Positions 1 through 64,000 of a stretch of 64,000 nucleotides of DNA are shown here, piece after piece; within the stretch, counting starts at the first letter, position 1; each line of letters starts with the position of its first letter. The translations under genes and the position numbers were made by a program. Location of the stretch: NCBI RefSeq assembly GCF_004138485.1, contig NZ_ML142848.1:904640-968639 (forward strand), given 5' to 3'. This DNA comes from Peristeroidobacter soli (lineage in GTDB: Bacteria; Pseudomonadota; Gammaproteobacteria; Steroidobacterales; Steroidobacteraceae). The notes under the pieces are model-generated. The model worked only from the letters and a program-made list of their open reading frames with translations. It ran no database searches and was not told where the DNA came from.

Positions 1-1530
1 CGCCAGCTCCAGTGCGCGACCCAGAGTCATCGCCACCCGGCGGGCGTTGGCCTGCAGGCGGCGCGGGTCGTCATTGTGACTCAACCAGCTCGACACGTGC
101 TCGACGGCGGCCAGTGCCTGCTGTCCGACCTGGGTCAGGCGCTCCTCATGCTGAGCGGAGATACCCTGCTGAATCCGCTGTCGCAATGCCGGCAATCCGG
201 CGCTGAGCTCTCCACGCAGCACTGTATCCAATGCCAGCACGTTCGTGGTCCCTTCCCAGATCGGCAACACCTGGGTGTCCCTTAGCAGCAGCGGCAGACC
301 GGTATCTTCTACATAACCGGCACCGCCGAAGGCTTCTATGCATTCGCTCACAACGTTGACGGCTTGTTTGGCGGTGAGCAGCTTGGCGATGGGGGTGATC
401 AGTCGCAGCAGCGCCTTCTGAGCATCGTCGAGCTCGCCGGCCTCCTGTCGCCCGATCAGCTCCACCAGTTCGAAGGCCAGCAGGAACGCCCCTCGCGTTT
501 CCGCTTCCAGGCCGGCGAGCGTATCGACGTGCAACGGCAGCTGGTCCAGCTTCGCACCGAACGCGCGCCGCTGACTGGCATAAGCACGCGCCAATGCCAT
601 TGCCCGGCGCATGAAGCTGACCGAAGTCACGCTGTTCCAGGCGCGGGTCACGGTCAACATGGGCTCGATGTTTCGAGTGCCATGTCGCGTATCGCCGACC
701 AGCACGGCGCGCGCACCGTCCAATGTGAGCTCGGCGGTCGGGACCTTGCGCGTGCCCAACTTATCTTTCAAACGCTCGACGCGGATGCCGTTCAGGCGGC
801 CCTCGTCGTCGTGCGTTTCGACGTAGAACATGGCGAGACCGCTGCCGCCGGGACCGTTGCCTTCGGGACGCGCGAGCGTGAGCGCCATTTGTGACGTGAT
901 GGCCGAGGTGAACCACTTCTTGCCAAACAAGCGCCAGCCACCGGACTCATCGCGCACAGCGCGAGTCAACGACGCACCGACATCGGAGCCGCCGGTCGAT
1001 TCGGTCATCCATTGTCCGCTGGTCCAGGCCTGCGCCGGATCGCGACTGGTCAACCGGACGAGCGCGCGCTCGATGAGTGCCTGGTTGCCGGAAACGGATA
1101 ACGTACGGGCGGCACCATCGGTCATGGCCAGGGGGCAGGTATAAACATCGGACGACGCATGGAACAGATACACCGCCGCGAACTGATGGATCCGGGAGAA
1201 GCGGCCGTGACGGCGTTCATAGGGAATCGCGATGAGCCCGTGACTCGCCGCGATGTCGGCGGCCCGGCGCCACAGCGGCGAGACCTCGATACGATCGACG
1301 CGATTGCCCCAGGCATCCCACTGCGTGAGCGTCGGCTCGTTGAGCCGGTCCTGCAACTGCAGTCGATACAACTCGCCGCCGGCCAGCTCACCGAGCTCGG
1401 CCAGTGACGGCTCGATCTGCGCCAGCATCCCGACGGGCAGGCGCCGCTGCAAATAGCCACGCAAAAAGGCATCGTCGCCATACTGGTTGCCCAGCACCGG
1501 CGGGGCTTGGATGAAGAGCGTGCTTTGCAT
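1..1530 (-). CDS. acyl-CoA dehydrogenase, AidB-like (3' end cut off by window edge)
   Basis: FAD-dependent acyl-CoA dehydrogenase superfamily. The minus-strand frame opens at ATG 1530 ([20 protein letters not shown]) and runs 510 codons without a stop to the window edge, so the C-terminus is missing. A GGAGG lies about 10 nt upstream of the ATG. Visible family motifs are [10 protein letters not shown] (FAD/substrate loop), [11 protein letters not shown], and near the C-terminus [15 protein letters not shown] followed by LPIWEGTTN. The long N-terminal domain before the TGGSDV motif and the RLKDKLG motif match the AidB subgroup rather than short-chain beta-oxidation enzymes. AidB is an isovaleryl-CoA dehydrogenase-like protein linked to alkylation stress, and the true substrate cannot be read here. 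It lies 26 nt downstream of the ubiI-like gene on the same strand, so it may be the last gene of that transcript. Confidence 0.85.
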
Positions 1531-1556
1531 CCCCCGGCCTCCAATGTCCCTTCAGC

Positions 1557-2807
1557 TCAACGATGCGAGCGAACCAACGCCGGCGCCGCCCCGCCAATGC
1601 CGAGCGCACGCCCCATCAGGAAACGTTTGGCGAGCATGCTGCCGTCCAGGATGCTCAAGCCGGTGCGACGCGCCCAGCCAAGCGTATCGGCGCGACTGCC
1701 AAACAACTTGTTCAAGCCATCGACCAGTCCCAATGCCACGGCGTTCTCGCTCTTGCGCCAGCGCTCGTAGCGACGCAGGACCCGTCGCTCCCCGATAGCG
1801 ACCGGCGCAAGCCCGGCGTCCAGCTGCTCCGCCAGCACTTCGATCAACGCGGCGCTGTCCAGAAACCCCAGATTCACACCCTGCCCCGCCAATGGATGAA
1901 TGGCGTGAGCCGCATCCCCGACCAGCACGAAGCGCTCACGGCAATACTCCCTGGCGTGGGTGAGCCGCAAAGGAAATTGACCTCGCGGCCCGGCCAGCTC
2001 GACTTTGCCAAGGAGGTTGTCGATAGCTTGCGCCAATTCATTGGCGACCTGCTCGGGAGCTGCGGACACCAGACGTTCGGCGTGCTCGGGCGTGGTGGTC
2101 CACACGATGGAACTGCGCCCGTCCGCGAGCGGCAGGAATGCGATCGGTCCATCGGGCAAGAACCGTTGCCACGCCGTTCGGGCATGCGGATGTTCGGTGC
2201 GCACGTGAGTCACAAAGGCACGTTGGTCGTAATCCCAACCGCGGGTCTCGATGCCAGCCAGCTTGCGACTCAATGAACCGGAGCCATCGGAGCCGACGAT
2301 CAGCGCCGCCTCGATACGACGACCGTCGCTGAGAATCGCCGCGGCATGGTCGTCCTCGAACTCCAGACCGGTCAGCTCGCCACGGAGCAACGTCACCCGA
2401 TTGCGAAAAGCGGCGCAGTCATAGATCGACCACAGCACGCGGCGGTTCTCGACGATGTAGCCGAGATTCGGCTCGCCCGATTCGCTCGCGGAGAAGTGAA
2501 TCGACCCGGGGCCGCGCGGCTTGCCCTCAGCGTCCCATACGCTCATGTCATCGTACGCGCAGACGTGCCGGCCCGGTATCAGCGGCCATGCACCGATCTC
2601 GCTCAGGATGCGCTCAGAAGCACGTGAGATGGCGGAGACGCGCAGATCGATGTCGTCAGCCGCATCGGGCGGTGGCATGGTCGGCGGGTTCGCCTCCAGC
2701 ACGGCGATGCGCAGGTCGGCGAACTGACGATGACTGGCGGCTAAAGCGGCGACACAGGCGCCGACCATGCCGCCGCCGATGATCAGAATGTGGAAGCCTG
2801 TTTTCAT
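1557..2807 (-). CDS. UbiH/UbiF/VisC-family FAD hydroxylase (UbiI-like)
   Basis: Flavin monooxygenase of ubiquinone biosynthesis, 416 aa. It has the N-terminal Rossmann dinucleotide motif ILIIGGGMVGACVAAL, the middle DG motif (LIVGSDGSGSLSRKLAG) and the C-terminal FAD motif VLVGDAAHAIHPLAGQGVNL, all intact. The family hydroxylates the aromatic ring of octaprenyl-phenol intermediates. UbiH, UbiI and UbiF differ in regiospecificity and cannot be told apart safely by eye; position after ubiH corresponds to visC/ubiI in enterobacteria. The start ATG at 2807 overlaps the ubiH stop by 4 nt (ATGA), which indicates translational coupling in a pepP-ubiH-ubiI order. Confidence 0.88.
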   Translation of the reverse strand: MKTGFHILIIGGGMVGACVAALAASHRQFADLRIAVLEANPPTMPPPDAADDIDLRVSAISRASERILSEIGAWPLIPGRHVCAYDDMSVWDAEGKPRGPGSIHFSASESGEPNLGYIVENRRVLWSIYDCAAFRNRVTLLRGELTGLEFEDDHAAAILSDGRRIEAALIVGSDGSGSLSRKLAGIETRGWDYDQRAFVTHVRTEHPHARTAWQRFLPDGPIAFLPLADGRSSIVWTTTPEHAERLVSAAPEQVANELAQAIDNLLGKVELAGPRGQFPLRLTHAREYCRERFVLVGDAAHAIHPLAGQGVNLGFLDSAALIEVLAEQLDAGLAPVAIGERRVLRRYERWRKSENAVALGLVDGLNKLFGSRADTLGWARRTGLSILDGSMLAKRFLMGRALGIGGAAPALVRSHR

Positions 2808-4060
2808 CCCTTGCTCAACGGCGCGCCGCGTGCCAGACGTGGCACTCGACCGGCGGCTCCCAGCGACAACTGCGACAATGCATCCTTCGCGGCCGGCATG
2901 AGATCGAACGCCAGCATGCCCGCGTTACGCAGCAGCTTGATCGGACCCAACGGCTGCGAGAACAACCTCACCAGGCCATCGGTGAAGCGCACGATGTTGC
3001 CGCGATCGGCGGCTCGCCATTCACGATAGCGTTGCAGCCACAAGCCATCGCCCGCGTCGAACTCACCGCCGGCTTGCGCGAGCCCGTCGGCAAGCACCTC
3101 GGCAAGGCTCACGGCATCGCGCAGGCCGAGGTTGAATCCCTGGCCCGCGATCGGATGCAGCGTCTGAGCCGCGTTACCGACAATCGCGAGACGCTCGGCG
3201 ACGTATTCGTCGGAACGAGTCAACGACAACGGGTACAACTGACGTTGTCCCACCCGCGTGAAACGGCCGAGGCGGAAACCAAACGTGTCCTGCAAGCGCG
3301 CGAGGAACTCGGCATCGCTCAGGGCCGTCATTTCTTTGGCGGTCTCGGGACTGAAGGTCCACACCAGCCCCAATCGGCCTTCGGTCAACGGCAGCAGCGC
3401 GAGCGGCCCCGCATTGGTGAAACGCTCGTACGCGACGTGATCGTGGAAGTGCTGGGAGAGCACGTTGCTGACCAGCGCGACCTGCTCGTAGTCCCAGGTG
3501 CTCGAGCCGATGCCCGCCGATTGCCGCACGGTGGAACGAGCACCGTCGGCGGCGATCGCCAGCTTCGCCTCGACGATACGCACGCCGTCGTCCATCGCAC
3601 ATTCGATGCGCCGGGCGTGCGGTTGCAATTGCATCGACTGAACTTTGGCCGGTGCGAGCACGGTGATGGACGGTTCCGCCTGCAACCGCCGCCACAACGC
3701 CGCGCCCATCACGCGATTGACGACCACGTAGCCCAGCGAGCTCAGTCCCTGTTCCCTGGCATCGATCCGCGTGAAGCCGAAGCGGCCTTGATCGGAAACA
3801 TGAATGCGCCGGATCGCGGTGGCCTCGCGTTCGATCAACGACCACACCCCGAGCGCTTCGAAAATGCGACGACTGCCGTTCGATATCGCAGTGGTGCGAT
3901 CGTCGAAGCTCGGTTGCTCGACGGCACCGAACGGCGCCGCCTCGATCAGCACGACTTTGAGCCGCAGCTTCGCCAGGGCGAGCGCCAGGCTCGCGCCGAC
4001 CAGTCCACCGCCGGCAATGGCGACGTCGACGGTCGAGGCGGGGGCGTGCGGGTCGCTCAT
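2804..4060 (-). CDS. ubiH: 2-octaprenyl-6-methoxyphenol hydroxylase (UbiH)
   Basis: FAD-dependent ring hydroxylase of the ubiquinone pathway, 418 aa, the usual length. Motifs are VDVAIAGGGLVGASLALALA (nucleotide binding), IAADGARSTVRQSAGI (DG motif) and LAIVGNAAQTLHPIAGQGFN, where the common GD is GN, as often seen in UbiH. It overlaps pepP (ATG at 4060 against pepP stop at 4057) and the next hydroxylase by 4 nt each, so pepP-ubiH-ubiI behave as one coupled operon. This gene order is conserved in many gammaproteobacteria, which supports the UbiH assignment over its paralogs. Confidence 0.9.
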   Translation of the reverse strand: MSDPHAPASTVDVAIAGGGLVGASLALALAKLRLKVVLIEAAPFGAVEQPSFDDRTTAISNGSRRIFEALGVWSLIEREATAIRRIHVSDQGRFGFTRIDAREQGLSSLGYVVVNRVMGAALWRRLQAEPSITVLAPAKVQSMQLQPHARRIECAMDDGVRIVEAKLAIAADGARSTVRQSAGIGSSTWDYEQVALVSNVLSQHFHDHVAYERFTNAGPLALLPLTEGRLGLVWTFSPETAKEMTALSDAEFLARLQDTFGFRLGRFTRVGQRQLYPLSLTRSDEYVAERLAIVGNAAQTLHPIAGQGFNLGLRDAVSLAEVLADGLAQAGGEFDAGDGLWLQRYREWRAADRGNIVRFTDGLVRLFSQPLGPIKLLRNAGMLAFDLMPAAKDALSQLSLGAAGRVPRLARGAPLSKG

Positions 4061-5361
4061 GCGTTCATCAGCTTTTCGATGCCGTCGGCGTCCTTGACCA
4101 GGCCCGCCGTCAGCACCTCGTTGCCGTCCTTGGTTACAACCACGTCATCTTCGATGCGCACGCCGATGTTCCACCAGCGCTTCGACACCCCCTTGCTGCC
4201 AGCCGGAATATAGATGCCGGGCTCGACCGTCATCGCCATGCCGGGCTCCAGCACGCGCCATTGATCGCCGATCTTGTAGTCGCCGACATCGTGCACGTCC
4301 ATGCCCAGCCAATGACCGGTGCGATGCATGTAGAAACGGCGATACGCGCCTTCCTTGATCAGATTGGGCACCTTGCCCTTCAGCAGGCCGAGCTTCACCA
4401 GGCCTTGGGTGATCGCTTTCACGGCGGCCTCGTGCGGCTCGTTCCAATGATTTCCCGGCCGGGTCTTGTCGATCGCGGCATGCTGAGCCTCCAATACGAC
4501 CTCATACACCGCCCGCTGCTCCGGCGTGAACCGGCCGCCGACCGGAAAGGTGCGCGTGATATCGGACGCATACAGCTCGTATTCGCAGCCGGCGTCGATC
4601 AACAGCAGGTCGCCGTCGCGCAGTTCTTCCGAATTCTCGTGATAGTGCAGGATGCAGGTGTTCGCACCGCCGCCGACGATGGGGTGATACGAGATGTCCG
4701 CGTCGTTCATCCGGAACTCGTGGAGCAGCTCGGCCATCACCTGGTATTCCTTGCGACCCGGCTCGACGAACTGCATCGCGCGTCGATGGGCGGCCACCGC
4801 GATTCGGGCCGACTCGCGCATCGCCTCCAGTTCGGGGCGCGATTTGTATAGACGCATGTCGTGCAAGAGATGATCCAGCGCCACGAACTCCTGCGGCGGG
4901 TGGATGCCGGTGCGTGCCTGCGACTTGAGCGAGTTCACCCAGCCGATCACGCGCTGATCGAACTCCTGATGCAGTCCCATCGTGTAGAAGACGCGGTCAC
5001 AGTTCTCCATCAGTCCAGGAAGGATGTCGTCGATGTCGTTGATGGGGAACGCATCGTCAGCACCGTAATCGCGCACAGCGCCTTCCGGCCCGGCACGTTT
5101 GCCATCCCATGTCTCGCGCGTCAGGTCGCGCTCGCGAGTGAACAGCACATACTCGCCGTGGGCGCGTCCCGGTATCAGCACGGCCACTGACTCCGGCTCG
5201 GCGAAGCCGGTGAGATAGAAGAAATCGCTATCGGGCCGATAGTGATAACTGACGTCGCTGTTGCGCGTCTTTTCGGGAACGGCGGGCAGGATGGCGATGG
5301 CGCCGCGGCCCATCATTTTCATGAGCTGCCGGCGCCGGCGGGCGAATTCGTCTTTGCGCAT
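4057..5361 (-). CDS. pepP: Xaa-Pro aminopeptidase (aminopeptidase P)
   Basis: Cytosolic dinuclear metal aminopeptidase that removes N-terminal residues preceding proline, 434 aa (E. coli PepP is 440). The N-terminal AMP_N domain starts MRKDEFARRRRQL. The pita-bread catalytic domain shows all metal ligands: Asp in LLIDAGCEY, Asp in SDITRTFPV, His in HRTGHWLGMDVHDVG, Glu in TVEPGIYIP and Glu in GVRIEDDVVV. It lies 17 nt downstream of ygfB and overlaps ubiH by 4 nt. No Shine-Dalgarno is obvious before ATG 5361, so it may rely on coupling to ygfB. Confidence 0.95.
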   Translation of the reverse strand: MRKDEFARRRRQLMKMMGRGAIAILPAVPEKTRNSDVSYHYRPDSDFFYLTGFAEPESVAVLIPGRAHGEYVLFTRERDLTRETWDGKRAGPEGAVRDYGADDAFPINDIDDILPGLMENCDRVFYTMGLHQEFDQRVIGWVNSLKSQARTGIHPPQEFVALDHLLHDMRLYKSRPELEAMRESARIAVAAHRRAMQFVEPGRKEYQVMAELLHEFRMNDADISYHPIVGGGANTCILHYHENSEELRDGDLLLIDAGCEYELYASDITRTFPVGGRFTPEQRAVYEVVLEAQHAAIDKTRPGNHWNEPHEAAVKAITQGLVKLGLLKGKVPNLIKEGAYRRFYMHRTGHWLGMDVHDVGDYKIGDQWRVLEPGMAMTVEPGIYIPAGSKGVSKRWWNIGVRIEDDVVVTKDGNEVLTAGLVKDADGIEKLMNA

Positions 5362-5378
5362 GAGCTACGCTGGTTGGA

Positions 5379-6008
5379 TTAGTGCAGAGGGCCGGGATCG
5401 GGGTGGGTGTCGTCGTCGTCCAGTTCGAGGTCGCTGTCCGCGCCGGTCTCGATGCGATGGACGGCGGCGGGAATCAGTTCGTCGTGGATCAACTGCACGC
5501 CGACGCGCACGTACTCGACCACTTCGGCATAGGCTTCTTCTTCGCTCTCGTTGCCGTCGCCTTCCAGCTCGACGCTGGCGCGGCCGATGTGCGTGAGGTC
5601 GTTGAGAATTTCGTTGACGTTGCCGGGCAGCTGTTCCTGCTTCAGCGCCATCTTATTGGCTGGTCCGGCGGTGCCGAATCCATACAGGAAGCCCTGGCAC
5701 CACTGCGACAGGCCGGCGGCGCGCGTGGCCAGCGAAACATCGTCGTCGGGCAACAGCGCTTCGAATTCCATGTCTTCGCCGCGCAACGCATTGAGCGTGT
5801 CGGCGTACAACAGACGCAACGCCTGCTGACTGTCCTCGTCGTTGCGCTGATCGGCGTCGGGAATGATTTCTTCCAGCCAGCGCTCCATCGAATAGTGGGG
5901 CGACGTGCACAGCGCGCCGACCAGACAACCGTGGGCTTCCGTCGCCGGCACCGACGAGTCGAGCCCTTCCAGGACGCGAGCGACTTCCGCGAATGTGACT
6001 TGCAGCAT
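5379..6008 (-). CDS. ygfB: UPF0149 / YgfB family protein
   Basis: YgfB family protein of 209 aa, first gene of the ygfB-pepP-ubiH-ubiI minus-strand unit. Family signatures are EAHGCLVGALC near the N-terminus and WCQGFLYGFG in the middle, with acidic stretches (LELDDDDTHPDPG) at the C-terminus. The reading frame continues upstream, but ATG 6008 (MLQVTFAEVARVLEGLD) matches the family N-terminus. A TAAGAT hexamer lies 7 nt before this ATG and there is no Shine-Dalgarno, so the message may be leaderless. In Pseudomonas YgfB has been reported to affect beta-lactamase expression; the biochemical role in this organism is unknown. Confidence 0.88.
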   Translation of the reverse strand: MLQVTFAEVARVLEGLDSSVPATEAHGCLVGALCTSPHYSMERWLEEIIPDADQRNDEDSQQALRLLYADTLNALRGEDMEFEALLPDDDVSLATRAAGLSQWCQGFLYGFGTAGPANKMALKQEQLPGNVNEILNDLTHIGRASVELEGDGNESEEEAYAEVVEYVRVGVQLIHDELIPAAVHRIETGADSDLELDDDDTHPDPGPLH

Positions 6009-6080
6009 CGCGTGTATCTTAGCACTGTGCCCCCTGTGGCATTGAGCCGCTCCATGGATTTGACGGATTTCGGCCCTGGT

Positions 6081-6109
6081 TTGACCGGTCGGAGGGCGGG
6101 ACGCATAAT
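6081..6109 (+). promoter_or_regulatory. sigma70 promoter of the 6117 gene-zapA-6S-fau unit
   Basis: TTGACC (6081-6086), 17-nt spacer, CATAAT (6104-6109). Expected transcription start is 6115-6117, at or next to the A of the ATG at 6117. No ribosome-binding site lies between the -10 and the ATG. Confidence 0.65.
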
Positions 6110-6116
6110 CCGGCGC

Positions 6117-6362
6117 ATGAATCCACTTTCGTCCACCGGCGCCTCCCGGGCCGTCGTCGATCAAGAGCTGAAACAGCTCGAACGGCGTGTGGACGAGCTG
6201 GTCGCGCTGGTCTCCCAATTGCAGGAAGAGAACCGCGCCTTGCGCCAGCGACAGGATTCGATGATGACGGAGCGTGCCACGCTGCTACAGAAGAATGAGC
6301 AGGTGCGCGCGCGGGTCGAAGCGATGATTGGCCGCCTGAAGGCGATGGAGCACAACGCATGA
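6117..6362 (+). CDS. small coiled-coil protein (TIGR02449-like), upstream of zapA
   Basis: An 81-aa protein made almost entirely of heptad-like sequence (KQLERRVDELVALVSQLQEE, then RALRQRQDSMMTERATLLQK), predicted to form a coiled coil. It ends ATGA-overlapping with zapA. Proteins of this size and composition precede zapA in many gammaproteobacteria (TIGR02449) and resemble the septal coiled-coil proteins ZapB/SlyX in form; a role with ZapA in Z-ring assembly is inference from position. ATG 6117 was chosen because the coiled coil begins shortly after it and a good promoter ends 7 nt upstream. The track frame extends far upstream antisense to ygfB, which is spurious. Confidence 0.8.
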   Translation: MNPLSSTGASRAVVDQELKQLERRVDELVALVSQLQEENRALRQRQDSMMTERATLLQKNEQVRARVEAMIGRLKAMEHNA

Positions 6363-6670
6363 GCGACCGCATGGTCCGTGTCAGTGTGCGAATCCTGGAA
6401 AAGGAGTACCAGGTCGCCTGCCTGCCCGAAGAGCGTTCCGAATTGCTCGACTCGGCGGAATTTCTCAACGGCAAGATGCGCGACATCCGCGACGCCGGCA
6501 ATATCGTCGGCCTGGACCGGATCGCGGTGATGGCGGCTCTGAACCTCGCGCACGAATTGCTCAAGCGCAATCGTAACGAGGCCATCGAGAGCGAAGTCAG
6601 CGAGCGCGTCAAGCAGATGCGCGAGCGGGTGGAATCGGCATTGAGCCGAGGACAGCAATTGCCGCTGTAG
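6359..6670 (+). CDS. zapA: cell division protein ZapA
   Basis: Z-ring-associated protein of 103 aa (family about 100-110). The N-terminal beta strand region VRVSVRILEKEYQVACLPEE matches the ZapA fold, and the C-terminal half (from NLAHELLKRN onward) is a long helix for tetramerisation. ZapA cross-links FtsZ protofilaments at midcell. It overlaps the preceding coiled-coil gene by 4 nt and is followed by 6S RNA and fau, the widely conserved zapA-ssrS-ygfA arrangement. Confidence 0.93.
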   Translation: MSDRMVRVSVRILEKEYQVACLPEERSELLDSAEFLNGKMRDIRDAGNIVGLDRIAVMAALNLAHELLKRNRNEAIESEVSERVKQMRERVESALSRGQQLPL

Positions 6671-6768
6671 GCATTGAAACCCGACGCTCCGGCCCGGATA
6701 TGGGGTACGGATGAACTTGGGGCTGCGGATGCGCGTTACGGACGCAGACTCAGAATCGATTTTGTTAT

Positions 6769-6958
6769 GGCGCTGCCTGCGGTGTTCGACATGTGTCGGG
6801 TTACCTCTCGACCCTAATGTTAATACCCCCGGGATTCGGCGACGTGGTAGCGGTGTGCAAGTCCGTCTCGAACGGAAAGCCTTAGCTGCCACAGCTGCGT
6901 CCCACCTATTGCTCCGTGTCGAGAGCAATGGCTCATGACGGCACAGGCGGGTAGCGCC
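6769..6958 (+). ncRNA. ssrS: 6S RNA
   Basis: 6S RNA folds into a rod that mimics an open promoter and sequesters sigma70 holoenzyme. Evidence is its place between zapA and fau, the conserved GGTGTTCGAC 5' segment, and the CCGTCTCGAACGGAAAGCC(TTA) segment resembling the enterobacterial GTCCGAGAAGCCTTA. Reading the ends by hand, 6769-6780 can pair with 6947-6958 over 12 bp (two G-U), and 6787-6793 with 6934-6940 with one A.A mismatch. That gives about 190 nt, the usual length. The 3' end therefore overlaps the first codons of fau as annotated from ATG 6935. Exact ends need RNA mapping. Confidence 0.8.
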
Positions 6959-7594
6959 TCCTCTCCTTCCTCCGGGCCGGCGGCACTGCTGGAACGACAG
7001 CAACTGCGCCGGCACATGCGGCAACTCCGTCGCGCGCTCTCGCCAACGACACGTGACGAAGCGCATCGGCAATTCGCCCGCTTCCTCAGCGGCTCGCATC
7101 GCTTGCGCCCGCGACAACGGATCGCGGTGTACTTCGCGTACGGTCACGAAGCGGACCTGAGTCACGTGATCGACATCGCACGCCGGCGCGGTTGCCTGCT
7201 CTACCTACCGGTCATCACAGACTTTCGTCGTAGCCGCATGCGCTTCGTGCGCTATCGAACCGATAGCGTGATGCGCGTAAACCGGTACGGCATCGCCGAA
7301 CCCGATCCGCGTCATGCCGAAGTCATTCCGGTGCGCCAACTCGATCTGATCCTGCTGCCGCTGGTCGCATTCGACGAGCGCGGCTGGCGGCTCGGCAGCG
7401 GCGCCGGCTTCTACGATCGCAGCCTGCATCACTTGCGCGAAGGACGCCGCTGGCGGCGACCGACGCTCATCGGCGTCGCTTACGAGTGCCAGCGCGTCGC
7501 GCGACTGCAGGCCGATCGCTGGGACGTGCCGCTCGATGGCATCGTGACTGAACGGGGACTGCATTGGTTCGAGCGGCACCCTGCTACGCTCTGA
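6935..7594 (+). CDS. fau: 5-formyltetrahydrofolate cyclo-ligase
   Basis: ATP-dependent enzyme converting 5-formyl-THF to 5,10-methenyl-THF; 219 aa from ATG 6935. The family motifs are RIAVYFAYGHEADL, LPVITDFRRSRMRFVRY (substrate region), YGIAEPDP, DLILLPLVAFDERGWRLGSG and GFYDRSL. The start is uncertain. ATG 6935 lies inside the predicted 3' strand of 6S RNA, while ATG 7016 (MRQLRRALSP) would give 192 aa, closer to E. coli YgfA at about 182. Residues 1-20 are low-complexity Ser/Ala/Pro, which could be either a real extension or untranslated. Cotranscription with 6S RNA is the known arrangement for ygfA. Confidence 0.9.
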   Translation: MTAQAGSASSPSSGPAALLERQQLRRHMRQLRRALSPTTRDEAHRQFARFLSGSHRLRPRQRIAVYFAYGHEADLSHVIDIARRRGCLLYLPVITDFRRSRMRFVRYRTDSVMRVNRYGIAEPDPRHAEVIPVRQLDLILLPLVAFDERGWRLGSGAGFYDRSLHHLREGRRWRRPTLIGVAYECQRVARLQADRWDVPLDGIVTERGLHWFERHPATL

Positions 7595-7615
7595 TCATTC
7601 ACTCACGGAGTCGCC

Positions 7616-8089
7616 ATGAACTACTGGTTGATGAAGTCCGAGCCCTCGGTGTTCGGCATCGAGCAACTCGCCAAGGCCAAGAACAGCACCACCGGCTGGG
7701 ATGGCGTGCGCAATTTCCAGGCGCGCAACTACCTCAGGCAGATGCAGCAGGGCGACCTGGTGTTCTTCTATCACTCGAGCTGCGAAATCCCTGGAATTGC
7801 AGGCGTTGCCGCCGTACAACGCGAGGCGTATCCGGACCCGACGCAGTTCGAGAAAAAGAACGATCACTACGATGCGGCCAGCGATCCGGACAACCCGCGC
7901 TGGTACATGGTCGACGTGAAGCTCGTCAGGAAGTTCGACAGGGTCATCGCGCTCGATGAACTGCGCAAGCATGCCGACGGCAAGCTCAAGGACATGATCG
8001 TGCTCAAACGCGGCAACCGACTGTCGATCACACCGGTCAGCAAGAGCGAATGGAGCTTCATCGAGTCGCTCGAGCGAGCTTCGAGATGA
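7616..8089 (+). CDS. EVE domain protein (thymocyte nuclear protein 1-like)
   Basis: A 157-aa single-domain EVE (DUF55) protein: MNYWLMKSEPSVFGIEQLAK at the N-terminus, TGWDGVRNFQARNYLRQMQQ, GDLVFFYHS, and the GIAGVAAV strand are the hallmarks. The EVE/PUA-like fold is proposed to bind modified bases in nucleic acid (THYN1 group); bacterial members of this length are often found beside fau/ygfA. ATG 7616 is preceded by CACGGAG at a suitable distance. The gene follows fau by 21 nt, so it is probably part of the same transcript. Confidence 0.9.
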   Translation: MNYWLMKSEPSVFGIEQLAKAKNSTTGWDGVRNFQARNYLRQMQQGDLVFFYHSSCEIPGIAGVAAVQREAYPDPTQFEKKNDHYDAASDPDNPRWYMVDVKLVRKFDRVIALDELRKHADGKLKDMIVLKRGNRLSITPVSKSEWSFIESLERASR

Positions 8090-8119
8090 GAGGGAGCACA
8101 ACAAAATTGCACGCGCCTC

Positions 8120-8148
8120 TTGCTTGCCATTTTTAATTTATGTATATA
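8120..8148 (+). promoter_or_regulatory. promoter of the Lys-rich microgene
   Basis: TTGCTT (8120-8125), 17-nt spacer, TATATA (8143-8148, running on to TATACT 8145-8150) in a distinctly AT-rich 25-nt patch that stands out from the high-GC surroundings. It serves the 22-codon gene at 8186 with a leader of about 30 nt. Confidence 0.6.
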
Positions 8149-8185
8149 CTGCGCCCGGACTAACTCGACATGGAGATCTAGTATC

Positions 8186-8254
8186 ATGGCAACGAAAGCA
8201 AAGAAGTCTGCGAAGAAGAAAGGCGGCAAGAAGAAGGCTGCCAAGAAGAAGTAA
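8186..8254 (+). CDS. 22-aa lysine/alanine-rich microprotein (histone H1 tail-like)
   Basis: Short frame ATG 8186 to TAA 8254 encoding MATKAKKSAKKKGG and a C-terminal KKKAAKKK; 14 of 22 residues... at least half are lysine, the rest mainly Ala and Gly. It has its own promoter (8120-8148), a TGGAGAT Shine-Dalgarno-like stretch 10-15 nt upstream, and a strong intrinsic-type hairpin 26 nt after the stop. That layout argues for a genuine, well-expressed monocistronic gene. The composition resembles the C-terminal tails of bacterial histone H1-like proteins, so binding to DNA or RNA is a reasonable guess. No enzymatic domain can fit. Too short for usual gene callers. Confidence 0.65.
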   Translation: MATKAKKSAKKKGGKKKAAKKK

Positions 8255-8279
8255 GTTCTTCTGAGTAGATGATGATGAA

Positions 8280-8310
8280 GACTGTGCCCGCGAAAGCGGG
8301 CACAGTCGTT
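8280..8310 (+). terminator. intrinsic terminator of the microgene
   Basis: Perfect 12-bp stem 8280-8291 / 8296-8307 with a GAAA tetraloop, followed by GTTT. The U-tract is short, but stem stability and place directly after the 22-codon gene support termination. Confidence 0.7.
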
Positions 8311-8366
8311 TCCGGAGCCTGGAAAAATAGGTCTTTCAGCGCATCCACCCCAACGAGCCGCACACC

Positions 8367-9020
8367 ATGAACGCCGACCAACTCAAGCAGCAAGCCGCCC
8401 TCGCCGCCCTCAGCCACGTGCAGGAGGACGCCATCCTCGGCATCGGAACCGGGTCGACGGTGGATCTGTTTATCGATGCGCTGGCTGCGCAAAAGCTGCG
8501 CATTCGAGGCGCGGTATCCAGTTCGGAGCGCTCGACGACGCGGTTACGCCGGTACGGTATCGATGTGCTCGACCTCAATACGACGGGTGAGCTGGACCTC
8601 TACATCGATGGTGCGGACGAGTCGGATCGTCACCGACGCCTGATCAAGGGCGGTGGGGGTGCATTGACCCGCGAGAAGATCGTTGCCGCCGCATCGCGGC
8701 GCTTCATCTGCATCGCCGATGAATCCAAACTCGTCGGCGTGCTCGGCAAGTTCCCGTTGCCGGTCGAAGTGATTCCGATGGCGCGCTCGTACGTCGCCCG
8801 ACAATTGGTCGCGCTGGGGGGACAGCCGGTCTATCGCGAAGGCTTCGTCACCGACAACGGCAATCAAATCCTCGACGTGCATGGTCTGTCCATCGTCGAT
8901 CCGGTCACGATGGAGAGCGACATCAATCAGCTCGCCGGCGTGGTGACCGTCGGTCTGTTCGCACGACGGCCGGCGGATCTGCTGATTCTCGGTTCGCCTA
9001 GCGGCGTGCAGACGATTTGA
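8367..9020 (+). CDS. rpiA: ribose-5-phosphate isomerase A
   Basis: Interconverts ribose-5-phosphate and ribulose-5-phosphate in the pentose phosphate pathway; 217 aa (E. coli 219). Motifs are [16 protein letters not shown] (phosphate loop), [20 protein letters not shown] with the catalytic Asp/Glu region, [13 protein letters not shown], and [12 protein letters not shown]. The start ATG 8367 follows the microgene terminator and gives the expected N-terminus ([15 protein letters not shown]). Its 3' end overlaps the convergent pyrD by 23 nt. Confidence 0.95.
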
Positions 9021-10041
9021 ACGAGCCGACCGCGGACAGGATCTCCGTGACCAGCTTTGGACCGCGATAAATGAGGCCGGTGTAGATCTGAATCAGATCC
9101 GCACCGGCCTGCAAGGCAGCAACCGCCGCCGCACCTGAATCGATCCCACCCACCGCGATCAGCGGCACGTCGTTGCCCAGATGCTCACGCAAGACGGGGA
9201 TCGACTTCAGCGCCAGCGTACGCATCGGCGCGCCGCTCAATCCACCTTGCTGCTCACTGTTCGGCACACCCTTCACCACATCGCGAGTGATCGTGGTGTT
9301 GGTGGCGATCACACCGTCGATGCGCAGCTCGCGAACCAATCCAGCGATCGCGGCGAGATCTTCGCTCGCCAGATCGGGCGACACCTTCACCAATATCGGC
9401 AGCGCTCGCCCCGAGCTTGAGGTCAATTGCACGCGAGCTTCGAGAAGAGCATCGAGGATGGGACGCAGTTGATCGACTTGCTGCAGCTGTCGCAGGTTCG
9501 CAGTGTTCGGTGACGAGACGTTCACGGTCACGTAGTCGGCGTGCGGAGCGACGACGCGAAAACATTCGACGTAATTTCGCGCGGCATCTTCGAGTGGCGT
9601 GGTCGCGTTCTTGCCGATGTTGATACCGCACGGTCCTTTGAACTTGCGCTGCGCCAGACGATGCGCAATCGCCTCGGCCCCTTCATTCGGAAAGCCCATG
9701 CGATTGATGAGCGCATTCACTTCAGGCAGTCGAAACAGACGCGGCCTCGCGTTACCGACTTGTGCCTGTGCCGTCACCGTACCCGCTTCGATAAAGCCAA
9801 AACCGAGTGCACCGAGCGCGTCGATGTGCTTCGCGTTTTTATCGAGTCCCGCGGCCAGACCGACGCGATTCGGAAAGCGCAAACCCATGAGCGTTACGCC
9901 CTCCTCCGGCCTCGACTCATGCGTGCCGAGCATGCCCAGCGAGTGGGCCATCTCGAGCATGGCGAAGGTCACTTCGTGCGCGCGCTCACCCTCGAGGGAG
10001 AAGAGGATGGGACGGATGAATGGGTAGAGGGTGTTGATCAT
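8998..10041 (-). CDS. pyrD: dihydroorotate dehydrogenase (quinone), class 2
   Basis: Membrane-associated FMN enzyme oxidising dihydroorotate to orotate with ubiquinone, fourth step of pyrimidine synthesis. From ATG 10041 the protein is 347 aa (family about 336-350) and begins with the amphipathic helix [20 protein letters not shown] typical of class 2 enzymes. FMN and catalytic motifs are [51 protein letters not shown] with the catalytic Ser, and [21 protein letters not shown] further upstream in-frame start (10068) adds nine residues unlike the family and was rejected. Confidence 0.95.
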
Positions 10042-10346
10042 TGCTGGCACGCCGGAGGGACTGGGCACCGGCCAATTATCGGGTTTATCCGCCAGCTTTG
10101 TACGCCGCTAACATCGACTCGTGGTTTTATTTCCAATTCGGATTGTGGTTGAGTTTCGCGCCGTACGGCCACGCAAGCACCTGCTTGGAATCGGTGGACC
10201 GTTTCGCAAACCACCCCGCGGGCAAGTCGCGGCGTGAGTTTCCGCAGTCACAACAGCGCGGCAAGGCGGCGTGAGTTACCAGCCGAAGTCACCCGACCAA
10301 CTCCGAGAAAGCTTAGCCGGCGCGTGCGTGGTGCCGAGGCCATCCC
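10042..10346. other. intergenic region between pyrD and the tRNA-Gln terminator
   Basis: About 300 nt without a supported gene. It must carry the pyrD promoter on the minus strand (a GATAAT hexamer lies about 30 nt before the pyrD ATG, without a good -35). A 77-codon plus-strand frame at 10041-10274 has no recognisable domain and starts inside the pyrD start codon region; it was not called. Confidence 0.4.
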
Positions 10347-10379
10347 CAAAAAGCAAAAGCCCGCCGAGAGGCGGGCTTT
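10347..10379 (-). terminator. terminator of the rplM-rpsI-tRNA-Gln transcript
   Basis: On the minus strand a perfect 10-bp stem (10379-10370 with 10365-10356, TCTC loop) is followed by TGCTTTTT. This is a canonical intrinsic terminator placed just after the tRNA. Confidence 0.85.
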
Positions 10380-10385
10380 GCGTGT

Positions 10386-10459
10386 TGGTTGGGGGACTAG
10401 GATTCGAACCTAGGTTGACGGAGTCAGAGTCCGTAGTCCTACCGCTAGACGATCCCCCA
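10386..10459 (-). tRNA. tRNA-Gln (anticodon CUG)
   Basis: The minus strand reads TGGGGGATCGTCTAGCGGTA from the 5' end, an anticodon arm ACGGA-CTCTGAC-TCCGT giving anticodon CTG, T-loop GTTCGAATC, acceptor TCCCCCA and encoded CCA (10386-10388); 74 nt in all. The U1-A72 weak first pair is a known glutaminyl-tRNA identity feature. It starts only 18 nt after the rpsI stop and sits before a shared terminator, so it should be processed from the ribosomal-protein mRNA. Confidence 0.95.
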
Positions 10460-10477
10460 ATAATCCCAGGACCGCGG

Positions 10478-10870
10478 TTAGCGCTTCGAGAACTGGGTTC
10501 CGCGACGGGCCTTGCGGAAACCGACCTTCTTACGCTCGACTTCGCGGGCGTCGCGGGTCACGTAACCGGCGTCGCGCAGGGTCTTGCGCAGCGTCTCGTC
10601 GTACTCCATCAACGCGCGGGTCAGACCGTGACGGATCGCGCCGGCCTGGCCGGTGATGCCACCGCCCTTGACCGTCACTTCCACGTCGAAGGTGTTGTCC
10701 ATGCTCACGGCTTCCAGCGGCTGACGCACGATCATGCGCGCGGTCTTGCGGCCGAAGAACTCATCCAGCGTGCGGTTGTTCACGCGGATGTTGCCGGTGC
10801 CCTTGCGCAGGAACACGCGGGCAGTGGAGGTCTTGCGGCGGCCGGTGCCGTAGTTGGTCGAAATGGCCAT
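10478..10870 (-). CDS. rpsI: 30S ribosomal protein S9
   Basis: 130 aa, full length. The N-terminus [18 protein letters not shown] and the C-terminal tail [14 protein letters not shown], which reaches the P-site tRNA, are diagnostic for uS9. It follows rplM by 12 nt, the universal rplM-rpsI operon. Confidence 0.98.
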
Positions 10871-10882
10871 GTGATACCTGAA

Positions 10883-11311
10883 TTAAATCTCGAGGGCCTT
10901 CGGCTGCTGAGCGGCGTGCGGGTGCTTGTCGCCCGCAAACACGTGCAGCTTCTTGAACATCGCGCGGCCGAGCGGGTTCTTCGGGAGCATGCCCTTGACC
11001 GCGAACTCGATGGCGCGCTCGGGGTGCTTGTCGAGCAGCTTTTCCAAGCTGGTGCTCTTCAGGTTACCCATGTAGCCGGTGTGGTGATGGTAGAACTTGT
11101 CCGTCAGCTTGCGCCCCGTCACGCGGACCTTGCCAGCGTTCAGGATGACGATGTGATCGCCAGTGTCGCAGTTGGGCGTGTAAGACGCCTTGTGCTTGCC
11201 GCGCAAACGCGAGGCAACCTCGGAAGCCAGACGGCCCAGGGTCTTGCCAGTCGCGTCGACGACGAACCAGTCACGACGGACCGTTTGCGCATTGGCGAAG
11301 ACGGTACTCAT
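10883..11311 (-). CDS. rplM: 50S ribosomal protein L13
   Basis: 142 aa, same length as E. coli uL13. Motifs are [29 protein letters not shown], and [23 protein letters not shown] 11311 is preceded by a good Shine-Dalgarno (GGAGAT). It is the first gene of rplM-rpsI-tRNA-Gln. The short leader contains a stable hairpin (11335-11356) that could serve autoregulation. Confidence 0.98.
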
Positions 11312-11368
11312 TGAAATCTCCGGGAAAACTTATGCGCCCCTGCCAGCCAGGGGGCGAAAAGGCCGGCA

Positions 11369-11397
11369 AGTCTAATGGACACCTGAGGCCAATGCAA
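11369..11397 (-). promoter_or_regulatory. rplM operon promoter
   Basis: On the minus strand TTGCAT (11397-11392), 17-nt spacer, TAGACT (11374-11369). Predicted start near 11362 gives a leader of about 50 nt with a GC-rich hairpin (8-bp stem with one bulged base, 11335-11356) before the rplM ribosome-binding site. Confidence 0.7.
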
Positions 11398-11479
11398 ACG
11401 CTTAGAAGCGTTGATTTACGGCAGGATTCCCCTAGCCCTCGCCGGGCACCCCGGAGGCCGGCCGGCCGCGGGGGACATA

Positions 11480-11485
11480 TATAAT
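11480..11485 (+). promoter_or_regulatory. -10 element of coq7
   Basis: Perfect TATAAT 8 nt before ATG 11494. No convincing -35 is present in the GC-rich upstream bases and no Shine-Dalgarno lies between the hexamer and the ATG, so a leaderless mRNA is likely if the element is active. Confidence 0.5.
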
Positions 11486-11493
11486 GAATCCCC

Positions 11494-12168
11494 ATGGAAT
11501 CCTCGAGCCACGCCGAGCCGACCGGCCGCCGTTATACCCTCCTCGACCGCCTGCTGCAGCCGGCCGATCAGACGCTGCGGACCCTGTTCGCCAGCCATGT
11601 CGCGGCCCGGCCGAATCCTGCCGACAACCAGCCCGAAACACCCGAAATTGCCGACAACCCGGCCAACCGCCGCCATGTGGCCGCCCTGATGCGGATCAAT
11701 CATTCCGGCGAGGTGGCGGCGCAGGCCCTCTACCAGGGACAGGCGTTCACTTCCCGGGCCGATGCAACCAGGGCATCACTGATGGAAGCGGCTCGCGAGG
11801 AGACCGACCATCTGGCCTGGTGCGCCGATCGCATCCGCCAGCTGGGCGGCCGGACCAGTGTGCTGAACCCGCTCTGGTACGCGGGCTCTTTCACCATCGG
11901 CGCACTCGCCGGGCTGGCGGGCGACAAGGTGAGCCTGGGATTCGTGGCCGAGACCGAACGCCAGGTGGTGGAGCATCTCGACGGACATTTGCAACGTTTG
12001 CCGGCAGACGATGCGCGCACCCGCGCCATCATCCAGCAAATGAGCGCCGACGAAGAACGTCATGGACGCAATGCTGAACTGGCCGGTGGTGCGGCGTTGC
12101 CGGGGCCGGTGCGAACGATGATGAAGCTCACCGCCAAGGTGATGACGCGGATCTCGTACTGGCTGTGA
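11494..12168 (+). CDS. coq7: 2-nonaprenyl-3-methyl-6-methoxy-1,4-benzoquinol hydroxylase (Coq7)
   Basis: Di-iron hydroxylase of the ubiquinone pathway, 224 aa. It is the alternative to UbiF found in many Proteobacteria. The ferritin-like four-helix iron ligands are all visible: Glu in [16 protein letters not shown], the E-x-x-H in [11 protein letters not shown], Glu in [13 protein letters not shown], and E-x-x-H in [11 protein letters not shown]. Together with the two flavin hydroxylases at 1557-4060 the window holds three ubiquinone hydroxylases. Start at ATG 11494 gives the expected [18 protein letters not shown] near the N-terminus. Confidence 0.95.
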
Positions 12169-12171
12169 GAG

Positions 12172-12187
12172 TGTGATCGGGTCGACA
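12172..12187 (+). promoter_or_regulatory. possible CRP-type site upstream of the crp-like gene
   Basis: TGTGA-TCGGGT-CGACA has one perfect CRP half-site and a 3-of-5 match in the second. It lies about 180 nt upstream of the regulator's ATG, where autoregulation would be plausible. The rest of 12188-12364 holds a short inverted repeat (GCAAGC-AAAA-GCTTGC at 12245-12260) and AT-rich bases around 12270-12290 that may contain the promoter. Confidence 0.25.
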
Positions 12188-12364
12188 CATTGAGCTGAAC
12201 GACATTGATCCTGCCGTCAAATAGTCGACGTAACGATTTGCCGTGCAAGCAAAAGCTTGCGATGTAGGGTCATACTGTATTAAAAGTCGCGGCAAGACAT
12301 ATTGTCGTCAAGTCATCCCACTAAAGTCATTTAGTTACAAGCACAAGGCGAATAGGGGCGGGTT

Positions 12365-13144
12365 ATGGAAGAGGGCGCAAGGCCATTGAGCGATATTCCG
12401 GCGATCAACCGGTTCCTGAGCTACTGCCGGATTCGCACGGTGCCTTCCAAGACCGTCGTCATCCACGCCGGCGACCTGCCCGATGTGCTGTATTACATCG
12501 TCAGCGGCTCGGTCGAAGTGATGATCGAGGACGAGGAAGGCAACGAGATGGTGCTCGCCTACCTCAACAAAGGGCAGTTCTTCGGTGAGATGGGCCTGTT
12601 CTACGAACAGCCCACCCGCAGCGCCTGGGTCCGCACGCGTCAGCAGTGCGAGCTGGCCGAAATGACCTATCCCCGCTTCCGTCAGCTCGCGGCCGAAAGC
12701 CCGGGCCTGGTGTTCGAGCTCGCCACCCAGCTCGCCACCCGCCTCGATCGCACCAATCGCAAGCTCGGCGACCTGGCCTTCGTCGACGTGACCGGCCGGG
12801 TCGCGCACGCCATCATGGATCTGTGCAGCGAGCCGGACGCGATGACTCATCCGGAAGGCATGCAGATCAAGGTGAGCCGTCAGGAGCTGTCGCGCCTGGT
12901 CGGTTGCTCGCGTGAAATGGCGGGCCGCGTGTTGAAGGTGCTGGAAGACCAGGGCCTGCTGCGCGCTACCGGCAAGACCATCGTCGTGTTCGGCGCTCGC
13001 CCGAAGATGAAGACCAAGCCGCCGCTGGCCGCCGCCGCGGGCCGCGCTGGCGCCGCTACCGCGGGCACGTCACCCGCGAATCGTCGTACCGATGATGACG
13101 ACGAGGACGATGAAGACGACTTCGACGACGAGGACGAGGAATAG
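12365..13144 (+). CDS. CRP/Vfr/Clp-type transcription regulator with acidic C-terminal tail
   Basis: Global regulator of the CRP family, 259 aa against about 209 for E. coli CRP. The cyclic-nucleotide domain spans residues 15-130, with phosphate-binding cassette FGEMGLFYEQPTRSAWVRTR (Glu, Arg and Ser cAMP contacts kept). In the C-helix the Thr equivalent to CRP Thr127 is present (RLDRTNRK) but the Ser128 position is Asn. The helix-turn-helix SRQELSRLVGCSREMAGRVL keeps the Arg-Glu...Arg residues that read TGTGA. After the normal CRP end (TIVVFGARP) come about 45 extra residues: Ala/Gly-rich, then a run of Asp/Glu (RRTDDDDEDDEDDFDDEDEE). Ligand could be cAMP, or c-di-GMP as in Xanthomonas Clp. 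Confidence 0.92.
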   Translation: MEEGARPLSDIPAINRFLSYCRIRTVPSKTVVIHAGDLPDVLYYIVSGSVEVMIEDEEGNEMVLAYLNKGQFFGEMGLFYEQPTRSAWVRTRQQCELAEMTYPRFRQLAAESPGLVFELATQLATRLDRTNRKLGDLAFVDVTGRVAHAIMDLCSEPDAMTHPEGMQIKVSRQELSRLVGCSREMAGRVLKVLEDQGLLRATGKTIVVFGARPKMKTKPPLAAAAGRAGAATAGTSPANRRTDDDDEDDEDDFDDEDEE

Positions 13145-13172
13145 AACCTCGCTTCAGTCGCGAGACGACTCA

Positions 13173-13198
13173 CTGAAGGCCGCGCAAGCGGCCTTCAG
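13173..13198 (+). terminator. hairpin between crp-like gene and rpe
   Basis: Perfect 11-bp stem 13173-13183 / 13188-13198 with a GCAA loop, followed on the plus strand by CGTTTCT. It lies between two convergent genes (ends 13144 and 13214). It probably terminates the plus-strand transcript and may act in both directions. Confidence 0.65.
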
Positions 13199-13213
13199 CG
13201 TTTCTGGCGCCCG

Positions 13214-13894
13214 CTACTTCGCAGCCTTCGCGATCTCGGCTCGCATGTCTGAAATCGTTTTGCGGTAATCCTTCGAGCCGAAGATCGCCGAGCCCGCCAC
13301 GAACGTATCCGCACCGGCAGCCGCGATCTCGCCGATGTTGTCGACCTTCACGCCGCCGTCGATCTGCAAGCGAATATCACGACCGCTCGCGGCGATCATC
13401 TCGCGCACCTTCTTCAGCTTGCCCAGCGCAGACGGAATGAATTTCTGTCCGCCGAAGCCCGGGTTGACCGACATCAACAAAATCATGTCGACCTTGTCGA
13501 GCACGTAATCCAGCACATTCAACGGCGTCGCCGGATTGAGCACGATGCCGGGATGACAGCCATGCTCGCGAATCAAACCGAGAGTGCGATCGATATGCTC
13601 GCTCGCTTCGGGATGGAAGCTGATCCACGATGCGCCCGCGGCCGCGAAGTCGGGAATGATTCGGTCGACCGGCTTCACCATCAGATGCACATCGATGGGC
13701 GCGGTGATGCCGTGCTTGCGCAGCGCCTCGCACACCAGCGGCCCGATGGTGAGGTTGGGCACGTAATGATTGTCCATCACGTCGAAATGAATGGTGTCGG
13801 CACCGGCGTCCAGCACGGCCTTCACCTCTTCGCCGAGGCGAGCGAAATCGGCGGAGAGAATCGAAGGAGCAATCCAGGGTTGGTGTGTGGGCAT
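13214..13894 (-). CDS. rpe: ribulose-phosphate 3-epimerase
   Basis: Pentose phosphate pathway TIM-barrel epimerase, 226 aa. Motifs are [32 protein letters not shown] (metal-binding His and catalytic Asp), [27 protein letters not shown], and the phosphate-binding [10 protein letters not shown] and AGSAIFG. Shine-Dalgarno GAGG precedes ATG 13894. It follows djlA by 17 nt on the same strand. Confidence 0.96.
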
Positions 13895-13911
13895 GGCGGA
13901 AACCTCGTGAT

Positions 13912-14733
13912 CTATCGCATCGCGCGTGCTTCACGCAGCACTTCGTAAGCAGCGCGAACTTGCCGGGTTTTTTCCTCGGCGACTTTCATCATCGACTCCG
14001 GCAGGCCGCGCGCGACCAGCTTGTCGGGATGATTTTGATTCATCAAGCGGCGATATGCCTTCGTGACTTCGGCATCCGACGCCTCGGCAGTAACACCCAG
14101 CACTTCGTAGGCCTGCGCGACTTTGTCGACTCGGGGGCGCGCCTCGGGCGGTTGACGGGACGACTGCTGCATTCGCAGAAGCGCCTCCATCTGTATCACC
14201 TCGTAAGCCGACACGCTCAACGTCGCCGCGACTCGAGCCATCACCTGGCGCGCGGCCGGCGTGAAGCTGCCGCTCCACAATGCGGTCTGCAATTGAATCT
14301 GGATGAACATGCGCAGCACGTCGGGGCGGTCGGCCAGCTTGCGGCGCAGCTGTCGCAGTGTCGCCTCCAGCGGAAATTCCTTTTCCTTGCCCTGCGTGAA
14401 CATCTGGATGGCGAATTCGACTTCGCGATCGCCGAGCCGGAATTCGGCCATGATGGCGCGCGCGGCGCGGATCTCACTTTCCGAAACGTGTCCGTCGGCC
14501 TTGGCGATGTGGCCCATGACCTGGAAGGTGGCGCGGAAGAACGCTTCCTGCGCGCCCATGCCGGCCATCTGGGCCGTGGCCGCGTCGTCCTCGCTGTTGC
14601 CCAGGCTGCCGGCAAGACCACTCTCGGCCTGCGCGTCGAACAGGTGACCGATGAAGGTGCCGAACAATGCGCCGACCGGACCCGCGGTCACCCCGCCGAT
14701 CAGCGCGCCCAGTGCTTTACCTTGCCAGAACAT
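13912..14733 (-). CDS. djlA: co-chaperone DjlA
   Basis: Membrane-anchored DnaJ-family co-chaperone, 273 aa (E. coli 271). The N-terminal segment [20 protein letters not shown] is the glycine-zipper transmembrane helix typical of DjlA. A TerB-like helical domain fills residues 55-175, and the C-terminal J domain starts at [20 protein letters not shown] with HPD in [13 protein letters not shown]. It stimulates DnaK ATPase and affects envelope stress signalling in E. coli. It precedes rpe and diverges from purC. Confidence 0.93.
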
Positions 14734-14916
14734 CGATGCTTGAAGCCCTCCTCACCCGCTGCGACAATCCACAACTTGGTGACAATGGCCCATTTTGTGG
14801 ATTCGTCACCTGGCGATATGTTAGCAGCTCGTACCCGCTGCGATTCGTCCGACGGTCAACAGTGTTTTTCCTCTCATTTTTCATCGAGTAATCCAGTGAC
14901 TCAGCCCTCCCCGCCC

Positions 14917-15789
14917 ATGCACGAGTCGCGCTTGAGCGGCCTCCAGCGCATCTATCAGGGCAAAGTCCGCGACATCTACGCCATCGACGACCGGCAGATG
15001 CTGATCGTCACCACCGACCGCCTGAGCGCGTTCGACGTGGTGCTGCCCGACCCGATTCCGGGCAAGGGCGCGGTGTTGACCAAGATCTCGCGCTTCTGGT
15101 TCGACCGCACCAGGCACATCGTGCCCAATCACATCCTGGACACGCCGCTGGAGAGCGTGGTCACCGACCCGGCCGAGCGCGCATTGATCGCCGATCGGTA
15201 CATGATCGTGAAGCGCCTCAAGGCGCTGCCCATCGAAGCGGTGGTGCGCGGTTACATCATCGGCTCGGGCTGGAAGGACTACCAACAGAGCGGCAAGGTG
15301 TGCGGCATTCAGCTGCCCGAAGGCCTGCGACAGGCCGATCGTCTGGCCGAACCGCTGTTCACGCCGGCGACCAAGGCCGAGATCGGCGAGCACGATGAGA
15401 ACATCGATTACGACCGCGCCGTCGCGATCGTCGGTCGTGGCCTCGCCGAACAAGTGCGCGCCACCGCGCTCGCGTTGTATCGCTTCGCCACCGAATACGC
15501 ACTCACTCGCGGCATCATCATCGCCGACACCAAATTCGAATTCGGCATCGACGACGCCGGTCATCTGACCCTGATCGACGAGGCGCTGACGCCCGACTCC
15601 TCGCGCTTCTGGCCCGCCGACACCTATCGGCCGGGCACCAGTCCGCCGAGCTTCGACAAACAGTTCGTGCGCGACTACCTGGAAACATTGACGTGGGACA
15701 AGCGCGCGCCCGGACCGAAGCTGCCGCCCGAGGTGGCGCAGAAGACCGGCGAGAAATACGCCGAAGCGCTGCGTCGCCTGACCGCATAG
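14917..15789 (+). CDS. purC: phosphoribosylaminoimidazole-succinocarboxamide synthase
   Basis: SAICAR synthetase, step 8 of IMP synthesis, 290 aa from ATG 14917; this is the longer form (about 290-300 aa) also seen in yeast-like and many proteobacterial enzymes. Motifs are YQGKVRDIY (ATP loop), [40 protein letters not shown], and [21 protein letters not shown] at 14896 in the same frame adds seven residues and is the main alternative start, since neither has a strong Shine-Dalgarno. A TTGTGG-16 nt-TATGTT promoter candidate lies at 14795-14822, inside nested inverted repeats (GGTGAC...GTCACC, 14778-14810). Confidence 0.94.
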
Positions 15790-15811
15790 GGCATGACTTC
15801 GAGCCGGTTGC

Positions 15812-16804
15812 ATGCCAAGAACGATCGCACTGATCTATCTGGCCGCTGGCGCCCTCTGGATCTTCCTGACCGATCGCTGGCTGGAATGGCTGGACCTGGA
15901 TCCGCACACGCTCCAGGTCCTGCACACCGCCAAGGGCTGGCTGGCCATTCTCGGCTCGGCCGTACTGCTGTACATCCTGCTTCGACGACACAAGCGGCGC
16001 GATGACGCGGCGGTCTCCGCGCTGCTCGAATCACAGCGCGAAGTGCAGCAGATCAATGCCGACCTGGAAAAGCGCGTGGCGGAACGCACGCGTCAGCTGC
16101 AAGCCGCGAATCGCGAGCTGGAATCGTTCGCTTACGCCGTCTCTCACGATCTGCGCGCGCCGCTGCGCAGCCTCTCCGGCTTCAGCCAGATCCTGCAAGA
16201 GACCGCATCGGAACAGCTGGATGAAAAGTCGCTGCACTATCTGCGACGCATTCACGACGCCAGTCAGCGCATGTCCGGCCTCATCGAGGCCCTGCTCGGC
16301 TTGTCTCGAATCAGTACCGCCGAGCTGGCGATCCGGCCGGTCAATTTCACGCAGCTCTGCACCGATGCCGCCGCGGCGCTGCGCGCGAAGTTCCCGGATC
16401 ACAAGGTGCAGGTCGAGATCGCACCCAACATGCACGTCGAAGGCGATGCCCGCCTGCTTCGCATCGCCATGGACTGCCTGCTCGCCAACGCCTGGAAATT
16501 CACGATCAAAGCCGCGCAACCGATGGTGACGGTCGGCGTGCAAACTGGCGTGACCGGCGGCCACATCTACTTCGTGCGCGACAATGGCGTCGGCTTCGAT
16601 ATGGCGTACGCGAACAAATTGTTCGTGCCCTTCCAGCGATTGCATCCGGACGCGGAATATCAGGGCAGCGGCATCGGCCTGGTCACGGCCCAGCGCGTCA
16701 TCGCGCGCCACAGCGGCCGCATCTGGGCCGAAGCCCAGGTCAACGAAGGCGCGACGTTTTATTTCACCATCAACGCGCCGCTCGCCCCGCCTGCCAGGCC
16801 TTGA
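15812..16804 (+). CDS. membrane sensor histidine kinase
   Basis: 330 aa. Two predicted membrane segments (about residues 4-19 and 43-58, WLAILGSAVLLYILL) enclose a very short periplasmic loop, so there is no sizeable extracellular sensor. A coiled coil (residues 65-105) leads into HisKA with the phospho-acceptor His in YAVSHDLRAPLRSL, then HATPase with N box NAWKFT, G1 RDNGVGFDM and G2 GSGIGLVTAQRVI. The kinase core is a close relative of the one in the protein at 54148-55878. No response regulator is adjacent, so the partner is unknown. The gene follows purC by 22 nt and overlaps the convergent substrate-binding protein by 35 nt. Confidence 0.88.
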   Translation: MPRTIALIYLAAGALWIFLTDRWLEWLDLDPHTLQVLHTAKGWLAILGSAVLLYILLRRHKRRDDAAVSALLESQREVQQINADLEKRVAERTRQLQAANRELESFAYAVSHDLRAPLRSLSGFSQILQETASEQLDEKSLHYLRRIHDASQRMSGLIEALLGLSRISTAELAIRPVNFTQLCTDAAAALRAKFPDHKVQVEIAPNMHVEGDARLLRIAMDCLLANAWKFTIKAAQPMVTVGVQTGVTGGHIYFVRDNGVGFDMAYANKLFVPFQRLHPDAEYQGSGIGLVTAQRVIARHSGRIWAEAQVNEGATFYFTINAPLAPPARP

Positions 16805-17588
16805 AGATGGCGTGAATCTCGTTGATGCCGTCGGTCAGCGCCGCCGGCCCCGGCTGCAAAATGATCGGTGACTTGATCTCGTGCAACTGCGCGTCGGCGA
16901 CGGCCGGCACGCTGCTCCAACCCTCGCGCGCAACGACGTTCTCGGGCCGGAACTTCTTGCCGCACCAGGAGCCGAGAATGATATCGGGCGCACGACGCAC
17001 CACCTCCTGCGGATCGGCGATGATCCGATGCTTCGCCAGCGACTGGCGCGAATTGTCTTCGAAACAATCGTCACCGCCCGCGACGCCGATCAGTTCCGAG
17101 ACCCAGCGGATGCCTGAAATCATTGGCTCATCCCATTCCTCGAAATAAACGCGCGGCCGAGCGGTGAACTGCGCCGCCGAGGCGCGGACACTTTCGAGGT
17201 TGGCCGCGAGCCTGGTGCACAGCTGCGCCGCCTTGGCCTCGCAACCGATCATGCCGCCGAGAATGCCGATCATGCCGAAGATCCCGGCGATGTCGCGGTG
17301 ATTGAAAATGTGAACGTTCAGCCCGTGCCGCACCAGGTCGGCGGCGATGTCGGCCTGCAGATCGGAGAAACCCAGCACCAGGTCGGGATTGAGCTCACGG
17401 ATGCGATCGACCTTGGCGCTCGTGAACGCCGACACCTTCGGCTTCTCCTTGCGAGCGCGCGCCGGCCGCACGGTGAAACCCGAAATGCCTACGATGCGCC
17501 AGTCCTCTTCGAGCAGGTACAGCGTTTCGGTGGTCTCCTCGGTGAGGCAGACGATGCGGGAAGGAAAATTGCCGGAGGTGTAGTTCAC
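16770..17588 (-). CDS. BtuF/FepB-like periplasmic-binding-fold protein without signal peptide
   Basis: Type III substrate-binding fold of the cobalamin/iron-siderophore ABC family, 272 aa from GTG 17588. Family features are RIVCLTEETTETLYLLEEDW near the N-terminus, RELNPDLVLGFSDLQADIAA, GVAGGDDCFEDNS, and RRAPDIILGSWCGKK. No signal peptide or lipobox precedes the domain, and no permease or ATPase lies nearby. Starts further upstream (TTG 17720) run into the dispersed repeat and do not form a signal sequence. It may be a cytosolic protein, or part of a salvage or sensing route rather than a transporter. Confidence 0.75.
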   Translation of the reverse strand: MNYTSGNFPSRIVCLTEETTETLYLLEEDWRIVGISGFTVRPARARKEKPKVSAFTSAKVDRIRELNPDLVLGFSDLQADIAADLVRHGLNVHIFNHRDIAGIFGMIGILGGMIGCEAKAAQLCTRLAANLESVRASAAQFTARPRVYFEEWDEPMISGIRWVSELIGVAGGDDCFEDNSRQSLAKHRIIADPQEVVRRAPDIILGSWCGKKFRPENVVAREGWSSVPAVADAQLHEIKSPIILQPGPAALTDGINEIHAIFKAWQAGRAAR

Positions 17589-17616
17589 TGCGCCAACTCG
17601 ATAAACACTATAGGCA

Positions 17617-17700
17617 CATGGACGTGCCTCGCCGCCACAGGCGGCGGGCGACGGACAAAAATCACATTTTTTGGCCGGTCGCCGCGCGCGTCGTGACAGG
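17617..17700. repeat. 84-bp dispersed repeat, copy A
   Basis: Starts CATGGACGTGCCTCGCCGCC and ends TCGTGACAGG. It aligns over its full length, with one compensating pair of single-base gaps, to 24541-24624 at roughly three quarters identity by eye. Both copies are intergenic. Internal CGCCGCC...GGCGGCG segments could form a hairpin, and an A/T-rich core (AAAAATCACATTTTTT) is distinctive. Confidence 0.7.
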
Positions 17701-17726
17701 AGTCCGATCGCGCGCAACAATATGCC

Positions 17727-19097
17727 ATGATCGCGCCGTTGCTAGCTCGCCTGGAACATTGGCTGTTCGAGCCGCCGGAATCCATCATCGGCCGGCCGCT
17801 GTGGAAACTTACGCGCATCCTGCGCTATCCCTACGCGCTGATCCGCGATATCGCCCTCGGCGAGCTCACGCTCCGCGCCATGAGCTTGGTGTACACGACG
17901 CTTTTGTCGATCGTGCCCATCATCGCCCTGTCCTTCTCGGTGCTCAAAGGCCTGGGCTATCACCGCGAGCTCGAGCCGGTACTGTACAGCTTCCTGGAGC
18001 CGCTCGGCGACCGCGCCTACGAGATCACCCAGCAGGTGATGGCTTTCGTCGACAACGTGCGCGGCGGCGTGCTCGGCTCGATCGGCTTGATCTTCCTGCT
18101 CTACACCTTGATCTCGACCGTGCAGAAGGTCGAGGAGAGTTTCAATTTCGTGTGGCGCGTCGAGCAGCCCCGCAGCATCGGACGCCGTTTCAGCGAGTAC
18201 CTGAGCGTCATGGTGGTCGGGCCGGCCGTCATCGTCGCGGCGTTGGGCTTGATCGCAACCCTCGGCAGCACCAGCTTTGTCGAAACGCTGTCGCACTATC
18301 GCCCCTTCGACACCGTGCTGCTGATCCTGGGCCGCATCACGCCCTATCTGCTGGTCTCGGGCGTGTTCACGTTCATGTATGCCTTCGTGCCCAACACCAA
18401 GGTGCGATTGCGGGCAGCTTTGATCGGCGGTGTCGCAGCCGGTGCCGCGTGGGCCTTCAGCGGCATGGTGCTGACGCAGTTCTTTTCCCACGCGTCGACC
18501 ACCATGGTCATCTACGCCGGCTTCGCCATCGTCATCGTGGCGCTCATGTGGCTGTACATTTCCTGGCTCATCCTGCTGCTCGGCGCACAGCTGTCGTTCT
18601 ATATCCAGAACCCGCAGTACCTGCGGCCCGGACGCGGCGTGATCGCGCTGAATTCGAGCATGCGCGAGCGGGTGGCGCTGTCCATCATGTATCTCATCGT
18701 CAACGACTACCGGACGGCCCAGCATCGCTGGACGTCGAATCGTCTCGCCGACCATCTGGATCTGCCGGGCGCGGCGCTGACACCGATCCTGGACGCGCTC
18801 GAACATCGCAAGCTGTTGCTGATCGCGGAAGATGACAGCTGGGTGCCGGCACGCGATCCGCATACGATCGAATTGAATGATGTGCTGGATGCCGTGCGCC
18901 ACGACACCGCGGGCCCGCGCCTCAGCAAATGCAGAGATATCGCACCGGCGGTGGATGCGGCGAGAGTCGCCGAGCAGGCGCTACAGAACAGCTTGAAGGG
19001 AAGAACAGTGGCCGAGCTGGTTGAACAACAACCGCCCGTCGGTCATCACTCCCACAACCAGCACGCGCCCGGTCAACACGCCTCGAACCAGGCGTAA
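17727..19097 (+). CDS. YihY/BrkB family inner-membrane protein with wHTH-like C-terminal region
   Basis: 456 aa. The YihY domain (residues 35-300) has about six membrane helices, including LTLRAMSLVYTTLLSIVPII, VLGSIGLIFLLYTLISTVQK and FAIVIVALMWLYISWLILLL with the family's GAQLSFYIQNPQY end. Residues 310-400 are soluble and resemble the winged-helix region that many longer YihY proteins carry (SNRLADHLDLPGAALTPILD). The tail is His/Gln/Asn-rich (GHHSHNQHAPGQH). Once annotated as RNase BN or serum-resistance factor BrkB, its function is unproven. The gene is convergent with pmbA, 1 nt apart. Confidence 0.9.
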   Translation: MIAPLLARLEHWLFEPPESIIGRPLWKLTRILRYPYALIRDIALGELTLRAMSLVYTTLLSIVPIIALSFSVLKGLGYHRELEPVLYSFLEPLGDRAYEITQQVMAFVDNVRGGVLGSIGLIFLLYTLISTVQKVEESFNFVWRVEQPRSIGRRFSEYLSVMVVGPAVIVAALGLIATLGSTSFVETLSHYRPFDTVLLILGRITPYLLVSGVFTFMYAFVPNTKVRLRAALIGGVAAGAAWAFSGMVLTQFFSHASTTMVIYAGFAIVIVALMWLYISWLILLLGAQLSFYIQNPQYLRPGRGVIALNSSMRERVALSIMYLIVNDYRTAQHRWTSNRLADHLDLPGAALTPILDALEHRKLLLIAEDDSWVPARDPHTIELNDVLDAVRHDTAGPRLSKCRDIAPAVDAARVAEQALQNSLKGRTVAELVEQQPPVGHHSHNQHAPGQHASNQA

Positions 19098-19098
19098 C

Positions 19099-20457
19099 TC
19101 ACTCGCCCGCGATCGTCATCTTCTCCAGCAGCACCGACCCGGTTCGAATGCCGCCGCGCGCATCGACGTCGTTGCCGATGGCGACGATCTCCCGATACAT
19201 GTCCTTGAGGTTGCCGGCGATGGTGATCTCGTTCACCGGATATTGAATCTCGCCGTTCTCGATCCAGAAGCCGGCGGCGCCGCGCGAGTAGTCGCCGGTG
19301 ACGCCGTTGATCCCCTGCCCCATCAGCTCGGTCACCATCAAGCCGCGATTCATCTTCTTCAGCAGCGCCTGAAAGTCATCGGAGCCGTGCGACACGATGA
19401 GATTGTGAACTCCGCCCGCATTGCCCGTGGTACGCAACCCGAGCTTGCGCGCCGAATAGGTGCTCAGGATGTATCCAGTGAGCACGCCATCCTTGATCAA
19501 CTCGCGATCGCGCGTGACCACGCCTTCGCTATCGAACGGCGAGCTGGCCATCGCCTTGGGAATATGCGGCCGCTCGGAAATCTGCACCCACGAGGGGAAG
19601 ATCTGTTGACCCGCCGCGTCGAGCAGGAACGATGCGCGTCGATACTGACTGCCACCGCGAACCGCGCCGAGGAAATGCCCCATCAGCCCGCGAGCCAGTT
19701 CGGGAACGAACAGCACGGGTGCAGTGATCGTCGGCAGCTTCTTCGCGTTCAACCGGCGTAACGCACGAGCCGCGGCCGTCTTGCCGATCGACTCGCCATC
19801 TTCCAGCTCGCGCCAATCGCGCACCGAGCTGTACCAGTAGTCACGCTGCATCTCGCCGTCATCCTGCGCGACGACGACACAGCTCAAACTGTGGATGCTG
19901 CTCGGGAAGCCACCGAGGAATCCCAGTGAATTGCCGAATACGCGCAGACCTTGATGACTCGACAGCGTCGCGCCTTCGGAATTGCCGATGCGCTTGTCCG
20001 CGTTGAGCGCGGCCGCTTCGCAAGCCACCGCCAGATCGCGCGCCGCGTCCGGCTCGATGCCCCACGGATGTGACAACTGCAGATCCGGAAACTCACGCGC
20101 CAGATCTTCCGGATCGGGCAGACCCGCGCACTCATCTTCCGCCGTGAAGCCAGCGATGCTGAATGCCTTGGCAACGGTCTCGCGAATCGCTTGCGGTCGC
20201 AGGTCGGCGGTGCTCGCCGTGCCTTTGCGCTTGCCGCGATAGACGGTGATGCCCATCCCGCGATCACGCTGATACTCGAGCGTTTCGACTTCGCCCAAGC
20301 GCGCCGTGACTGAAAGCCCGGTGTCGACACTGATGCCGACTTCGGATTCGGTGGCCCCCAGCTTCCGGCCCTCCTCGATCGCTAGGGCGACCAGGTCCTG
20401 CAGGTCCTGTTGCGAGTGGCTGAGCTGGGTGGAGGGAGTGCTGGGAACTTGAGCCAT
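19099..20457 (-). CDS. pmbA: metalloprotease PmbA/TldE
   Basis: 452 aa, full length (E. coli 450). Partner of TldD, forming a heterodimeric metalloprotease that matures peptides such as microcin B17 and degrades CcdA. Motifs are LVALAIEEGRKLGATESEV at the N-terminus, GSQYRRASFLLDAAGQQIFP, NAGGVHNLIVSHGSDDFQAL and MGQGINGVTGDYSRGAAGFW. As in other PmbA proteins there is no HExxxH, which is carried by TldD (24739-26244). A TGATACACT extended -10 ends 6 nt before ATG 20457 and there is no Shine-Dalgarno. Confidence 0.95.
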   Translation of the reverse strand: MAQVPSTPSTQLSHSQQDLQDLVALAIEEGRKLGATESEVGISVDTGLSVTARLGEVETLEYQRDRGMGITVYRGKRKGTASTADLRPQAIRETVAKAFSIAGFTAEDECAGLPDPEDLAREFPDLQLSHPWGIEPDAARDLAVACEAAALNADKRIGNSEGATLSSHQGLRVFGNSLGFLGGFPSSIHSLSCVVVAQDDGEMQRDYWYSSVRDWRELEDGESIGKTAAARALRRLNAKKLPTITAPVLFVPELARGLMGHFLGAVRGGSQYRRASFLLDAAGQQIFPSWVQISERPHIPKAMASSPFDSEGVVTRDRELIKDGVLTGYILSTYSARKLGLRTTGNAGGVHNLIVSHGSDDFQALLKKMNRGLMVTELMGQGINGVTGDYSRGAAGFWIENGEIQYPVNEITIAGNLKDMYREIVAIGNDVDARGGIRTGSVLLEKMTIAGE

Positions 20458-20463
20458 GGCCGG

Positions 20464-20472
20464 AGTGTATCA
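20464..20472 (-). promoter_or_regulatory. extended -10 element of pmbA
   Basis: The minus strand reads TGATACACT-CCGGCC-ATG. The TGn extension and TACACT hexamer place transcription start at the A of the pmbA start codon. Confidence 0.5.
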
Positions 20473-20565
20473 GTCAGGGCACACCGACCGGAGTTGGTAG
20501 CCGCCGACTTGCATGGGGACCGCCGGGCACGCATCCTTGCGCCCCCAGAAACGGCCTGTCCTGAC

Positions 20566-21093
20566 ATGACCGACGACGCCGATGACGACGGCTCCTACGA
20601 CGAGCGCCCCAGTAAAAGCCTGCGCAAGCGGCAGAGCGACGACCTGCAGCAGCTCGGCGAAGCGCTGATCGAGCTGTCCGACAGCGAGCTGGCAGCCCTG
20701 CCCCTGCCCGAGCAACTGCGCGACGCCGTGGAGCTGGCCCGTCGAATCACTGCGCACGGCGGCCTGTACCGGCAGAAACAGTACATCGGCAAGTTGATGC
20801 GCAAGCTCGACGCCGAGCCGATCCGCGAGGCGCTGGAGGCCAAACGCACCCGGGAGCGGGTCGAGGCCACCCGGTTTCATCGCATCGAGCAGTGGCGCGA
20901 CCGCCTGTTACGAGAAGGCAGCGACGGCATCGCCGCGTTCGCCGCCGAATTCCCGCACGCCGACAGCAAAGCCATCGGCAAGCTGACCGAGCGCGCCCGC
21001 AAGGAACAGCAGCAGACCTCGCAGAAAGTCACGCCCGCCGGGCGCGAGCTGTTCCGCGTCTTACGCGACGCCCTGTCGAACGCAGCCCCCTGA
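20566..21093 (+). CDS. yjgA: YjgA/DarP ribosome-associated protein (DUF615)
   Basis: 175 aa from ATG 20566. The family core is [20 protein letters not shown], then [41 protein letters not shown] and the C-terminal [11 protein letters not shown]. YjgA (DarP) binds the late 50S assembly intermediate. The N-terminus ([17 protein letters not shown]) is acidic. The usual yjgA-pmbA divergent pair is conserved here (109 nt apart). The stop codon TGA at 21091-21093 is shared with the extended -10 element of purE. Confidence 0.92.
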
Positions 21094-21099
21094 TACAAT
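21091..21099 (+). promoter_or_regulatory. extended -10 element of purE, overlapping the yjgA stop codon
   Basis: TGATACAAT matches TGnTAnAAT. It ends 7 nt before the purE ATG at 21107. The bases between (CCTCCTT) are the reverse of a Shine-Dalgarno, so a leaderless purE message is the straightforward reading. Confidence 0.55.
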
Positions 21100-21106
21100 C
21101 CTCCTT

Positions 21107-21613
21107 ATGAAACCGCTAGTTGGCATCATCATGGGCTCCAAGTCCGATTGGGAGACTTTGCAGCCCGCCGCGAACACCCTGGAGCGCCTGGGGATCGCAT
21201 TCGAGACGCGCGTGGTCTCGGCCCATCGCACCCCGGACTTGTTGTTCGAGTACGCGGAGACGGCGCGAGAGCGCGGCCTGGAAGTCATCATCGCGGGCGC
21301 CGGTGGCGCCGCCCATTTGCCGGGCATGACCGCCGCCAAGACCAGCCTGCCCGTGCTCGGCGTGCCGGTGCAGTCGAAGATGCTCTCCGGCATCGATTCA
21401 TTGCTGTCCATCGTGCAGATGCCCGCCGGCATTCCGGTCGGCACGCTGGCGATCGGCCAGGCCGGCGCGACCAATGCAGCGTTGTTCGCCGCCTCGATCC
21501 TCGCCAACAAGTACGAGCCGGTGCGCACCGCGCTCGACCAGTTCCGGGCCGACCAGACCGCGACCGTGCTGGCCAATCCCGATCCGTCCCTCACTGCCCT
21601 GTCCCGGCCATGA
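21107..21613 (+). CDS. purE: 5-(carboxyamino)imidazole ribonucleotide mutase
   Basis: Class I PurE, 168 aa, converts N5-CAIR to CAIR in purine synthesis. Motifs are [33 protein letters not shown] with the catalytic His region, [20 protein letters not shown] and [20 protein letters not shown]. It overlaps purK by 4 nt (ATGA). Confidence 0.97.
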
Positions 21614-22692
21614 AAATCGGCATCATCGGTGCGGGCCAGCTGGGACGCATGCTGGCCCTGGCGGGGTATCCGCTCGGCTTGCGGTTCGTGTTCCTCGATC
21701 AGAGCAGCGACGCGCCCGGCGGTCAGGTCGGCAAGATCATTCCCGGCGCGTTCGACGATCCGGACAAGCTCGCGGAGCTGGCGGAGGAAGTCGATGTCGT
21801 GACCTTCGACGTCGAGAACGTGCCGGTCGCGGCGGTCGAACCCATTGCCAGCAAGAAACCTTTCCTGCCGCCGGTGAAGGCACTCGGCGCTTCGCAGGAT
21901 CGCTTGCACGAGAAAACATTGTTCCGGCAGCTGAAGATTCCGACGCCGGAATTCATGGCGGTCGACTCGATCGACGATCTGCGCGCGGCCGTGGAAAACA
22001 TCGGCCTGCCCGGCGTGCTCAAGACGCGGCGTCTCGGTTACGACGGACGCGGTCAGTTCTATTTGAAGAAACCCGCGGACATCGAAGCCGCGTGGCAGAC
22101 GCTCGGCACCGTGCCGTTGATCTACGAAGGCTTCGTCGATTTCACGCGCGAGGTGTCCATCATCGGCGTGCGTAGCACGCGTGGCGAAACATTGTTCTAT
22201 CCGTTGTCGGCGAACACACATTCACAGGGCATTTTGCGCTATTCAATCGCGCCCTATCGAAGTGCCTCGCTGCAGAAGCAGGCGGAAACATACATGCGCC
22301 GCCTGTTGAAACATCTGGATTACGCCGGGGTACTCACCATCGAGTTCTTCGTGCGCGGTGGCAAGCTGATCGCCAACGAGATGGCGCCACGCGTGCACAA
22401 CTCGGGGCACTGGACCATCGAAGGCGCGCAGACCAGTCAATTCGAGAATCATGTACGCGCCATTCTCGGTTTGCCGCTCGGAAGCACTCGCCCGAACGGG
22501 CACTCGGCCATGATGAACTTCATCGGTAGCATCCCGGAGCTCGGGAACATTCTCCGGGTGTCGGGCGTACACTTCCACAGCTACGGGAAAGAACCGCGGC
22601 CCAACCGCAAGCTCGGACATTGCACCATCAACGCCCCATCGCCGGCCGCCAGGGATCGGGCATTGCAACAGTTGCTCCGGCTGAAGATGTAA
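21610..22692 (+). CDS. purK: 5-(carboxyamino)imidazole ribonucleotide synthase
   Basis: ATP-grasp enzyme, 360 aa, makes N5-CAIR from AIR, bicarbonate and ATP. The N-terminus [20 protein letters not shown], the middle [15 protein letters not shown], the [16 protein letters not shown] loop and the metal-binding [19 protein letters not shown] are diagnostic. ATG 21610 overlaps the purE stop, which indicates translational coupling; longer frames upstream are antisense-free but run through purE and were rejected. Confidence 0.97.
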
Positions 22693-22760
22693 CTCGAGCG
22701 GACCGCTGGTCAGCGCCGGAGTGGCAATCGCCAGATTCTGGTGAATTGACGGTGGGATTT

Positions 22761-22789
22761 TTGTGTCCGGCTACGGTTCTCCGTAAACT
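22761..22789 (+). promoter_or_regulatory. promoter of the AAA-FHA gene
   Basis: TTGTGT (22761-22766), 17-nt spacer, TAAACT (22784-22789), 42 nt upstream of ATG 22832. A small inverted repeat (TACGG-TTCT-CCGTA) lies in the spacer and could be an operator. Confidence 0.5.
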
Positions 22790-22831
22790 TGCCTCGCCTG
22801 ACAGGTCTGCCGACCCAGATACCCCAACTGC

Positions 22832-24229
22832 ATGTATCTAGAACTGTTCAAACTGCACGAGTTGCCGTTCCGGCTGACCCCGGACCCGCAGTTCCTGTAC
22901 CTGTCCAAGCACCATGCGCGCGCCAAGGCGTACATGGAGTCCACCATCTGGTTCACCGACGGTTTCGTGGTCATCACCGGCGAGATCGGCTCGGGCAAGA
23001 CCACCCTGATCGAGACCTTCCTGAAGGAGCTCGAAAAGGACGTGGTGGTGGCGCAGATCAATCAGACCCAGGTCACCGCCATCGAATTCCTGCAGAGCGT
23101 GCTGGTGCAGTTCGGCTTTTCGCCGTTCAAGATGAAAAAGGCCGAGCTGCTCGCCACCCTGAACGAGTTTCTGGTCGAGCAATACGCCAACGGCCGACGC
23201 GTGCTGCTGATCGTCGACGAAGCCCAGAATCTGTCAAACAAGGTGCTGGAAGAGATCCGCATGCTGTCGGGCGTGGAGACCACCAAGGAAAAGGTCCTGC
23301 GCATCATCCTCGCCGGTCAGCCGGAGCTGAACGACAAGCTCAACGCGCCCGGGCTGGTGCAGCTGGCTCAGCGCATCCGCCTGCGCTTCCACCTGACCGC
23401 GCTGTCGAAGACCGATATGGCCGCGTACATCCAGCATCGTCTGGAAGTGGCGGGCTCGCAGGGTCGGCAGATTTTCGATCCCGAAACATTCTCGTTGATC
23501 TATCGCTACACCGGCGGCGTGCCGCGTCTGGTGAACACGCTCGCCGACACGGCGATGATGGCGGCGTTCGCACAGGATCGCCCCACGGTCAGCGTCGACG
23601 ATGTGAAAGCCGCCGTCGAAGAATTGCAGTGGGTGGAATACGCCGAGCGTTCCGTGAAGTTGCAGGCGCTGCATGGCATGCCGGGCAGCATGAACGGCGG
23701 AATGCACGGTGGCATGAACGGCGGCGAAGAAACATCGACCGGCGCGCGTCGTATCGTGCTCGGCCGCATCCTGGTCGGCTTCAACGGCCAGACCATCGCC
23801 GAACGCGAGCTCACCCCGGGCCGGTTCATCATCGGCCGCACGCCGGACAACGATCTGCAGATCGACAGCAAGTTCATCAGCCGTCATCACGCGCAGATCA
23901 TCACTTCGATTCATACGTCGGTGCTCGAGGATCTGAACAGCACCAACGGCATCTACGTGCGCTCCAAGCGCGTCCGCCGCCGCATGCTGAACGACGGCGA
24001 CGTGGTGCAGATCGGTCAGCACGAGATCATGTATTTCGACGAGCGCACCAATCGCAGCCGGACGGCGTTCCACGACCTGGACGACGACGCGCAGCCCATG
24101 CATGACGGCCCGGATCGCGGTCACGCCGCGACCCTCGCGCAGGACGACGGCACCTCACTGGAGGAACGGGCGGAGCGCGAGGAAGAAGAGGAAGAGCAGC
24201 GGGCGAATGAGTTCGGCGGCGGCCGCTAG
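22832..24229 (+). CDS. ExeA/GspA-type AAA ATPase fused to an FHA domain
   Basis: 465 aa. Residues 1-270 are an ExeA-like P-loop ATPase: FKLHELPFRLTPDPQFLYLS, Walker A GEIGSGKTTLIE, Walker B LLIVDEAQNL, sensor ILAGQPEL and the arginine-rich LAQRIRLRFHL. A Gly/Met/Asn/His linker (MNGGMHGGMNGG) at about 290-303 leads to an FHA domain (310-405) with GRFIIGRTPDNDLQIDSKFI, SRHHAQI and LNSTNGIYVRSKRV, the canonical phosphothreonine-binding residues. The C-terminus is highly acidic (EEREEEEEEQ-like). ExeA-type ATPases work in envelope or secretion assembly; FHA suggests recruitment by Thr phosphorylation. The Ser/Thr kinase at 34414 is a candidate writer, by inference only. Confidence 0.88.
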   Translation: MYLELFKLHELPFRLTPDPQFLYLSKHHARAKAYMESTIWFTDGFVVITGEIGSGKTTLIETFLKELEKDVVVAQINQTQVTAIEFLQSVLVQFGFSPFKMKKAELLATLNEFLVEQYANGRRVLLIVDEAQNLSNKVLEEIRMLSGVETTKEKVLRIILAGQPELNDKLNAPGLVQLAQRIRLRFHLTALSKTDMAAYIQHRLEVAGSQGRQIFDPETFSLIYRYTGGVPRLVNTLADTAMMAAFAQDRPTVSVDDVKAAVEELQWVEYAERSVKLQALHGMPGSMNGGMHGGMNGGEETSTGARRIVLGRILVGFNGQTIAERELTPGRFIIGRTPDNDLQIDSKFISRHHAQIITSIHTSVLEDLNSTNGIYVRSKRVRRRMLNDGDVVQIGQHEIMYFDERTNRSRTAFHDLDDDAQPMHDGPDRGHAATLAQDDGTSLEERAEREEEEEEQRANEFGGGR

Positions 24230-24239
24230 CGGCGGCCGT

Positions 24240-24467
24240 TCAGATCTTGTCGTCGAGCGAGCGGCTGTCGTATTCGGCCTGCTTGGTCCGATAGTCCTTC
24301 CGGCGCAGCCATAGCACCAGCCCGCCCATCAGGCTCAACGCGCCCACGGCCAGCAACACACTGGGCCAGGCTTTGGCCTCGACCACCCAGGCCGCGGCCA
24401 GCAAGGCGATCCCCACCAGCATATACAGGTAGGGCAGCAGCTCGTAGACAGGACGAGAGATCCACAT
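24240..24467 (-). CDS. small two-helix membrane protein
   Basis: 75 aa, not recognised as a named family. Two hydrophobic segments are clear, LPYLYMLVGIALLAAAWVV and SVLLAVGALSLMGGLVLWL, followed by a charged cytoplasmic tail (RRKDYRTKQAEYDSRSLDDK). It is convergent with the AAA-FHA gene, 10 nt away; the palindromic GCGGCGGCCGCTAGCGGC between them may act as a weak bidirectional terminator. Length, composition and positive-inside charge suggest a real inner-membrane protein. Confidence 0.7.
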   Translation of the reverse strand: MWISRPVYELLPYLYMLVGIALLAAAWVVEAKAWPSVLLAVGALSLMGGLVLWLRRKDYRTKQAEYDSRSLDDKI

Positions 24468-24540
24468 AACAAAGAGTCACAGCCGGCGACCGCAACATCG
24501 TAACAGCGCAAGGCCGCCGGCGGGAGCACCGCCCCAGATA

Positions 24541-24624
24541 CATGGACGTACCCCGCCGCCGCAGGTGGCGGGCGAGCGGCAAAAGTCACGCCTTTTACCG
24601 CCTCACCACGAGGGTCGTGGCAGG
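24541..24624. repeat. 84-bp dispersed repeat, copy B
   Basis: Starts CATGGACGTACCCCGCCGCC and ends GTCGTGGCAGG; partner of 17617-17700. The rest of the 24468-24738 gap holds no supported gene. At 24650-24668 there is a 19-nt palindrome (AGCGAAGCA-C-TGCTTCGCT). Confidence 0.7.
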
Positions 24625-24738
24625 GCTCGGCGGTGCCTCCAGCGAAGCACTGCTTCGCTCCGCCGAGGGGGTGTACACCGATGTATGCGCTGGGCCTACG
24701 CGGAGCAGGGACTGCGCAGCGTAATGCCCGATCCCGAG

Positions 24739-26244
24739 TTATTGAGCAGTGCCGCCGACGGTCAAGCCATCGACCCGCAGGGTCGGCTGGCCGACGCCCA
24801 CCGGGATGTCCTGCCCTTCCTTGCCGCAGGTACCGACGCCCTCGTCCAGCTTCAGATCGTTGCCGACCATCGACACCCGGCGCATGACTTCCGGCCCGTT
24901 GCCGATCAGCGTGGCGCCGCGCACGGGCGCGCCCAGCTTGCCGTTCTCGATCAGATAAGCCTCGCTGGCCGAGAACACGAACTTGCCCGAAGTGATATCC
25001 ACCTGACCGCCGCCGAAGTTGCGGCAATACAAGCCCTTCTGCACCGAGCCGATGATTTCCTGCGGATCGTGCTTGCCCGCCAGCATGTATGTATTCGTCA
25101 TGCGCGGCATGGTCATGTGCGCGAACGACTCGCGACGGCCATTACCCGTCGGCGCGACACCCATCAGTCGCGCATTCAGCTTGTCCTGCATGTAGCCGCG
25201 CAGGATGCCGTTCTCGATGAGCGTCGTGCACTGAGTCGGCACACCCTCATCGTCGATGTTCAACGAGCCACGACGCGAGCCGAGCGTGCCGTCATCGACG
25301 ATGGTGCACAGCTCGGACGCGACCTGCTCGCCGATCTTGCCGGAGAACGCCGAAGTCCCCTTGCGATTGAAGTCGCCTTCCAGACCGTGACCCACCGCTT
25401 CGTGCAACAACACGCCGGGCCAACCTGGGCCGAGCACCACGGTCATCGTGCCCGCGGGCGCCGGGACTGCGTCGAGATTCACCAACGCGCCGCGCACCGC
25501 TTCGTGCACCAGTTCTTTCCAACGATCCTTTTCCAGGAACTTGGCGAAGCCATAACGACCGCCCGTGCCCGCGTAACCCTGTTCGCGGCGACCGTCCTTC
25601 TCGACGATCACAGAAACATTCATGCGCACCAGCGGCCGCACGTCGGCGGCAACCGTACCGTCGCTCGCCATCACCAGCACGACTTCATGCGCGCCGGACA
25701 AGCTCGCCATCACCTGCGTCACGTGCGGATCGAGCCGACGCGCTTCGCGATCCACACGCTCGAGCAATTGCACCTTGTCGGTGTCGCTCAAACCTTCGAG
25801 CGGATCGAACGGCAGATACAACTGATGGCCGGCGGTCGAACGCCAGGCCTGCATGGATTTGTTTGCTCCGCTGCGCGCGATGGCGCGCGCGGCCAGCGAG
25901 GCTTCGGTCAGCGCCGGCAACACGATCTCATCCGAGTACGCGAAGCCCGTCTTCTCACCCGCGAGCGCGCGCACGCCGACGCCCTGCTCGATGCTGTGCG
26001 AACCGTCTTTGACGATGCCGTCTTCGAGCGACCACGACTCTTCGCGACTCAACTGAAAATACAAATCCGCGTAGTCGACGCTGTAGCCCATCACGCTGCC
26101 GAGCACGCTGGCGATGCGCTCGTCATCGAGACCCGAGGGCGCGAGAATGGCCTGACGCGCCACTTCCAGCGGCTGCGAGGCGTTGAAAGCCTTGGGCAAC
26201 TCCAGATGCAGACGATCGTGAACGGCGGTAACTGTGGTGCTCAT
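24739..26244 (-). CDS. tldD: metalloprotease TldD
   Basis: 501 aa from ATG 26244 (E. coli 481). Catalytic subunit of the TldD/PmbA protease. The zinc-binding HExxxH is present in [19 protein letters not shown]. Other family segments are [20 protein letters not shown] and [18 protein letters not shown]-like, [18 protein letters not shown] and the C-terminal Cys region [20 protein letters not shown]. It is the last gene of the maf-rng-yhdP-nit-tldD operon. Frames extending upstream to 26523 run through nit antisense and were rejected. Confidence 0.95.
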
Positions 26245-26278
26245 GCGCGTGAGGGTTCCTCGTGATCGGTCCGCGGCA

Positions 26279-27139
26279 TCAAAGAGTGGGCGCGATTGTA
26301 AAACGCCGGTGCGACAGCGCCGGGAATCGTTCGCGGAGTTCTTGTTGGACAGTGCGGTCGATTTCGGCCACTGCAAGGCCGGGACCGGCGTCGGCGACGC
26401 GAGAAAGGACCTGGCCCCAGGGATCCACGATGAGCGAGTCTCCCCAGGTCTCCCGCCCATTGGGGTGGATGCCACTTTGCGCTGGGGCCAGGACGTAGCA
26501 CAGATTCTCAACTGCCCGCGCACGCATCAACAATTCCCAATGTGCCTTACCCGTGGGTGCGGTAAACGCTGAAGGCAGGCTAAGGATTTCCGCCCCCTGC
26601 GCCTGAAGCACCCGAAATAATTCAGGAAAGCGTACGTCATAGCACACCGCCATGCCGATCCTGCCACAGGGGGTAGAGATGACCTTTGCCTGATTGCCAG
26701 GCGCGACAGTGGCGGATTCCCGATAGCGCTCATCGCGGGTCGGCGCCTCGCGATTCGGAATGCCTACATCGAACAGATGAATCTTGTCGTAACGGCCGAC
26801 GCAGCGACCGTGATCGTCGAACAGCAGCGACGCGGCCGCGACCCGATTGGGCTCATTCTCGACGCGCAGGGGAATCGTGCCGCCGATGATCCACAACCCC
26901 AGCTCACGCGCGCAGTGGCCCAGGAACGCCTGAATGGGCCCCTCGCCGGGTGTTTCAGCCACCGCGACCTTTTCGGCCTCCTTGCGGCCCATGATGGCGA
27001 AGTTTTCAGGCAGCGCGGCCAGCGTCGCGCCCTCGGCGCGCGCACGCTCCAACAAACTGCGCGCCATCGCGAGATTGGCTTCGACCTCGGGCGCCGAGGT
27101 CATTTGCAGGACAGCTGCTCGAAATGTGTTGTCAGTCAC
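26279..27139 (-). CDS. carbon-nitrogen hydrolase (nitrilase superfamily, NIT1/YbeM-like)
   Basis: 286 aa from GTG 27139. The nitrilase catalytic triad is visible: Glu in [12 protein letters not shown], Lys in [11 protein letters not shown] and Cys in [15 protein letters not shown]. Members of this clade act as deaminated glutathione amidases; that activity is an inference from similarity to NIT1. Start overlaps the yhdP stop by 8 nt and tldD follows 34 nt later. The rng-yhdP-nit-tldD order is conserved in many gammaproteobacteria. Confidence 0.9.
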
Positions 27140-30100
27140 CCGTCACTTCCGCTTTGGCATCCGCCGCGTCGACACGTTCGACCACGGGGGCATCCCAAGG
27201 TCCGGTGATCCGATAGTAGCCGCGGGTGATGCCCTTGAGGGGCTCCTTGAAGACTTGCGAGAACAGCAACACCGCCGCGCCCACCACCGGACCACCGGCG
27301 AGCGCGCCGGCGACCGGCAACGACGCGCCGAGATTCCCCGTTACAACGGCCGTTTGGTCGTAATCGCGTGTGCCAAGACCGGTGCGACCCGCGATGCCGA
27401 TCTCGGCGGCGGGGCCTCTCAGCAACAGGTTGTTGGTGTAAGCATTGCCGTCGCGCAATTCGAAATCGCCGCGCACGGTGTCGAACGCCAGACCTTTCTC
27501 GGTGAGATCGCTGAAGTCCAACGCCAGGCGACGCGGCAACGCGCCGACACTGAACAATCCCAGCACGCGACCAGCGCCCGGCTGCAAATTCACGATCTGC
27601 CCGGTTTCGGCCTCGATGCGGATCGCACCCGATGCGTGCTCGAGAATGTTGCTGTCGTAGCCGCCATTCCACGCCAGGTCCGCCGTGATCGCGCCACGCT
27701 TGGCTTCGAGGAACGGCGTGTAGTTCAGCGCTTTCAACGTCGCCGCAACATCTTTGCTTTCGATGGATGCGTCCAGCGTGGAGCGCGGACCATCCACAGT
27801 CTTCAACCATTCTCCCTGCGCTTCGCCACGCACGGACTCGGCGAGGACGGTCGCGTTGTCGAAACGAATGCCTTGCGGGACTCGCGTTGCTTTCAAATCG
27901 ACTGCGCCAACGGTGCGAGTGCCGAGAAGCAGGTTGCCCACGTAGATCTGCATGTTCGGCAGAATTCGTGGGTCCAGGTCTTGGTCATCAGCTTTCCTGG
28001 CCGCATCTGGCTGCTCTTCGTTCGGCACTTTGTCGATGACCAGGCGCTCCATCGTCGCGCGCAGCGGCTGCGTTCCCGTGAACACTTCCGGAATCAACAC
28101 CTGGCCCGTGGCACTGTCGCCGCTCACGTCGACCCGCCAGCCACTCTGAGTCGATTGCAACACGCCGCGCAGATCGGGGAAGCGATAGCCGAACATTTGA
28201 AAGTCGGCGACTCGCACATTCGCGGCCTGCAGATAATCCGACAGCTTCGGACCGTCGTCGTTGCGTGCCGGGGCACCGGGAGCCGGGTCAGGACCGCGCA
28301 GCGCGAGCCAGTCATCCAGAACGAAACGTTGCACATTGCCTTCGATCCGGAACCCGCGATGACTGGGAAGCGCGGGCGCAATCGCGTCGGCGCGTACACC
28401 GCCACGATCCAGCGTCCAACCATCATCAGACGCACGCAGCCGGATCAACGCTCTCAGGTCGCCGTAGGCGGTACGCGACACCAGCTGTTCATCGTCGATG
28501 TCCAAAGCCACTTGCAACGGCCGCTCATCGGCCACGGCCTTGCCGACGGGCTCCGGCAAAATGATTGCCAGCCCACGCAGATTGGAATCGATTTTGATGT
28601 TGCGACGCTGAGCGGCTGCGCTGTCGCCGCTCGCGATCGGCATGCTCACGTGATAATCGCTGGCGCCACTGAGTTTCACCGTGGCCGGCAACGAGAACAG
28701 CGAGTGCAGTTCGGCGGCCTCCGCGTGACCCTGTGCATCGAGCTGCGAGGCATTGGCATTCTGCTGCTCGATCTTCACGCTCAGCGGCCCGCCGAGGAAC
28801 CGGCCTTTCAGATCCGCCTCGGCGATCAATGAATTCTTGACCGTCAGCTCGCCGGTCAGCGACTGCACCGGAGCGGAAATCTTTTGCATCGTCACGGTGG
28901 CATCGGCAAAGCGCGCCGTGACATCGATCTTGCGATGGTCGAGATTCTTCAGCGGCAGTTCCAACCGCACATCGGCGCTCATCGGACCACGTCCGCCCAA
29001 GCGCGCGAATGTTTCGCCGAGTCTTGGACCGATCGGGCTGGCCTTCACGAACGCCAGGCCCGCATCCAGATCGCTGGCGGCCGCCGCCTTGATCGACAGC
29101 TGATTCTGTCTGAAATCCGGAATGTCGGCCGTCGCCTGGCTCATGCGCAGGTCGCCGATCATGGCGGAGGTCGCATGCACTCGCATGCCTTGATTGCGGA
29201 ACTCGACTTCAGCCATCAGATCGCGCGCCGGCTGCCAGCCTTCCTGATAATCGAACAGCGCGTTCTCGACCTGGGCGCGCGCCAGGAAGGTTCCTTCATT
29301 CTTACGGAACGGGAACTGACGCATCGGGCCTTTGTAGGTGAACTCGGCGGTGGCGATCCGGCCGTCGACCAGCGCGTGATCGAACCACTCCAGCGTCTTC
29401 GGTCCCAGCTTGTCGGCCGGCAGATATTTGTGAGTCGAGCCGACTTTGAGATCTTCGCCCTGCGCGAACAGATCCATGACCGGCGACGTGCCGTCGCTGG
29501 GCAAGGTCAGATGCATGCGCGCCACGGCGCGACCGTCATCGCCCTGCACCCGGAACTGATCGGTGCTCACGATCAGACCCGCATCGGTTCGCTGCCACGA
29601 CAGCACCCCTTCGGCGGAGGACGCCACCAGCACATCACGAAACGTTCGCGGCAGACTGAACTCGATGACCTTGGACGCGAGCCGCAGCTGACCTGCGTGA
29701 TCGTTGAGATCCACGCTGCCGGTGATGCCCGTGACGCCCGGTGCCTGCAACACCGGCTCGATTCCAATGTTGTCGAGCTTGGTTTCCAGCGAGTAAGTGA
29801 CGGGCACATCCGGCGCCGTGCGCGCGAACGAAAACTTCACATCCGTCAACGCGCCTCTGGCCTGCATCGCGCGCACCCGCGCCAATGCCTCGCTTTCCGG
29901 CGCGTAGGCCAGCCAGGGCCAGATGTTCGCCAGCACGATGCGATCCGCTTCGCCGCTGACCTGGAGCATGCCTCGATCGTTGCGCGACCAGCGCGCGGCG
30001 ATCTTCTTTGCCTGCCACGACGAGTCGCTGCGAATCGCGTCCACATCCGACAGCGTGACGCTCCACTGGTTGTCGGCCTTCTGGGCATTCAGGGCGAAGG

Positions 30101-31118
30101 CCAGTCGCGAGTAGCTCAGGATTTGTGGCGCGACCGGCGCGGGTTCTTCTGCAACCACCGCCGGCTCGGGCTCGATCGGATGTTTCGGCGCCGGTTTCGG
30201 TGGATCGTCACTCGACACGAATGGCACGAGCGGCGCTGCCTTCGGCAACGGAGTCGTCCACACCGGCAGCTCCGTGGTGAGCTGGCCCACATCGACAGCC
30301 GCCGACAGCTGCAACAGCTGCGCGCCTTTCAACGTGCCGCTCACCCGTAACGCGCCGTGGCCACTCTCCGGAGCCGGCCAGGCATCGGGCAACAAATCGG
30401 CCCAGCCGGCCAGATCCAGCTTCTGTCCTGCGACGTTGAACGTGGACAGCAATGTGCTGGAGTTTTCGAGCGCGCCTTCGGCCGTGGCGCTGAATTTCAA
30501 TTCCTCGCCCAGGGTCTTCGGCAAGGACGCCGTGCCCTTCAAGTCCATCGAGTCGGTGCTGCGCTTGAGCTCGAAACTCACGCCCGACAACGACCACGGG
30601 CCTCGGCCGGTGATCGCATCCCGGAACGAGACCACGGCGTCGTGCACGACGAAGCGGCCGGTCGGTAATTGTTCCAACGAGATCGGCTTGATCTCGCGTT
30701 CGGGCAGCGCGCTTTGCCCGAGCAATTGAATCTTGCCTTCGGTGGTGCGGATCAGCGCGATCTGCGGCGCCTCGAGCGAGAAGCGCCCGCCGGTGATACG
30801 ACCGTTGGCGATGGAATTCCAGAGATCGAAACCGACGCTGCCCCGGCGCGCAACGAACAAGGTTCGCGTGCGATCCGGCGTGCGCACCACCGCGTCGTCG
30901 AACACCAGCTCCGGACCATACAGCCGCAGCCGCGCGCTCAAGGATCGGAACTCGACGATCAGTCCGCTGCGCTCACCGATCCAGTCCTGCAGTTGTACTC
31001 GATATTCCGGCACGCGCCCGACGATGAAGCCGAACGTCGCGAACAACAGGCCCACGATCATGGCCAGCACCACCAGAGTGCCGAGCAGCCATTTGAGAAT
31101 TTTACGTGGGCGGGACAT
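27132..31118 (-). CDS. yhdP: AsmA-like outer-membrane lipid transport protein YhdP
   Basis: 1328 aa, close to the E. coli length of 1266. One N-terminal membrane anchor (LLGTLVVLAMIVGLLFATFG) is followed by a very long periplasmic beta-rich domain typical of bridge-like lipid transfer proteins, and an AsmA-C region near the end (GIAGRTGLGTRDYDQTAVVT). YhdP with TamB and YdbH moves phospholipids between the membranes in E. coli. A Pro/Glu-rich insert (about residues 300-330, PKPAPKHPIEPEPAVVAEEP) is a variation of this copy. It sits 24 nt after rng. Confidence 0.92.
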   Translation of the reverse strand: MSRPRKILKWLLGTLVVLAMIVGLLFATFGFIVGRVPEYRVQLQDWIGERSGLIVEFRSLSARLRLYGPELVFDDAVVRTPDRTRTLFVARRGSVGFDLWNSIANGRITGGRFSLEAPQIALIRTTEGKIQLLGQSALPEREIKPISLEQLPTGRFVVHDAVVSFRDAITGRGPWSLSGVSFELKRSTDSMDLKGTASLPKTLGEELKFSATAEGALENSSTLLSTFNVAGQKLDLAGWADLLPDAWPAPESGHGALRVSGTLKGAQLLQLSAAVDVGQLTTELPVWTTPLPKAAPLVPFVSSDDPPKPAPKHPIEPEPAVVAEEPAPVAPQILSYSRLAFALNAQKADNQWSVTLSDVDAIRSDSSWQAKKIAARWSRNDRGMLQVSGEADRIVLANIWPWLAYAPESEALARVRAMQARGALTDVKFSFARTAPDVPVTYSLETKLDNIGIEPVLQAPGVTGITGSVDLNDHAGQLRLASKVIEFSLPRTFRDVLVASSAEGVLSWQRTDAGLIVSTDQFRVQGDDGRAVARMHLTLPSDGTSPVMDLFAQGEDLKVGSTHKYLPADKLGPKTLEWFDHALVDGRIATAEFTYKGPMRQFPFRKNEGTFLARAQVENALFDYQEGWQPARDLMAEVEFRNQGMRVHATSAMIGDLRMSQATADIPDFRQNQLSIKAAAASDLDAGLAFVKASPIGPRLGETFARLGGRGPMSADVRLELPLKNLDHRKIDVTARFADATVTMQKISAPVQSLTGELTVKNSLIAEADLKGRFLGGPLSVKIEQQNANASQLDAQGHAEAAELHSLFSLPATVKLSGASDYHVSMPIASGDSAAAQRRNIKIDSNLRGLAIILPEPVGKAVADERPLQVALDIDDEQLVSRTAYGDLRALIRLRASDDGWTLDRGGVRADAIAPALPSHRGFRIEGNVQRFVLDDWLALRGPDPAPGAPARNDDGPKLSDYLQAANVRVADFQMFGYRFPDLRGVLQSTQSGWRVDVSGDSATGQVLIPEVFTGTQPLRATMERLVIDKVPNEEQPDAARKADDQDLDPRILPNMQIYVGNLLLGTRTVGAVDLKATRVPQGIRFDNATVLAESVRGEAQGEWLKTVDGPRSTLDASIESKDVAATLKALNYTPFLEAKRGAITADLAWNGGYDSNILEHASGAIRIEAETGQIVNLQPGAGRVLGLFSVGALPRRLALDFSDLTEKGLAFDTVRGDFELRDGNAYTNNLLLRGPAAEIGIAGRTGLGTRDYDQTAVVTGNLGASLPVAGALAGGPVVGAAVLLFSQVFKEPLKGITRGYYRITGPWDAPVVERVDAADAKAEVTGD

Positions 31119-31142
31119 TACTCAGAAGGCATCACACTGCAA

Positions 31143-32627
31143 TCACATCAACACCACATCGTACTGATCCTGCTGGTACAGCGCTTCGGTCTGAAGACGG
31201 ATGGGCTTGCCGGTGTGCACTTCCAGCTCGGCCAGCGCCGCCGACTCCTCATCCAGCAGCCGTTCGATCACATCCTGGTGCGCCAGTACCATCAGTTCCT
31301 GGAACTGGAATTGACGCGACTGTCGCAGAATCTCGCGGAAGATCTCGTAACAAACTGTTTCGGTGGTCTTGACGAAGCCGCGCCCCTCGCAGGTTGGACA
31401 CGCCGAGCACAGCATATGTTCGAGACTCTCGCGGGTGCGCTTGCGGGTCATCTCGACCAGGCCCAGCGGCGACACCGACGAAATGTGATTCTTGGCATGA
31501 TCGGCGGCCAGCGATTTCTCCAGCGCCTGCAGCACCTGCTTGCGATGCTCCTCTTCCTCCATGTCGATGAAGTCGATGATGATGATGCCGCCCAGATTAC
31601 GTAAGCGTAATTGACGCGCGATCGCCACGGCCGCTTCCAGATTGGTCCGGAAAATCGTCTCTTCGAGCGAGCGCTGGCCCACATAGGCGCCGGTGTTCAC
31701 ATCGATGGTGGTCATCGATTCGGTCTGGTCGAAAATCAGATGGCCGCCGGATTTCAGCGGCACCTTGCGCTCCAGCGACTTCTGTATCTCGTCCTCGACG
31801 CCGTACAGATCGAAGATCGGGCGTTCGCCGCGATACAGCTCGATGCGTTCGGTCATCTCCGGCATGAAGGTGCGGGCAAATTCGATCATGCGCTGATGCG
31901 TCTCGGGTTGATCGACACCGACGTGCTCGATGCCGCTCGATACCACGTCGCGCATGACGCGCACCGGCAACGGCAGATCCTCGTGCACCAGATTGCCCGG
32001 CTTCGCCGCCGCCGCTTTCTCGCTGAGCACGCTCCAGAGCTTTTGCAGAAACATCATGTCGGCGCGCAACGCGTCCGGGGTCGCGCCCTCAGCAGCAGTA
32101 CGCACGATATAACCGCCAGGTTCATCGGCCCGCACGAACAGGTTCGCGGCCTCGCGCAGCCGCTGCCGCTCAGCCTCGTCTTCGATGCGTGCCGAAATTC
32201 CGATGCCGCGGCCCTTGGGCATATAAACCAGATACCGTGACGGAATCGTGATGAACGTCGTCAGACGGGCGCCCTTGGTGCCGAGCGGATCCTTCAGCAC
32301 CTGGACCAATATTTCGCCCCCTTCGCTGACCAGAGTCTGAATATCCGGCGTCCGGCCCTCGTCCACCGGCAGATCGGGGCTGCCGTTTTCACCCACCGCC
32401 GGATGCACGATGTCGGAGGCGTGCAAGAACGCGGTGCGCTCCAGGCCGATATCGACGAAGGCCGCCTGCATGCCCGGCAGCACGCGGGATACACGTCCCT
32501 TGTAAATGTTGCTGATGAGGCCGCGCTTGTTGGCCCGCTCCAGAAAGATTTCCTGCAGCACGCCGTTTTCGACCAGGGCGGCGCGCGCCTCGCGGGGGCT
32601 GATGTTGATCAGGATCTCGGCCGTCAT
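31143..32627 (-). CDS. rng: ribonuclease G
   Basis: 494 aa (E. coli 489), 5' sensor endoribonuclease involved in 16S rRNA 5' maturation and mRNA decay. S1 domain around residues 35-125 (NIYKGRVSRVLPGMQAAFVD). The catalytic Asp residues lie in TTIDVNTGAYVGQRSLEET and IIIIDFIDMEEEEHR. The zinc-link motif is CPTCEGRGFV. It lacks the long C-terminal scaffold that defines RNase E. ATG 32627 overlaps the maf stop by 4 nt. Confidence 0.96.
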   Translation of the reverse strand: MTAEILINISPREARAALVENGVLQEIFLERANKRGLISNIYKGRVSRVLPGMQAAFVDIGLERTAFLHASDIVHPAVGENGSPDLPVDEGRTPDIQTLVSEGGEILVQVLKDPLGTKGARLTTFITIPSRYLVYMPKGRGIGISARIEDEAERQRLREAANLFVRADEPGGYIVRTAAEGATPDALRADMMFLQKLWSVLSEKAAAAKPGNLVHEDLPLPVRVMRDVVSSGIEHVGVDQPETHQRMIEFARTFMPEMTERIELYRGERPIFDLYGVEDEIQKSLERKVPLKSGGHLIFDQTESMTTIDVNTGAYVGQRSLEETIFRTNLEAAVAIARQLRLRNLGGIIIIDFIDMEEEEHRKQVLQALEKSLAADHAKNHISSVSPLGLVEMTRKRTRESLEHMLCSACPTCEGRGFVKTTETVCYEIFREILRQSRQFQFQELMVLAHQDVIERLLDEESAALAELEVHTGKPIRLQTEALYQQDQYDVVLM

Positions 32628-33238
32628 CCCTGAACCTCGCTCGCGTTTCTGTGCGCGCTCAGCAATTCGGCGGTCTCGAACAGCGGCAGGCCCATGATGC
32701 CGGAGTAACTCCCAGCGATGTGCCGGATGAACACGGCGCCGCGCCCCTGGATGGCATAGCCACCCGCCTTGTCGGCAGGTTCCCCCGTGCGCCAGTAGGC
32801 CCTTATCTCCGCCTGTGTCAGTTCACGGAACGTGACATCGCTGATGCTCAGGCGCACCTCGCTGCCGCTGTCGCTGCGGACCGCGACGGCCGTGTGCACC
32901 TGATGAGTACGCCCGGACAGCAATTGGAGCATCCGGACACAGTCATCTTCGTCGGCCGGCTTGCCGAGGATGCTTTGATCGACGACGACAGTCGTGTCCG
33001 AGCCGAGCACGGGCAGGCGCCGCTCTTTGGGAAGGCTGCCCCAGAGGGTGTCGGCCTTCAGGGCGGCGAGCCGTGTGACATATTTTTCCGGCGCCTCGGC
33101 CCCGCTCACGGACTCGTCGACGGCCACCGGCGCGACCCGGTGCGCGACCCCGATCTGAGTCAGCAGTGCGCTACGGCGTGGCGACGCCGAGGCCAGATAG
33201 ATCAACGGCTTGGCGGATGAATTTGGGGTTTCTGACAT
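32624..33238 (-). CDS. maf: Maf-family nucleoside triphosphate pyrophosphatase (YhdE-like)
   Basis: 204 aa. Motifs are IYLASASPRRSALLTQIGV, YVTRLAALKAD, VLGSDTTVVVDQSILGKP and the C-terminal GAVFIRHIAGSYSGIMGLP. The sequence pattern is of the YhdE branch, which hydrolyses dTTP/UTP. First gene of the maf-rng-yhdP-nit-tldD operon. A TATCCT hexamer lies 7 nt before ATG 33238 without a Shine-Dalgarno. Confidence 0.93.
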   Translation of the reverse strand: MSETPNSSAKPLIYLASASPRRSALLTQIGVAHRVAPVAVDESVSGAEAPEKYVTRLAALKADTLWGSLPKERRLPVLGSDTTVVVDQSILGKPADEDDCVRMLQLLSGRTHQVHTAVAVRSDSGSEVRLSISDVTFRELTQAEIRAYWRTGEPADKAGGYAIQGRGAVFIRHIAGSYSGIMGLPLFETAELLSAHRNASEVQG

Positions 33239-33289
33239 GCGCCGAAGGATACAGGATGAGCTACCTCCTGTACCCTCGAACGGTGCCGG

Positions 33290-34234
33290 TCAGAATTGCT
33301 GGTTGGCCAGGAACACGTCCAGGTCGGCATCCGAGAAAAACACCAGCGACACCTGCTCGATCGCATCGGCTCTCGCCAGCCCCTCGCTGATCGCGGTCGA
33401 CGCGATCGCCGCCGCCTCGTCCTTCGGATAGCCATAAGCACCGGTGGAAATCGCCGGAAACGCCACCGAGCCCAACGAATGGCTGGCCGCGATCGCCAGG
33501 GACTTCTTGTAGCAGGACGCGAGCAGCGTATCGGGCTGCTGATCCCGGCCCCAGACCGGCCCGACGGTATGAATCACGTAACGCGCCGGCAGCTTGCCCG
33601 CCGTCGTCAGCACCGCTTCGCCCGCCGGCAAGCCGCGCGGATAACAGGTTTCCCGCAGCTCCTGACAGGCCCGCAGGATCTCCCCACCGCCGCGTCGATG
33701 AATGGCGCCGTCGACGCCGCCACCGCCCAGCAACGAGGAATTGGCCGCGTTCACGACCGCATCGACGGGCAGCCCGGTGATGTCGCCGGTGCGCACCTCG
33801 ACCCGCCCCCCCAGGAATGTGTGACTCATGTTGGCCTCCGGACGGTCCTCCCCACGCACCCAGCGCAGGGCTGCGGCCGGCTCCTCGAACATGCGCAACT
33901 TTATGTCAGAGCCGACGGCTTCACTGATCAGAATCAGCACGTGCGCGGCGGCGGCGAGGTTGCCGGGCTTGAAAAGTGCGGCCCAGCGCACTTCGCAAGG
34001 AACCGCAATGTGCACCAGGTAGTCGCGGCAACGCTGGATTTCGCTGTAATCCCAGTTGCCGTACGCCTCGCGGTAGTCGGCGATGGCATGCATGCCCGGG
34101 ACATATTCCGGATCGGCTCGTGCCTGATTCAGCAACTCCATCAACGAATCCGCCGTCAACTCGCCCCAGACTTTGAGTCTGATCAGGTTCGCGCCGGCGT
34201 CGATCGAGTAGCTGGACTCCATGACTATCGCCAT
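33290..34234 (-). CDS. STAS-like domain fused to a macro domain (YmdB-like)
   Basis: 314 aa from ATG 34234. Residues 1-130 (SYSIDAGANLIRLKVWGELT onwards) resemble the SpoIIAA-like/STAS-type domain, of unknown role here. Residues 136-314 form a complete macro domain: VRTGDITGLPVDAVVNAANS, LLGGGGVDGAIHRRGG with the ADP-ribose loops, and FPAISTGAYGYPKDEAA. Macro domains bind or hydrolyse ADP-ribose and O-acetyl-ADP-ribose. An internal ATG at 33829 starts exactly at the macro domain and carries GGAGG five nt upstream, so a separate 179-aa macro protein is also likely. ATG 34279 is another upstream start, but it overlaps a probable -10 (TATGAT). Confidence 0.85.
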   Translation of the reverse strand: MAIVMESSYSIDAGANLIRLKVWGELTADSLMELLNQARADPEYVPGMHAIADYREAYGNWDYSEIQRCRDYLVHIAVPCEVRWAALFKPGNLAAAAHVLILISEAVGSDIKLRMFEEPAAALRWVRGEDRPEANMSHTFLGGRVEVRTGDITGLPVDAVVNAANSSLLGGGGVDGAIHRRGGGEILRACQELRETCYPRGLPAGEAVLTTAGKLPARYVIHTVGPVWGRDQQPDTLLASCYKKSLAIAASHSLGSVAFPAISTGAYGYPKDEAAAIASTAISEGLARADAIEQVSLVFFSDADLDVFLANQQF

Positions 34235-34413
34235 AACTTCGATCCCATCCTGGCCAATGCCGTGGCCGCTTCCTATCATAACCTCGTCACGTACATTTGC
34301 GACTGTGCCGTGGCAATGGATGTGCTGAGGGAATCAACTTAGGATGTTTTATACATCGATGCTACCGATGTCGAGTCAACCGTTCGCGCACACGAATACG
34401 AGCAGGGTCACGG

Positions 34414-35253
34414 ATGCGCCCAGAGGATAAAAAATCTCCCGGCAGTCGGCAGCGCACGGCGTTTCCGGTCATCCCCGGCTATCGCTTTCTGCAGACCATC
34501 GCGCGCTCGCCGAAGTCCGAGGTGCACGTCGCCTTGTCGGTGGAGTTGGGTCACAACGTGGCGGTGAAGGTGCTGCGCACCGGACCGCTGTCGACCCTCG
34601 AAGCCGGCGAGGAAGAACGCTTCGATCGCGAGCGCGAACTACTGATGCGCATCAAACATCCGGCCATCGTCGATGTTTACGACTGGGGGCACGGCGAGGA
34701 CTTTCGTTACATCGTCACCGAATATTTCCCGGGCGGCAGTCTGGAATTGCGGATTCGCAACCTGATGACAGCGACAGACAGCGTGGACATCTTTCTGCAG
34801 ATCGCCGCGGCCCTGCAGGTGGTGCACGCCGCCAACCTATGTCATCGCGACCTCAAGCCCGCCAATGTGATGATGCGTCCCGACGGGCGCATCGTGCTCA
34901 TCGACTTCGGGCTGGCCAAACATTTGGGCACAGCGCACACCAACGCGGGTGAAGTGCGAGGCTCGCCCTATTACATCAGCCCGGAACAGGCGGAAGGCGC
35001 CGAGGTCGATCAGCGCAGCGATATCTACAGCCTGGGCATCATGTTCTACGAAATGCTGACCGGTCAGCGGCCCTTCAGAGGAACCTCGGTGATTGGGATC
35101 ATACAATCACATCGCAACGACCCGATTCCGGTGTTGCCGGAGCCGCTGAGTCGTTTTCAACGCTTGATCGATGGGATGCTGGCGAAGGAACCGTCCGAAC
35201 GATTCCCCACTGTGGCGTCGGCGGTTGCGGAGATGGCCCGGCTCAAAGTCTGA
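34414..35253 (+). CDS. soluble Hanks-type serine/threonine protein kinase
   Basis: 279 aa from ATG 34414; earlier starts add unrelated Arg/Cys-rich residues. The kinase domain fills the protein: Lys in VAVKVLRTGP, catalytic loop LCHRDLKPANVMM, DFG in VLIDFGLAKHLG, and activation end GSPYYISPEQAEGAEVDQRS. The glycine loop (TIARSPKSEVHVAL) lacks the GxGxxG pattern. No membrane segment or PASTA repeats follow the domain, so this is a cytosolic kinase. It lies divergent from the macro gene and convergent with rlmH, 3 nt apart. Confidence 0.9.
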   Translation: MRPEDKKSPGSRQRTAFPVIPGYRFLQTIARSPKSEVHVALSVELGHNVAVKVLRTGPLSTLEAGEEERFDRERELLMRIKHPAIVDVYDWGHGEDFRYIVTEYFPGGSLELRIRNLMTATDSVDIFLQIAAALQVVHAANLCHRDLKPANVMMRPDGRIVLIDFGLAKHLGTAHTNAGEVRGSPYYISPEQAEGAEVDQRSDIYSLGIMFYEMLTGQRPFRGTSVIGIIQSHRNDPIPVLPEPLSRFQRLIDGMLAKEPSERFPTVASAVAEMARLKV

Positions 35254-35256
35254 GCG

Positions 35257-35727
35257 TCAGGCCCGATGGTACGGATGACCTTTGATGATCATCACCGCGC
35301 GATACAGCGCCTCGGCCAACACGACGCGCGCCAAAGCATGAGGCAACGTCAGCCCGGACAGCGACCATCGAAACTCCGCCCTCGCATCAACCTCCGGCGC
35401 CAACCCCTCCGGCCCACCGATGCAAAACACGACGTCGCGACCGTCCCGCGCGCGAGTCTGGAGAAACTGAGCGAGCTGCTCACTGGAAACGTTCTTGCCG
35501 CCAACCTGGAGGGCCACGACGTACGCGCCCTGGGGGATGGCAGCGAGCATCTTCTCGCCTTCCCTGGCGATGGCTTGCGCCGGGGGGCTGGACCCGGCGC
35601 GCTGGCCGAGCGCGATTTCTTTTAGTTCGAGCTTGTAATCGCGCGTGAACCGGCCCGCGTAGTCCTCGAAACCGGCGTTGACCCAGTCAGGCAGCTTCGT
35701 CCCCGCTGCTACTACGATCAGCCGCAT
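35257..35727 (-). CDS. rlmH: 23S rRNA pseudouridine-1915 N3-methyltransferase
   Basis: 156 aa, SPOUT methyltransferase (E. coli 155). Start MRLIVVAAGTKLPDWVNAGF, SAM-binding knot FCIGGPEGLAPEV, and the C-terminal LTLPHALARVVLAEALYRA ... GHPYHRA are all intact. It follows rsfS by 21 nt, as in most gammaproteobacteria. Confidence 0.97.
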   Translation of the reverse strand: MRLIVVAAGTKLPDWVNAGFEDYAGRFTRDYKLELKEIALGQRAGSSPPAQAIAREGEKMLAAIPQGAYVVALQVGGKNVSSEQLAQFLQTRARDGRDVVFCIGGPEGLAPEVDARAEFRWSLSGLTLPHALARVVLAEALYRAVMIIKGHPYHRA

Positions 35728-35748
35728 GAGTGGTTCACAAACCTGGGT

Positions 35749-36285
35749 TCAAGCGCTCTGCTCGGCCGCCTCACGGCGCGCGGCGCTCACGTCCCACAGG
35801 CTCTCGAGCCGATAGAACTCACGCACCTTCGGCAACATGATGTGCACGATCACGTCGCCCATGTCGACCAGCACCCACTCGCCATCGCGCTCGCCCTCCA
35901 CGCCCATCGGCCGGAAGCCGGCCTTCTTGGCATGCTCGACCACCCGATCGGCGATCGAACGCACGTGACGATCGGAGTTGCCGCTGGCGATGATCATGGT
36001 GTCGGTGATGTCGGTGAGCTTGGTCACCGCCAGCACTTTCACGTTCACGGCCTTCATCTCATCGAGCGCATGCTCCACGACCGAAACCACCGGCTGCTGC
36101 TTCGCCGCCGTTACAGCGGGAGCCTTGCTCGCGGCGGCCTTCTTCTTGGCAGCGGGAGCCGGGCCTTTACTCGCCATCTTCTTACGGGCGGTGCTCAGCT
36201 TGGTCACATTGGCAGGCGCCTTGGAAGGTACCTTCTTCTTGGCGCTGGAGGGTCGGGAAGTTTTTTTCGCTCGCTTGACGGCCAT
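35749..36285 (-). CDS. rsfS: ribosomal silencing factor RsfS with Lys/Ala-rich N-terminal extension
   Basis: 178 aa from ATG 36285, which has AGAGGTGA as Shine-Dalgarno. The RsfS domain covers residues 68-170 (VEHALDEMKAVNVKVLAVTK, TDTMIIASGNSDRHVRSIAD, EGERDGEWVLVDMGDVIVHI). RsfS binds L14 and blocks subunit joining in starvation. The first 60 or so residues (MAVKRAKKTSRPSSAKKKVP and so on) are Lys/Ala/Ser/Pro low complexity, absent from typical 105-115 aa homologs, and resemble histone H1 tails. A longer frame upstream to 36444 runs into nadD and was rejected. The nadD stop is 3 nt away. Confidence 0.92.
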   Translation of the reverse strand: MAVKRAKKTSRPSSAKKKVPSKAPANVTKLSTARKKMASKGPAPAAKKKAAASKAPAVTAAKQQPVVSVVEHALDEMKAVNVKVLAVTKLTDITDTMIIASGNSDRHVRSIADRVVEHAKKAGFRPMGVEGERDGEWVLVDMGDVIVHIMLPKVREFYRLESLWDVSAARREAAEQSA

Positions 36286-36287
36286 GC

Positions 36288-36935
36288 TCACCTCTTGGGT
36301 TGCGACTTGTAACAGCCGGTCTGCTCGATGATCGCCCGGACCGAATCGGGCATCAGGTAACGCGGATCGCGACCCATCGCGATCAACTTGCGCACCTCGG
36401 TGGATGAAATTTCCAGCTGCGTCACCGCGTGAATGTAGATGCACCCGGCGCGTTGCTCGTGCAGATCGTTGATGCGGCCCGTGCCGCGATCCACCAGCAG
36501 CTCGCCCAACGGGCCCATGCTCGGCGCGCGCCAGCCGGGACGATGCGCCACGACCAGATGCGCCAGCTCCAGCAGTTCACGCCACTGGTGCCATTTCGGC
36601 AAGCCTAGAAATGCGTCCATGCCGACGATCAGACACAGCGAGTGGTCGGGAAAGTCCGCTCGCAAGGTCCGCATGGTATCGACCGAATAAGACAATCCTT
36701 CGCGCCGGATCTCGCGATCGTCGACGGTGAAGCCCGGCTGACCTTCGGTGGCGGCCCTGACCATGGCGAGGCGCTGTTCGGCGTCCGCCACGGTCGTATC
36801 ACGATGCGGCGGCGTGCCGGCCGGCATGAAGCGCATCTCGTTCAGTCGCAGCGCTTGCAGCAACTCAAAGGCGGTGCGCAGATGACCGAAATGAATCGGA
36901 TCGAAGGTGCCGCCGAAAATACCGATCGTCGTCAT
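36288..36935 (-). CDS. nadD: nicotinate-nucleotide adenylyltransferase
   Basis: 215 aa. Converts nicotinate mononucleotide and ATP to deamido-NAD. Motifs are GIFGGTFDPIHFGHLRTAFE, MPAGTPPHRDTT, LIVGMDAFLGLPKWHQWREL and EISSTEVRKLIAMGRDPRYL. It sits 19 nt after holA and 2 nt before rsfS in the conserved holA-nadD-rsfS-rlmH row. Confidence 0.96.
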   Translation of the reverse strand: MTTIGIFGGTFDPIHFGHLRTAFELLQALRLNEMRFMPAGTPPHRDTTVADAEQRLAMVRAATEGQPGFTVDDREIRREGLSYSVDTMRTLRADFPDHSLCLIVGMDAFLGLPKWHQWRELLELAHLVVAHRPGWRAPSMGPLGELLVDRGTGRINDLHEQRAGCIYIHAVTQLEISSTEVRKLIAMGRDPRYLMPDSVRAIIEQTGCYKSQPKR

Positions 36936-36954
36936 GATGAAAGCGTCATGCAGG

Positions 36955-37977
36955 TCAGGCGGCGGTCGCGAGCCTGAGGCCGGCGAGCCCCGCCACCAGG
37001 CGTTCGAACTCCAGCCACGGATCGCTGCGGATCACGCCCTTGATCATGCGATCGGCGCGTTCGGCGCTGAGCAACAGCTCGCGCACGGTTTTCGGCTTGA
37101 GTCGTGACAAAGCCTGTTTCATCGCTGGCTGACGATTGCGCCACACGTAGAGTGCATTCATGGCGCTGTCGGCGCTCTGGCCCCGACGCATCAGGTGCTG
37201 GCAGCGTGCGATCCATTGCAGATCTTTGTTCAGGGCCCAGAGCACGATGGGCGGCTCGATATCTTCGCCACGCAAGCCTTCCAGCACGCGCAGCGCTCGA
37301 GCGACGTTGCCTTTCATCGCCGCGTCACCCAGTTGCAGGACATCGAAGCGCGCACTGTCGGCGACTGCATCGACGATCGTATCCGCAGTGACCGGGCCCG
37401 GCGGCAGCAACAGCGCGAGCTTTTCGACTTCCTGATGCGCGGCCAGCAGATTGCCTTCGACGCGCTCGGCGAGCAGCGTCGCCGCCTCGCTATCGGCTTT
37501 GAGATTCTGTTTGGCGAGGCGTTCGCGAATCCATGCCGGCAGGCGCGCCAGCTCCAGCGGCCAGATCTGCACGACCACGCCGTGCTTCTCGATGGCGCTG
37601 ACCCAGCGCGAGTTCTGTACGCGACCATCCATCTTGCCGGTGATGATCAGCACCAGGTTGTCGGCCGACGGCTCGGTCGCCAGCTCGATGATGGCATCGG
37701 CGCCCTGCTCGCCCGGCGTCGGATTGGTCATCCGGATCTCGATGATCTTGCGCTCGGCGAACAGCGACATGGCCTTGCTGTTGGAAAGCAACGCCTGCCA
37801 GTCGAAGCCGCGCTCGACCACGTTCAACTCGCGCTCGGTGAAACCCTGGCTGCGGGCACGCGCGCGCACGGCATCGGCCGCTTCGTTGACCAATAGGGGC
37901 TCGTCGCCAGAGATCAGATAGACAGGCGCGAGCCGCGACAGACTGGCCGCGAGTGTTTCGCCGGAGAGCTTCACAGC
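36955..37977 (-). CDS. holA: DNA polymerase III subunit delta
   Basis: Clamp-loader delta subunit, 340 aa from GTG 37977, which gives MKLSGETLAASLSRLAPVYL in agreement with other HolA proteins; GTG 37992 adds five residues. Family motifs are VYLISGDEPLLVNEAADAVR, FAERKIIEIRM, and LARLPAWIRERLAKQNLKAD. In most gammaproteobacteria lptE sits directly upstream; here 285 nt of non-coding DNA and then plus-strand accessory genes lie upstream, so holA needs a promoter of its own in 37993-38277. Confidence 0.93.
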   Translation of the reverse strand, partial: AVKLSGETLAASLSRLAPVYLISGDEPLLVNEAADAVRARARSQGFTERELNVVERGFDWQALLSNSKAMSLFAERKIIEIRMTNPTPGEQGADAIIELATEPSADNLVLIITGKMDGRVQNSRWVSAIEKHGVVVQIWPLELARLPAWIRERLAKQNLKADSEAATLLAERVEGNLLAAHQEVEKLALLLPPGPVTADTIVDAVADSARFDVLQLGDAAMKGNVARALRVLEGLRGEDIEPPIVLWALNKDLQWIARCQHLMRRGQSADSAMNALYVWRNRQPAMKQALSRLKPKTVRELLLSAERADRMIKGVIRSDPWLEFERLVAGLAGLRLATAA

Positions 37978-37992
37978 GTAGCGCCGGAGCAC

Positions 37993-38277
37993 CGGCGTGA
38001 AGTTGCGGCGGACACGGCAGGAAGGATCGAAAACACTCGCGCCAAAATAACTTGCGCCTGAATTGCGGGAGGAACGCGGACTGATTGCGATGGCGGCGAT
38101 TATGGCCCAAGCCGGTCGCGAAGCGCCAGTTGCGGCGGCCGTTGTATCGCCCCCACAACGGTGCTTTTACTCAGGATTCGGTCAGGACCCGCTGGTATTG
38201 TGCTTGGCAAGAGACAGGTCCTCCGTTAGCTTACGCGGCTGAGGGTGTTGCAAACCCCTCGAGTTTCTGACCAGCAC
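37993..38277. other. intergenic region at the holA side of the accessory block
   Basis: About 285 nt with no supported gene. It must contain promoters for holA (minus) and the DUF2946-TonB pair (plus). A short hairpin (GAGGG...CCCTC, about 38241-38260) precedes the DUF2946 start. No cobalamin riboswitch or clear Zur/Fur box was recognised. Confidence 0.4.
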
Positions 38278-38589
38278 ATGTCCATTTTCCACCTGGCACG
38301 CAATCCACCAGCCTGGCTACGAGCGGCGCTCGTATGCTTGCTGTTGGCGTTTGCCGTGGATTCGATCGCGCACGTCGTCCATCAGCACGACGACACGGTC
38401 AAAACAGTCGGCGCTCACGGCCCGGCGTGCGGCTACTGTGCCGCCTTCGACGGGCTGATCGATGCCCCCAAGCAAAGCTACGCCGCCGTCAACGCCGTCA
38501 CCGTCGTTACTTATGTAGCGCCGGTTGCCGATGTTTCAGTTTCCTTCCGCCCCGCCGTCACCGCGCAGCCGCGCGGCCCGCCTCGATAA
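38278..38589 (+). CDS. DUF2946-like small membrane/periplasmic protein
   Basis: 103 aa from ATG 38278. One hydrophobic segment (AALVCLLLAFAVDSIAHVV), a His pair (HVVHQHDD) and a Cys pair in PACGYCAAFDG. This pattern, the length, and the place just before a TonB-dependent receptor fit the DUF2946 group, often found in metal-related loci. A metal-binding role is inference from the His and Cys residues. The TonB receptor start is 115 nt downstream. Confidence 0.7.
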   Translation: MSIFHLARNPPAWLRAALVCLLLAFAVDSIAHVVHQHDDTVKTVGAHGPACGYCAAFDGLIDAPKQSYAAVNAVTVVTYVAPVADVSVSFRPAVTAQPRGPPR

Positions 38590-38704
38590 CTCGCAGTCCC
38601 TTAGTCATTCCTCGCCCTGACCGGTGAGGTCGTTGCTCGTGCGATCGAAGTCCACAACACCGGACCGTCGCGCGAGTCGCTGCAGTTATTCAGGAATGTT
38701 TGTC

Positions 38705-40693
38705 ATGCGCCGTTCTCATTTGTTACGCGTAGCCGTGGCCGCGTTGATGGTCAGCCACGCCGCTTTGTCCCAGGAATCCAAGACCGAGGAAGTGGTGGTC
38801 ACATCCTCGGCGCTGCGTGAAAACCCACTCGATGTCGCGCAACCCACTTCGGTCATGTCGGGCGACGATTTGCGCCGTCAGATCGCCGGCAGCATCGGCG
38901 AAACCCTGTCGAGCCAGTTGGGCGTCAGCTCGACCTACTTCGGCCCGAGCGCCAGCCGGCCGGTGATTCGCGGTCTGGCCGGAGATCGCGTGCAGGTCCT
39001 GCAGGACGGCCTGGCGTCGCTGGACGTTTCCAGTCTCAGCCAGGATCACGCCGTCACGCTGGAAACGGTGGTGTCGCAGCAGATCGAGATCGTCAAAGGT
39101 CCGGCCGCACTCCTGTACGGCAGCGGCGCCTCGGGCGGCCTGGTGAATGTCGTCAGCACGCGCGTGCCGACCGAAGTGCCGGCGCAGCCGATCACTGGCG
39201 CCGTCGAAGTTCGTGGCGATACCGCCAGTGAAGAGCGCACCGGCGCTTTCAGTCTGGATGGCGGCGCGGGCAACTTCGCTTTCCACGCCGACTACTTCGA
39301 TCGCGAGACCGACGACGTGGAAATCCCCGGCTTTGCCCAGTCCGACGCCCTGCGCCGTCAGCTGATCGAGGCCGGCGAAGAGCCGGACGACATTCGCGGC
39401 CACATTCCGAACACTCAGGGTGAAGCGAGCGGTGGCGCGATCGGCGGCTCGTACATCGGTCAGCAAGGGCTCGCCGGCCTGTCCTATAGCCGTTACGAAA
39501 CCACCTACGGCATCCCGGGCGAGGCAGAGGCCTTCATCGACATGAAGCAGGATCGCTTCGACGGCAAGGCGGAGCTCGACCTGGAAGGCACGATCAAGAA
39601 GCTGCGTCTCACCGGCGCGTACAACGACTACACCCACACCGAGTTCGAAGCCCCCGGCGAACCCGGCACCGTGTTCAACCAGAATGCGTACGAGCTGCGC
39701 TTCGCCGCCGATCACGAGTTCGGCAACGGCTGGCGCGGCACGACCGGCCTGCAATACGTCGACGTGGACTTCGAAGCCATTGGCGAAGAAGCCTTCGTGC
39801 CCAGCTCCACGACGCAGACGTTGAGTGTGTTCGCGTTCGAAGAGCATCACTTCGAGAGCTGGACGATCGAGCTGGGCGCGCGCGCCGAACAGCAGAAGAT
39901 CGACGTGAACGCAGCTCTGCCCGACTACGACGAGACTGCCATCAGCCTGTCCGCCGGCGCCGTGTGGGACTTCGCGGAAGATCACGCCCTGGCGCTGAAT
40001 CTGACCCGCACCCAGCGCAACCCGCAGGCGGCCGAGCTGTACGCCGACGGTCCGCACATCGCCGCGCAACGCTACGAGGTCGGCGATACAAATCTGGATA
40101 AGGAAACCTCAGTCACGGCCGACCTGTCGCTGCGTCATACGGGCGACAACCTCAGCTGGGTGGTGAGCGCCTTCTACAACGACTACACCGATTACATCTA
40201 CGCCTCGCCGACGGGCGATATCGAAGACGATCTGCCGGTGTACGTCTATCTGCAGGACGGCGCGAAATTTCATGGCTTCGAGGCCGAGGTGAACGTGCCG
40301 CTGCTGGATGACGGCAATCGCCATCTGGGACTGCGGCTCGCGTCCGACTATGTGCGGGGCAAGCTCGATAACGGCGAGGATCTGCCGCAGATTCCGCCGC
40401 TGCGTTTCGGCGCCGGCCTGCACTACGACCAGGATGCCTGGCACATCGGTGCTCAAGCGTTCTACTACAGCAAGCAGGACAAGGTCGCGACCAACGAGCT
40501 GCCGACCGACAGTTTCGTGCTGGCCGAAATGGATGCGAGCTATCGGGTGCCGGTGGGATCGACCAGCGTGTTCCTGTTCCTGCGTGGTACGAACCTGCTC
40601 GACGAAGACGCGCGCCAGCACGCGTCGCCGCTGAAGGACATCGCACCGCTTGCCGGCCGCTCGTGGCACATCGGCGCGCGCGCGGAGTTCTGA
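38705..40693 (+). CDS. TonB-dependent outer-membrane receptor (ZnuD-like)
   Basis: 662 aa from ATG 38705, which has CAGGA nine nt upstream; ATG 38696 is the alternative. Signal peptide MRRSHLLRVAVAALMVSHAA. TonB box-like TEEVVVTSS, then the plug domain with FGPSASRPVIRGLAGDRVQV and KGPAALLYGSGASGGLVNVV. The 22-strand barrel follows and ends in a terminal Phe (HIGARAEF). The plug sequence resembles the zinc receptor ZnuD of Neisseria, and with DUF2946 upstream a metal substrate is likely. The His-rich loop of ZnuD is not obvious here, so the substrate remains open. Confidence 0.88.
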   Translation: MRRSHLLRVAVAALMVSHAALSQESKTEEVVVTSSALRENPLDVAQPTSVMSGDDLRRQIAGSIGETLSSQLGVSSTYFGPSASRPVIRGLAGDRVQVLQDGLASLDVSSLSQDHAVTLETVVSQQIEIVKGPAALLYGSGASGGLVNVVSTRVPTEVPAQPITGAVEVRGDTASEERTGAFSLDGGAGNFAFHADYFDRETDDVEIPGFAQSDALRRQLIEAGEEPDDIRGHIPNTQGEASGGAIGGSYIGQQGLAGLSYSRYETTYGIPGEAEAFIDMKQDRFDGKAELDLEGTIKKLRLTGAYNDYTHTEFEAPGEPGTVFNQNAYELRFAADHEFGNGWRGTTGLQYVDVDFEAIGEEAFVPSSTTQTLSVFAFEEHHFESWTIELGARAEQQKIDVNAALPDYDETAISLSAGAVWDFAEDHALALNLTRTQRNPQAAELYADGPHIAAQRYEVGDTNLDKETSVTADLSLRHTGDNLSWVVSAFYNDYTDYIYASPTGDIEDDLPVYVYLQDGAKFHGFEAEVNVPLLDDGNRHLGLRLASDYVRGKLDNGEDLPQIPPLRFGAGLHYDQDAWHIGAQAFYYSKQDKVATNELPTDSFVLAEMDASYRVPVGSTSVFLFLRGTNLLDEDARQHASPLKDIAPLAGRSWHIGARAEF

Positions 40694-40702
40694 CAATCTA
40701 GA

Positions 40703-40731
40703 AAGGGGACAGATTTATAATCTGTCCCCTT
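40703..40731. repeat. solitary GGGGACAGATT hairpin
   Basis: Perfect 13-bp inverted repeat 40703-40715 / 40719-40731 with a TAT loop, reading AAGGGGACAGATT-TAT-AATCTGTCCCCTT. It lies between the convergent receptor and MCP genes (10 nt and 14 nt away). It has no U-tract. The sequence strongly resembles the GGGGACAGATTTATT-type hairpins that accompany REP-associated (Y1) transposases in many proteobacteria, though no transposase is present here. Confidence 0.7.
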
Positions 40732-40744
40732 CCGGTGGTAGTCG

Positions 40745-42361
40745 TTACGCAGCCTCGGCGTAAGACTCTTGCTGTTCACCATGACTGACGCTCGGGCCCG
40801 CAACGTACGACGCGCGGCCCGATGAACCAAACCGGAAGAACGACACCAGTTCCTGCAACCGCTGCGCCTGCTGTTGCATGGACTTCGCGGCCGCGGCGGA
40901 CTCTTCCACCAACGCCGCGTTCTGCTGGGTCGCCGTGTCCATGTTCGCGATGGCGTGATTGATCTGATCGATACCGGTCGACTGCTCGGAGGTCGCCGCC
41001 GCGATCTCGGCGACGATGTTCGTCACCTTCGCCACGCCACTGACGATATCCGCCAGCGACTTGCCCGAATTACCGACCAGTTGCGAACCCGAGTCGACCT
41101 TGCCGACCGAATCGCTGATCAAGCCCTTGATCTCACGCGCCGCCGTGGCGCTGCGCTGAGCGAGGCTGCGCACTTCACCGGCCACGACCGCGAAGCCGCG
41201 CCCCTGCTCACCCGCGCGGGCCGCTTCCACTGCTGCGTTCAACGCGAGCAGGTTCGTCTGGAACGCGATCTCGTCGATCACGCCGATGATGTCCTCGATA
41301 CGTTTGCTGGACGAAGTGATCTCACCCATCGCACCGACCGCGCGCTGAACGGCCACACCGCCCTGGTCCGCCTGCGTGCGCGTGTTCGAGGCGATCTGAT
41401 TCGCATGTTTCGCGTTCTCGGCGTTCTGTTTCACCGTCGCGGTCATCTCTTCGATGCTCGCGGCGGTTTCTTCCAGCGCCGCAGCCTGCTCCTGCGTGCG
41501 CTGACTCAGGTCGTCGCTGCCCTGGGAGAGCTGACTCGCGGCACGATCCACTTCGGCGGCGCTCTCGCTCACTTGCGACATGGTCTCCATCAACTTCGTG
41601 TCCATGTCCTTCAGGCTGCGCAGCAGCGCTGAGATCTCGTCGCTGCCGCTGGTATCGACCTGATTGCCCAGCTCACCGCGGCTCACGCGACGGGCCAGAT
41701 CTTCGGCGCGCGCCAGGCCGCTGGAAATATGCTTCGTCAGCAACACCGCGAACCACACCGCCACCACCAGCGCGGCCACGAAACAGCCGAGCATGACGTT
41801 GCGATCGCGGTTCAATTCGCCCTGCGCGCGCACGATCATTTCAGCTGCGGCCGCCTCACGCGCCTTCGCCAACTGCTCGGTCGTCACATCCATGCGATCG
41901 ATCACCGGCTCGATGGCATCGATACGAATCTTCGCGGCAGCGTCATAGTCACCCGCCAGCAGCAAGTCGATTTCTTTCTTGCCGGCGTCGACGATGGCGG
42001 CGCGCTGCGACTTGATGTCCTCGAGCAGGCTGCGCTCCCGGTCGCTCAAGGGATATTTGCTGAACAGCTCGGTCAGCTCGTTGATCCGGGCGCGATTCTG
42101 CTTGACCTGCTCGTAGTTCTTTTGGGTGAACGCCGGATCACGATGCGCGTAGCCTTCGAGCCGGTATTGCTGACTCTGCAGCGAGCGCTGGTAGATCTCG
42201 TTGATCTGGGTGATGGGCACGAGGTTCTCGGCCTGCAACTGCTCCATGCGCAGCGAGCTGGCGTTGAACGCGCTGAGCGCGACACCGCACACCACCAGCA
42301 TGGCGACAGCCAGTACGCCCAGATTCACGTACATCCGGGTTTTGATCGTGAGCATCGACAT
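40745..42361 (-). CDS. methyl-accepting chemotaxis protein (4HB sensor, no C-terminal tether)
   Basis: 538 aa from ATG 42361. TM1 ([20 protein letters not shown]), a four-helix-bundle periplasmic domain (residues 35-190), TM2 ([20 protein letters not shown]), HAMP, then a Tsr-class signalling domain with the invariant hairpin tip [20 protein letters not shown] and [20 protein letters not shown]. The C-terminus is YAEAA and lacks a W-x-x-F pentapeptide. It is isolated from the che genes, inside the accessory block between holA and lptE. Confidence 0.92.
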
Positions 42362-42520
42362 GGACTTTCTTGCCTGTGTTGAGAAACGGGGCGTCCCGCG
42401 AGCAAACGCCGGCCGTGGCAAAATGCGGGATATGTCCGACTTATCGACCGATGCCGGCCGGGATGCAGCGTCCCGACATCGATTCAGGGATTGCCTGAAG
42501 CGCCACTGGGGCGATGGTCT

Positions 42521-43909
42521 ATGATCCCGGCCACGGTACCGGGGCCTGAAGGGGGAATCGATTTGTCTCTTTTTAGTGCGTCCAGCGCCGCTCTATTGGA
42601 GCGCGAGCAACGCCGTTTCATCTCGGAGCATCCCGAAACCCTACGTCGCGACAAGGCCTTGCGACAGCATTGGTTGAATGGCGTGCCCATGCATTGGATG
42701 ACGGACTGGCAGTTGCCGGCGCCGTTGATCCTGCGGGAAGCCTCCGGATCCACATTCACCGACGTCGACGGACGCAGGTATTCCGACTTCTGTTTGGGCG
42801 ATACGGGCGCGATGTTTGGTCACTCCCCACCCGCGGTCGCGAATGCGTTGAAACATCAAGCGTCGCACGGCTTGACCTGCATGCTGCCCACGGAACAAAC
42901 CGCACGTGCCGGTGAGCTGTTGGCCGAGCGCTTCGACCTGCCCTATTGGCAAATCACTCAAACAGCGACCGATGCGAATCGCGCGGTATTGCGTTGGGCT
43001 CGTGCGCTGACAGGTCGCAAACACATTCTGGTGTTCGACGGTTGCTATCACGGCTCGCTCGAAGACACCCTCGTCCGACTCGACCACGGCAACGTGGTCA
43101 CGCGGCCAGGACAGATCGGTCAGGTCGCCGACTTCGCATCCCATGCACGCGTAGTCGAGTTCAACGATCTCGCCGCGCTCGAAGCGGCGCTCGCGGACGG
43201 TGAGGTCGCCTGTTTGCTCGCCGAACCTGTCATGACCAACGCCGGCATGGTGTTGCCACGAGACGGCTTTTGGACGGAGGCACGCAAGCTCTGCTCTCGC
43301 TATCAGACCCTGCTCGCCATCGACGAAACTCACACACTCAGCAGCGGTCCGCGCGGACACGCGCATCGGCTCGGACTCGCGCCTGACTTCTTGATCGCCG
43401 GCAAGGCCATCGCCGGCGGCATGCCAACCGCCGTCTACGGCTTCACTGCCGAGCTCGCGAAACGGATGGAACATCTGCTCGAAACCAAGCCCTCGGGCCA
43501 TTCGGGTATGGGCACGACGTTGGCCGCGAACGCACTCGCAACCGCTGCGCTCGTCGCGTGCTTGCAGGATGTGATGACGAACGCTGCCTACGCTCACATG
43601 CTCACGCTCTCCACAGCGCTGGCGGACGGTTTGACGAAGCGCATCACCGAACGCGCCCTCCCCTGGCATGTCACGAGCGTCGGCGCACGCAGCGAGTTGG
43701 TTTTCACGCCGACGCCAGCACGGACCGCACGCGAGTCCCTGGCGGCCGCAGCGCCGATACTCGAACGTCTGTTGCATCTTTACCTGCTGAATCGGGGCGT
43801 GCTGGTCACGCCGTTCCACAACATGATGCTGGTGAGCCCCGCGACCACCGCCGACCAGGTGCAAGCGCTGCTCGAGCACTTCGATGAGTTCCTGCATGAA
43901 CTTCGATAA
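42521..43909 (+). CDS. class III aminotransferase (glutamate-1-semialdehyde aminomutase-like)
   Basis: 462 aa from ATG 42521. PLP-dependent fold type I: the cofactor Lys lies in [19 protein letters not shown], the substrate-phosphate loop in [32 protein letters not shown] and the Asp in [16 protein letters not shown] at 42563 in frame has GGGGG eight nt upstream and could be the true start. It overlaps the next gene by 26 nt. Paired with a glutamine synthetase-like enzyme, it probably works on an amine or amino acid pathway. The substrate is unknown and it should not be taken as HemL. Confidence 0.85.
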
Positions 43910-45257
43910 CACCGCAGCCAGAACGTTTCTCGACGCGCACCCCGACGTGGCAGCCATCGAGCTGCTGATCACCGATCCCAACGGCGTGCCCAGAGGCAAG
44001 CTGATCGCGCGCGAAGAACTGCTCTCGCTTTACAACGACGGTCGCTGCGTCGCCGGCTCCATTCTCGGCCTCGATGTCACGGGTGAAGATGTGGAAGCGA
44101 CCGGGCTGGTCTGGTCGGTGGGCGATGCCGATCGTATCTGTCGCCCCGTGCCCGGCACGCTGGTGCGAGCGAATTGGATGTCTCGCCCCGGCGCGCAGGT
44201 GCTGATGACCATGTACGAAGCCGATGGCCGCCCATGCACTGCCGATCCAAGACATGCATTGGCTCGCTCGGTACAACGGTTACAGCAACTGGGATTGCGA
44301 GCAGTGGTTGCCGCCGAGATCGAGTTCTATCTGGTGGCGAGAGACGCGCAAGGAAAACTCGTGCCCGCCCCGGGACTGTTATCACAACGCGCCCCGCAAC
44401 GACTCGACTCCTATGGCCTCGGCAAGCTGCAGGACATGGCACCGCTCTTCGACGACATCTATGCCGGTGCTCGCGCGCAGGGACTGCCGCTGCGAACACT
44501 CATGTCTGAGTATGCTCCGGGCCAATACGAGATCACTCTGCTCCATCGCGACGACGCGTTACGCGCCATCGACGATGCGATCCTGTTCAAGCGCTTGCTC
44601 CGCGCCACTGCTCTGAAACATGGGCTGACCGCCTGCTTCATGCCAAAACCTTTCGCGGATCAGGCCGGCAGTGGCATGCACATGCACGTCAGCGTACAGG
44701 ACGAGAACGGCAACAACGCATTCGCCGCCGACGATCCTGCCGGCACGCCGCTACTAAGACACGCCATCGGCGGACTGCAAAAGACCATGGCCGAGAGCAT
44801 GCTGATATTCGCGCCCAACGCGAACTCGTATCGGCGCTTCCGTCATCACAGCTACGCGCCGATGGCACCGACCTGGGGCATCAACAATCGGTCCGTCAGT
44901 TTGCGCGTCCCGGCCGGTCCTCCAGCAAGCCGGCACATCGAACATCGGGTCAGCGGTGCGGACGCGAATCCCTATCTGGTCGCGGCGACCGTGCTCGCCG
45001 GCGTGCATGCCGGTATCACTGCCAAGCTCGACCCGGGTCCACCCATCACCGGCAATGGCTACGAGAGTGGTATCGCCGCCTCACTGCCGAGAGATTGGCT
45101 GGGCGCAATCAAAGCCGCCGACGACTCGATGTTCCTGCGCGAAGCGCTGGGCGAGGAATTCCTGCGGGCTTATCTCGCGATCAAGACCCAGGAATGGGAC
45201 AAGTACAACGCGCTGGTGCCCCCGACAGACCACGACTGGTACCTCGATAGCGTATAA
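43884..45257 (+). CDS. glutamine synthetase family protein (PuuA-like gamma-glutamyl ligase)
   Basis: 457 aa from ATG 43884 (ATG 43896 also possible). Features are VVAAEIEFYLV (metal-binding Glu pair), EYAPGQYEITL, GSGMHMHVSVQDENGNNAFA with the nucleotide/metal His, FAPNANSYRRF, WGINNRSVSLRVP, and EHRVSGADANPYLVAATVLA. The N-terminus (ELLITDPNGVPRGKLI) matches the PuuA group, which ligates glutamate to amines such as putrescine. It overlaps the aminotransferase upstream and leads to lysR, suggesting an amine-glutamylation and transamination route (inference). Confidence 0.88.
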   Translation: MSSCMNFDNTAARTFLDAHPDVAAIELLITDPNGVPRGKLIAREELLSLYNDGRCVAGSILGLDVTGEDVEATGLVWSVGDADRICRPVPGTLVRANWMSRPGAQVLMTMYEADGRPCTADPRHALARSVQRLQQLGLRAVVAAEIEFYLVARDAQGKLVPAPGLLSQRAPQRLDSYGLGKLQDMAPLFDDIYAGARAQGLPLRTLMSEYAPGQYEITLLHRDDALRAIDDAILFKRLLRATALKHGLTACFMPKPFADQAGSGMHMHVSVQDENGNNAFAADDPAGTPLLRHAIGGLQKTMAESMLIFAPNANSYRRFRHHSYAPMAPTWGINNRSVSLRVPAGPPASRHIEHRVSGADANPYLVAATVLAGVHAGITAKLDPGPPITGNGYESGIAASLPRDWLGAIKAADDSMFLREALGEEFLRAYLAIKTQEWDKYNALVPPTDHDWYLDSV

Positions 45258-45258
45258 A
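45253..45258 (+). promoter_or_regulatory. possible -10 of lysR inside the GS stop region
   Basis: TATAAA overlaps the glutamine synthetase stop codon (TAA at 45255-45257) and ends 8 nt before ATG 45267. There is no Shine-Dalgarno and no good -35. Confidence 0.35.
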
Positions 45259-45266
45259 CTGCGCCG

Positions 45267-46181
45267 ATGCGTTTCGATTTGACCGATCTCAAGCTGTTCC
45301 TGCACGTCGTCGAAGCCGGCAGCATCACCGCCGGCGCGGAGCGCATGCACCTCGCCGTCGCCGCCGCCAGCACTCGAATCCGTAACATGGAAATCGAGCT
45401 GGGCACGCCGCTGCTGAACCGCGAACGCCAGGGCGTTCATCCGACGCCCGCGGGCCGCACGCTGGTTCATCACGCACGCCAGATGTTGCAGCAGGCGGAG
45501 CGCATGCGAGCCGAGCTGGGCGAGTACGCCGACGGGCTCAAAGGTCACGTACGGCTGCTCTCCAACACCAATGCGCTGACCGAATTCCTGCCCGAGCCCC
45601 TCAGCAATTTCCTGACCTCGCATCCCCAGGTGAACATCGATCTGGAAGAGCGCTTGAGCGACGAGATCGTCGCCGCGATCGCCGACGGCAAGGCCGACAT
45701 CGGTATCGTCGCCGGCACCGAGGACGTCACCGGCCTGGAAGTCTTTCCGTTCCGCGTCGACCGGTTTGTTCTAGTGACCGCGCCCACCCATCCGCTCGCC
45801 GCGAAGAACAGGATCGCGTTCGCCGACGCCCTCGACAGCGATTTCGTCGGGCTGGATCGTTCCAGCTCACTGCAACGATTCCTGTCCGAGAAGGCCGAAC
45901 GCATCGGTCGCCGCCTCAAGCTGCGCGTGCAGCTTCGTAGCTTCGACGCCGTGTGTCGCATGGTCGAAGGCAACGTCGGTATCGGCGTCGTGCCGGAGAC
46001 CACTGCCGCACGCGCCATGCGTACGATGAAGTTGCATGTGATCGAGCTGAGCGACGATTGGGCGCCGCGTAATTTGATGATCTGCGTGCGCAGCCTGCGG
46101 GATCTGCCGATCTATGCGCAGGACCTGGTGAAGTCGCTCGCGCAGCCGCTCGATATGGAGATGTGGGTCGCGAAGGCTTAG
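45267..46181 (+). CDS. LysR-family transcription regulator
   Basis: 304 aa. N-terminal winged HTH (DLKLFLHVVEAGSITAGAER, then AAASTRIRNMEIELGTPLLN), linker helix and a C-terminal periplasmic-binding-like effector domain (GHVRLLSNTNALTEFLPEPL; GKADIGIVAGTEDVTGLEVF). It is 9 nt after the GS gene and on the same strand, unlike the typical divergent LysR layout, and convergent with the EamA transporter by a 4-nt overlap. It probably controls the aminotransferase-GS-transporter set. Confidence 0.93.
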   Translation: MRFDLTDLKLFLHVVEAGSITAGAERMHLAVAAASTRIRNMEIELGTPLLNRERQGVHPTPAGRTLVHHARQMLQQAERMRAELGEYADGLKGHVRLLSNTNALTEFLPEPLSNFLTSHPQVNIDLEERLSDEIVAAIADGKADIGIVAGTEDVTGLEVFPFRVDRFVLVTAPTHPLAAKNRIAFADALDSDFVGLDRSSSLQRFLSEKAERIGRRLKLRVQLRSFDAVCRMVEGNVGIGVVPETTAARAMRTMKLHVIELSDDWAPRNLMICVRSLRDLPIYAQDLVKSLAQPLDMEMWVAKA

Positions 46182-47086
46182 GCCGTCACAGCGACTGGCC
46201 GCTCCGCCCGGCTGGTGATCCACACGCCGAACATCACGACCACCCCGCCGACAATGGCCCGCGCCGACAGCGGGTCGCCCAGCACGACTACACCGGTGAG
46301 CACGCCGACGATGGGAATCAGGTTGGTGTAAACGCCGACTTCGCTCGCATCGAGGTGGCGGAGCGACGCGTTGTACAGCAAATACGCAACACCTGAGGCG
46401 ATGCCGCCCAGATAGAGCAGCTCCACCCAGCCGATCAGTGGCAACGGCGGCAGCCCGTCGCCGGCGAGGTTCGCGGTGACCACTTCGTAGCCGGCCAACG
46501 GCAGTAATAACAACGACCCCGTGCCGGTCACCGCCACGGTGATCACCAGCGAATCGAAACCGGCAGCGCGTTTGGCGAGCGCGGTATACAGCCCCCAACA
46601 CACCACCGAAGCAAACATCAGCAGGCTGCCGAACAGACTGGACTCGCCGCCGTCCGAGCCGCTGCCCGAAAAGACGATCAGTACCCCGCCCACCGACATC
46701 GCGATACCCAGCCAGCGCAGCGCCGTGGCCCGCTCCCTCAACCACAGCACCGCGACCAGCGCGGTCATGGCGGGAATGGACGCCTGAACCAGCGCGCCCT
46801 GCGAAGCCGACACGGACATCATCGCCATGTTGAACACGAGGTAGTACAGCGCCACGCCGATAAAGCCCATCAACCAGATGGTCGGCCACGGCAGCCGCAG
46901 TCCCGGGGTCTTGCGGGACAACGCAAAGGGCAGCAACACCAGGGTGCCGACGATGACGCGCACGAAGGCCACCGTGAACGGCGGCCACACCGCGATCAGC
47001 TCCTTGGTCACCATGAAGGTACTGCCCCACACCACCATGGTGAGCACCAGCAACAGCATGGATCGGGTGTGGGTCGCTAACGGCAT
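46178..47086 (-). CDS. EamA/DMT-family transporter
   Basis: 302 aa from ATG 47086. Ten predicted membrane helices in two EamA repeats: SMLLLVLTMVVWGSTFMVTK opens the first and SLFGSLLMFASVVCWGLYTA the second. Drug/metabolite family members commonly export amino acids and related metabolites. The stop overlaps that of lysR by 3-4 nt. Longer frames toward 47599 run antisense to the iminopeptidase and lack membrane segments. Confidence 0.9.
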   Translation of the reverse strand: MPLATHTRSMLLLVLTMVVWGSTFMVTKELIAVWPPFTVAFVRVIVGTLVLLPFALSRKTPGLRLPWPTIWLMGFIGVALYYLVFNMAMMSVSASQGALVQASIPAMTALVAVLWLRERATALRWLGIAMSVGGVLIVFSGSGSDGGESSLFGSLLMFASVVCWGLYTALAKRAAGFDSLVITVAVTGTGSLLLLPLAGYEVVTANLAGDGLPPLPLIGWVELLYLGGIASGVAYLLYNASLRHLDASEVGVYTNLIPIVGVLTGVVVLGDPLSARAIVGGVVVMFGVWITSRAERPVAVTA

Positions 47087-47173
47087 ACGCCATTCTCGCA
47101 CGTGCGACGCTTCCCTATCTGCTCGCGACAGCCGAGAATTGATCTGTCTAAAGTTGGTCTCCCCGGAGCATTG

Positions 47174-48250
47174 ATGGCTACCAAGAAGCGCAAAACGACC
47201 CGGCGCTCTGCCCGCCCCGCCCCCGCCAGCAAACAACGCAATCACGCCCGGCATGCCGTGCTCGCCAAGCGCAAGCGGCCGGCCAAGGCGAAGACCGGCG
47301 GTGGCTTGCGCACGTTGTATCCCGCCATCAAGCCCAATAAGAGCGGCATGTTGCGCGTCTCGGATACCCACGAGATCTATTACGAGGAATGCGGCAACCC
47401 CAAGGGCAAGCCGGCCGTGTTCGTGCATGGCGGCCCGGGCGCGGGTTGTGACAATCGCGCGCGCAGCTTCTTCGACCCCGATGCCTACCGCATCATCCTG
47501 TTCGATCAGCGCGGCTGCGGCCGGAGCAAGCCGCACGCCAGCCTCGAGGACAACACCACCTGGCACCTGGTCGAGGACATGGAGAAGCTGCGCAAGCATC
47601 TCGGCATCGACAAATGGCTGGTGTTCGGCGGCTCATGGGGCTCGACGCTCGGACTGGCGTATTCACAAACCCATCCGGAACGCGTCAGCGAGATCGTTCT
47701 GCGCGGCATCTTCACGCTGACCCAGTTCGAGCTGCGCTGGTTCTATTTCGAAGGCGGCGCGAGCGCCCTGTTCCCGGATCATTGGCAAAACTATGTGGCC
47801 GCCATTCCGCCCGCCGAGCGCGGCGACATGATCGAGGCGTTCTACAAGCGACTGACCAGCGACGATCGCGACACCCGGGTGAAAGCCGCCCGTGCCTGGT
47901 CGATCTGGGAAGCCGCGACCAGCTATCTGCACATCAACGAAGAGAACCTGCACAAGTGGAACGAAGAGGACTTCGCGGTGGCCGTGGCGCGCATCGAATG
48001 TCACTACTTCGTGAACCGCGGCTTCCTGGAAACCGAAGATCAGCTGATCAAGAACGTGGACCGCATCCGTCACATTCCAGCAGTGATCGTGCAGGGTCGA
48101 TACGACGTGGTGTGCCCGATGCAAACCGCCTGGAAACTGCATCAAGCCTGGCCGGAGGCGGACTTCCAGGTCTCGCCGGACGCGGGTCACTCAGCGTTCG
48201 AGGCCGGCAATACACATCGGCTGATCGAAGCGACTGATAAATTCAGATAG
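47174..48250 (+). CDS. pip: proline iminopeptidase with basic N-terminal extension
   Basis: 358 aa from ATG 47174, with GGAG six nt upstream. The alpha/beta-hydrolase domain begins near residue 46 (LRTLYPAIKPNKSGMLRVSD). Catalytic and oxyanion motifs are VFVHGGPGAGCDNRARSFF, FDQRGCGRSKPHA, the nucleophile in VFGGSWGSTLGLAYS, Asp in GRYDVVCP and His in SPDAGHSAFEAG. It cleaves N-terminal proline from peptides. The first 45 residues (MATKKRKTTRRSARPAPASK and so on) are very Lys/Arg-rich, absent from standard 310-320 aa enzymes, and do not form a signal peptide. Confidence 0.93.
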   Translation: MATKKRKTTRRSARPAPASKQRNHARHAVLAKRKRPAKAKTGGGLRTLYPAIKPNKSGMLRVSDTHEIYYEECGNPKGKPAVFVHGGPGAGCDNRARSFFDPDAYRIILFDQRGCGRSKPHASLEDNTTWHLVEDMEKLRKHLGIDKWLVFGGSWGSTLGLAYSQTHPERVSEIVLRGIFTLTQFELRWFYFEGGASALFPDHWQNYVAAIPPAERGDMIEAFYKRLTSDDRDTRVKAARAWSIWEAATSYLHINEENLHKWNEEDFAVAVARIECHYFVNRGFLETEDQLIKNVDRIRHIPAVIVQGRYDVVCPMQTAWKLHQAWPEADFQVSPDAGHSAFEAGNTHRLIEATDKFR

Positions 48251-48737
48251 TTCTTCTGCGCCAGGTCGGCCGCGCGTCGTCGTCGATGACGCCGCGGTCG
48301 ACCAGCCAGGCGCGCGCATCGTCGGCGTCCTGCTCGAACCACGCGCGTGCGGAGCCGAGACGGAACGTGTAGCCCCACGCGTCCATGTCATGAAACATGC
48401 GCTCGCGACCGACGCCCGGCAGCTCGCCGGCCAGCACGATCTGTAAATAACAAACGCCGTTTTCTTCGTCGTAATCGCCGCCCGCGTCCTTGTCCAGTTG
48501 CTCGCGGCGCGAGTCGTCCATGCAAATGAAATGACCGGCTTCGTGAAGTAACGAATGCAGTGGCGTATCGGCGCGCCAATAAATCTTCGAGCCGACCAGC
48601 CCCGCCTCGCTGTCGCCCCAATAGGAACCCGGGATGGTTTCCTCGGCACCGAGCGCCACGCATTCCATGCCGTAACGATCCAGAAGCCCCGTCACGACGT
48701 CGACGCCGACGTCAGTGACCTTCAACACCTCTGTCAT
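48243..48737 (-). CDS. HEAGH-motif hypothetical protein coupled to lptE
   Basis: 164 aa, family not recognised by name. LHSLLHEAGHFICMDDSRRE carries an HExxH-type zinc motif (HEAGH), and a third metal ligand could be Glu/Asp further on (DKDAGGDYDEENGVC). Such short proteins resemble minimal gluzincin-like or ImmA/IrrE-type metallopeptidases; activity is not proven. Its ATG overlaps the lptE stop (TGATG), so it is translated with lptE. In other gammaproteobacteria holA follows lptE at this position. Its 3' end overlaps pip by 8 nt. Confidence 0.8.
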   Translation of the reverse strand: MTEVLKVTDVGVDVVTGLLDRYGMECVALGAEETIPGSYWGDSEAGLVGSKIYWRADTPLHSLLHEAGHFICMDDSRREQLDKDAGGDYDEENGVCYLQIVLAGELPGVGRERMFHDMDAWGYTFRLGSARAWFEQDADDARAWLVDRGVIDDDARPTWRRRTI

Positions 48738-49249
48738 CAGAGCGCAGCCAGACGTCTCACGACCTGACCCGCCAGATCTCGAGCCAGTGCCTCGCGCAGA
48801 ACCGCCTGTTCCTTTTGCTTGGCGAGCACGGCGGTTTCGTCGTAGCTGTAATCGCGGGTCAGCTCGAGCTTCTCCGGGGCGATCAGCTCCTCGGTGCGGC
48901 CGTTGACCGAGTACTCGATGGAATAGAACACCTCGTATTCCTCCGGCGTGTTGCGGCCGGACACGGTGAGCACTCGCTGCCCGCTCACATCCTTGATGAT
49001 CTTCACGACCGCGGTCGCTTCGTCCTCATTGTTGGTGAGCCGCGCCCCCGAGGCTTGCAGACTCTCGCGCAACGCCCGGTGGAAATCGGTGTAGCGATCC
49101 TTGGTATCGACATAAGTGGTCGCCATGACCGACGACAGCTTGGTCGTGCCCTGCAGGCGCCAGCCGCACCCCGCCAACGACGAGGTCAGGCAGAGCGAAA
49201 CCAGCAACCAGCAAAGACGACGGGCGGAGGCAGAAAGCGTCACAGGCAC
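48737..49249 (-). CDS. lptE: LPS-assembly lipoprotein LptE
   Basis: 170 aa from GTG 49249 (GTG 49243 also possible). Signal peptide with lipobox: LLVSLCLTSSLAGCGWRLQG, Cys at position 28. The mature domain (TTYVDTKDRYTDFHRALRES, VSGRNTPEEYEVFYSIEYSV, LELTRDYSYDETAVLAKQKE) follows the LptE/RlpB pattern. LptE plugs the LptD barrel for LPS insertion. Normally adjacent to leuS upstream and holA downstream; both contacts are broken here. Confidence 0.93.
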   Translation of the reverse strand: MPVTLSASARRLCWLLVSLCLTSSLAGCGWRLQGTTKLSSVMATTYVDTKDRYTDFHRALRESLQASGARLTNNEDEATAVVKIIKDVSGQRVLTVSGRNTPEEYEVFYSIEYSVNGRTEELIAPEKLELTRDYSYDETAVLAKQKEQAVLREALARDLAGQVVRRLAAL

Positions 49250-49314
49250 TCTCGCGGGAGCGAAACAGGGCCGACATGTTCGCGGGCCCTGGCTTCCGGG
49301 TCAATCTGCGCCGG

Positions 49315-50400
49315 TCAGCGGGCTGCGGTGAACGGCTGGCTCGCGCGCATGGCCGCCGGGCTTTTGAGCACGCATTCGCTGTCGACCACGTAACCGTGAC
49401 GGCAGACGATGCCCGCGTGCGTGGCCACACTGCGCTGAACGGCAGCCAACTGCTCATTCCCCGAATGGCCGGGGCAGCCCCGGCAATGCTCGGCCACGTT
49501 GAGCATTTCGTTCGCGTCGGCCGGCGAGCTGTCATTGCCATCCCGCTCCAGCGCCGCGACGCCATAGCTGAAGGCCAGCGGCACCGAAGCACTGGCGGCA
49601 TAGCGGGTCAGCCCCACCATCATGCGGTCCTTGATGAGCGGCGCCTCGGTGACGCCCGCCTCGGGCAACACCACCGCGAACACCGCCCCCACCGGCGACT
49701 CCATGCGAGCAATCCAGTCCACATGCGCGCGAACCGAGGCGTCGATCGCCTGGACCACGCACTTCAATGTCGTTGCATCGGGCACGCTTTCATCGACAGG
49801 CGCACCTTCGATCCGGGCGCCCACGGTCATCAGCGCCAGCTGCCGGCCATAACGCTGACCGCGACGAATCTCTGACAGCAGTCGGGTGTGCAATTCGCTA
49901 TGTGAGAACGCACCGGACTCGACATCGATGCTCACCGATTGCTCCATCACCGCTTCCTGCGCCTCGCGCAGCGAACGGCGCAACGCCAGCGTGTTGAACG
50001 CGGCGTAGATGCGGGCGAACAATTCGGGATCGGAAACTTTCTTGGTGAGATAGTCGTCGACGCCGGCGACGTAGCCCTGCTCGAAGTCAGTGCTGGCGTC
50101 GCGCATGGTCAGCATGATTATGTAAGTATCTTCGGTACCGCGCGCGCGCAGCGTCTGCGTCAGCGCCAGACCATCCATCACCGGCATGTGCCAATCGGTG
50201 ACCACCAGGGGATACCACTGACGGTCGAGCACATCGAGCGCCTCCTGCCCATTGGAGGCATGCTCGACTTCAAAACCGGCGGCAGTCAGCCGCCTCGTGA
50301 TCAACTCGCGATCCTGCTCGTCGTCATCGACCACCAGGATGCGTGACGGCAACGCTCGCTGCAGTACTGACAGCCGCGTTGCCATGACACCCGCTTTCAT
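49315..50400 (-). CDS. response regulator with degenerate GGDEF-like output domain
   Basis: 361 aa from ATG 50400 (ATG 50385 alternative). Receiver domain: SRILVVDDDEQDRELITRRL, phospho-acceptor Asp in LVVTDWHMPVMDGLALTQTL, Thr in IIMLTMRD and Lys in VDDYLTKKVSDPELFARI. The C-terminal half has the alpha/beta layout of a GGDEF domain, but the signature region reads ESPVGAVFAVVLPEAG, so GGDEF is lost and cyclase activity is unlikely. Inserted between lptE and the aldolase on the minus strand. Partner kinase unknown. Confidence 0.85.
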   Translation of the reverse strand: MKAGVMATRLSVLQRALPSRILVVDDDEQDRELITRRLTAAGFEVEHASNGQEALDVLDRQWYPLVVTDWHMPVMDGLALTQTLRARGTEDTYIIMLTMRDASTDFEQGYVAGVDDYLTKKVSDPELFARIYAAFNTLALRRSLREAQEAVMEQSVSIDVESGAFSHSELHTRLLSEIRRGQRYGRQLALMTVGARIEGAPVDESVPDATTLKCVVQAIDASVRAHVDWIARMESPVGAVFAVVLPEAGVTEAPLIKDRMMVGLTRYAASASVPLAFSYGVAALERDGNDSSPADANEMLNVAEHCRGCPGHSGNEQLAAVQRSVATHAGIVCRHGYVVDSECVLKSPAAMRASQPFTAAR

Positions 50401-50488
50401 CCGCTTATCTCTCGAGACCGTACAAGATTTGCACTACCCGCGTTGCTTTATCATTCACGCGTTCAGGTGGCAACCACGGTTTGTACGT

Positions 50489-51265
50489 TTACTCCCTATA
50501 GCTGGGGTCGATGCGGTCCATTTTGCGCAACAGCGCGGGCCAGACCAGCCCGGTGCCGGCGCCGCGAGTCACCTGTTTCATGTATTCGGGCACGGTGGCG
50601 AGCACGCTCTCGGGAATTTCTATCAGCTGCGAATTGCCGCCGGCGGCTTGCGCCATGATCTGGATTTCACAGGCGCGCTGCAGACTGAACATCATCATGA
50701 AAGCGTCGGAGACGATGCGGCCGACGGTCAGCAGTCCATGATTGCGCAGGATCATGTGGCGTGCAGCGCCCAGATGCGCCTGCAGACGTCCCTTCTCTTC
50801 CGGATTGAGAGCGATACCTTCGTAATCGTGGTACGACAAACTGAGCAGGATCAGCGTCGCCTGTTGTGAGATCGGCAACAACCCGTCCTTCTGCGCCGAG
50901 ACCGCGATACCCGCCATCGTGTGGAGATGTAAGACACAACCGGCGTCTTCACGCACCTGGTGAATGGCGCTGTGAATGGTGTAGCCGGCGGGATTGATCT
51001 CGTAAGGGCTCGGCAATGTTTTGTTGCCGGACAAATCGACGCGCACCAGATTGGACGCGGCGACTTCCTCGAACATCAAGCCATAGGGATTGATCAGGAA
51101 GTCATGCGTGCCCGGCACGCGCGCCGAGATGTGAGTGAAGACCAGATCGTCCCAGCCGAAATGCGCGACCAGACGATAACAGGCGGCCAGATCGACGCGC
51201 GTCGCCCATTCCTCGGCCGACACCTGTGCACGCACGTCCGCGACGGCACGTTCTGCAGCTGACAT
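50489..51265 (-). CDS. class II aldolase/adducin family protein
   Basis: 258 aa. AraD/FucA-like zinc aldolase fold: DDLVFTHISARVPGTHDFLI, the metal-binding His pair in CVLHLHTMAGIAVSAQ, Glu-region ISQQATLILLSLSYHDYEG and the third His in MILRNHGLLTVGRIVSDAFM. Typical substrates are phosphorylated or oxidised sugars, but many members of this length remain uncharacterised. A GGGGGGA Shine-Dalgarno precedes ATG 51265. It lies between leuS and the response regulator. Confidence 0.9.
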   Translation of the reverse strand: MSAAERAVADVRAQVSAEEWATRVDLAACYRLVAHFGWDDLVFTHISARVPGTHDFLINPYGLMFEEVAASNLVRVDLSGNKTLPSPYEINPAGYTIHSAIHQVREDAGCVLHLHTMAGIAVSAQKDGLLPISQQATLILLSLSYHDYEGIALNPEEKGRLQAHLGAARHMILRNHGLLTVGRIVSDAFMMMFSLQRACEIQIMAQAAGGNSQLIEIPESVLATVPEYMKQVTRGAGTGLVWPALLRKMDRIDPSYRE

Positions 51266-51345
51266 ATGCGATCCCCCCGATGTATGTCATCGAGGCTACG
51301 CCGGCGCCACAAGCCCCCGCAAGTCTCCCGAGCGGAGGCCGTGGT

Positions 51346-54147
<2,802 letters not shown>

Positions 54148-55878
54148 TCAATCCATCCCACGCAGGGTAAACCGGAACTCCGCGCCCCGGCCGGGGCTGG
54201 CTTCGGCCCAGATGGTGCCGCCATGGCGCTCGACGATGCGGCTGACCGTGGCCAACCCGATGCCGGTGCCCTCGAATTCGTCCTGCCGGTGCAACCGCTG
54301 GAACACGCCGAACAGCTTGCGGGCATAACGCATGTCGAAGCCGACGCCGTTGTCCCGCACGTAGATGTACCGCTCGCCAGGCGCAGCCGTCGTGCCGGTG
54401 TCGCCCTCGCCGACCACGCCCGTGCCGACCTCGATGACGGTCTTGGCGCGCGGCCGGGAGTATTTGACCGCATTGCCGATCAGGTTCGCGAACACCTGTT
54501 GCATCAACTCGGGATCGCAGCTGACGGCGGGCAAGGGATTCAGGTGCCATTCGATGTCACGGCCCTGCGCTTCCTGACTGGCGCGATCGACCGCGTGCTT
54601 CACCAGGCCGTCCAGCTTGCACGGCTCGCGACGCATCTCGACATGACTGACCCGCGACAGCGCCAGCAACCCGTCGATCAGCGCGCTCATCTCCTTGGCG
54701 CCGCGCTGAATCTGTTCCATGTGAATGGTGGGCTCGCGCGCACCCGGCGGGCCTTTGTGCTCACGAAGCATCTGCACGTGCGCATGAATCAGACGCAGCG
54801 GCGCGCGCAGATCGTGGGCGACCGAATAAGAGAACGCCTCGAGCTCGCGATTGGCGATCTCCAGCTCGGCGGTGCGCTCGGCGACGCGTTTCTCCAGGTC
54901 CTGATTCAAGCGCCGGATTTCACTTTCCATCTCGGCGCGCCGGTCGATTTCATCCTGCAGCGCCTGATGCTGAAGCGCGTTCTCATAAGCCACGGCGACC
55001 TGGGCCGCGATGGCGCGCGCCACCGCCAGATCCTCCTCCGTGAATCCCGGCAGACCGATCCGGTTCAGCACACACAAATAACCATAGGATTTGGTGACCG
55101 ACGCGATCGGCACGCCCAGCATGGAAACAAACTCGCCGCGCTGAGTGACTGCGTCCGCGGGGAGGGATTCATCCGGCGACATCGGATAGAGCGCCGAACC
55201 ACCGCTCTCCAGGGACTGCACCAGATCGCGATACATGCGCGAGCCGAGCAAACGTTCCATTTCCTCGCCGGCCAGGCCGCTCGACGTGGTCACCTGACGC
55301 GAGCCGCTGTCGCCCACGATCACGAGCTGGGCCACTTGCGCAAGCAGAATGTCGCGCGCGGCGTCGCAAGTGGATTCGAGAATCACGGCAGGATCGGTTT
55401 GACCGAACACTCGACGGCTGAATGTCACCAATGCGCTCAATCGTTCCTGAGCACCGCCGTTCACGGAAAGCGCGGGGGGCTGCTGCGTTCCGCCGGCCGG
55501 CTTGGTTGCCAGCGCGGCGTTCACGGTCTCGCGCACGATCTCCAGATCGTACGGTTTGGACAGCGTGCTACGAACGCCCAGCGACCGGGCCATCTCGCGC
55601 ACTTCACGTTCATGATAGGAGGCTGAACAGAAAATCACCGGCGTGCCGGACATGCTCTCGTCCTGGCGCAGCTTGCGCACCAGTTCGTAACCGTCCATGC
55701 GCGGCATGACGATGTCTGTAATGAGCAGGTCGGGATGCTCGGTACGCAATAAATGCAAAGCTTCGATACCGTCGGCGGCTTGCAACAGGTCGTAGTCGCC
55801 ATCCGCCAGCGACAGCATCAGCAGCTCGCGCGCCTCCGCATCGTCTTCCGCGACCAGTATTTTTCCGCCCTTTGCCAC
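54148..55878 (-). CDS. receiver-GAF-histidine kinase signalling protein
   Basis: 576 aa from GTG 55878 (VAKGGKILVAEDDAEARELL). N-terminal receiver with Asp in LLITDIVMPRMDGYELVRKL, a GAF domain (about residues 155-310, DILLAQVAQLVIVGDSGSRQ ... GYLCVLNRIGLPGFTEEDLA), a coiled coil, HisKA with His in SYSVAHDLRAPLRLIHAHV, and HATPase (NAVKYS, VRDNGVGFDMRYARK, GTGIGLATVSRIV). No membrane helix. The receiver-first order suggests it is itself controlled by another kinase. ATG 56022 is an upstream alternative, but its residues show no domain. Kinase core is closely related to 15812-16804. Confidence 0.88.
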   Translation of the reverse strand: MAKGGKILVAEDDAEARELLMLSLADGDYDLLQAADGIEALHLLRTEHPDLLITDIVMPRMDGYELVRKLRQDESMSGTPVIFCSASYHEREVREMARSLGVRSTLSKPYDLEIVRETVNAALATKPAGGTQQPPALSVNGGAQERLSALVTFSRRVFGQTDPAVILESTCDAARDILLAQVAQLVIVGDSGSRQVTTSSGLAGEEMERLLGSRMYRDLVQSLESGGSALYPMSPDESLPADAVTQRGEFVSMLGVPIASVTKSYGYLCVLNRIGLPGFTEEDLAVARAIAAQVAVAYENALQHQALQDEIDRRAEMESEIRRLNQDLEKRVAERTAELEIANRELEAFSYSVAHDLRAPLRLIHAHVQMLREHKGPPGAREPTIHMEQIQRGAKEMSALIDGLLALSRVSHVEMRREPCKLDGLVKHAVDRASQEAQGRDIEWHLNPLPAVSCDPELMQQVFANLIGNAVKYSRPRAKTVIEVGTGVVGEGDTGTTAAPGERYIYVRDNGVGFDMRYARKLFGVFQRLHRQDEFEGTGIGLATVSRIVERHGGTIWAEASPGRGAEFRFTLRGMD

Positions 55879-56082
55879 GTCCCGTTCCCCGCGACCAAAT
55901 CTGTGGCCATCGTTGAAATGAAAATCGCCACACGCTGGCGTCCCTCGCCAGCGAACGCAATCAGTACGTTTCACCGCACAACGGCGTTCCTCATCCAAAC
56001 CCTTTATACGCGGATAGGGCAATCCCTCAAAAGCAGGGGAACGTGAGTCTGTTCACCTGTCCCAGAAAGACCCACCCCCTGA

Positions 56083-56132
56083 CCCCCTCCCGTGCCGGGA
56101 GGGGGAATTCAATTTTTGCTCCCTGCGGGAGC
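56083..56132. repeat. two adjacent TGC-loop hairpins in the intergenic region
   Basis: CCCCCTCCCG-TGC-CGGGAGGGGG (56083-56105, perfect 10 bp) and GCTCCC-TGC-GGGAGC (56118-56132, 6 bp), separated by AATTCAATTTTT. They lie in the 56023-56245 gap, which otherwise holds no supported gene apart from promoter DNA for the kinase gene. The form resembles dispersed GGGAG-type intergenic repeats of high-GC gammaproteobacteria. Confidence 0.5.
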
Positions 56133-56245
56133 ACGGCTCATTCGGAGTTGCCCCCACCGCGGATTATTCAGACTGTGCGCGCCAGCAGCTGCCGATTCGA
56201 AACATCCATCGGGGGCGAAATCGCGCGCACTTGTTTCGTTGTGAA

Positions 56246-57970
56246 TCAGAACTCCTGCCAGGCGCTGTCGTCGCCGCTGGCTTTGGCCATCGGCATGGGC
56301 GCCGGGGCCGGGGCCGGGCGAGCTGCCGGCTTGGCAGCGGGACGCTTGATCGCCGGACGCGCGATCGGGCGCACCGATGCAGCCGGTTTGGTCGACGCGA
56401 TTCTGCTCGCGATCGGCGACTGATTGCCCGCCGTGCGGAAGAACGAAATCTCCGTCACCAGTTGCTGAGCCTGCTGCTCCATGGACTTGGCCGCCGAGGC
56501 CGCCTCTTCCACCAGCGCCGCGTTCTGCTGGGTCGTGTCGTCCATCTGTGTGACAGCATTGTTCACCTGATCGATGCCCTGAGCCTGCTCTTCGCTGGCG
56601 GCGGCGATCTCGGCGACGATGTCGCTGACTTTCTTGACGCTGTCCATGATCTCGCCGAGCACCTTGCCGGACTCGTCGACCAGCTCGCTGCCGCTGCGGA
56701 CCTTTTCCACCGAGTCGCCGATGAGATCCTTGATCTCCTTGGCGGCCGTGGCGCTGCGCTGAGCGAGGCTGCGCACTTCGCTCGCCACCACCGCGAAGCC
56801 ACGCCCCTGCTCGCCGGCACGGGCTGCTTCGACAGCCGCGTTCAACGCGAGCAGATTGGTCTGGAACGCGATCTCATCGATGACACTGATGATGTCGGCG
56901 ATCTTGCGGCTGGAGTTGTTGATCTCCGCCATCGCACTGACCGCACGCGACACCACTTCGCCACCGCGCTCGGCCTGACCGCGAGCACCGCTGGCCAGCT
57001 GATTCGCCTGCCGCGCGTTATCGGCGTTCTGTTTCACCGTCGCGGTCATCTCTTCCATGCTCGATGCGGTTTCTTCCAGCGCCGATGCCTGCTCCTGCGT
57101 ACGCTGTGACAGATCGTCGTTACCGCGCGAGAGCTGCGATGCCGCGCCGCCGACCGCGTCCGATGCGCCACGCACGCTGCCGACGATCTCGTGCAGCTTT
57201 TCATCCATACGCTTGAGCGCACCGAGCAGCACGCCGAATTCGTCACCACGGCTGGCGTCGATCTTGTGACCCAGATGACCGTCGGCGATGTTCTCGGCGA
57301 CACTCATCGCCGTGCCGAGGCCCGACATGATGGCGCGCATCAGCAAGAGAGCGAACACGCCGGCGGCGGCGAGAGCGAGCACGATCGCGCCGATCATGAT
57401 GGCGCGGTTGTGACTGAAATCGTCCTGCGCCCCTTTGAGAGCTTCTTCGGCGCGCTTGAACTGATGAGCCGATGCCACGGTGAGCGCGTCATCCAGGGCA
57501 TCGAATGCCGGATCCATTTTCTCGACGATGATCTTTCCGGCCAGTTCGTCGTCGTTGGCAGCGACGGCGGCTTCGAACTCGGCGACCAGCGGTTTCAGCG
57601 TCTCGTGGGCTTGCTTGACCGCTGCGAATTTCGCCCGTCCTTCCTCGGTGGTCTGCTTGTCGCCGAAGTCCTGCATCATCTGATCGATGGTCTGCAGGTT
57701 CTCCTTGCGCTGCTGGTTGTAGCGTGCGATCGCGGCGGGATCGTCGGCCAGCACGGTCAACGAGACCAGCGCCTGCCGGTCGAGCTCGCGGGCCCGCAAC
57801 TCGCCCAGATCGCCCATCACCAGCACCCGGCGCTGATACATGTCGTCGAGATCGGCGATGACGCCGTTCATGCCATACAGACCGAGGCTGCCGACGATGA
57901 CCATGGAGGCCGCCAGCACCAGCAACGTGCCGATAATACGCGTGCGAATACTTAATGACCCAAAGCTCAT
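56246..57970 (-). CDS. methyl-accepting chemotaxis protein with C-terminal CheR/CheB tether
   Basis: 574 aa. TM1 ([20 protein letters not shown]), periplasmic four-helix bundle (residues 35-190), TM2 ([20 protein letters not shown]), HAMP, methylation helices and the signalling tip [21 protein letters not shown] Pro/Ala/Lys-rich linker of about 50 residues leads to the last residues [10 protein letters not shown], an x-W-x-x-F pentapeptide like the NWETF tether of Tar/Tsr. It is a paralog of the MCP at 62691, with near-identical signalling domain. Located at the far end of the che cluster. Confidence 0.94.
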
Positions 57971-58106
57971 ACGAATCTACCAGTGAGTATTTCCTTCGGG
58001 TCTATCGACCTTACAGGCCTGACATTGAATACCGGAAGCGCCAAATCAGGGTGCGCCGAGTAGTGCGCTGCGAGTTACCCCGATGACGGATCGAGGCGCG
58101 CAAATG

Positions 58107-58141
58107 AAAACGCCCGGAGGTTCCGAGGAACCGCCGGGCGT
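58107..58141 (-). terminator. terminator after the HDOD gene
   Basis: On the minus strand a long stem ACGCCCGG(C)GGTTCC / GGAACC(T)CCGGGCGT, with one opposed mismatch, is followed by TTTTCATTT. It lies 22 nt past the HDOD stop and closes the cheR-cheD-cheB-HDOD transcript. Confidence 0.8.
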
Positions 58142-58163
58142 GGAATAGCGAGGAAATATCTGT

Positions 58164-59063
58164 TCAGTCGCCGAGCGCGGTGCGCAGCGCGCTGATCTCA
58201 TCGGCGCAATCGCGCATCACGTGCACGCACTTCTCGTTGTCGAGGCCCAGGCGCCAGAACGATTTCACGCCCTGCATGTTGAGCTCCAGATCGGCCTCGT
58301 GACCGAAGAAGCCGGCCATCATCACCGCCACGGTCAGCACGTCGGTCACGTCGCGCTCATCGTTGATGCGTTCGATGTTCTCGTGCTCGCCGATGGCTTC
58401 GGCGATGTGCTCGGGGAAACCCCAGTTCTCCACGATGGCCTTGCCGACGTTGGCATGCCAGTCGCGCATCAGCTGTTGCAGCGTCTGCGGTTCCTTGAAG
58501 AACGGATGTTTGTGAGCCCGCGCCAGGATATAGATCTTGCCCACGTTGTGCAGCAGGCCCGCCAGCATGGCTTCATCGGCATTGACGCTGGTGCGCGAAG
58601 CAACCGCATAGGCAAGCGCGGCCACGGTGGTCGCTTCCTGCCAGAGCGCTTCGAGCTCCTTGGAAATATGTTTCAGCTCGCTCGCCTTGCGCAGCTGCGC
58701 GATGGCGAACGACACGGCCGCGGTACGCACGTTGTTGTGACCGATGCGATTCACCGCGGTCTTCAAATCGGCTACGGAACGGCCGCTGCGATTCAATGCG
58801 GCCGAGTTGGCGAGCGTGAAGACGCGGGCCGCGAGACCCGCTTCGGAGCCCACCACGCGGGCGATCTGTTCATTGGAAACATGCTCGTCCGCCAGCACCT
58901 TGCGCACGCGCACGGCGACGTCGGGGAACGACGGCAACTCGACCTTGCCGGTGGAAACCTCGGCGGCCAACTCACTCACGAACGCGAACGCGGAGGCATG
59001 ATCGGTGCCGGCGGTCATCTGAGCTTGTTGGGCGGCCTGGTAGGCGTTATGTGGGGTGCTCAT
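58164..59063 (-). CDS. HDOD domain protein
   Basis: 299 aa from ATG 59063. The HDOD domain (residues 35-235) shows ELPSFPDVAVRVRKVLADEH, SEAGLAARVFTLANSAALNR and DLKTAVNRIGHNNVRTAAVS. The HD metal motif is degenerate (AGLLHNVGKIYIL), as in most HDOD proteins, so hydrolase activity is not expected. HDOD proteins act in signalling, often next to chemotaxis and c-di-GMP genes. It follows cheB by 110 nt and ends at a strong terminator. Confidence 0.9.
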   Translation of the reverse strand: MSTPHNAYQAAQQAQMTAGTDHASAFAFVSELAAEVSTGKVELPSFPDVAVRVRKVLADEHVSNEQIARVVGSEAGLAARVFTLANSAALNRSGRSVADLKTAVNRIGHNNVRTAAVSFAIAQLRKASELKHISKELEALWQEATTVAALAYAVASRTSVNADEAMLAGLLHNVGKIYILARAHKHPFFKEPQTLQQLMRDWHANVGKAIVENWGFPEHIAEAIGEHENIERINDERDVTDVLTVAVMMAGFFGHEADLELNMQGVKSFWRLGLDNEKCVHVMRDCADEISALRTALGD

Positions 59064-59173
59064 GGTCGCGGTTGTGGCAGTCGGGCGGAATCTGTACAAA
59101 CTCTACTGCGACGTGCTTCTCACGATCTGCGGCGCTGTTGGCATTTCTGAGCACCGCTGTACATATTTCTCGG

Positions 59174-60286
59174 CTAACCGTGCGCCAGCTTGCCGCTCGG
59201 CTGATCCGCGGTGAGCTGCAACACCTCGCCGGCGACCCGATGCAGAGGCAACACGTGCTGGGCGGCGCCCATTTTCACGGCGGCGCCGGGCATGCCCCAG
59301 ACCACGCTGGTGGCCTCGTCCTGGGCAATGGTCGACGCACCGGCGTCGAGCATTTCTTTCAGGCCCCGGGCGCCGTCGTCGCCCATGCCCGTGAGAATCA
59401 CGCCCACGGCGTTCGGGCCGACGTTCTGCGCCACCGAGCGGAACATCACATCCACGCTGGGCCGATGACGGTTCACATGCGGACCGTTGCTCAGTTTGCA
59501 GCGATAGCGCGCGCCGTCCCGTTCGATCAACAGGTGCTGATCGCCGGGCGCGATGTAAACGTGACCGGGAAGAATGTACTGACCGTCGCTGGCCTCGCAC
59601 ACCGACATCGGCGAGCAACGATTCATGCGTTCGGCAAACGGTTTGCTGAAAGCCGCCGGGATGTGCTGAGAGATGACCACGGCCGGTGCGTCCGGCGGCA
59701 ACGCTTCGAGCACTTCGCGAATGGCTTCGGTACCGCCCGTCGACGCGCCGATCGCAATGATTCGATCGGTCGTGCGCAGGAAACGTTTACCGGAGCCAGC
59801 GGGCAACACCGCATCGGCACTGTGGCGCTGTTCGGTGTGCAGCGACGTGGCCACTGCCGGCCTCGGCGTCGACACTCGGGCGTTGACGCGAGCCTTGGAC
59901 GCGACCTTCACTTTCGCGATCAGCTCGTCGGCATATTTCTCCAGGCTGCCGGCCAGGTCGACCTTCGGCTTGGTGACGAAATCGATCGCGCCCAGTTCCA
60001 GCGCGCGCAAAGTGACATCGGCGCCCTGCGCAGTCAGTGACGACACCATCACCACCGGCATCGGCCGCAACCGCATCAGGTTCTCGAGGAACGTGACACC
60101 GTCCATGCGGGGCATCTCCACGTCGAGCGTGATGACGTCCGGATTCAGTTGTTTGATCTTCTCGCGCGCCGCGTACGGATCGGTGGCGGTGCCGACGATC
60201 TCGATGTCGCGATCCTTGCTGAGCATTTCGCTCAGCAGCTTTCGCACCAGAGCCGAGTCGTCGACGATCAGGAGTTTGATAGCCAT
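59174..60286 (-). CDS. cheB: chemotaxis protein-glutamate methylesterase CheB
   Basis: 370 aa from ATG 60286. Receiver domain [20 protein letters not shown] with Asp in [20 protein letters not shown], linker, then the methylesterase domain with catalytic Ser in [20 protein letters not shown], His in [18 protein letters not shown] and Asp in [17 protein letters not shown]. Removes methyl groups from MCP glutamates and deamidates glutamines. It is 17 nt after cheD. The frame upstream of 60286 overlaps cheD and is spurious. Confidence 0.97.
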
Positions 60287-60303
60287 AAGGGTCGGACCGG
60301 TCC

Positions 60304-60948
60304 TCAGAACAGATCGATCTCGCCGGCCACTGGCGTCTTCTCCAGGCCCTTGAGGAGTTGTTCGTCTTGCGATGCCACGTCCCTGGCCACATCCCTGCCA
60401 TGACTCGAGGTCAAATGGCGCACTCGAACGCGGCCAGTCAACGGGAAATACTGCACGTGACGCGGGCAGGTATCGCCCACGTCCTCGGACGTCACGCGCA
60501 AGCCTTCCTGCTTGAGGAACTCGCGCACGAAAGTCACATTGTGATCGCCGACATCGGTCAGCGTCTTCAGCACGCGGCCACCGCCGAAGATTTTCACTTC
60601 GAGATCGGCGCGCGTGCCGCCGGCCTTCAGAATGCGGTTGATCAATTGTTCCATCGAGGCGCTGCCATAACGGGTGGCGCGGCCGGCGGCGCCGGTCTCC
60701 CACGTGTCGTGACCGTTGCCGCTCGGCCGGGGCAGCATGAAATGATTCATGCCGCCGATGCCGAGCTTGGAATTGCGGATGCAGGCCGAGACGCACGAGC
60801 CGAGCACCGTGTCGAGCACTTCATCGTGAGTGGTCACGTAGAAGTCGCCCGGCAGCAGCTTGGCGATCACCTGGCCCTGCGGATTGGTGTAACGGCGAAT
60901 GTTCTCGAAGCCCGGCAACACTTTCGCCAATGCTGGTTTCTCAACCAT
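60304..60948 (-). CDS. cheD: chemoreceptor glutamine deamidase CheD
   Basis: 214 aa from ATG 60948, with GGGGG five nt upstream. The catalytic Cys and His lie in [20 protein letters not shown] and NHFMLPRP; other family segments are [20 protein letters not shown] and [20 protein letters not shown]. CheD deamidates MCP glutamines and can interact with CheC or CheY. C-terminal tail of about 45 residues ([20 protein letters not shown]) extends past the usual end. Start lies 8 nt inside cheR. Confidence 0.95.
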
Positions 60949-61822
60949 TGGCGCCCCCGTTGCGGCGGTAGATGGTTTTGCCAACCAGCTTGAAGGGCGC
61001 GGAGCCTGCATGAATGGATTCCGAGTGGCCGATACACAGGTAACCGCCGGGCGTCAGCAACTCGCTGAAGCGGTTCACCAGCTTCTCGCGCGTCGGTTGG
61101 TCGAAATAGATCATCACGTTCCGGCAGAAAATCACATCGAATGGACCTTTCATCGGCCACGCGTGCAACAGGTTGAGCGCTCGGAACGTAATCATCGATT
61201 TGAGATCGTGCTTGGCGACGGCGCAGCCTTCATGCTCGCCCGCGCCTTTCTGCCAGAAACGCTTCAGCCGCTCCGGCGAGACACTCGACATGCGGTCGAG
61301 AGGATAGATCCCCGCCGTGGCGGCAGCGACCACGTCGCTGTCGATGTCGGTGGCGAGAATCTTGAAGTCGTAACGTGGCGAAGACGGCAGCACTTCGTTC
61401 GCTACCATGGCGATACAGTGCGGCTCTTCACCGGTGGAGCAACCCGCGGACCAGATGCGAATCCGGCGCGAAGCGGCGTTGCGCTTCATCGCTTCGGGCA
61501 GCATGTACGAGGCCAACGCCTCGAAATGATGGTTCTCGCGGAAGAACGAGGTGACGTTGGTGGTGATCGCGTTGATCAGTCCGACCAGTTCCTCGGGACC
61601 GGCGTCGCGCAGATATTCGCAGTAGGACTCGTAGCTCGGCAGTCCGAGCTCGCGCAGGCGTCGCGCCAGTCGCCCCTGCACCAGCTGGCGCTTGTTGGGG
61701 CCGAGCACGATGCCGGCGTTCTCGCCGACCACGTGGCGGATGAAGTCGAACTCGGCGTCGCCGAGCTGAGGTCCATAGTGCGCGGAGTCGGCGGAAGGAG
61801 CGGATGAAGCTGGAGTCGGCAT
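60941..61822 (-). CDS. cheR: chemotaxis protein methyltransferase CheR
   Basis: 293 aa. N-terminal helical domain (FDFIRHVVGENAGIVLGPNK), SAM-binding IRIWSAGCSTGEEPHCIAMV, acidic loop ILATDIDSDVVAAATAGIY, and FDVIFCRNVMIYFDQPTREK with GGYLCIGHSES. Methylates MCP glutamates. The beta-subdomain that binds the NWETF-like tether is within the normal length range. A 184-nt gap precedes it (61823-62006), AT-rich around 61890-61950 and so likely to hold its promoter. Confidence 0.97.
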   Translation of the reverse strand: MPTPASSAPSADSAHYGPQLGDAEFDFIRHVVGENAGIVLGPNKRQLVQGRLARRLRELGLPSYESYCEYLRDAGPEELVGLINAITTNVTSFFRENHHFEALASYMLPEAMKRNAASRRIRIWSAGCSTGEEPHCIAMVANEVLPSSPRYDFKILATDIDSDVVAAATAGIYPLDRMSSVSPERLKRFWQKGAGEHEGCAVAKHDLKSMITFRALNLLHAWPMKGPFDVIFCRNVMIYFDQPTREKLVNRFSELLTPGGYLCIGHSESIHAGSAPFKLVGKTIYRRNGGANG

Positions 61823-62006
61823 AGGGACGGATTCGGCGTGTGACCAACGGCTCGCAAGGTGGCCCCTCGCGAGCCGTTACTCACATTCATCGTAAGAAAG
61901 TTTGTTGATCAATTTGCATGTTTACTGTCATCAACTTTGATTACCGAAGCATTCCGTTCAGTAGTTCGATGGCTGATGTCAGGGTAGTCGATCAATCAAC
62001 GCTTCC

Positions 62007-62513
62007 TCAGGCTGCTGGGCTCAGTGCCACTCCCGTGACATCCGCGCCGATCAGTTGATCGATATCGAGCAGCATTACCATGCGGCCCGACACAGAAGCC
62101 AAACCCTCGATGAACTCAGTGCTGACGTGCGCGCCGAACTCCGGCGCCGGCTTCACGTCGCTGGCGGCCACGTCGATCACGTCGGAAACACCATCGACCA
62201 CCACGCCGAAGTCGCGACGGCCAGTGGCCGACTGCACCGTCAACACGATGATGACGGTGAGCGGGGTGTATTCGGCATGCTGCAGGTTGAAGCGCATGCG
62301 CAGGTCGACGATCGGCACGATCGAGCCGCGCAGGTTCAACACGCCGAGCACGTGGCTGGGCGCCTGCGGGATGCGCGTAACCGGCTGCCAGCCGCGAATT
62401 TCCTGAACTCGCAGGATGTCCACGCCGTAAGTTTCCTCGCCCAGCGTGAACGTCAGCATCTGGTTGGAACCGGCAGCGGCGGCATCGATCTGCGCGGCAA
62501 CTTGATTGGTCAT
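62007..62513 (-). CDS. cheW: chemotaxis coupling protein CheW
   Basis: 168 aa. Couples MCPs to CheA. Features are LTFTLGEETYGVDILRVQEI, GVLNLRGSIVPIVDLRMRFN and DFGVVVDGVSDVIDVAASDV. Shine-Dalgarno AGGAGA lies 8 nt before ATG 62513. It follows the MCP at 62691 by 177 nt; no CheA is present in the window, so it may be upstream of 64000 or elsewhere. Confidence 0.97.
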   Translation of the reverse strand: MTNQVAAQIDAAAAGSNQMLTFTLGEETYGVDILRVQEIRGWQPVTRIPQAPSHVLGVLNLRGSIVPIVDLRMRFNLQHAEYTPLTVIIVLTVQSATGRRDFGVVVDGVSDVIDVAASDVKPAPEFGAHVSTEFIEGLASVSGRMVMLLDIDQLIGADVTGVALSPAA

Positions 62514-62690
62514 GAAACGGGTCTCCTGCTGTCTGTCGCGTTCGACCCCGGCAACCGGCCGGCGTCAGTGACAGCGCTCAATTTATGTATCGGCGTTTAT
62601 CGGTGCGGGATGAGTAAGACATTCGCTGCATCGACCGTGCGCCGGCTCCGGGCGCTCCCACTTATGTCGTGGGGCGCCCGGCGCCGACTG

Positions 62691-64000
62691 TTAGAAATCG
62701 CTCCACTGGCTGTCATCGCCGCTGGCGCGGGCCAGGGGCGCCGGGGACGAAGCAACCGCCTTGGGCTTGCTCGCCAGGCCCGCCTTGCGGACGGCCTGCG
62801 GACGCGGACGCGTGACGGGCTGAGCCTGGCGAACGACCTCGGGAGCCGCATGCGAATGCGAGCCCGAACCCGTGATGCCGCTGCCGTCGGCGCGACGGAA
62901 ATAGCCGATCTGGTTCACCAGCGTGCCGGACTGCTGTTCCATCGACTTGCTGGCCGCGGACGCTTCTTCCACCAGCGCAGCGTTCTGCTGCGTGACGTTG
63001 TCCATCTGGCTCACCGCGTTGTTCACCTGCTCGATGCCCGCCGATTGTTCTTCGGACGCGGCCGCGATCTCGGCGACGATGTCGGTGACTTTCTTGACGC
63101 TTTCCATGATCTCGGACAGCGTCTTGCCGGACTCGTCCACCAGCTCGGAGCCGACCTTGACCTTGTCGACGGAGTCGTTGATGAGGCCTTTGATTTCCTT
63201 CGCGGCGCTGGCGCTACGCTGCGCGAGGTTGCGCACTTCGGTCGCGACCACCGCGAAGCCGCGGCCCTGTTCGCCGGCACGCGCCGCTTCGACGGCCGCG
63301 TTCAACGCGAGCAGATTGGTCTGGAAGGCGATCTCGTCGATGACACCGATGATGTCGGCGATCTTGCGGCTGGAGTTGTTGATCTCGCCGACCGCGGCGA
63401 TCGCACGCTGCACGACTGCTCCGCCCTTTTCGGCCTGTTCGCGAGCACCCACCGCCAGCTGATTCGCCTGACGCGCGTTGTCCGCGTTCTGTTTCACCGT
63501 CGCGGTCATCTGCTCCATGCTGGAAGCGGTTTCTTCCAGAGCGGCCGCCTGTTCCTGCGTACGCTGCGACAGATCGTCGTTGCCATGTGACAGCTGACGA
63601 GCCGCCGCGCCGACCGCGTCCGCGCTGCCGCGCACGCCGCCGACGATTTCAACCAGTTTGCCGTCCATGCGCTTCAAGCCTTCGAGCAGGCGACCCAACT
63701 CATCGCTGGTCTCGACACGCACATCGTTGCCCAGCTCACCGCTGGAGATCCGGTCGGCGATGCTCACCGCCGTGTTCAATGTGCTGACGATGGAGCGGAT
63801 GATCAGCCAGCCGAGCAGACCGGACAGGCCGATGCCGACCACGATGGCGCCGATGATGAAGGCGCTGGATTTCTTGAACGACGCGTCCGCTTCGGTGCGC
63901 ATCACCTGCGCCACTTCGATCTGCGTCTTGAGCAGATTGTCGCCGGCGGTGTTGAGCTTCTCGTAGGCCGGACGGGCCTTCTCGATCAGGGTGCTTTCGG
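62691..64000 (-). CDS. methyl-accepting chemotaxis protein (5' end cut off by window edge), tethered C-terminus
   Basis: At least 436 aa visible; the frame is open to base 64000, so the N-terminal sensor is missing. Visible parts are the end of the periplasmic helices ([20 protein letters not shown]), TM2 ([20 protein letters not shown]), HAMP, and a signalling domain with [20 protein letters not shown]. The tail is a Pro/Lys/Ala linker ending [10 protein letters not shown], a W-x-x-F tether. Very similar to 56246-57970, including the SGDDS motif before the pentapeptide, so the two are recent paralogs flanking cheWRDB. Confidence 0.93.

Follow-up and report, generated by a model that had tools for sequence, protein, structure and literature searches.

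A conserved gene for a short Lys-rich peptide between EVE and rpiA in Steroidobacteraceae, and its proposed relation to long histone-H1-like proteins

Lys-rich proteins that resemble histone H1 are already known in bacteria as long repeat proteins. Hc2, one of the closest described examples, is a DNA-binding protein made up of Lys-rich pentamers (PMC2848022, excerpt), and peptides composed of KPAA repeats bind DNA in vitro (PMC9239181, excerpt). In Coxiella, the proteins ScvA and Hq1 are enriched in the small cell variant, in which the nucleoid is condensed (PMC4766238, excerpt).

In this study, we analysed a 64,000-nt stretch of DNA from Peristeroidobacter soli (the window, by which we mean the whole of this stretch), which holds a 22-codon frame for a Lys-rich peptide. 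The 22-aa frame is a real, conserved gene. We consider it probable, with considerable room for doubt, that it is a translated minimal histone-H1-like gene, contracted from a long EVE-linked form, and that its product is a disordered polycation that binds polyanions. Among the matches listed from the open-access literature, none ties a family-wide form of 14-26 residues to the long forms. Likewise, none of the matches listed deals with this locus, the scope being open-access papers, and the strings KAKKKAKKKA and AKKKAAKKK are absent from the open-access papers searched. GMSC predicts frames from 30 nt upward (PMC11364881, excerpt), and the peptide may be listed there.

The microgene and its conservation in the family

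The frame lies at positions 8186-8254 of the plus strand, starts with ATG and consists of 22 codons followed by TAA, the product being MATKAKKSAKKKGGKKKAAKKK. This is the Lys-rich frame that an earlier note on the same DNA had described, and its translation contains 12 Lys, no acidic residue and no proline. The ribosome-binding site claimed in that note is found as GGAG at 8172-8175, 10 nt ahead of the ATG; among the matches listed, GGAG is present in 103 of the 111 distinct units and AGGA in the remaining 8. The note had also proposed a small self-contained gene, under the usual gene-calling size, whose product is like a free histone H1 tail. The likeness is supported, and so is the small gene, by the frame, the GGAG, the hairpin and a conserved promoter-like region.

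That region is a conserved putative promoter (8123-8150, plus strand), in which CTTGCC (8123-8128, -35-like) and TATACT (8145-8150, -10) are separated by a 16-nt spacer; the naming of the boxes is our reading of conserved sequence. Both boxes are conserved in an alignment of 12 same-genus loci, and a profile of 34 columns made from 87 distinct promoters has the consensus TTGCTTGTAATTTTGTTTCGCGTGTATATACTCG. The AT-rich promoter of the earlier note holds up in its composition, with GC at 0.43 in 8100-8199 against about 0.6 in the surrounding DNA, and in its conserved boxes, but a simple sigma-70 scan calls no promoter at the microgene, so the case for it is one of conservation. The GC-rich discriminator and 5'UTR that follow (8151-8185, plus strand; GCGCCCGGACTAACTCGACATGGAGATCTAGTATC, which includes the GGAG) are identical at 35/35 positions between L001 and each of L002-L005; for six further loci of the genus, in a comparison that did not include L006, identity is 83-91%. 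In the mechanical ORF list, the 22-aa frame is the 3' portion of a longer TTG-start ORF (8120-8254). The corresponding 44-aa product is not preferred, because the spacing between promoter motif and ATG differs among loci.

The peptide MATKAKKSAKKKGGKKKAAKKK occurs once in the 9.37-Mb genome, the window promoter is unique there at up to 3 mismatches, and the exact 18-base core of the 3' hairpin is likewise unique. A repeat element was therefore considered and rejected, since hairpin core, promoter and peptide are each present once in this genome. The sequence GCCCGCNNNNGCGGGC was found at 3 genomic places, against 5 for its reversed control. No Pfam family matches the 22-aa product at E values up to 1, and NCBIfam does not recognise it; a conserved low-complexity gene of 14-26 codons escapes such family libraries. 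The window peptide holds the pentamers SAKKK, GGKKK and AAKKK. Across 33 distinct peptides, in which a single P occurs, 14 pentamer types are found, the commonest being AAKKK, KAKKK, ATKKK and ASKKK. The short-form products have 9-15 basic residues and 0 acidic ones.

The microgene is flanked on its 5' side by a gene for an EVE-domain protein (7616-8089, plus strand; Pfam PF01878, 3.2e-55) and on its 3' side by rpiA (8367-9020, plus strand; NCBIfam NF001924, 2.2e-88). EVE is a modified-base-reader fold, and its place beside an H1-like gene may reflect a functional link. Among the matches listed, rpiA lies downstream in 103/103 loci whose motif is followed by 900 nt of sequence or more. EVE is absent directly upstream in 18 of 107 loci (L032, L039, L041 and 15 others, among the matches listed); at several of these the upstream frame resembles, as judged by eye, a cyclo-ligase gene, and it seems that EVE was lost there while microgene and rpiA stayed together. 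Further upstream in the window, a 6S RNA (Rfam RF00013, 79.9 bits) at 6771-6957 is located just upstream of a 5-formyltetrahydrofolate cyclo-ligase frame (6935-7594), slightly overlapping its start.

Searching relatives for the frame between EVE and rpiA, as the earlier note had suggested, we found it at the same position in 12/12 same-genus loci (obtained from 14 same-genus genomes), none of which carries a frame-disrupting indel; one of them (L006) has a 3-nt difference that keeps the frame. At these loci, the microgene DNA is far better conserved than the neighbouring genes. In the comparison with L004, for example, no difference is seen in promoter, 5'UTR, frame or hairpin (100% identity), whereas identity is 84% for EVE and 86% for rpiA, the latter falling to 71% at third positions.

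The promoter motif is present in 110 of 125 Steroidobacteraceae genomes and its reversed control in 0 (90% completeness setting), a count that is less biased than the motif-locus sample. In four of the 15 motif-less family genomes (G016, G020, G022 and G031), the frame is present and follows a variant of the motif (loci L025, L028, L019 and L023). The motif-locus sample itself comprises 152 loci: the 119 listed from a promoter-pattern scan of one genome per species, a sample out of at least that many and chosen by the motif itself, with 24 and 9 more from other sets. Because some genomes are in both, the 111 distinct sequences are a safer count than the 152 loci. The records of two loci, L036 and L074, are labelled Planktophila and Janthinobacterium and are probably mislabelled bins.

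Among the matches listed, a short all-basic frame is present in 147/152 motif loci; of the five without it, four run into a contig end and one (L114) has a frame interrupted by an N-containing stretch. In all 111 distinct promoter-to-stop sequences among these matches, the frame ends in KKK-stop, and 110 of the frames are 14-26 aa long, the remaining one having 61 aa. The differences in frame length between motif loci keep the reading frame. The 61-aa version (L139), which has KAKAKV-type repeats and the same promoter, is a possible re-expansion.

The Ka/Ks comparison that the earlier note had also recommended gave pN/pS values of 0.00-0.42 in five length classes: 0.09 at 16 aa (28 distinct frames), 0.00 at 17 aa (9), 0.17 at 21 aa (27), 0.34 at 22 aa (15) and 0.42 at 26 aa (3). 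Together they take in 82 of the 90 distinct frames, the remainder falling into classes with fewer than 3 members, and the pairs compared are non-independent. Variable columns at codon positions 1, 2 and 3 number 34, 33 and 65 of 97 each, i.e., about twice as many at the third position as at the others. The microgene is under purifying selection on its codons.

Long H1-like counterparts and the proposed direction of change

Outside the family, the place after EVE can be taken by a much longer gene, a finding that, like the conservation across the family, goes beyond the earlier note. Within the order, 18 non-family genomes with EVE provided 17 loci for analysis, and 13 of these have a Lys-rich H1-like frame of 88-195 aa after EVE, which in 12 cases lies between EVE and rpiA and in one is on a contig that ends first. 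The long frame of L018 is cut at 88 aa by a contig end, and that of L162 loses the Lys-rich pattern near its end. As for the remaining 4/17 loci, the frame of L156 is cut at 31 aa by a contig end and none is present in L021, L170 and L171. In the class, 85 genomes with an EVE match gave 82 analysed loci, the window's own match and two fragmentary ones being set aside; one of the 82, L194, belongs to the family, which leaves 81 non-family loci. Of these, 18 have a Lys-rich frame of about 65-155 aa no more than 1.6 kb behind EVE, and the other 63 have none near EVE. Some of the stretches analysed end early at contig ends. Outside the order, rpiA is near the long gene in 2/18 class loci and absent from the fetched stretch in the other 16.

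Like the microgene, the long counterparts have a GGAG(G) site and a Lys-rich product. Many of them also share with the microgene an upstream region with a -35-like CT[GA]G[TA]A, a gap of about 17 nt and TATACTC, and a loose version of this box spacing is present in 19/27 long genes. These 27 were the long genes taken for the promoter test, four later-found ones being left out. A profile built from short-form promoters only scores at least 0 in 14/27 long genes against 2/1337 control upstream regions, and at least -10 in 21/27 against 15/1337. The controls comprise 1197 regions from the window and the motif-scan loci and 140 from the class loci, with one region at or above 0 in each set and score maxima of 0.1 and 8.3. 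The scores of 20/27 long-gene promoters are reached by no more than 2 of 200 dinucleotide shuffles; 7/27 are not so clear, and 4/27 do not beat all but 10 of the 200. Scattered gammaproteobacterial long H1-like genes after EVE that share a promoter with CT[GA]G[TAC]A, a gap of about 17 nt and TATACTC include those at L175, L181-L184, L196, L199, L210 and L226, among others.

Since low complexity prevents a protein-level test of homology between short and long forms, the proposed orthology is drawn from position, promoter and composition. Where protein alignment is no help, an argument for orthology can still be built on promoter and position. As a probe for another long H1-like protein in the short-form genomes, a 150-aa long-form query left 34 of 37 family genomes unmatched, that of the window among them, and matched the other three (G004, G009 and G013) weakly. 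This lack of matches carries little weight, because the same query recovers the known long frame of the locus in only 3 of the 13 order genomes with such a frame.

In a tree of EVE and RpiA from 62 loci, the short-form loci (32/32) make up one clade with a local support of 0.807, which we regard as moderate; the tree includes 12 of the 81 class loci, and RpiA is missing for several loci. Three short-form tips (L006, L013 and L028) were labelled 0 by the frame filter of the tree, and their peptides are known from the motif-locus set. The tips outside the clade have a long frame, a contig-cut frame or none. One family genome (L168) has an EVE outside the short-form clade and its microgene on another contig. 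On the simplest reading, a long H1-like protein contracted once, at the base of the family, and re-expanded later in L139, the direction of length change being inferred via the rooting of the tree.

The 3' hairpin

At 8280-8307 (plus strand), 25 nt past the stop, lies a hairpin with a perfect 12-bp stem (8280-8291/8296-8307) and a GAAA loop. It is contained in the predicted fold, which has a z of -5.2 for 8150-8325. Perfect stems of at least 12 bp are found at one other site in the 64-kb window, 40703-40731, and in 0 of 10 mononucleotide shuffles of the window. The other site is a 13-bp palindrome, AAGGGGACAGATT/AATCTGTCCCCTT, with a 3-nt loop, and resembles a mobile repeat unit. Within the genus, the stem of the microgene hairpin is nearly invariant (12 same-genus loci). 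Among the matches listed, 144 of 147 units have a hairpin of at least 8 bp within 260 nt of the stop; for each unit the best-scoring hairpin was taken, which is not always the same one. Its distance from the stop is 4-76 nt, with one outlier at 206 (among the matches listed). The loops are mostly GAAA, GCAA, GTAA or TTCG, that is, GNRA or TTCG, and several stem pairs are changed on both sides across units.

The earlier note had called this structure a perfect 12-bp GAAA-loop terminator. Stem and loop are exactly as described, and a GC-rich hairpin is what an intrinsic terminator needs, but the U-rich tail is lacking: the sequence after the hairpin is GTTTCC, without a U-tract, and only 7 of 102 distinct hairpins have at least 5 T in the following 8 nt (among the matches listed). 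Because of these T-poor tails, termination is supported in part. A terminator scan of 7900-8500 did not call the hairpin, its sole call being on the opposite strand.

Another hairpin in the window, with an 11-bp stem and a GCAA loop (13173-13198), is followed by CGTTTCTGG, a CGTTTC tail, and so shows the same hairpin-plus-GTTTC style. It sits between the convergent frames 12365-13144 (plus strand), which we take to be of CRP type, and 13214-13894 (minus strand), presumably rpe-like. Two hairpins of the same kind suggest that 3' ends of this sort, lacking a U-tract, are a local style; they may terminate transcripts or protect a processed end.

Proposed function and comparison with known systems

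We propose that the ancestral gammaproteobacterial EVE-linked gene encoded an H1-like protein of about 65-195 aa, repetitive and rich in Lys. Promoter and place would have been kept while the protein contracted, at the base of Steroidobacteraceae, to 14-26 residues, which make three or four units rich in Lys, most of them xxKKK pentamers. The conserved promoter would drive a short mRNA that may be ended or stabilised by the strong GNRA-loop hairpin. The product, predicted to be disordered because of its composition, would bind polyanions without sequence specificity, and established knowledge of H1-like tails leads us to expect binding of DNA, RNA or polyphosphate by charge. By neutralising charge, the peptide would act like a polyamine in protein form and help condense the nucleoid or the polyphosphate associated with it. 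The gene, its conservation, the selection on its codons, its orthologous position and the similarity of its promoter to most of the long genes tested are direct observations; what we infer are transcription, abundance, binding and function. Most likely, the peptide is an abundant polycation that acts on the nucleoid or on nucleic acid, with polyphosphate as the next candidate.

A more specific version is attractive but tentative, and we think it may well be wrong: the family would have swapped a repetitive H1-like protein for a free 'histone tail', a general-purpose nucleoid polycation. The promoter would predate the family, and the mRNA would end in a GNRA hairpin that hardly varies and lacks a U-tract. 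If true, few known nucleoid proteins would be as small as this peptide, and the locus would be a natural repeat-number experiment on the length of H1 tail needed to work. As products of 14-195 residues are encoded at one locus with related promoters, swaps of natural alleles can test directly how short such a disordered polycation may be and still work.

AlgP and PhaF both need a second domain that joins their tail to the granule. This is relevant to the proposal that the peptide mainly targets polyphosphate or a storage granule, as a free AlgP/PhaF tail organising polyP or PHA granules in starvation. The spacing of polyP granules does need the KPAA-rich tail of AlgP, with which the PhaF tail is homologous (PMC9239181, excerpt). 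However, AlgP also has a 124-aa N-terminal domain (PMC9239181, excerpt), whereas the peptide of 14-26 aa has none, and we consider this proposal unlikely.

A smaller chance is given to a basic peptide that associates with the ribosome or RNA, like the tiny ribosomal proteins, rather than with the nucleoid. Size and charge would fit. The stretch immediately behind the -10 box is GC-rich here, as is typical for promoters under stringent control. On the other hand, no ribosomal gene adjoins the microgene, whose direct neighbours are EVE and rpiA, and the counterparts are long H1-like repeats.

It is also conceivable, though quite improbable, that the frame is a leader peptide whose Lys codons, through their translation, control the hairpin and hence rpiA, in the manner of amino-acid attenuators. 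A short frame filled with Lys codons is indeed followed by a hairpin and then by rpiA, the latter in 103/103 loci with enough sequence among the matches listed, while EVE is absent upstream in 18 of 107. However, the same locus encodes proteins of 88-195 aa in other families, 16 of the 18 class loci with a long frame have no rpiA in the fetched stretch, the stop-to-hairpin distance varies as given above, and 5'UTR plus frame hold no structure above shuffles. The long counterparts, the variable distance and the lack of other structure make a leader unlikely; rpiA is not known to have a link to lysine supply.

Least probable of all is the small RNA that the earlier note offered as an alternative; the frame would then be incidental. 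In its favour, the genus shows hardly any change in the hairpin stem and strong conservation of the 5'UTR, but length changes preserve the frame, long protein-coding counterparts exist, and the reading finds no support because selection acts on codons and there is no excess structure outside the hairpin, 5'UTR plus frame being no more structured than shuffles (mean z -0.32, 3/60 below -2 in the first 60 distinct units), so that a structured sRNA was rejected.

The reading as a contracted H1-like gene can be compared with known systems as follows. Hc2 (HctB of Chlamydia; Hc2-like proteins of Bordetella, Burkholderia and others, PF07382) and the microgene have in common Lys-rich pentamer repeats and a gene length that varies by repeat number. 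Hc2 has 165-237 residues in C. trachomatis and pentamers with two basic residues (PMC2848022, excerpt), as against 14-26 residues and pentamers with three or more in the microprotein. Of three long order counterparts tested, one matches PF07382 with 37.4 bits (E 3.7e-9), short of the curated cut-off of 40, and neither the other two nor the 22-aa product gave a match.

The Lys-Pro-Ala tails of AlgP and PhaF in Pseudomonas share with the microprotein a repetitive, H1-tail-like composition (PMC9239181, excerpt). AlgP and PhaF combine a folded N-terminal domain with a KPAA tail, whereas the microprotein has no N-terminal domain, almost no proline and AAKKK instead of KPAA units, the window peptide being 22 residues without proline. 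ScvA of Coxiella is about 30 aa long. It is small and basic, like the microprotein, to which it is likened by description, and is a DNA-binding protein (PMC4766238, excerpt).

The gammaproteobacterial EVE-linked H1-like genes share with the microgene the position after EVE, a Lys-rich product, the GGAG(G) and mostly the promoter. Same position and related promoter are found together, 7/27 long genes being unconvincing by promoter. The long genes encode 65-195 aa, whereas the microgene encodes 14-26.
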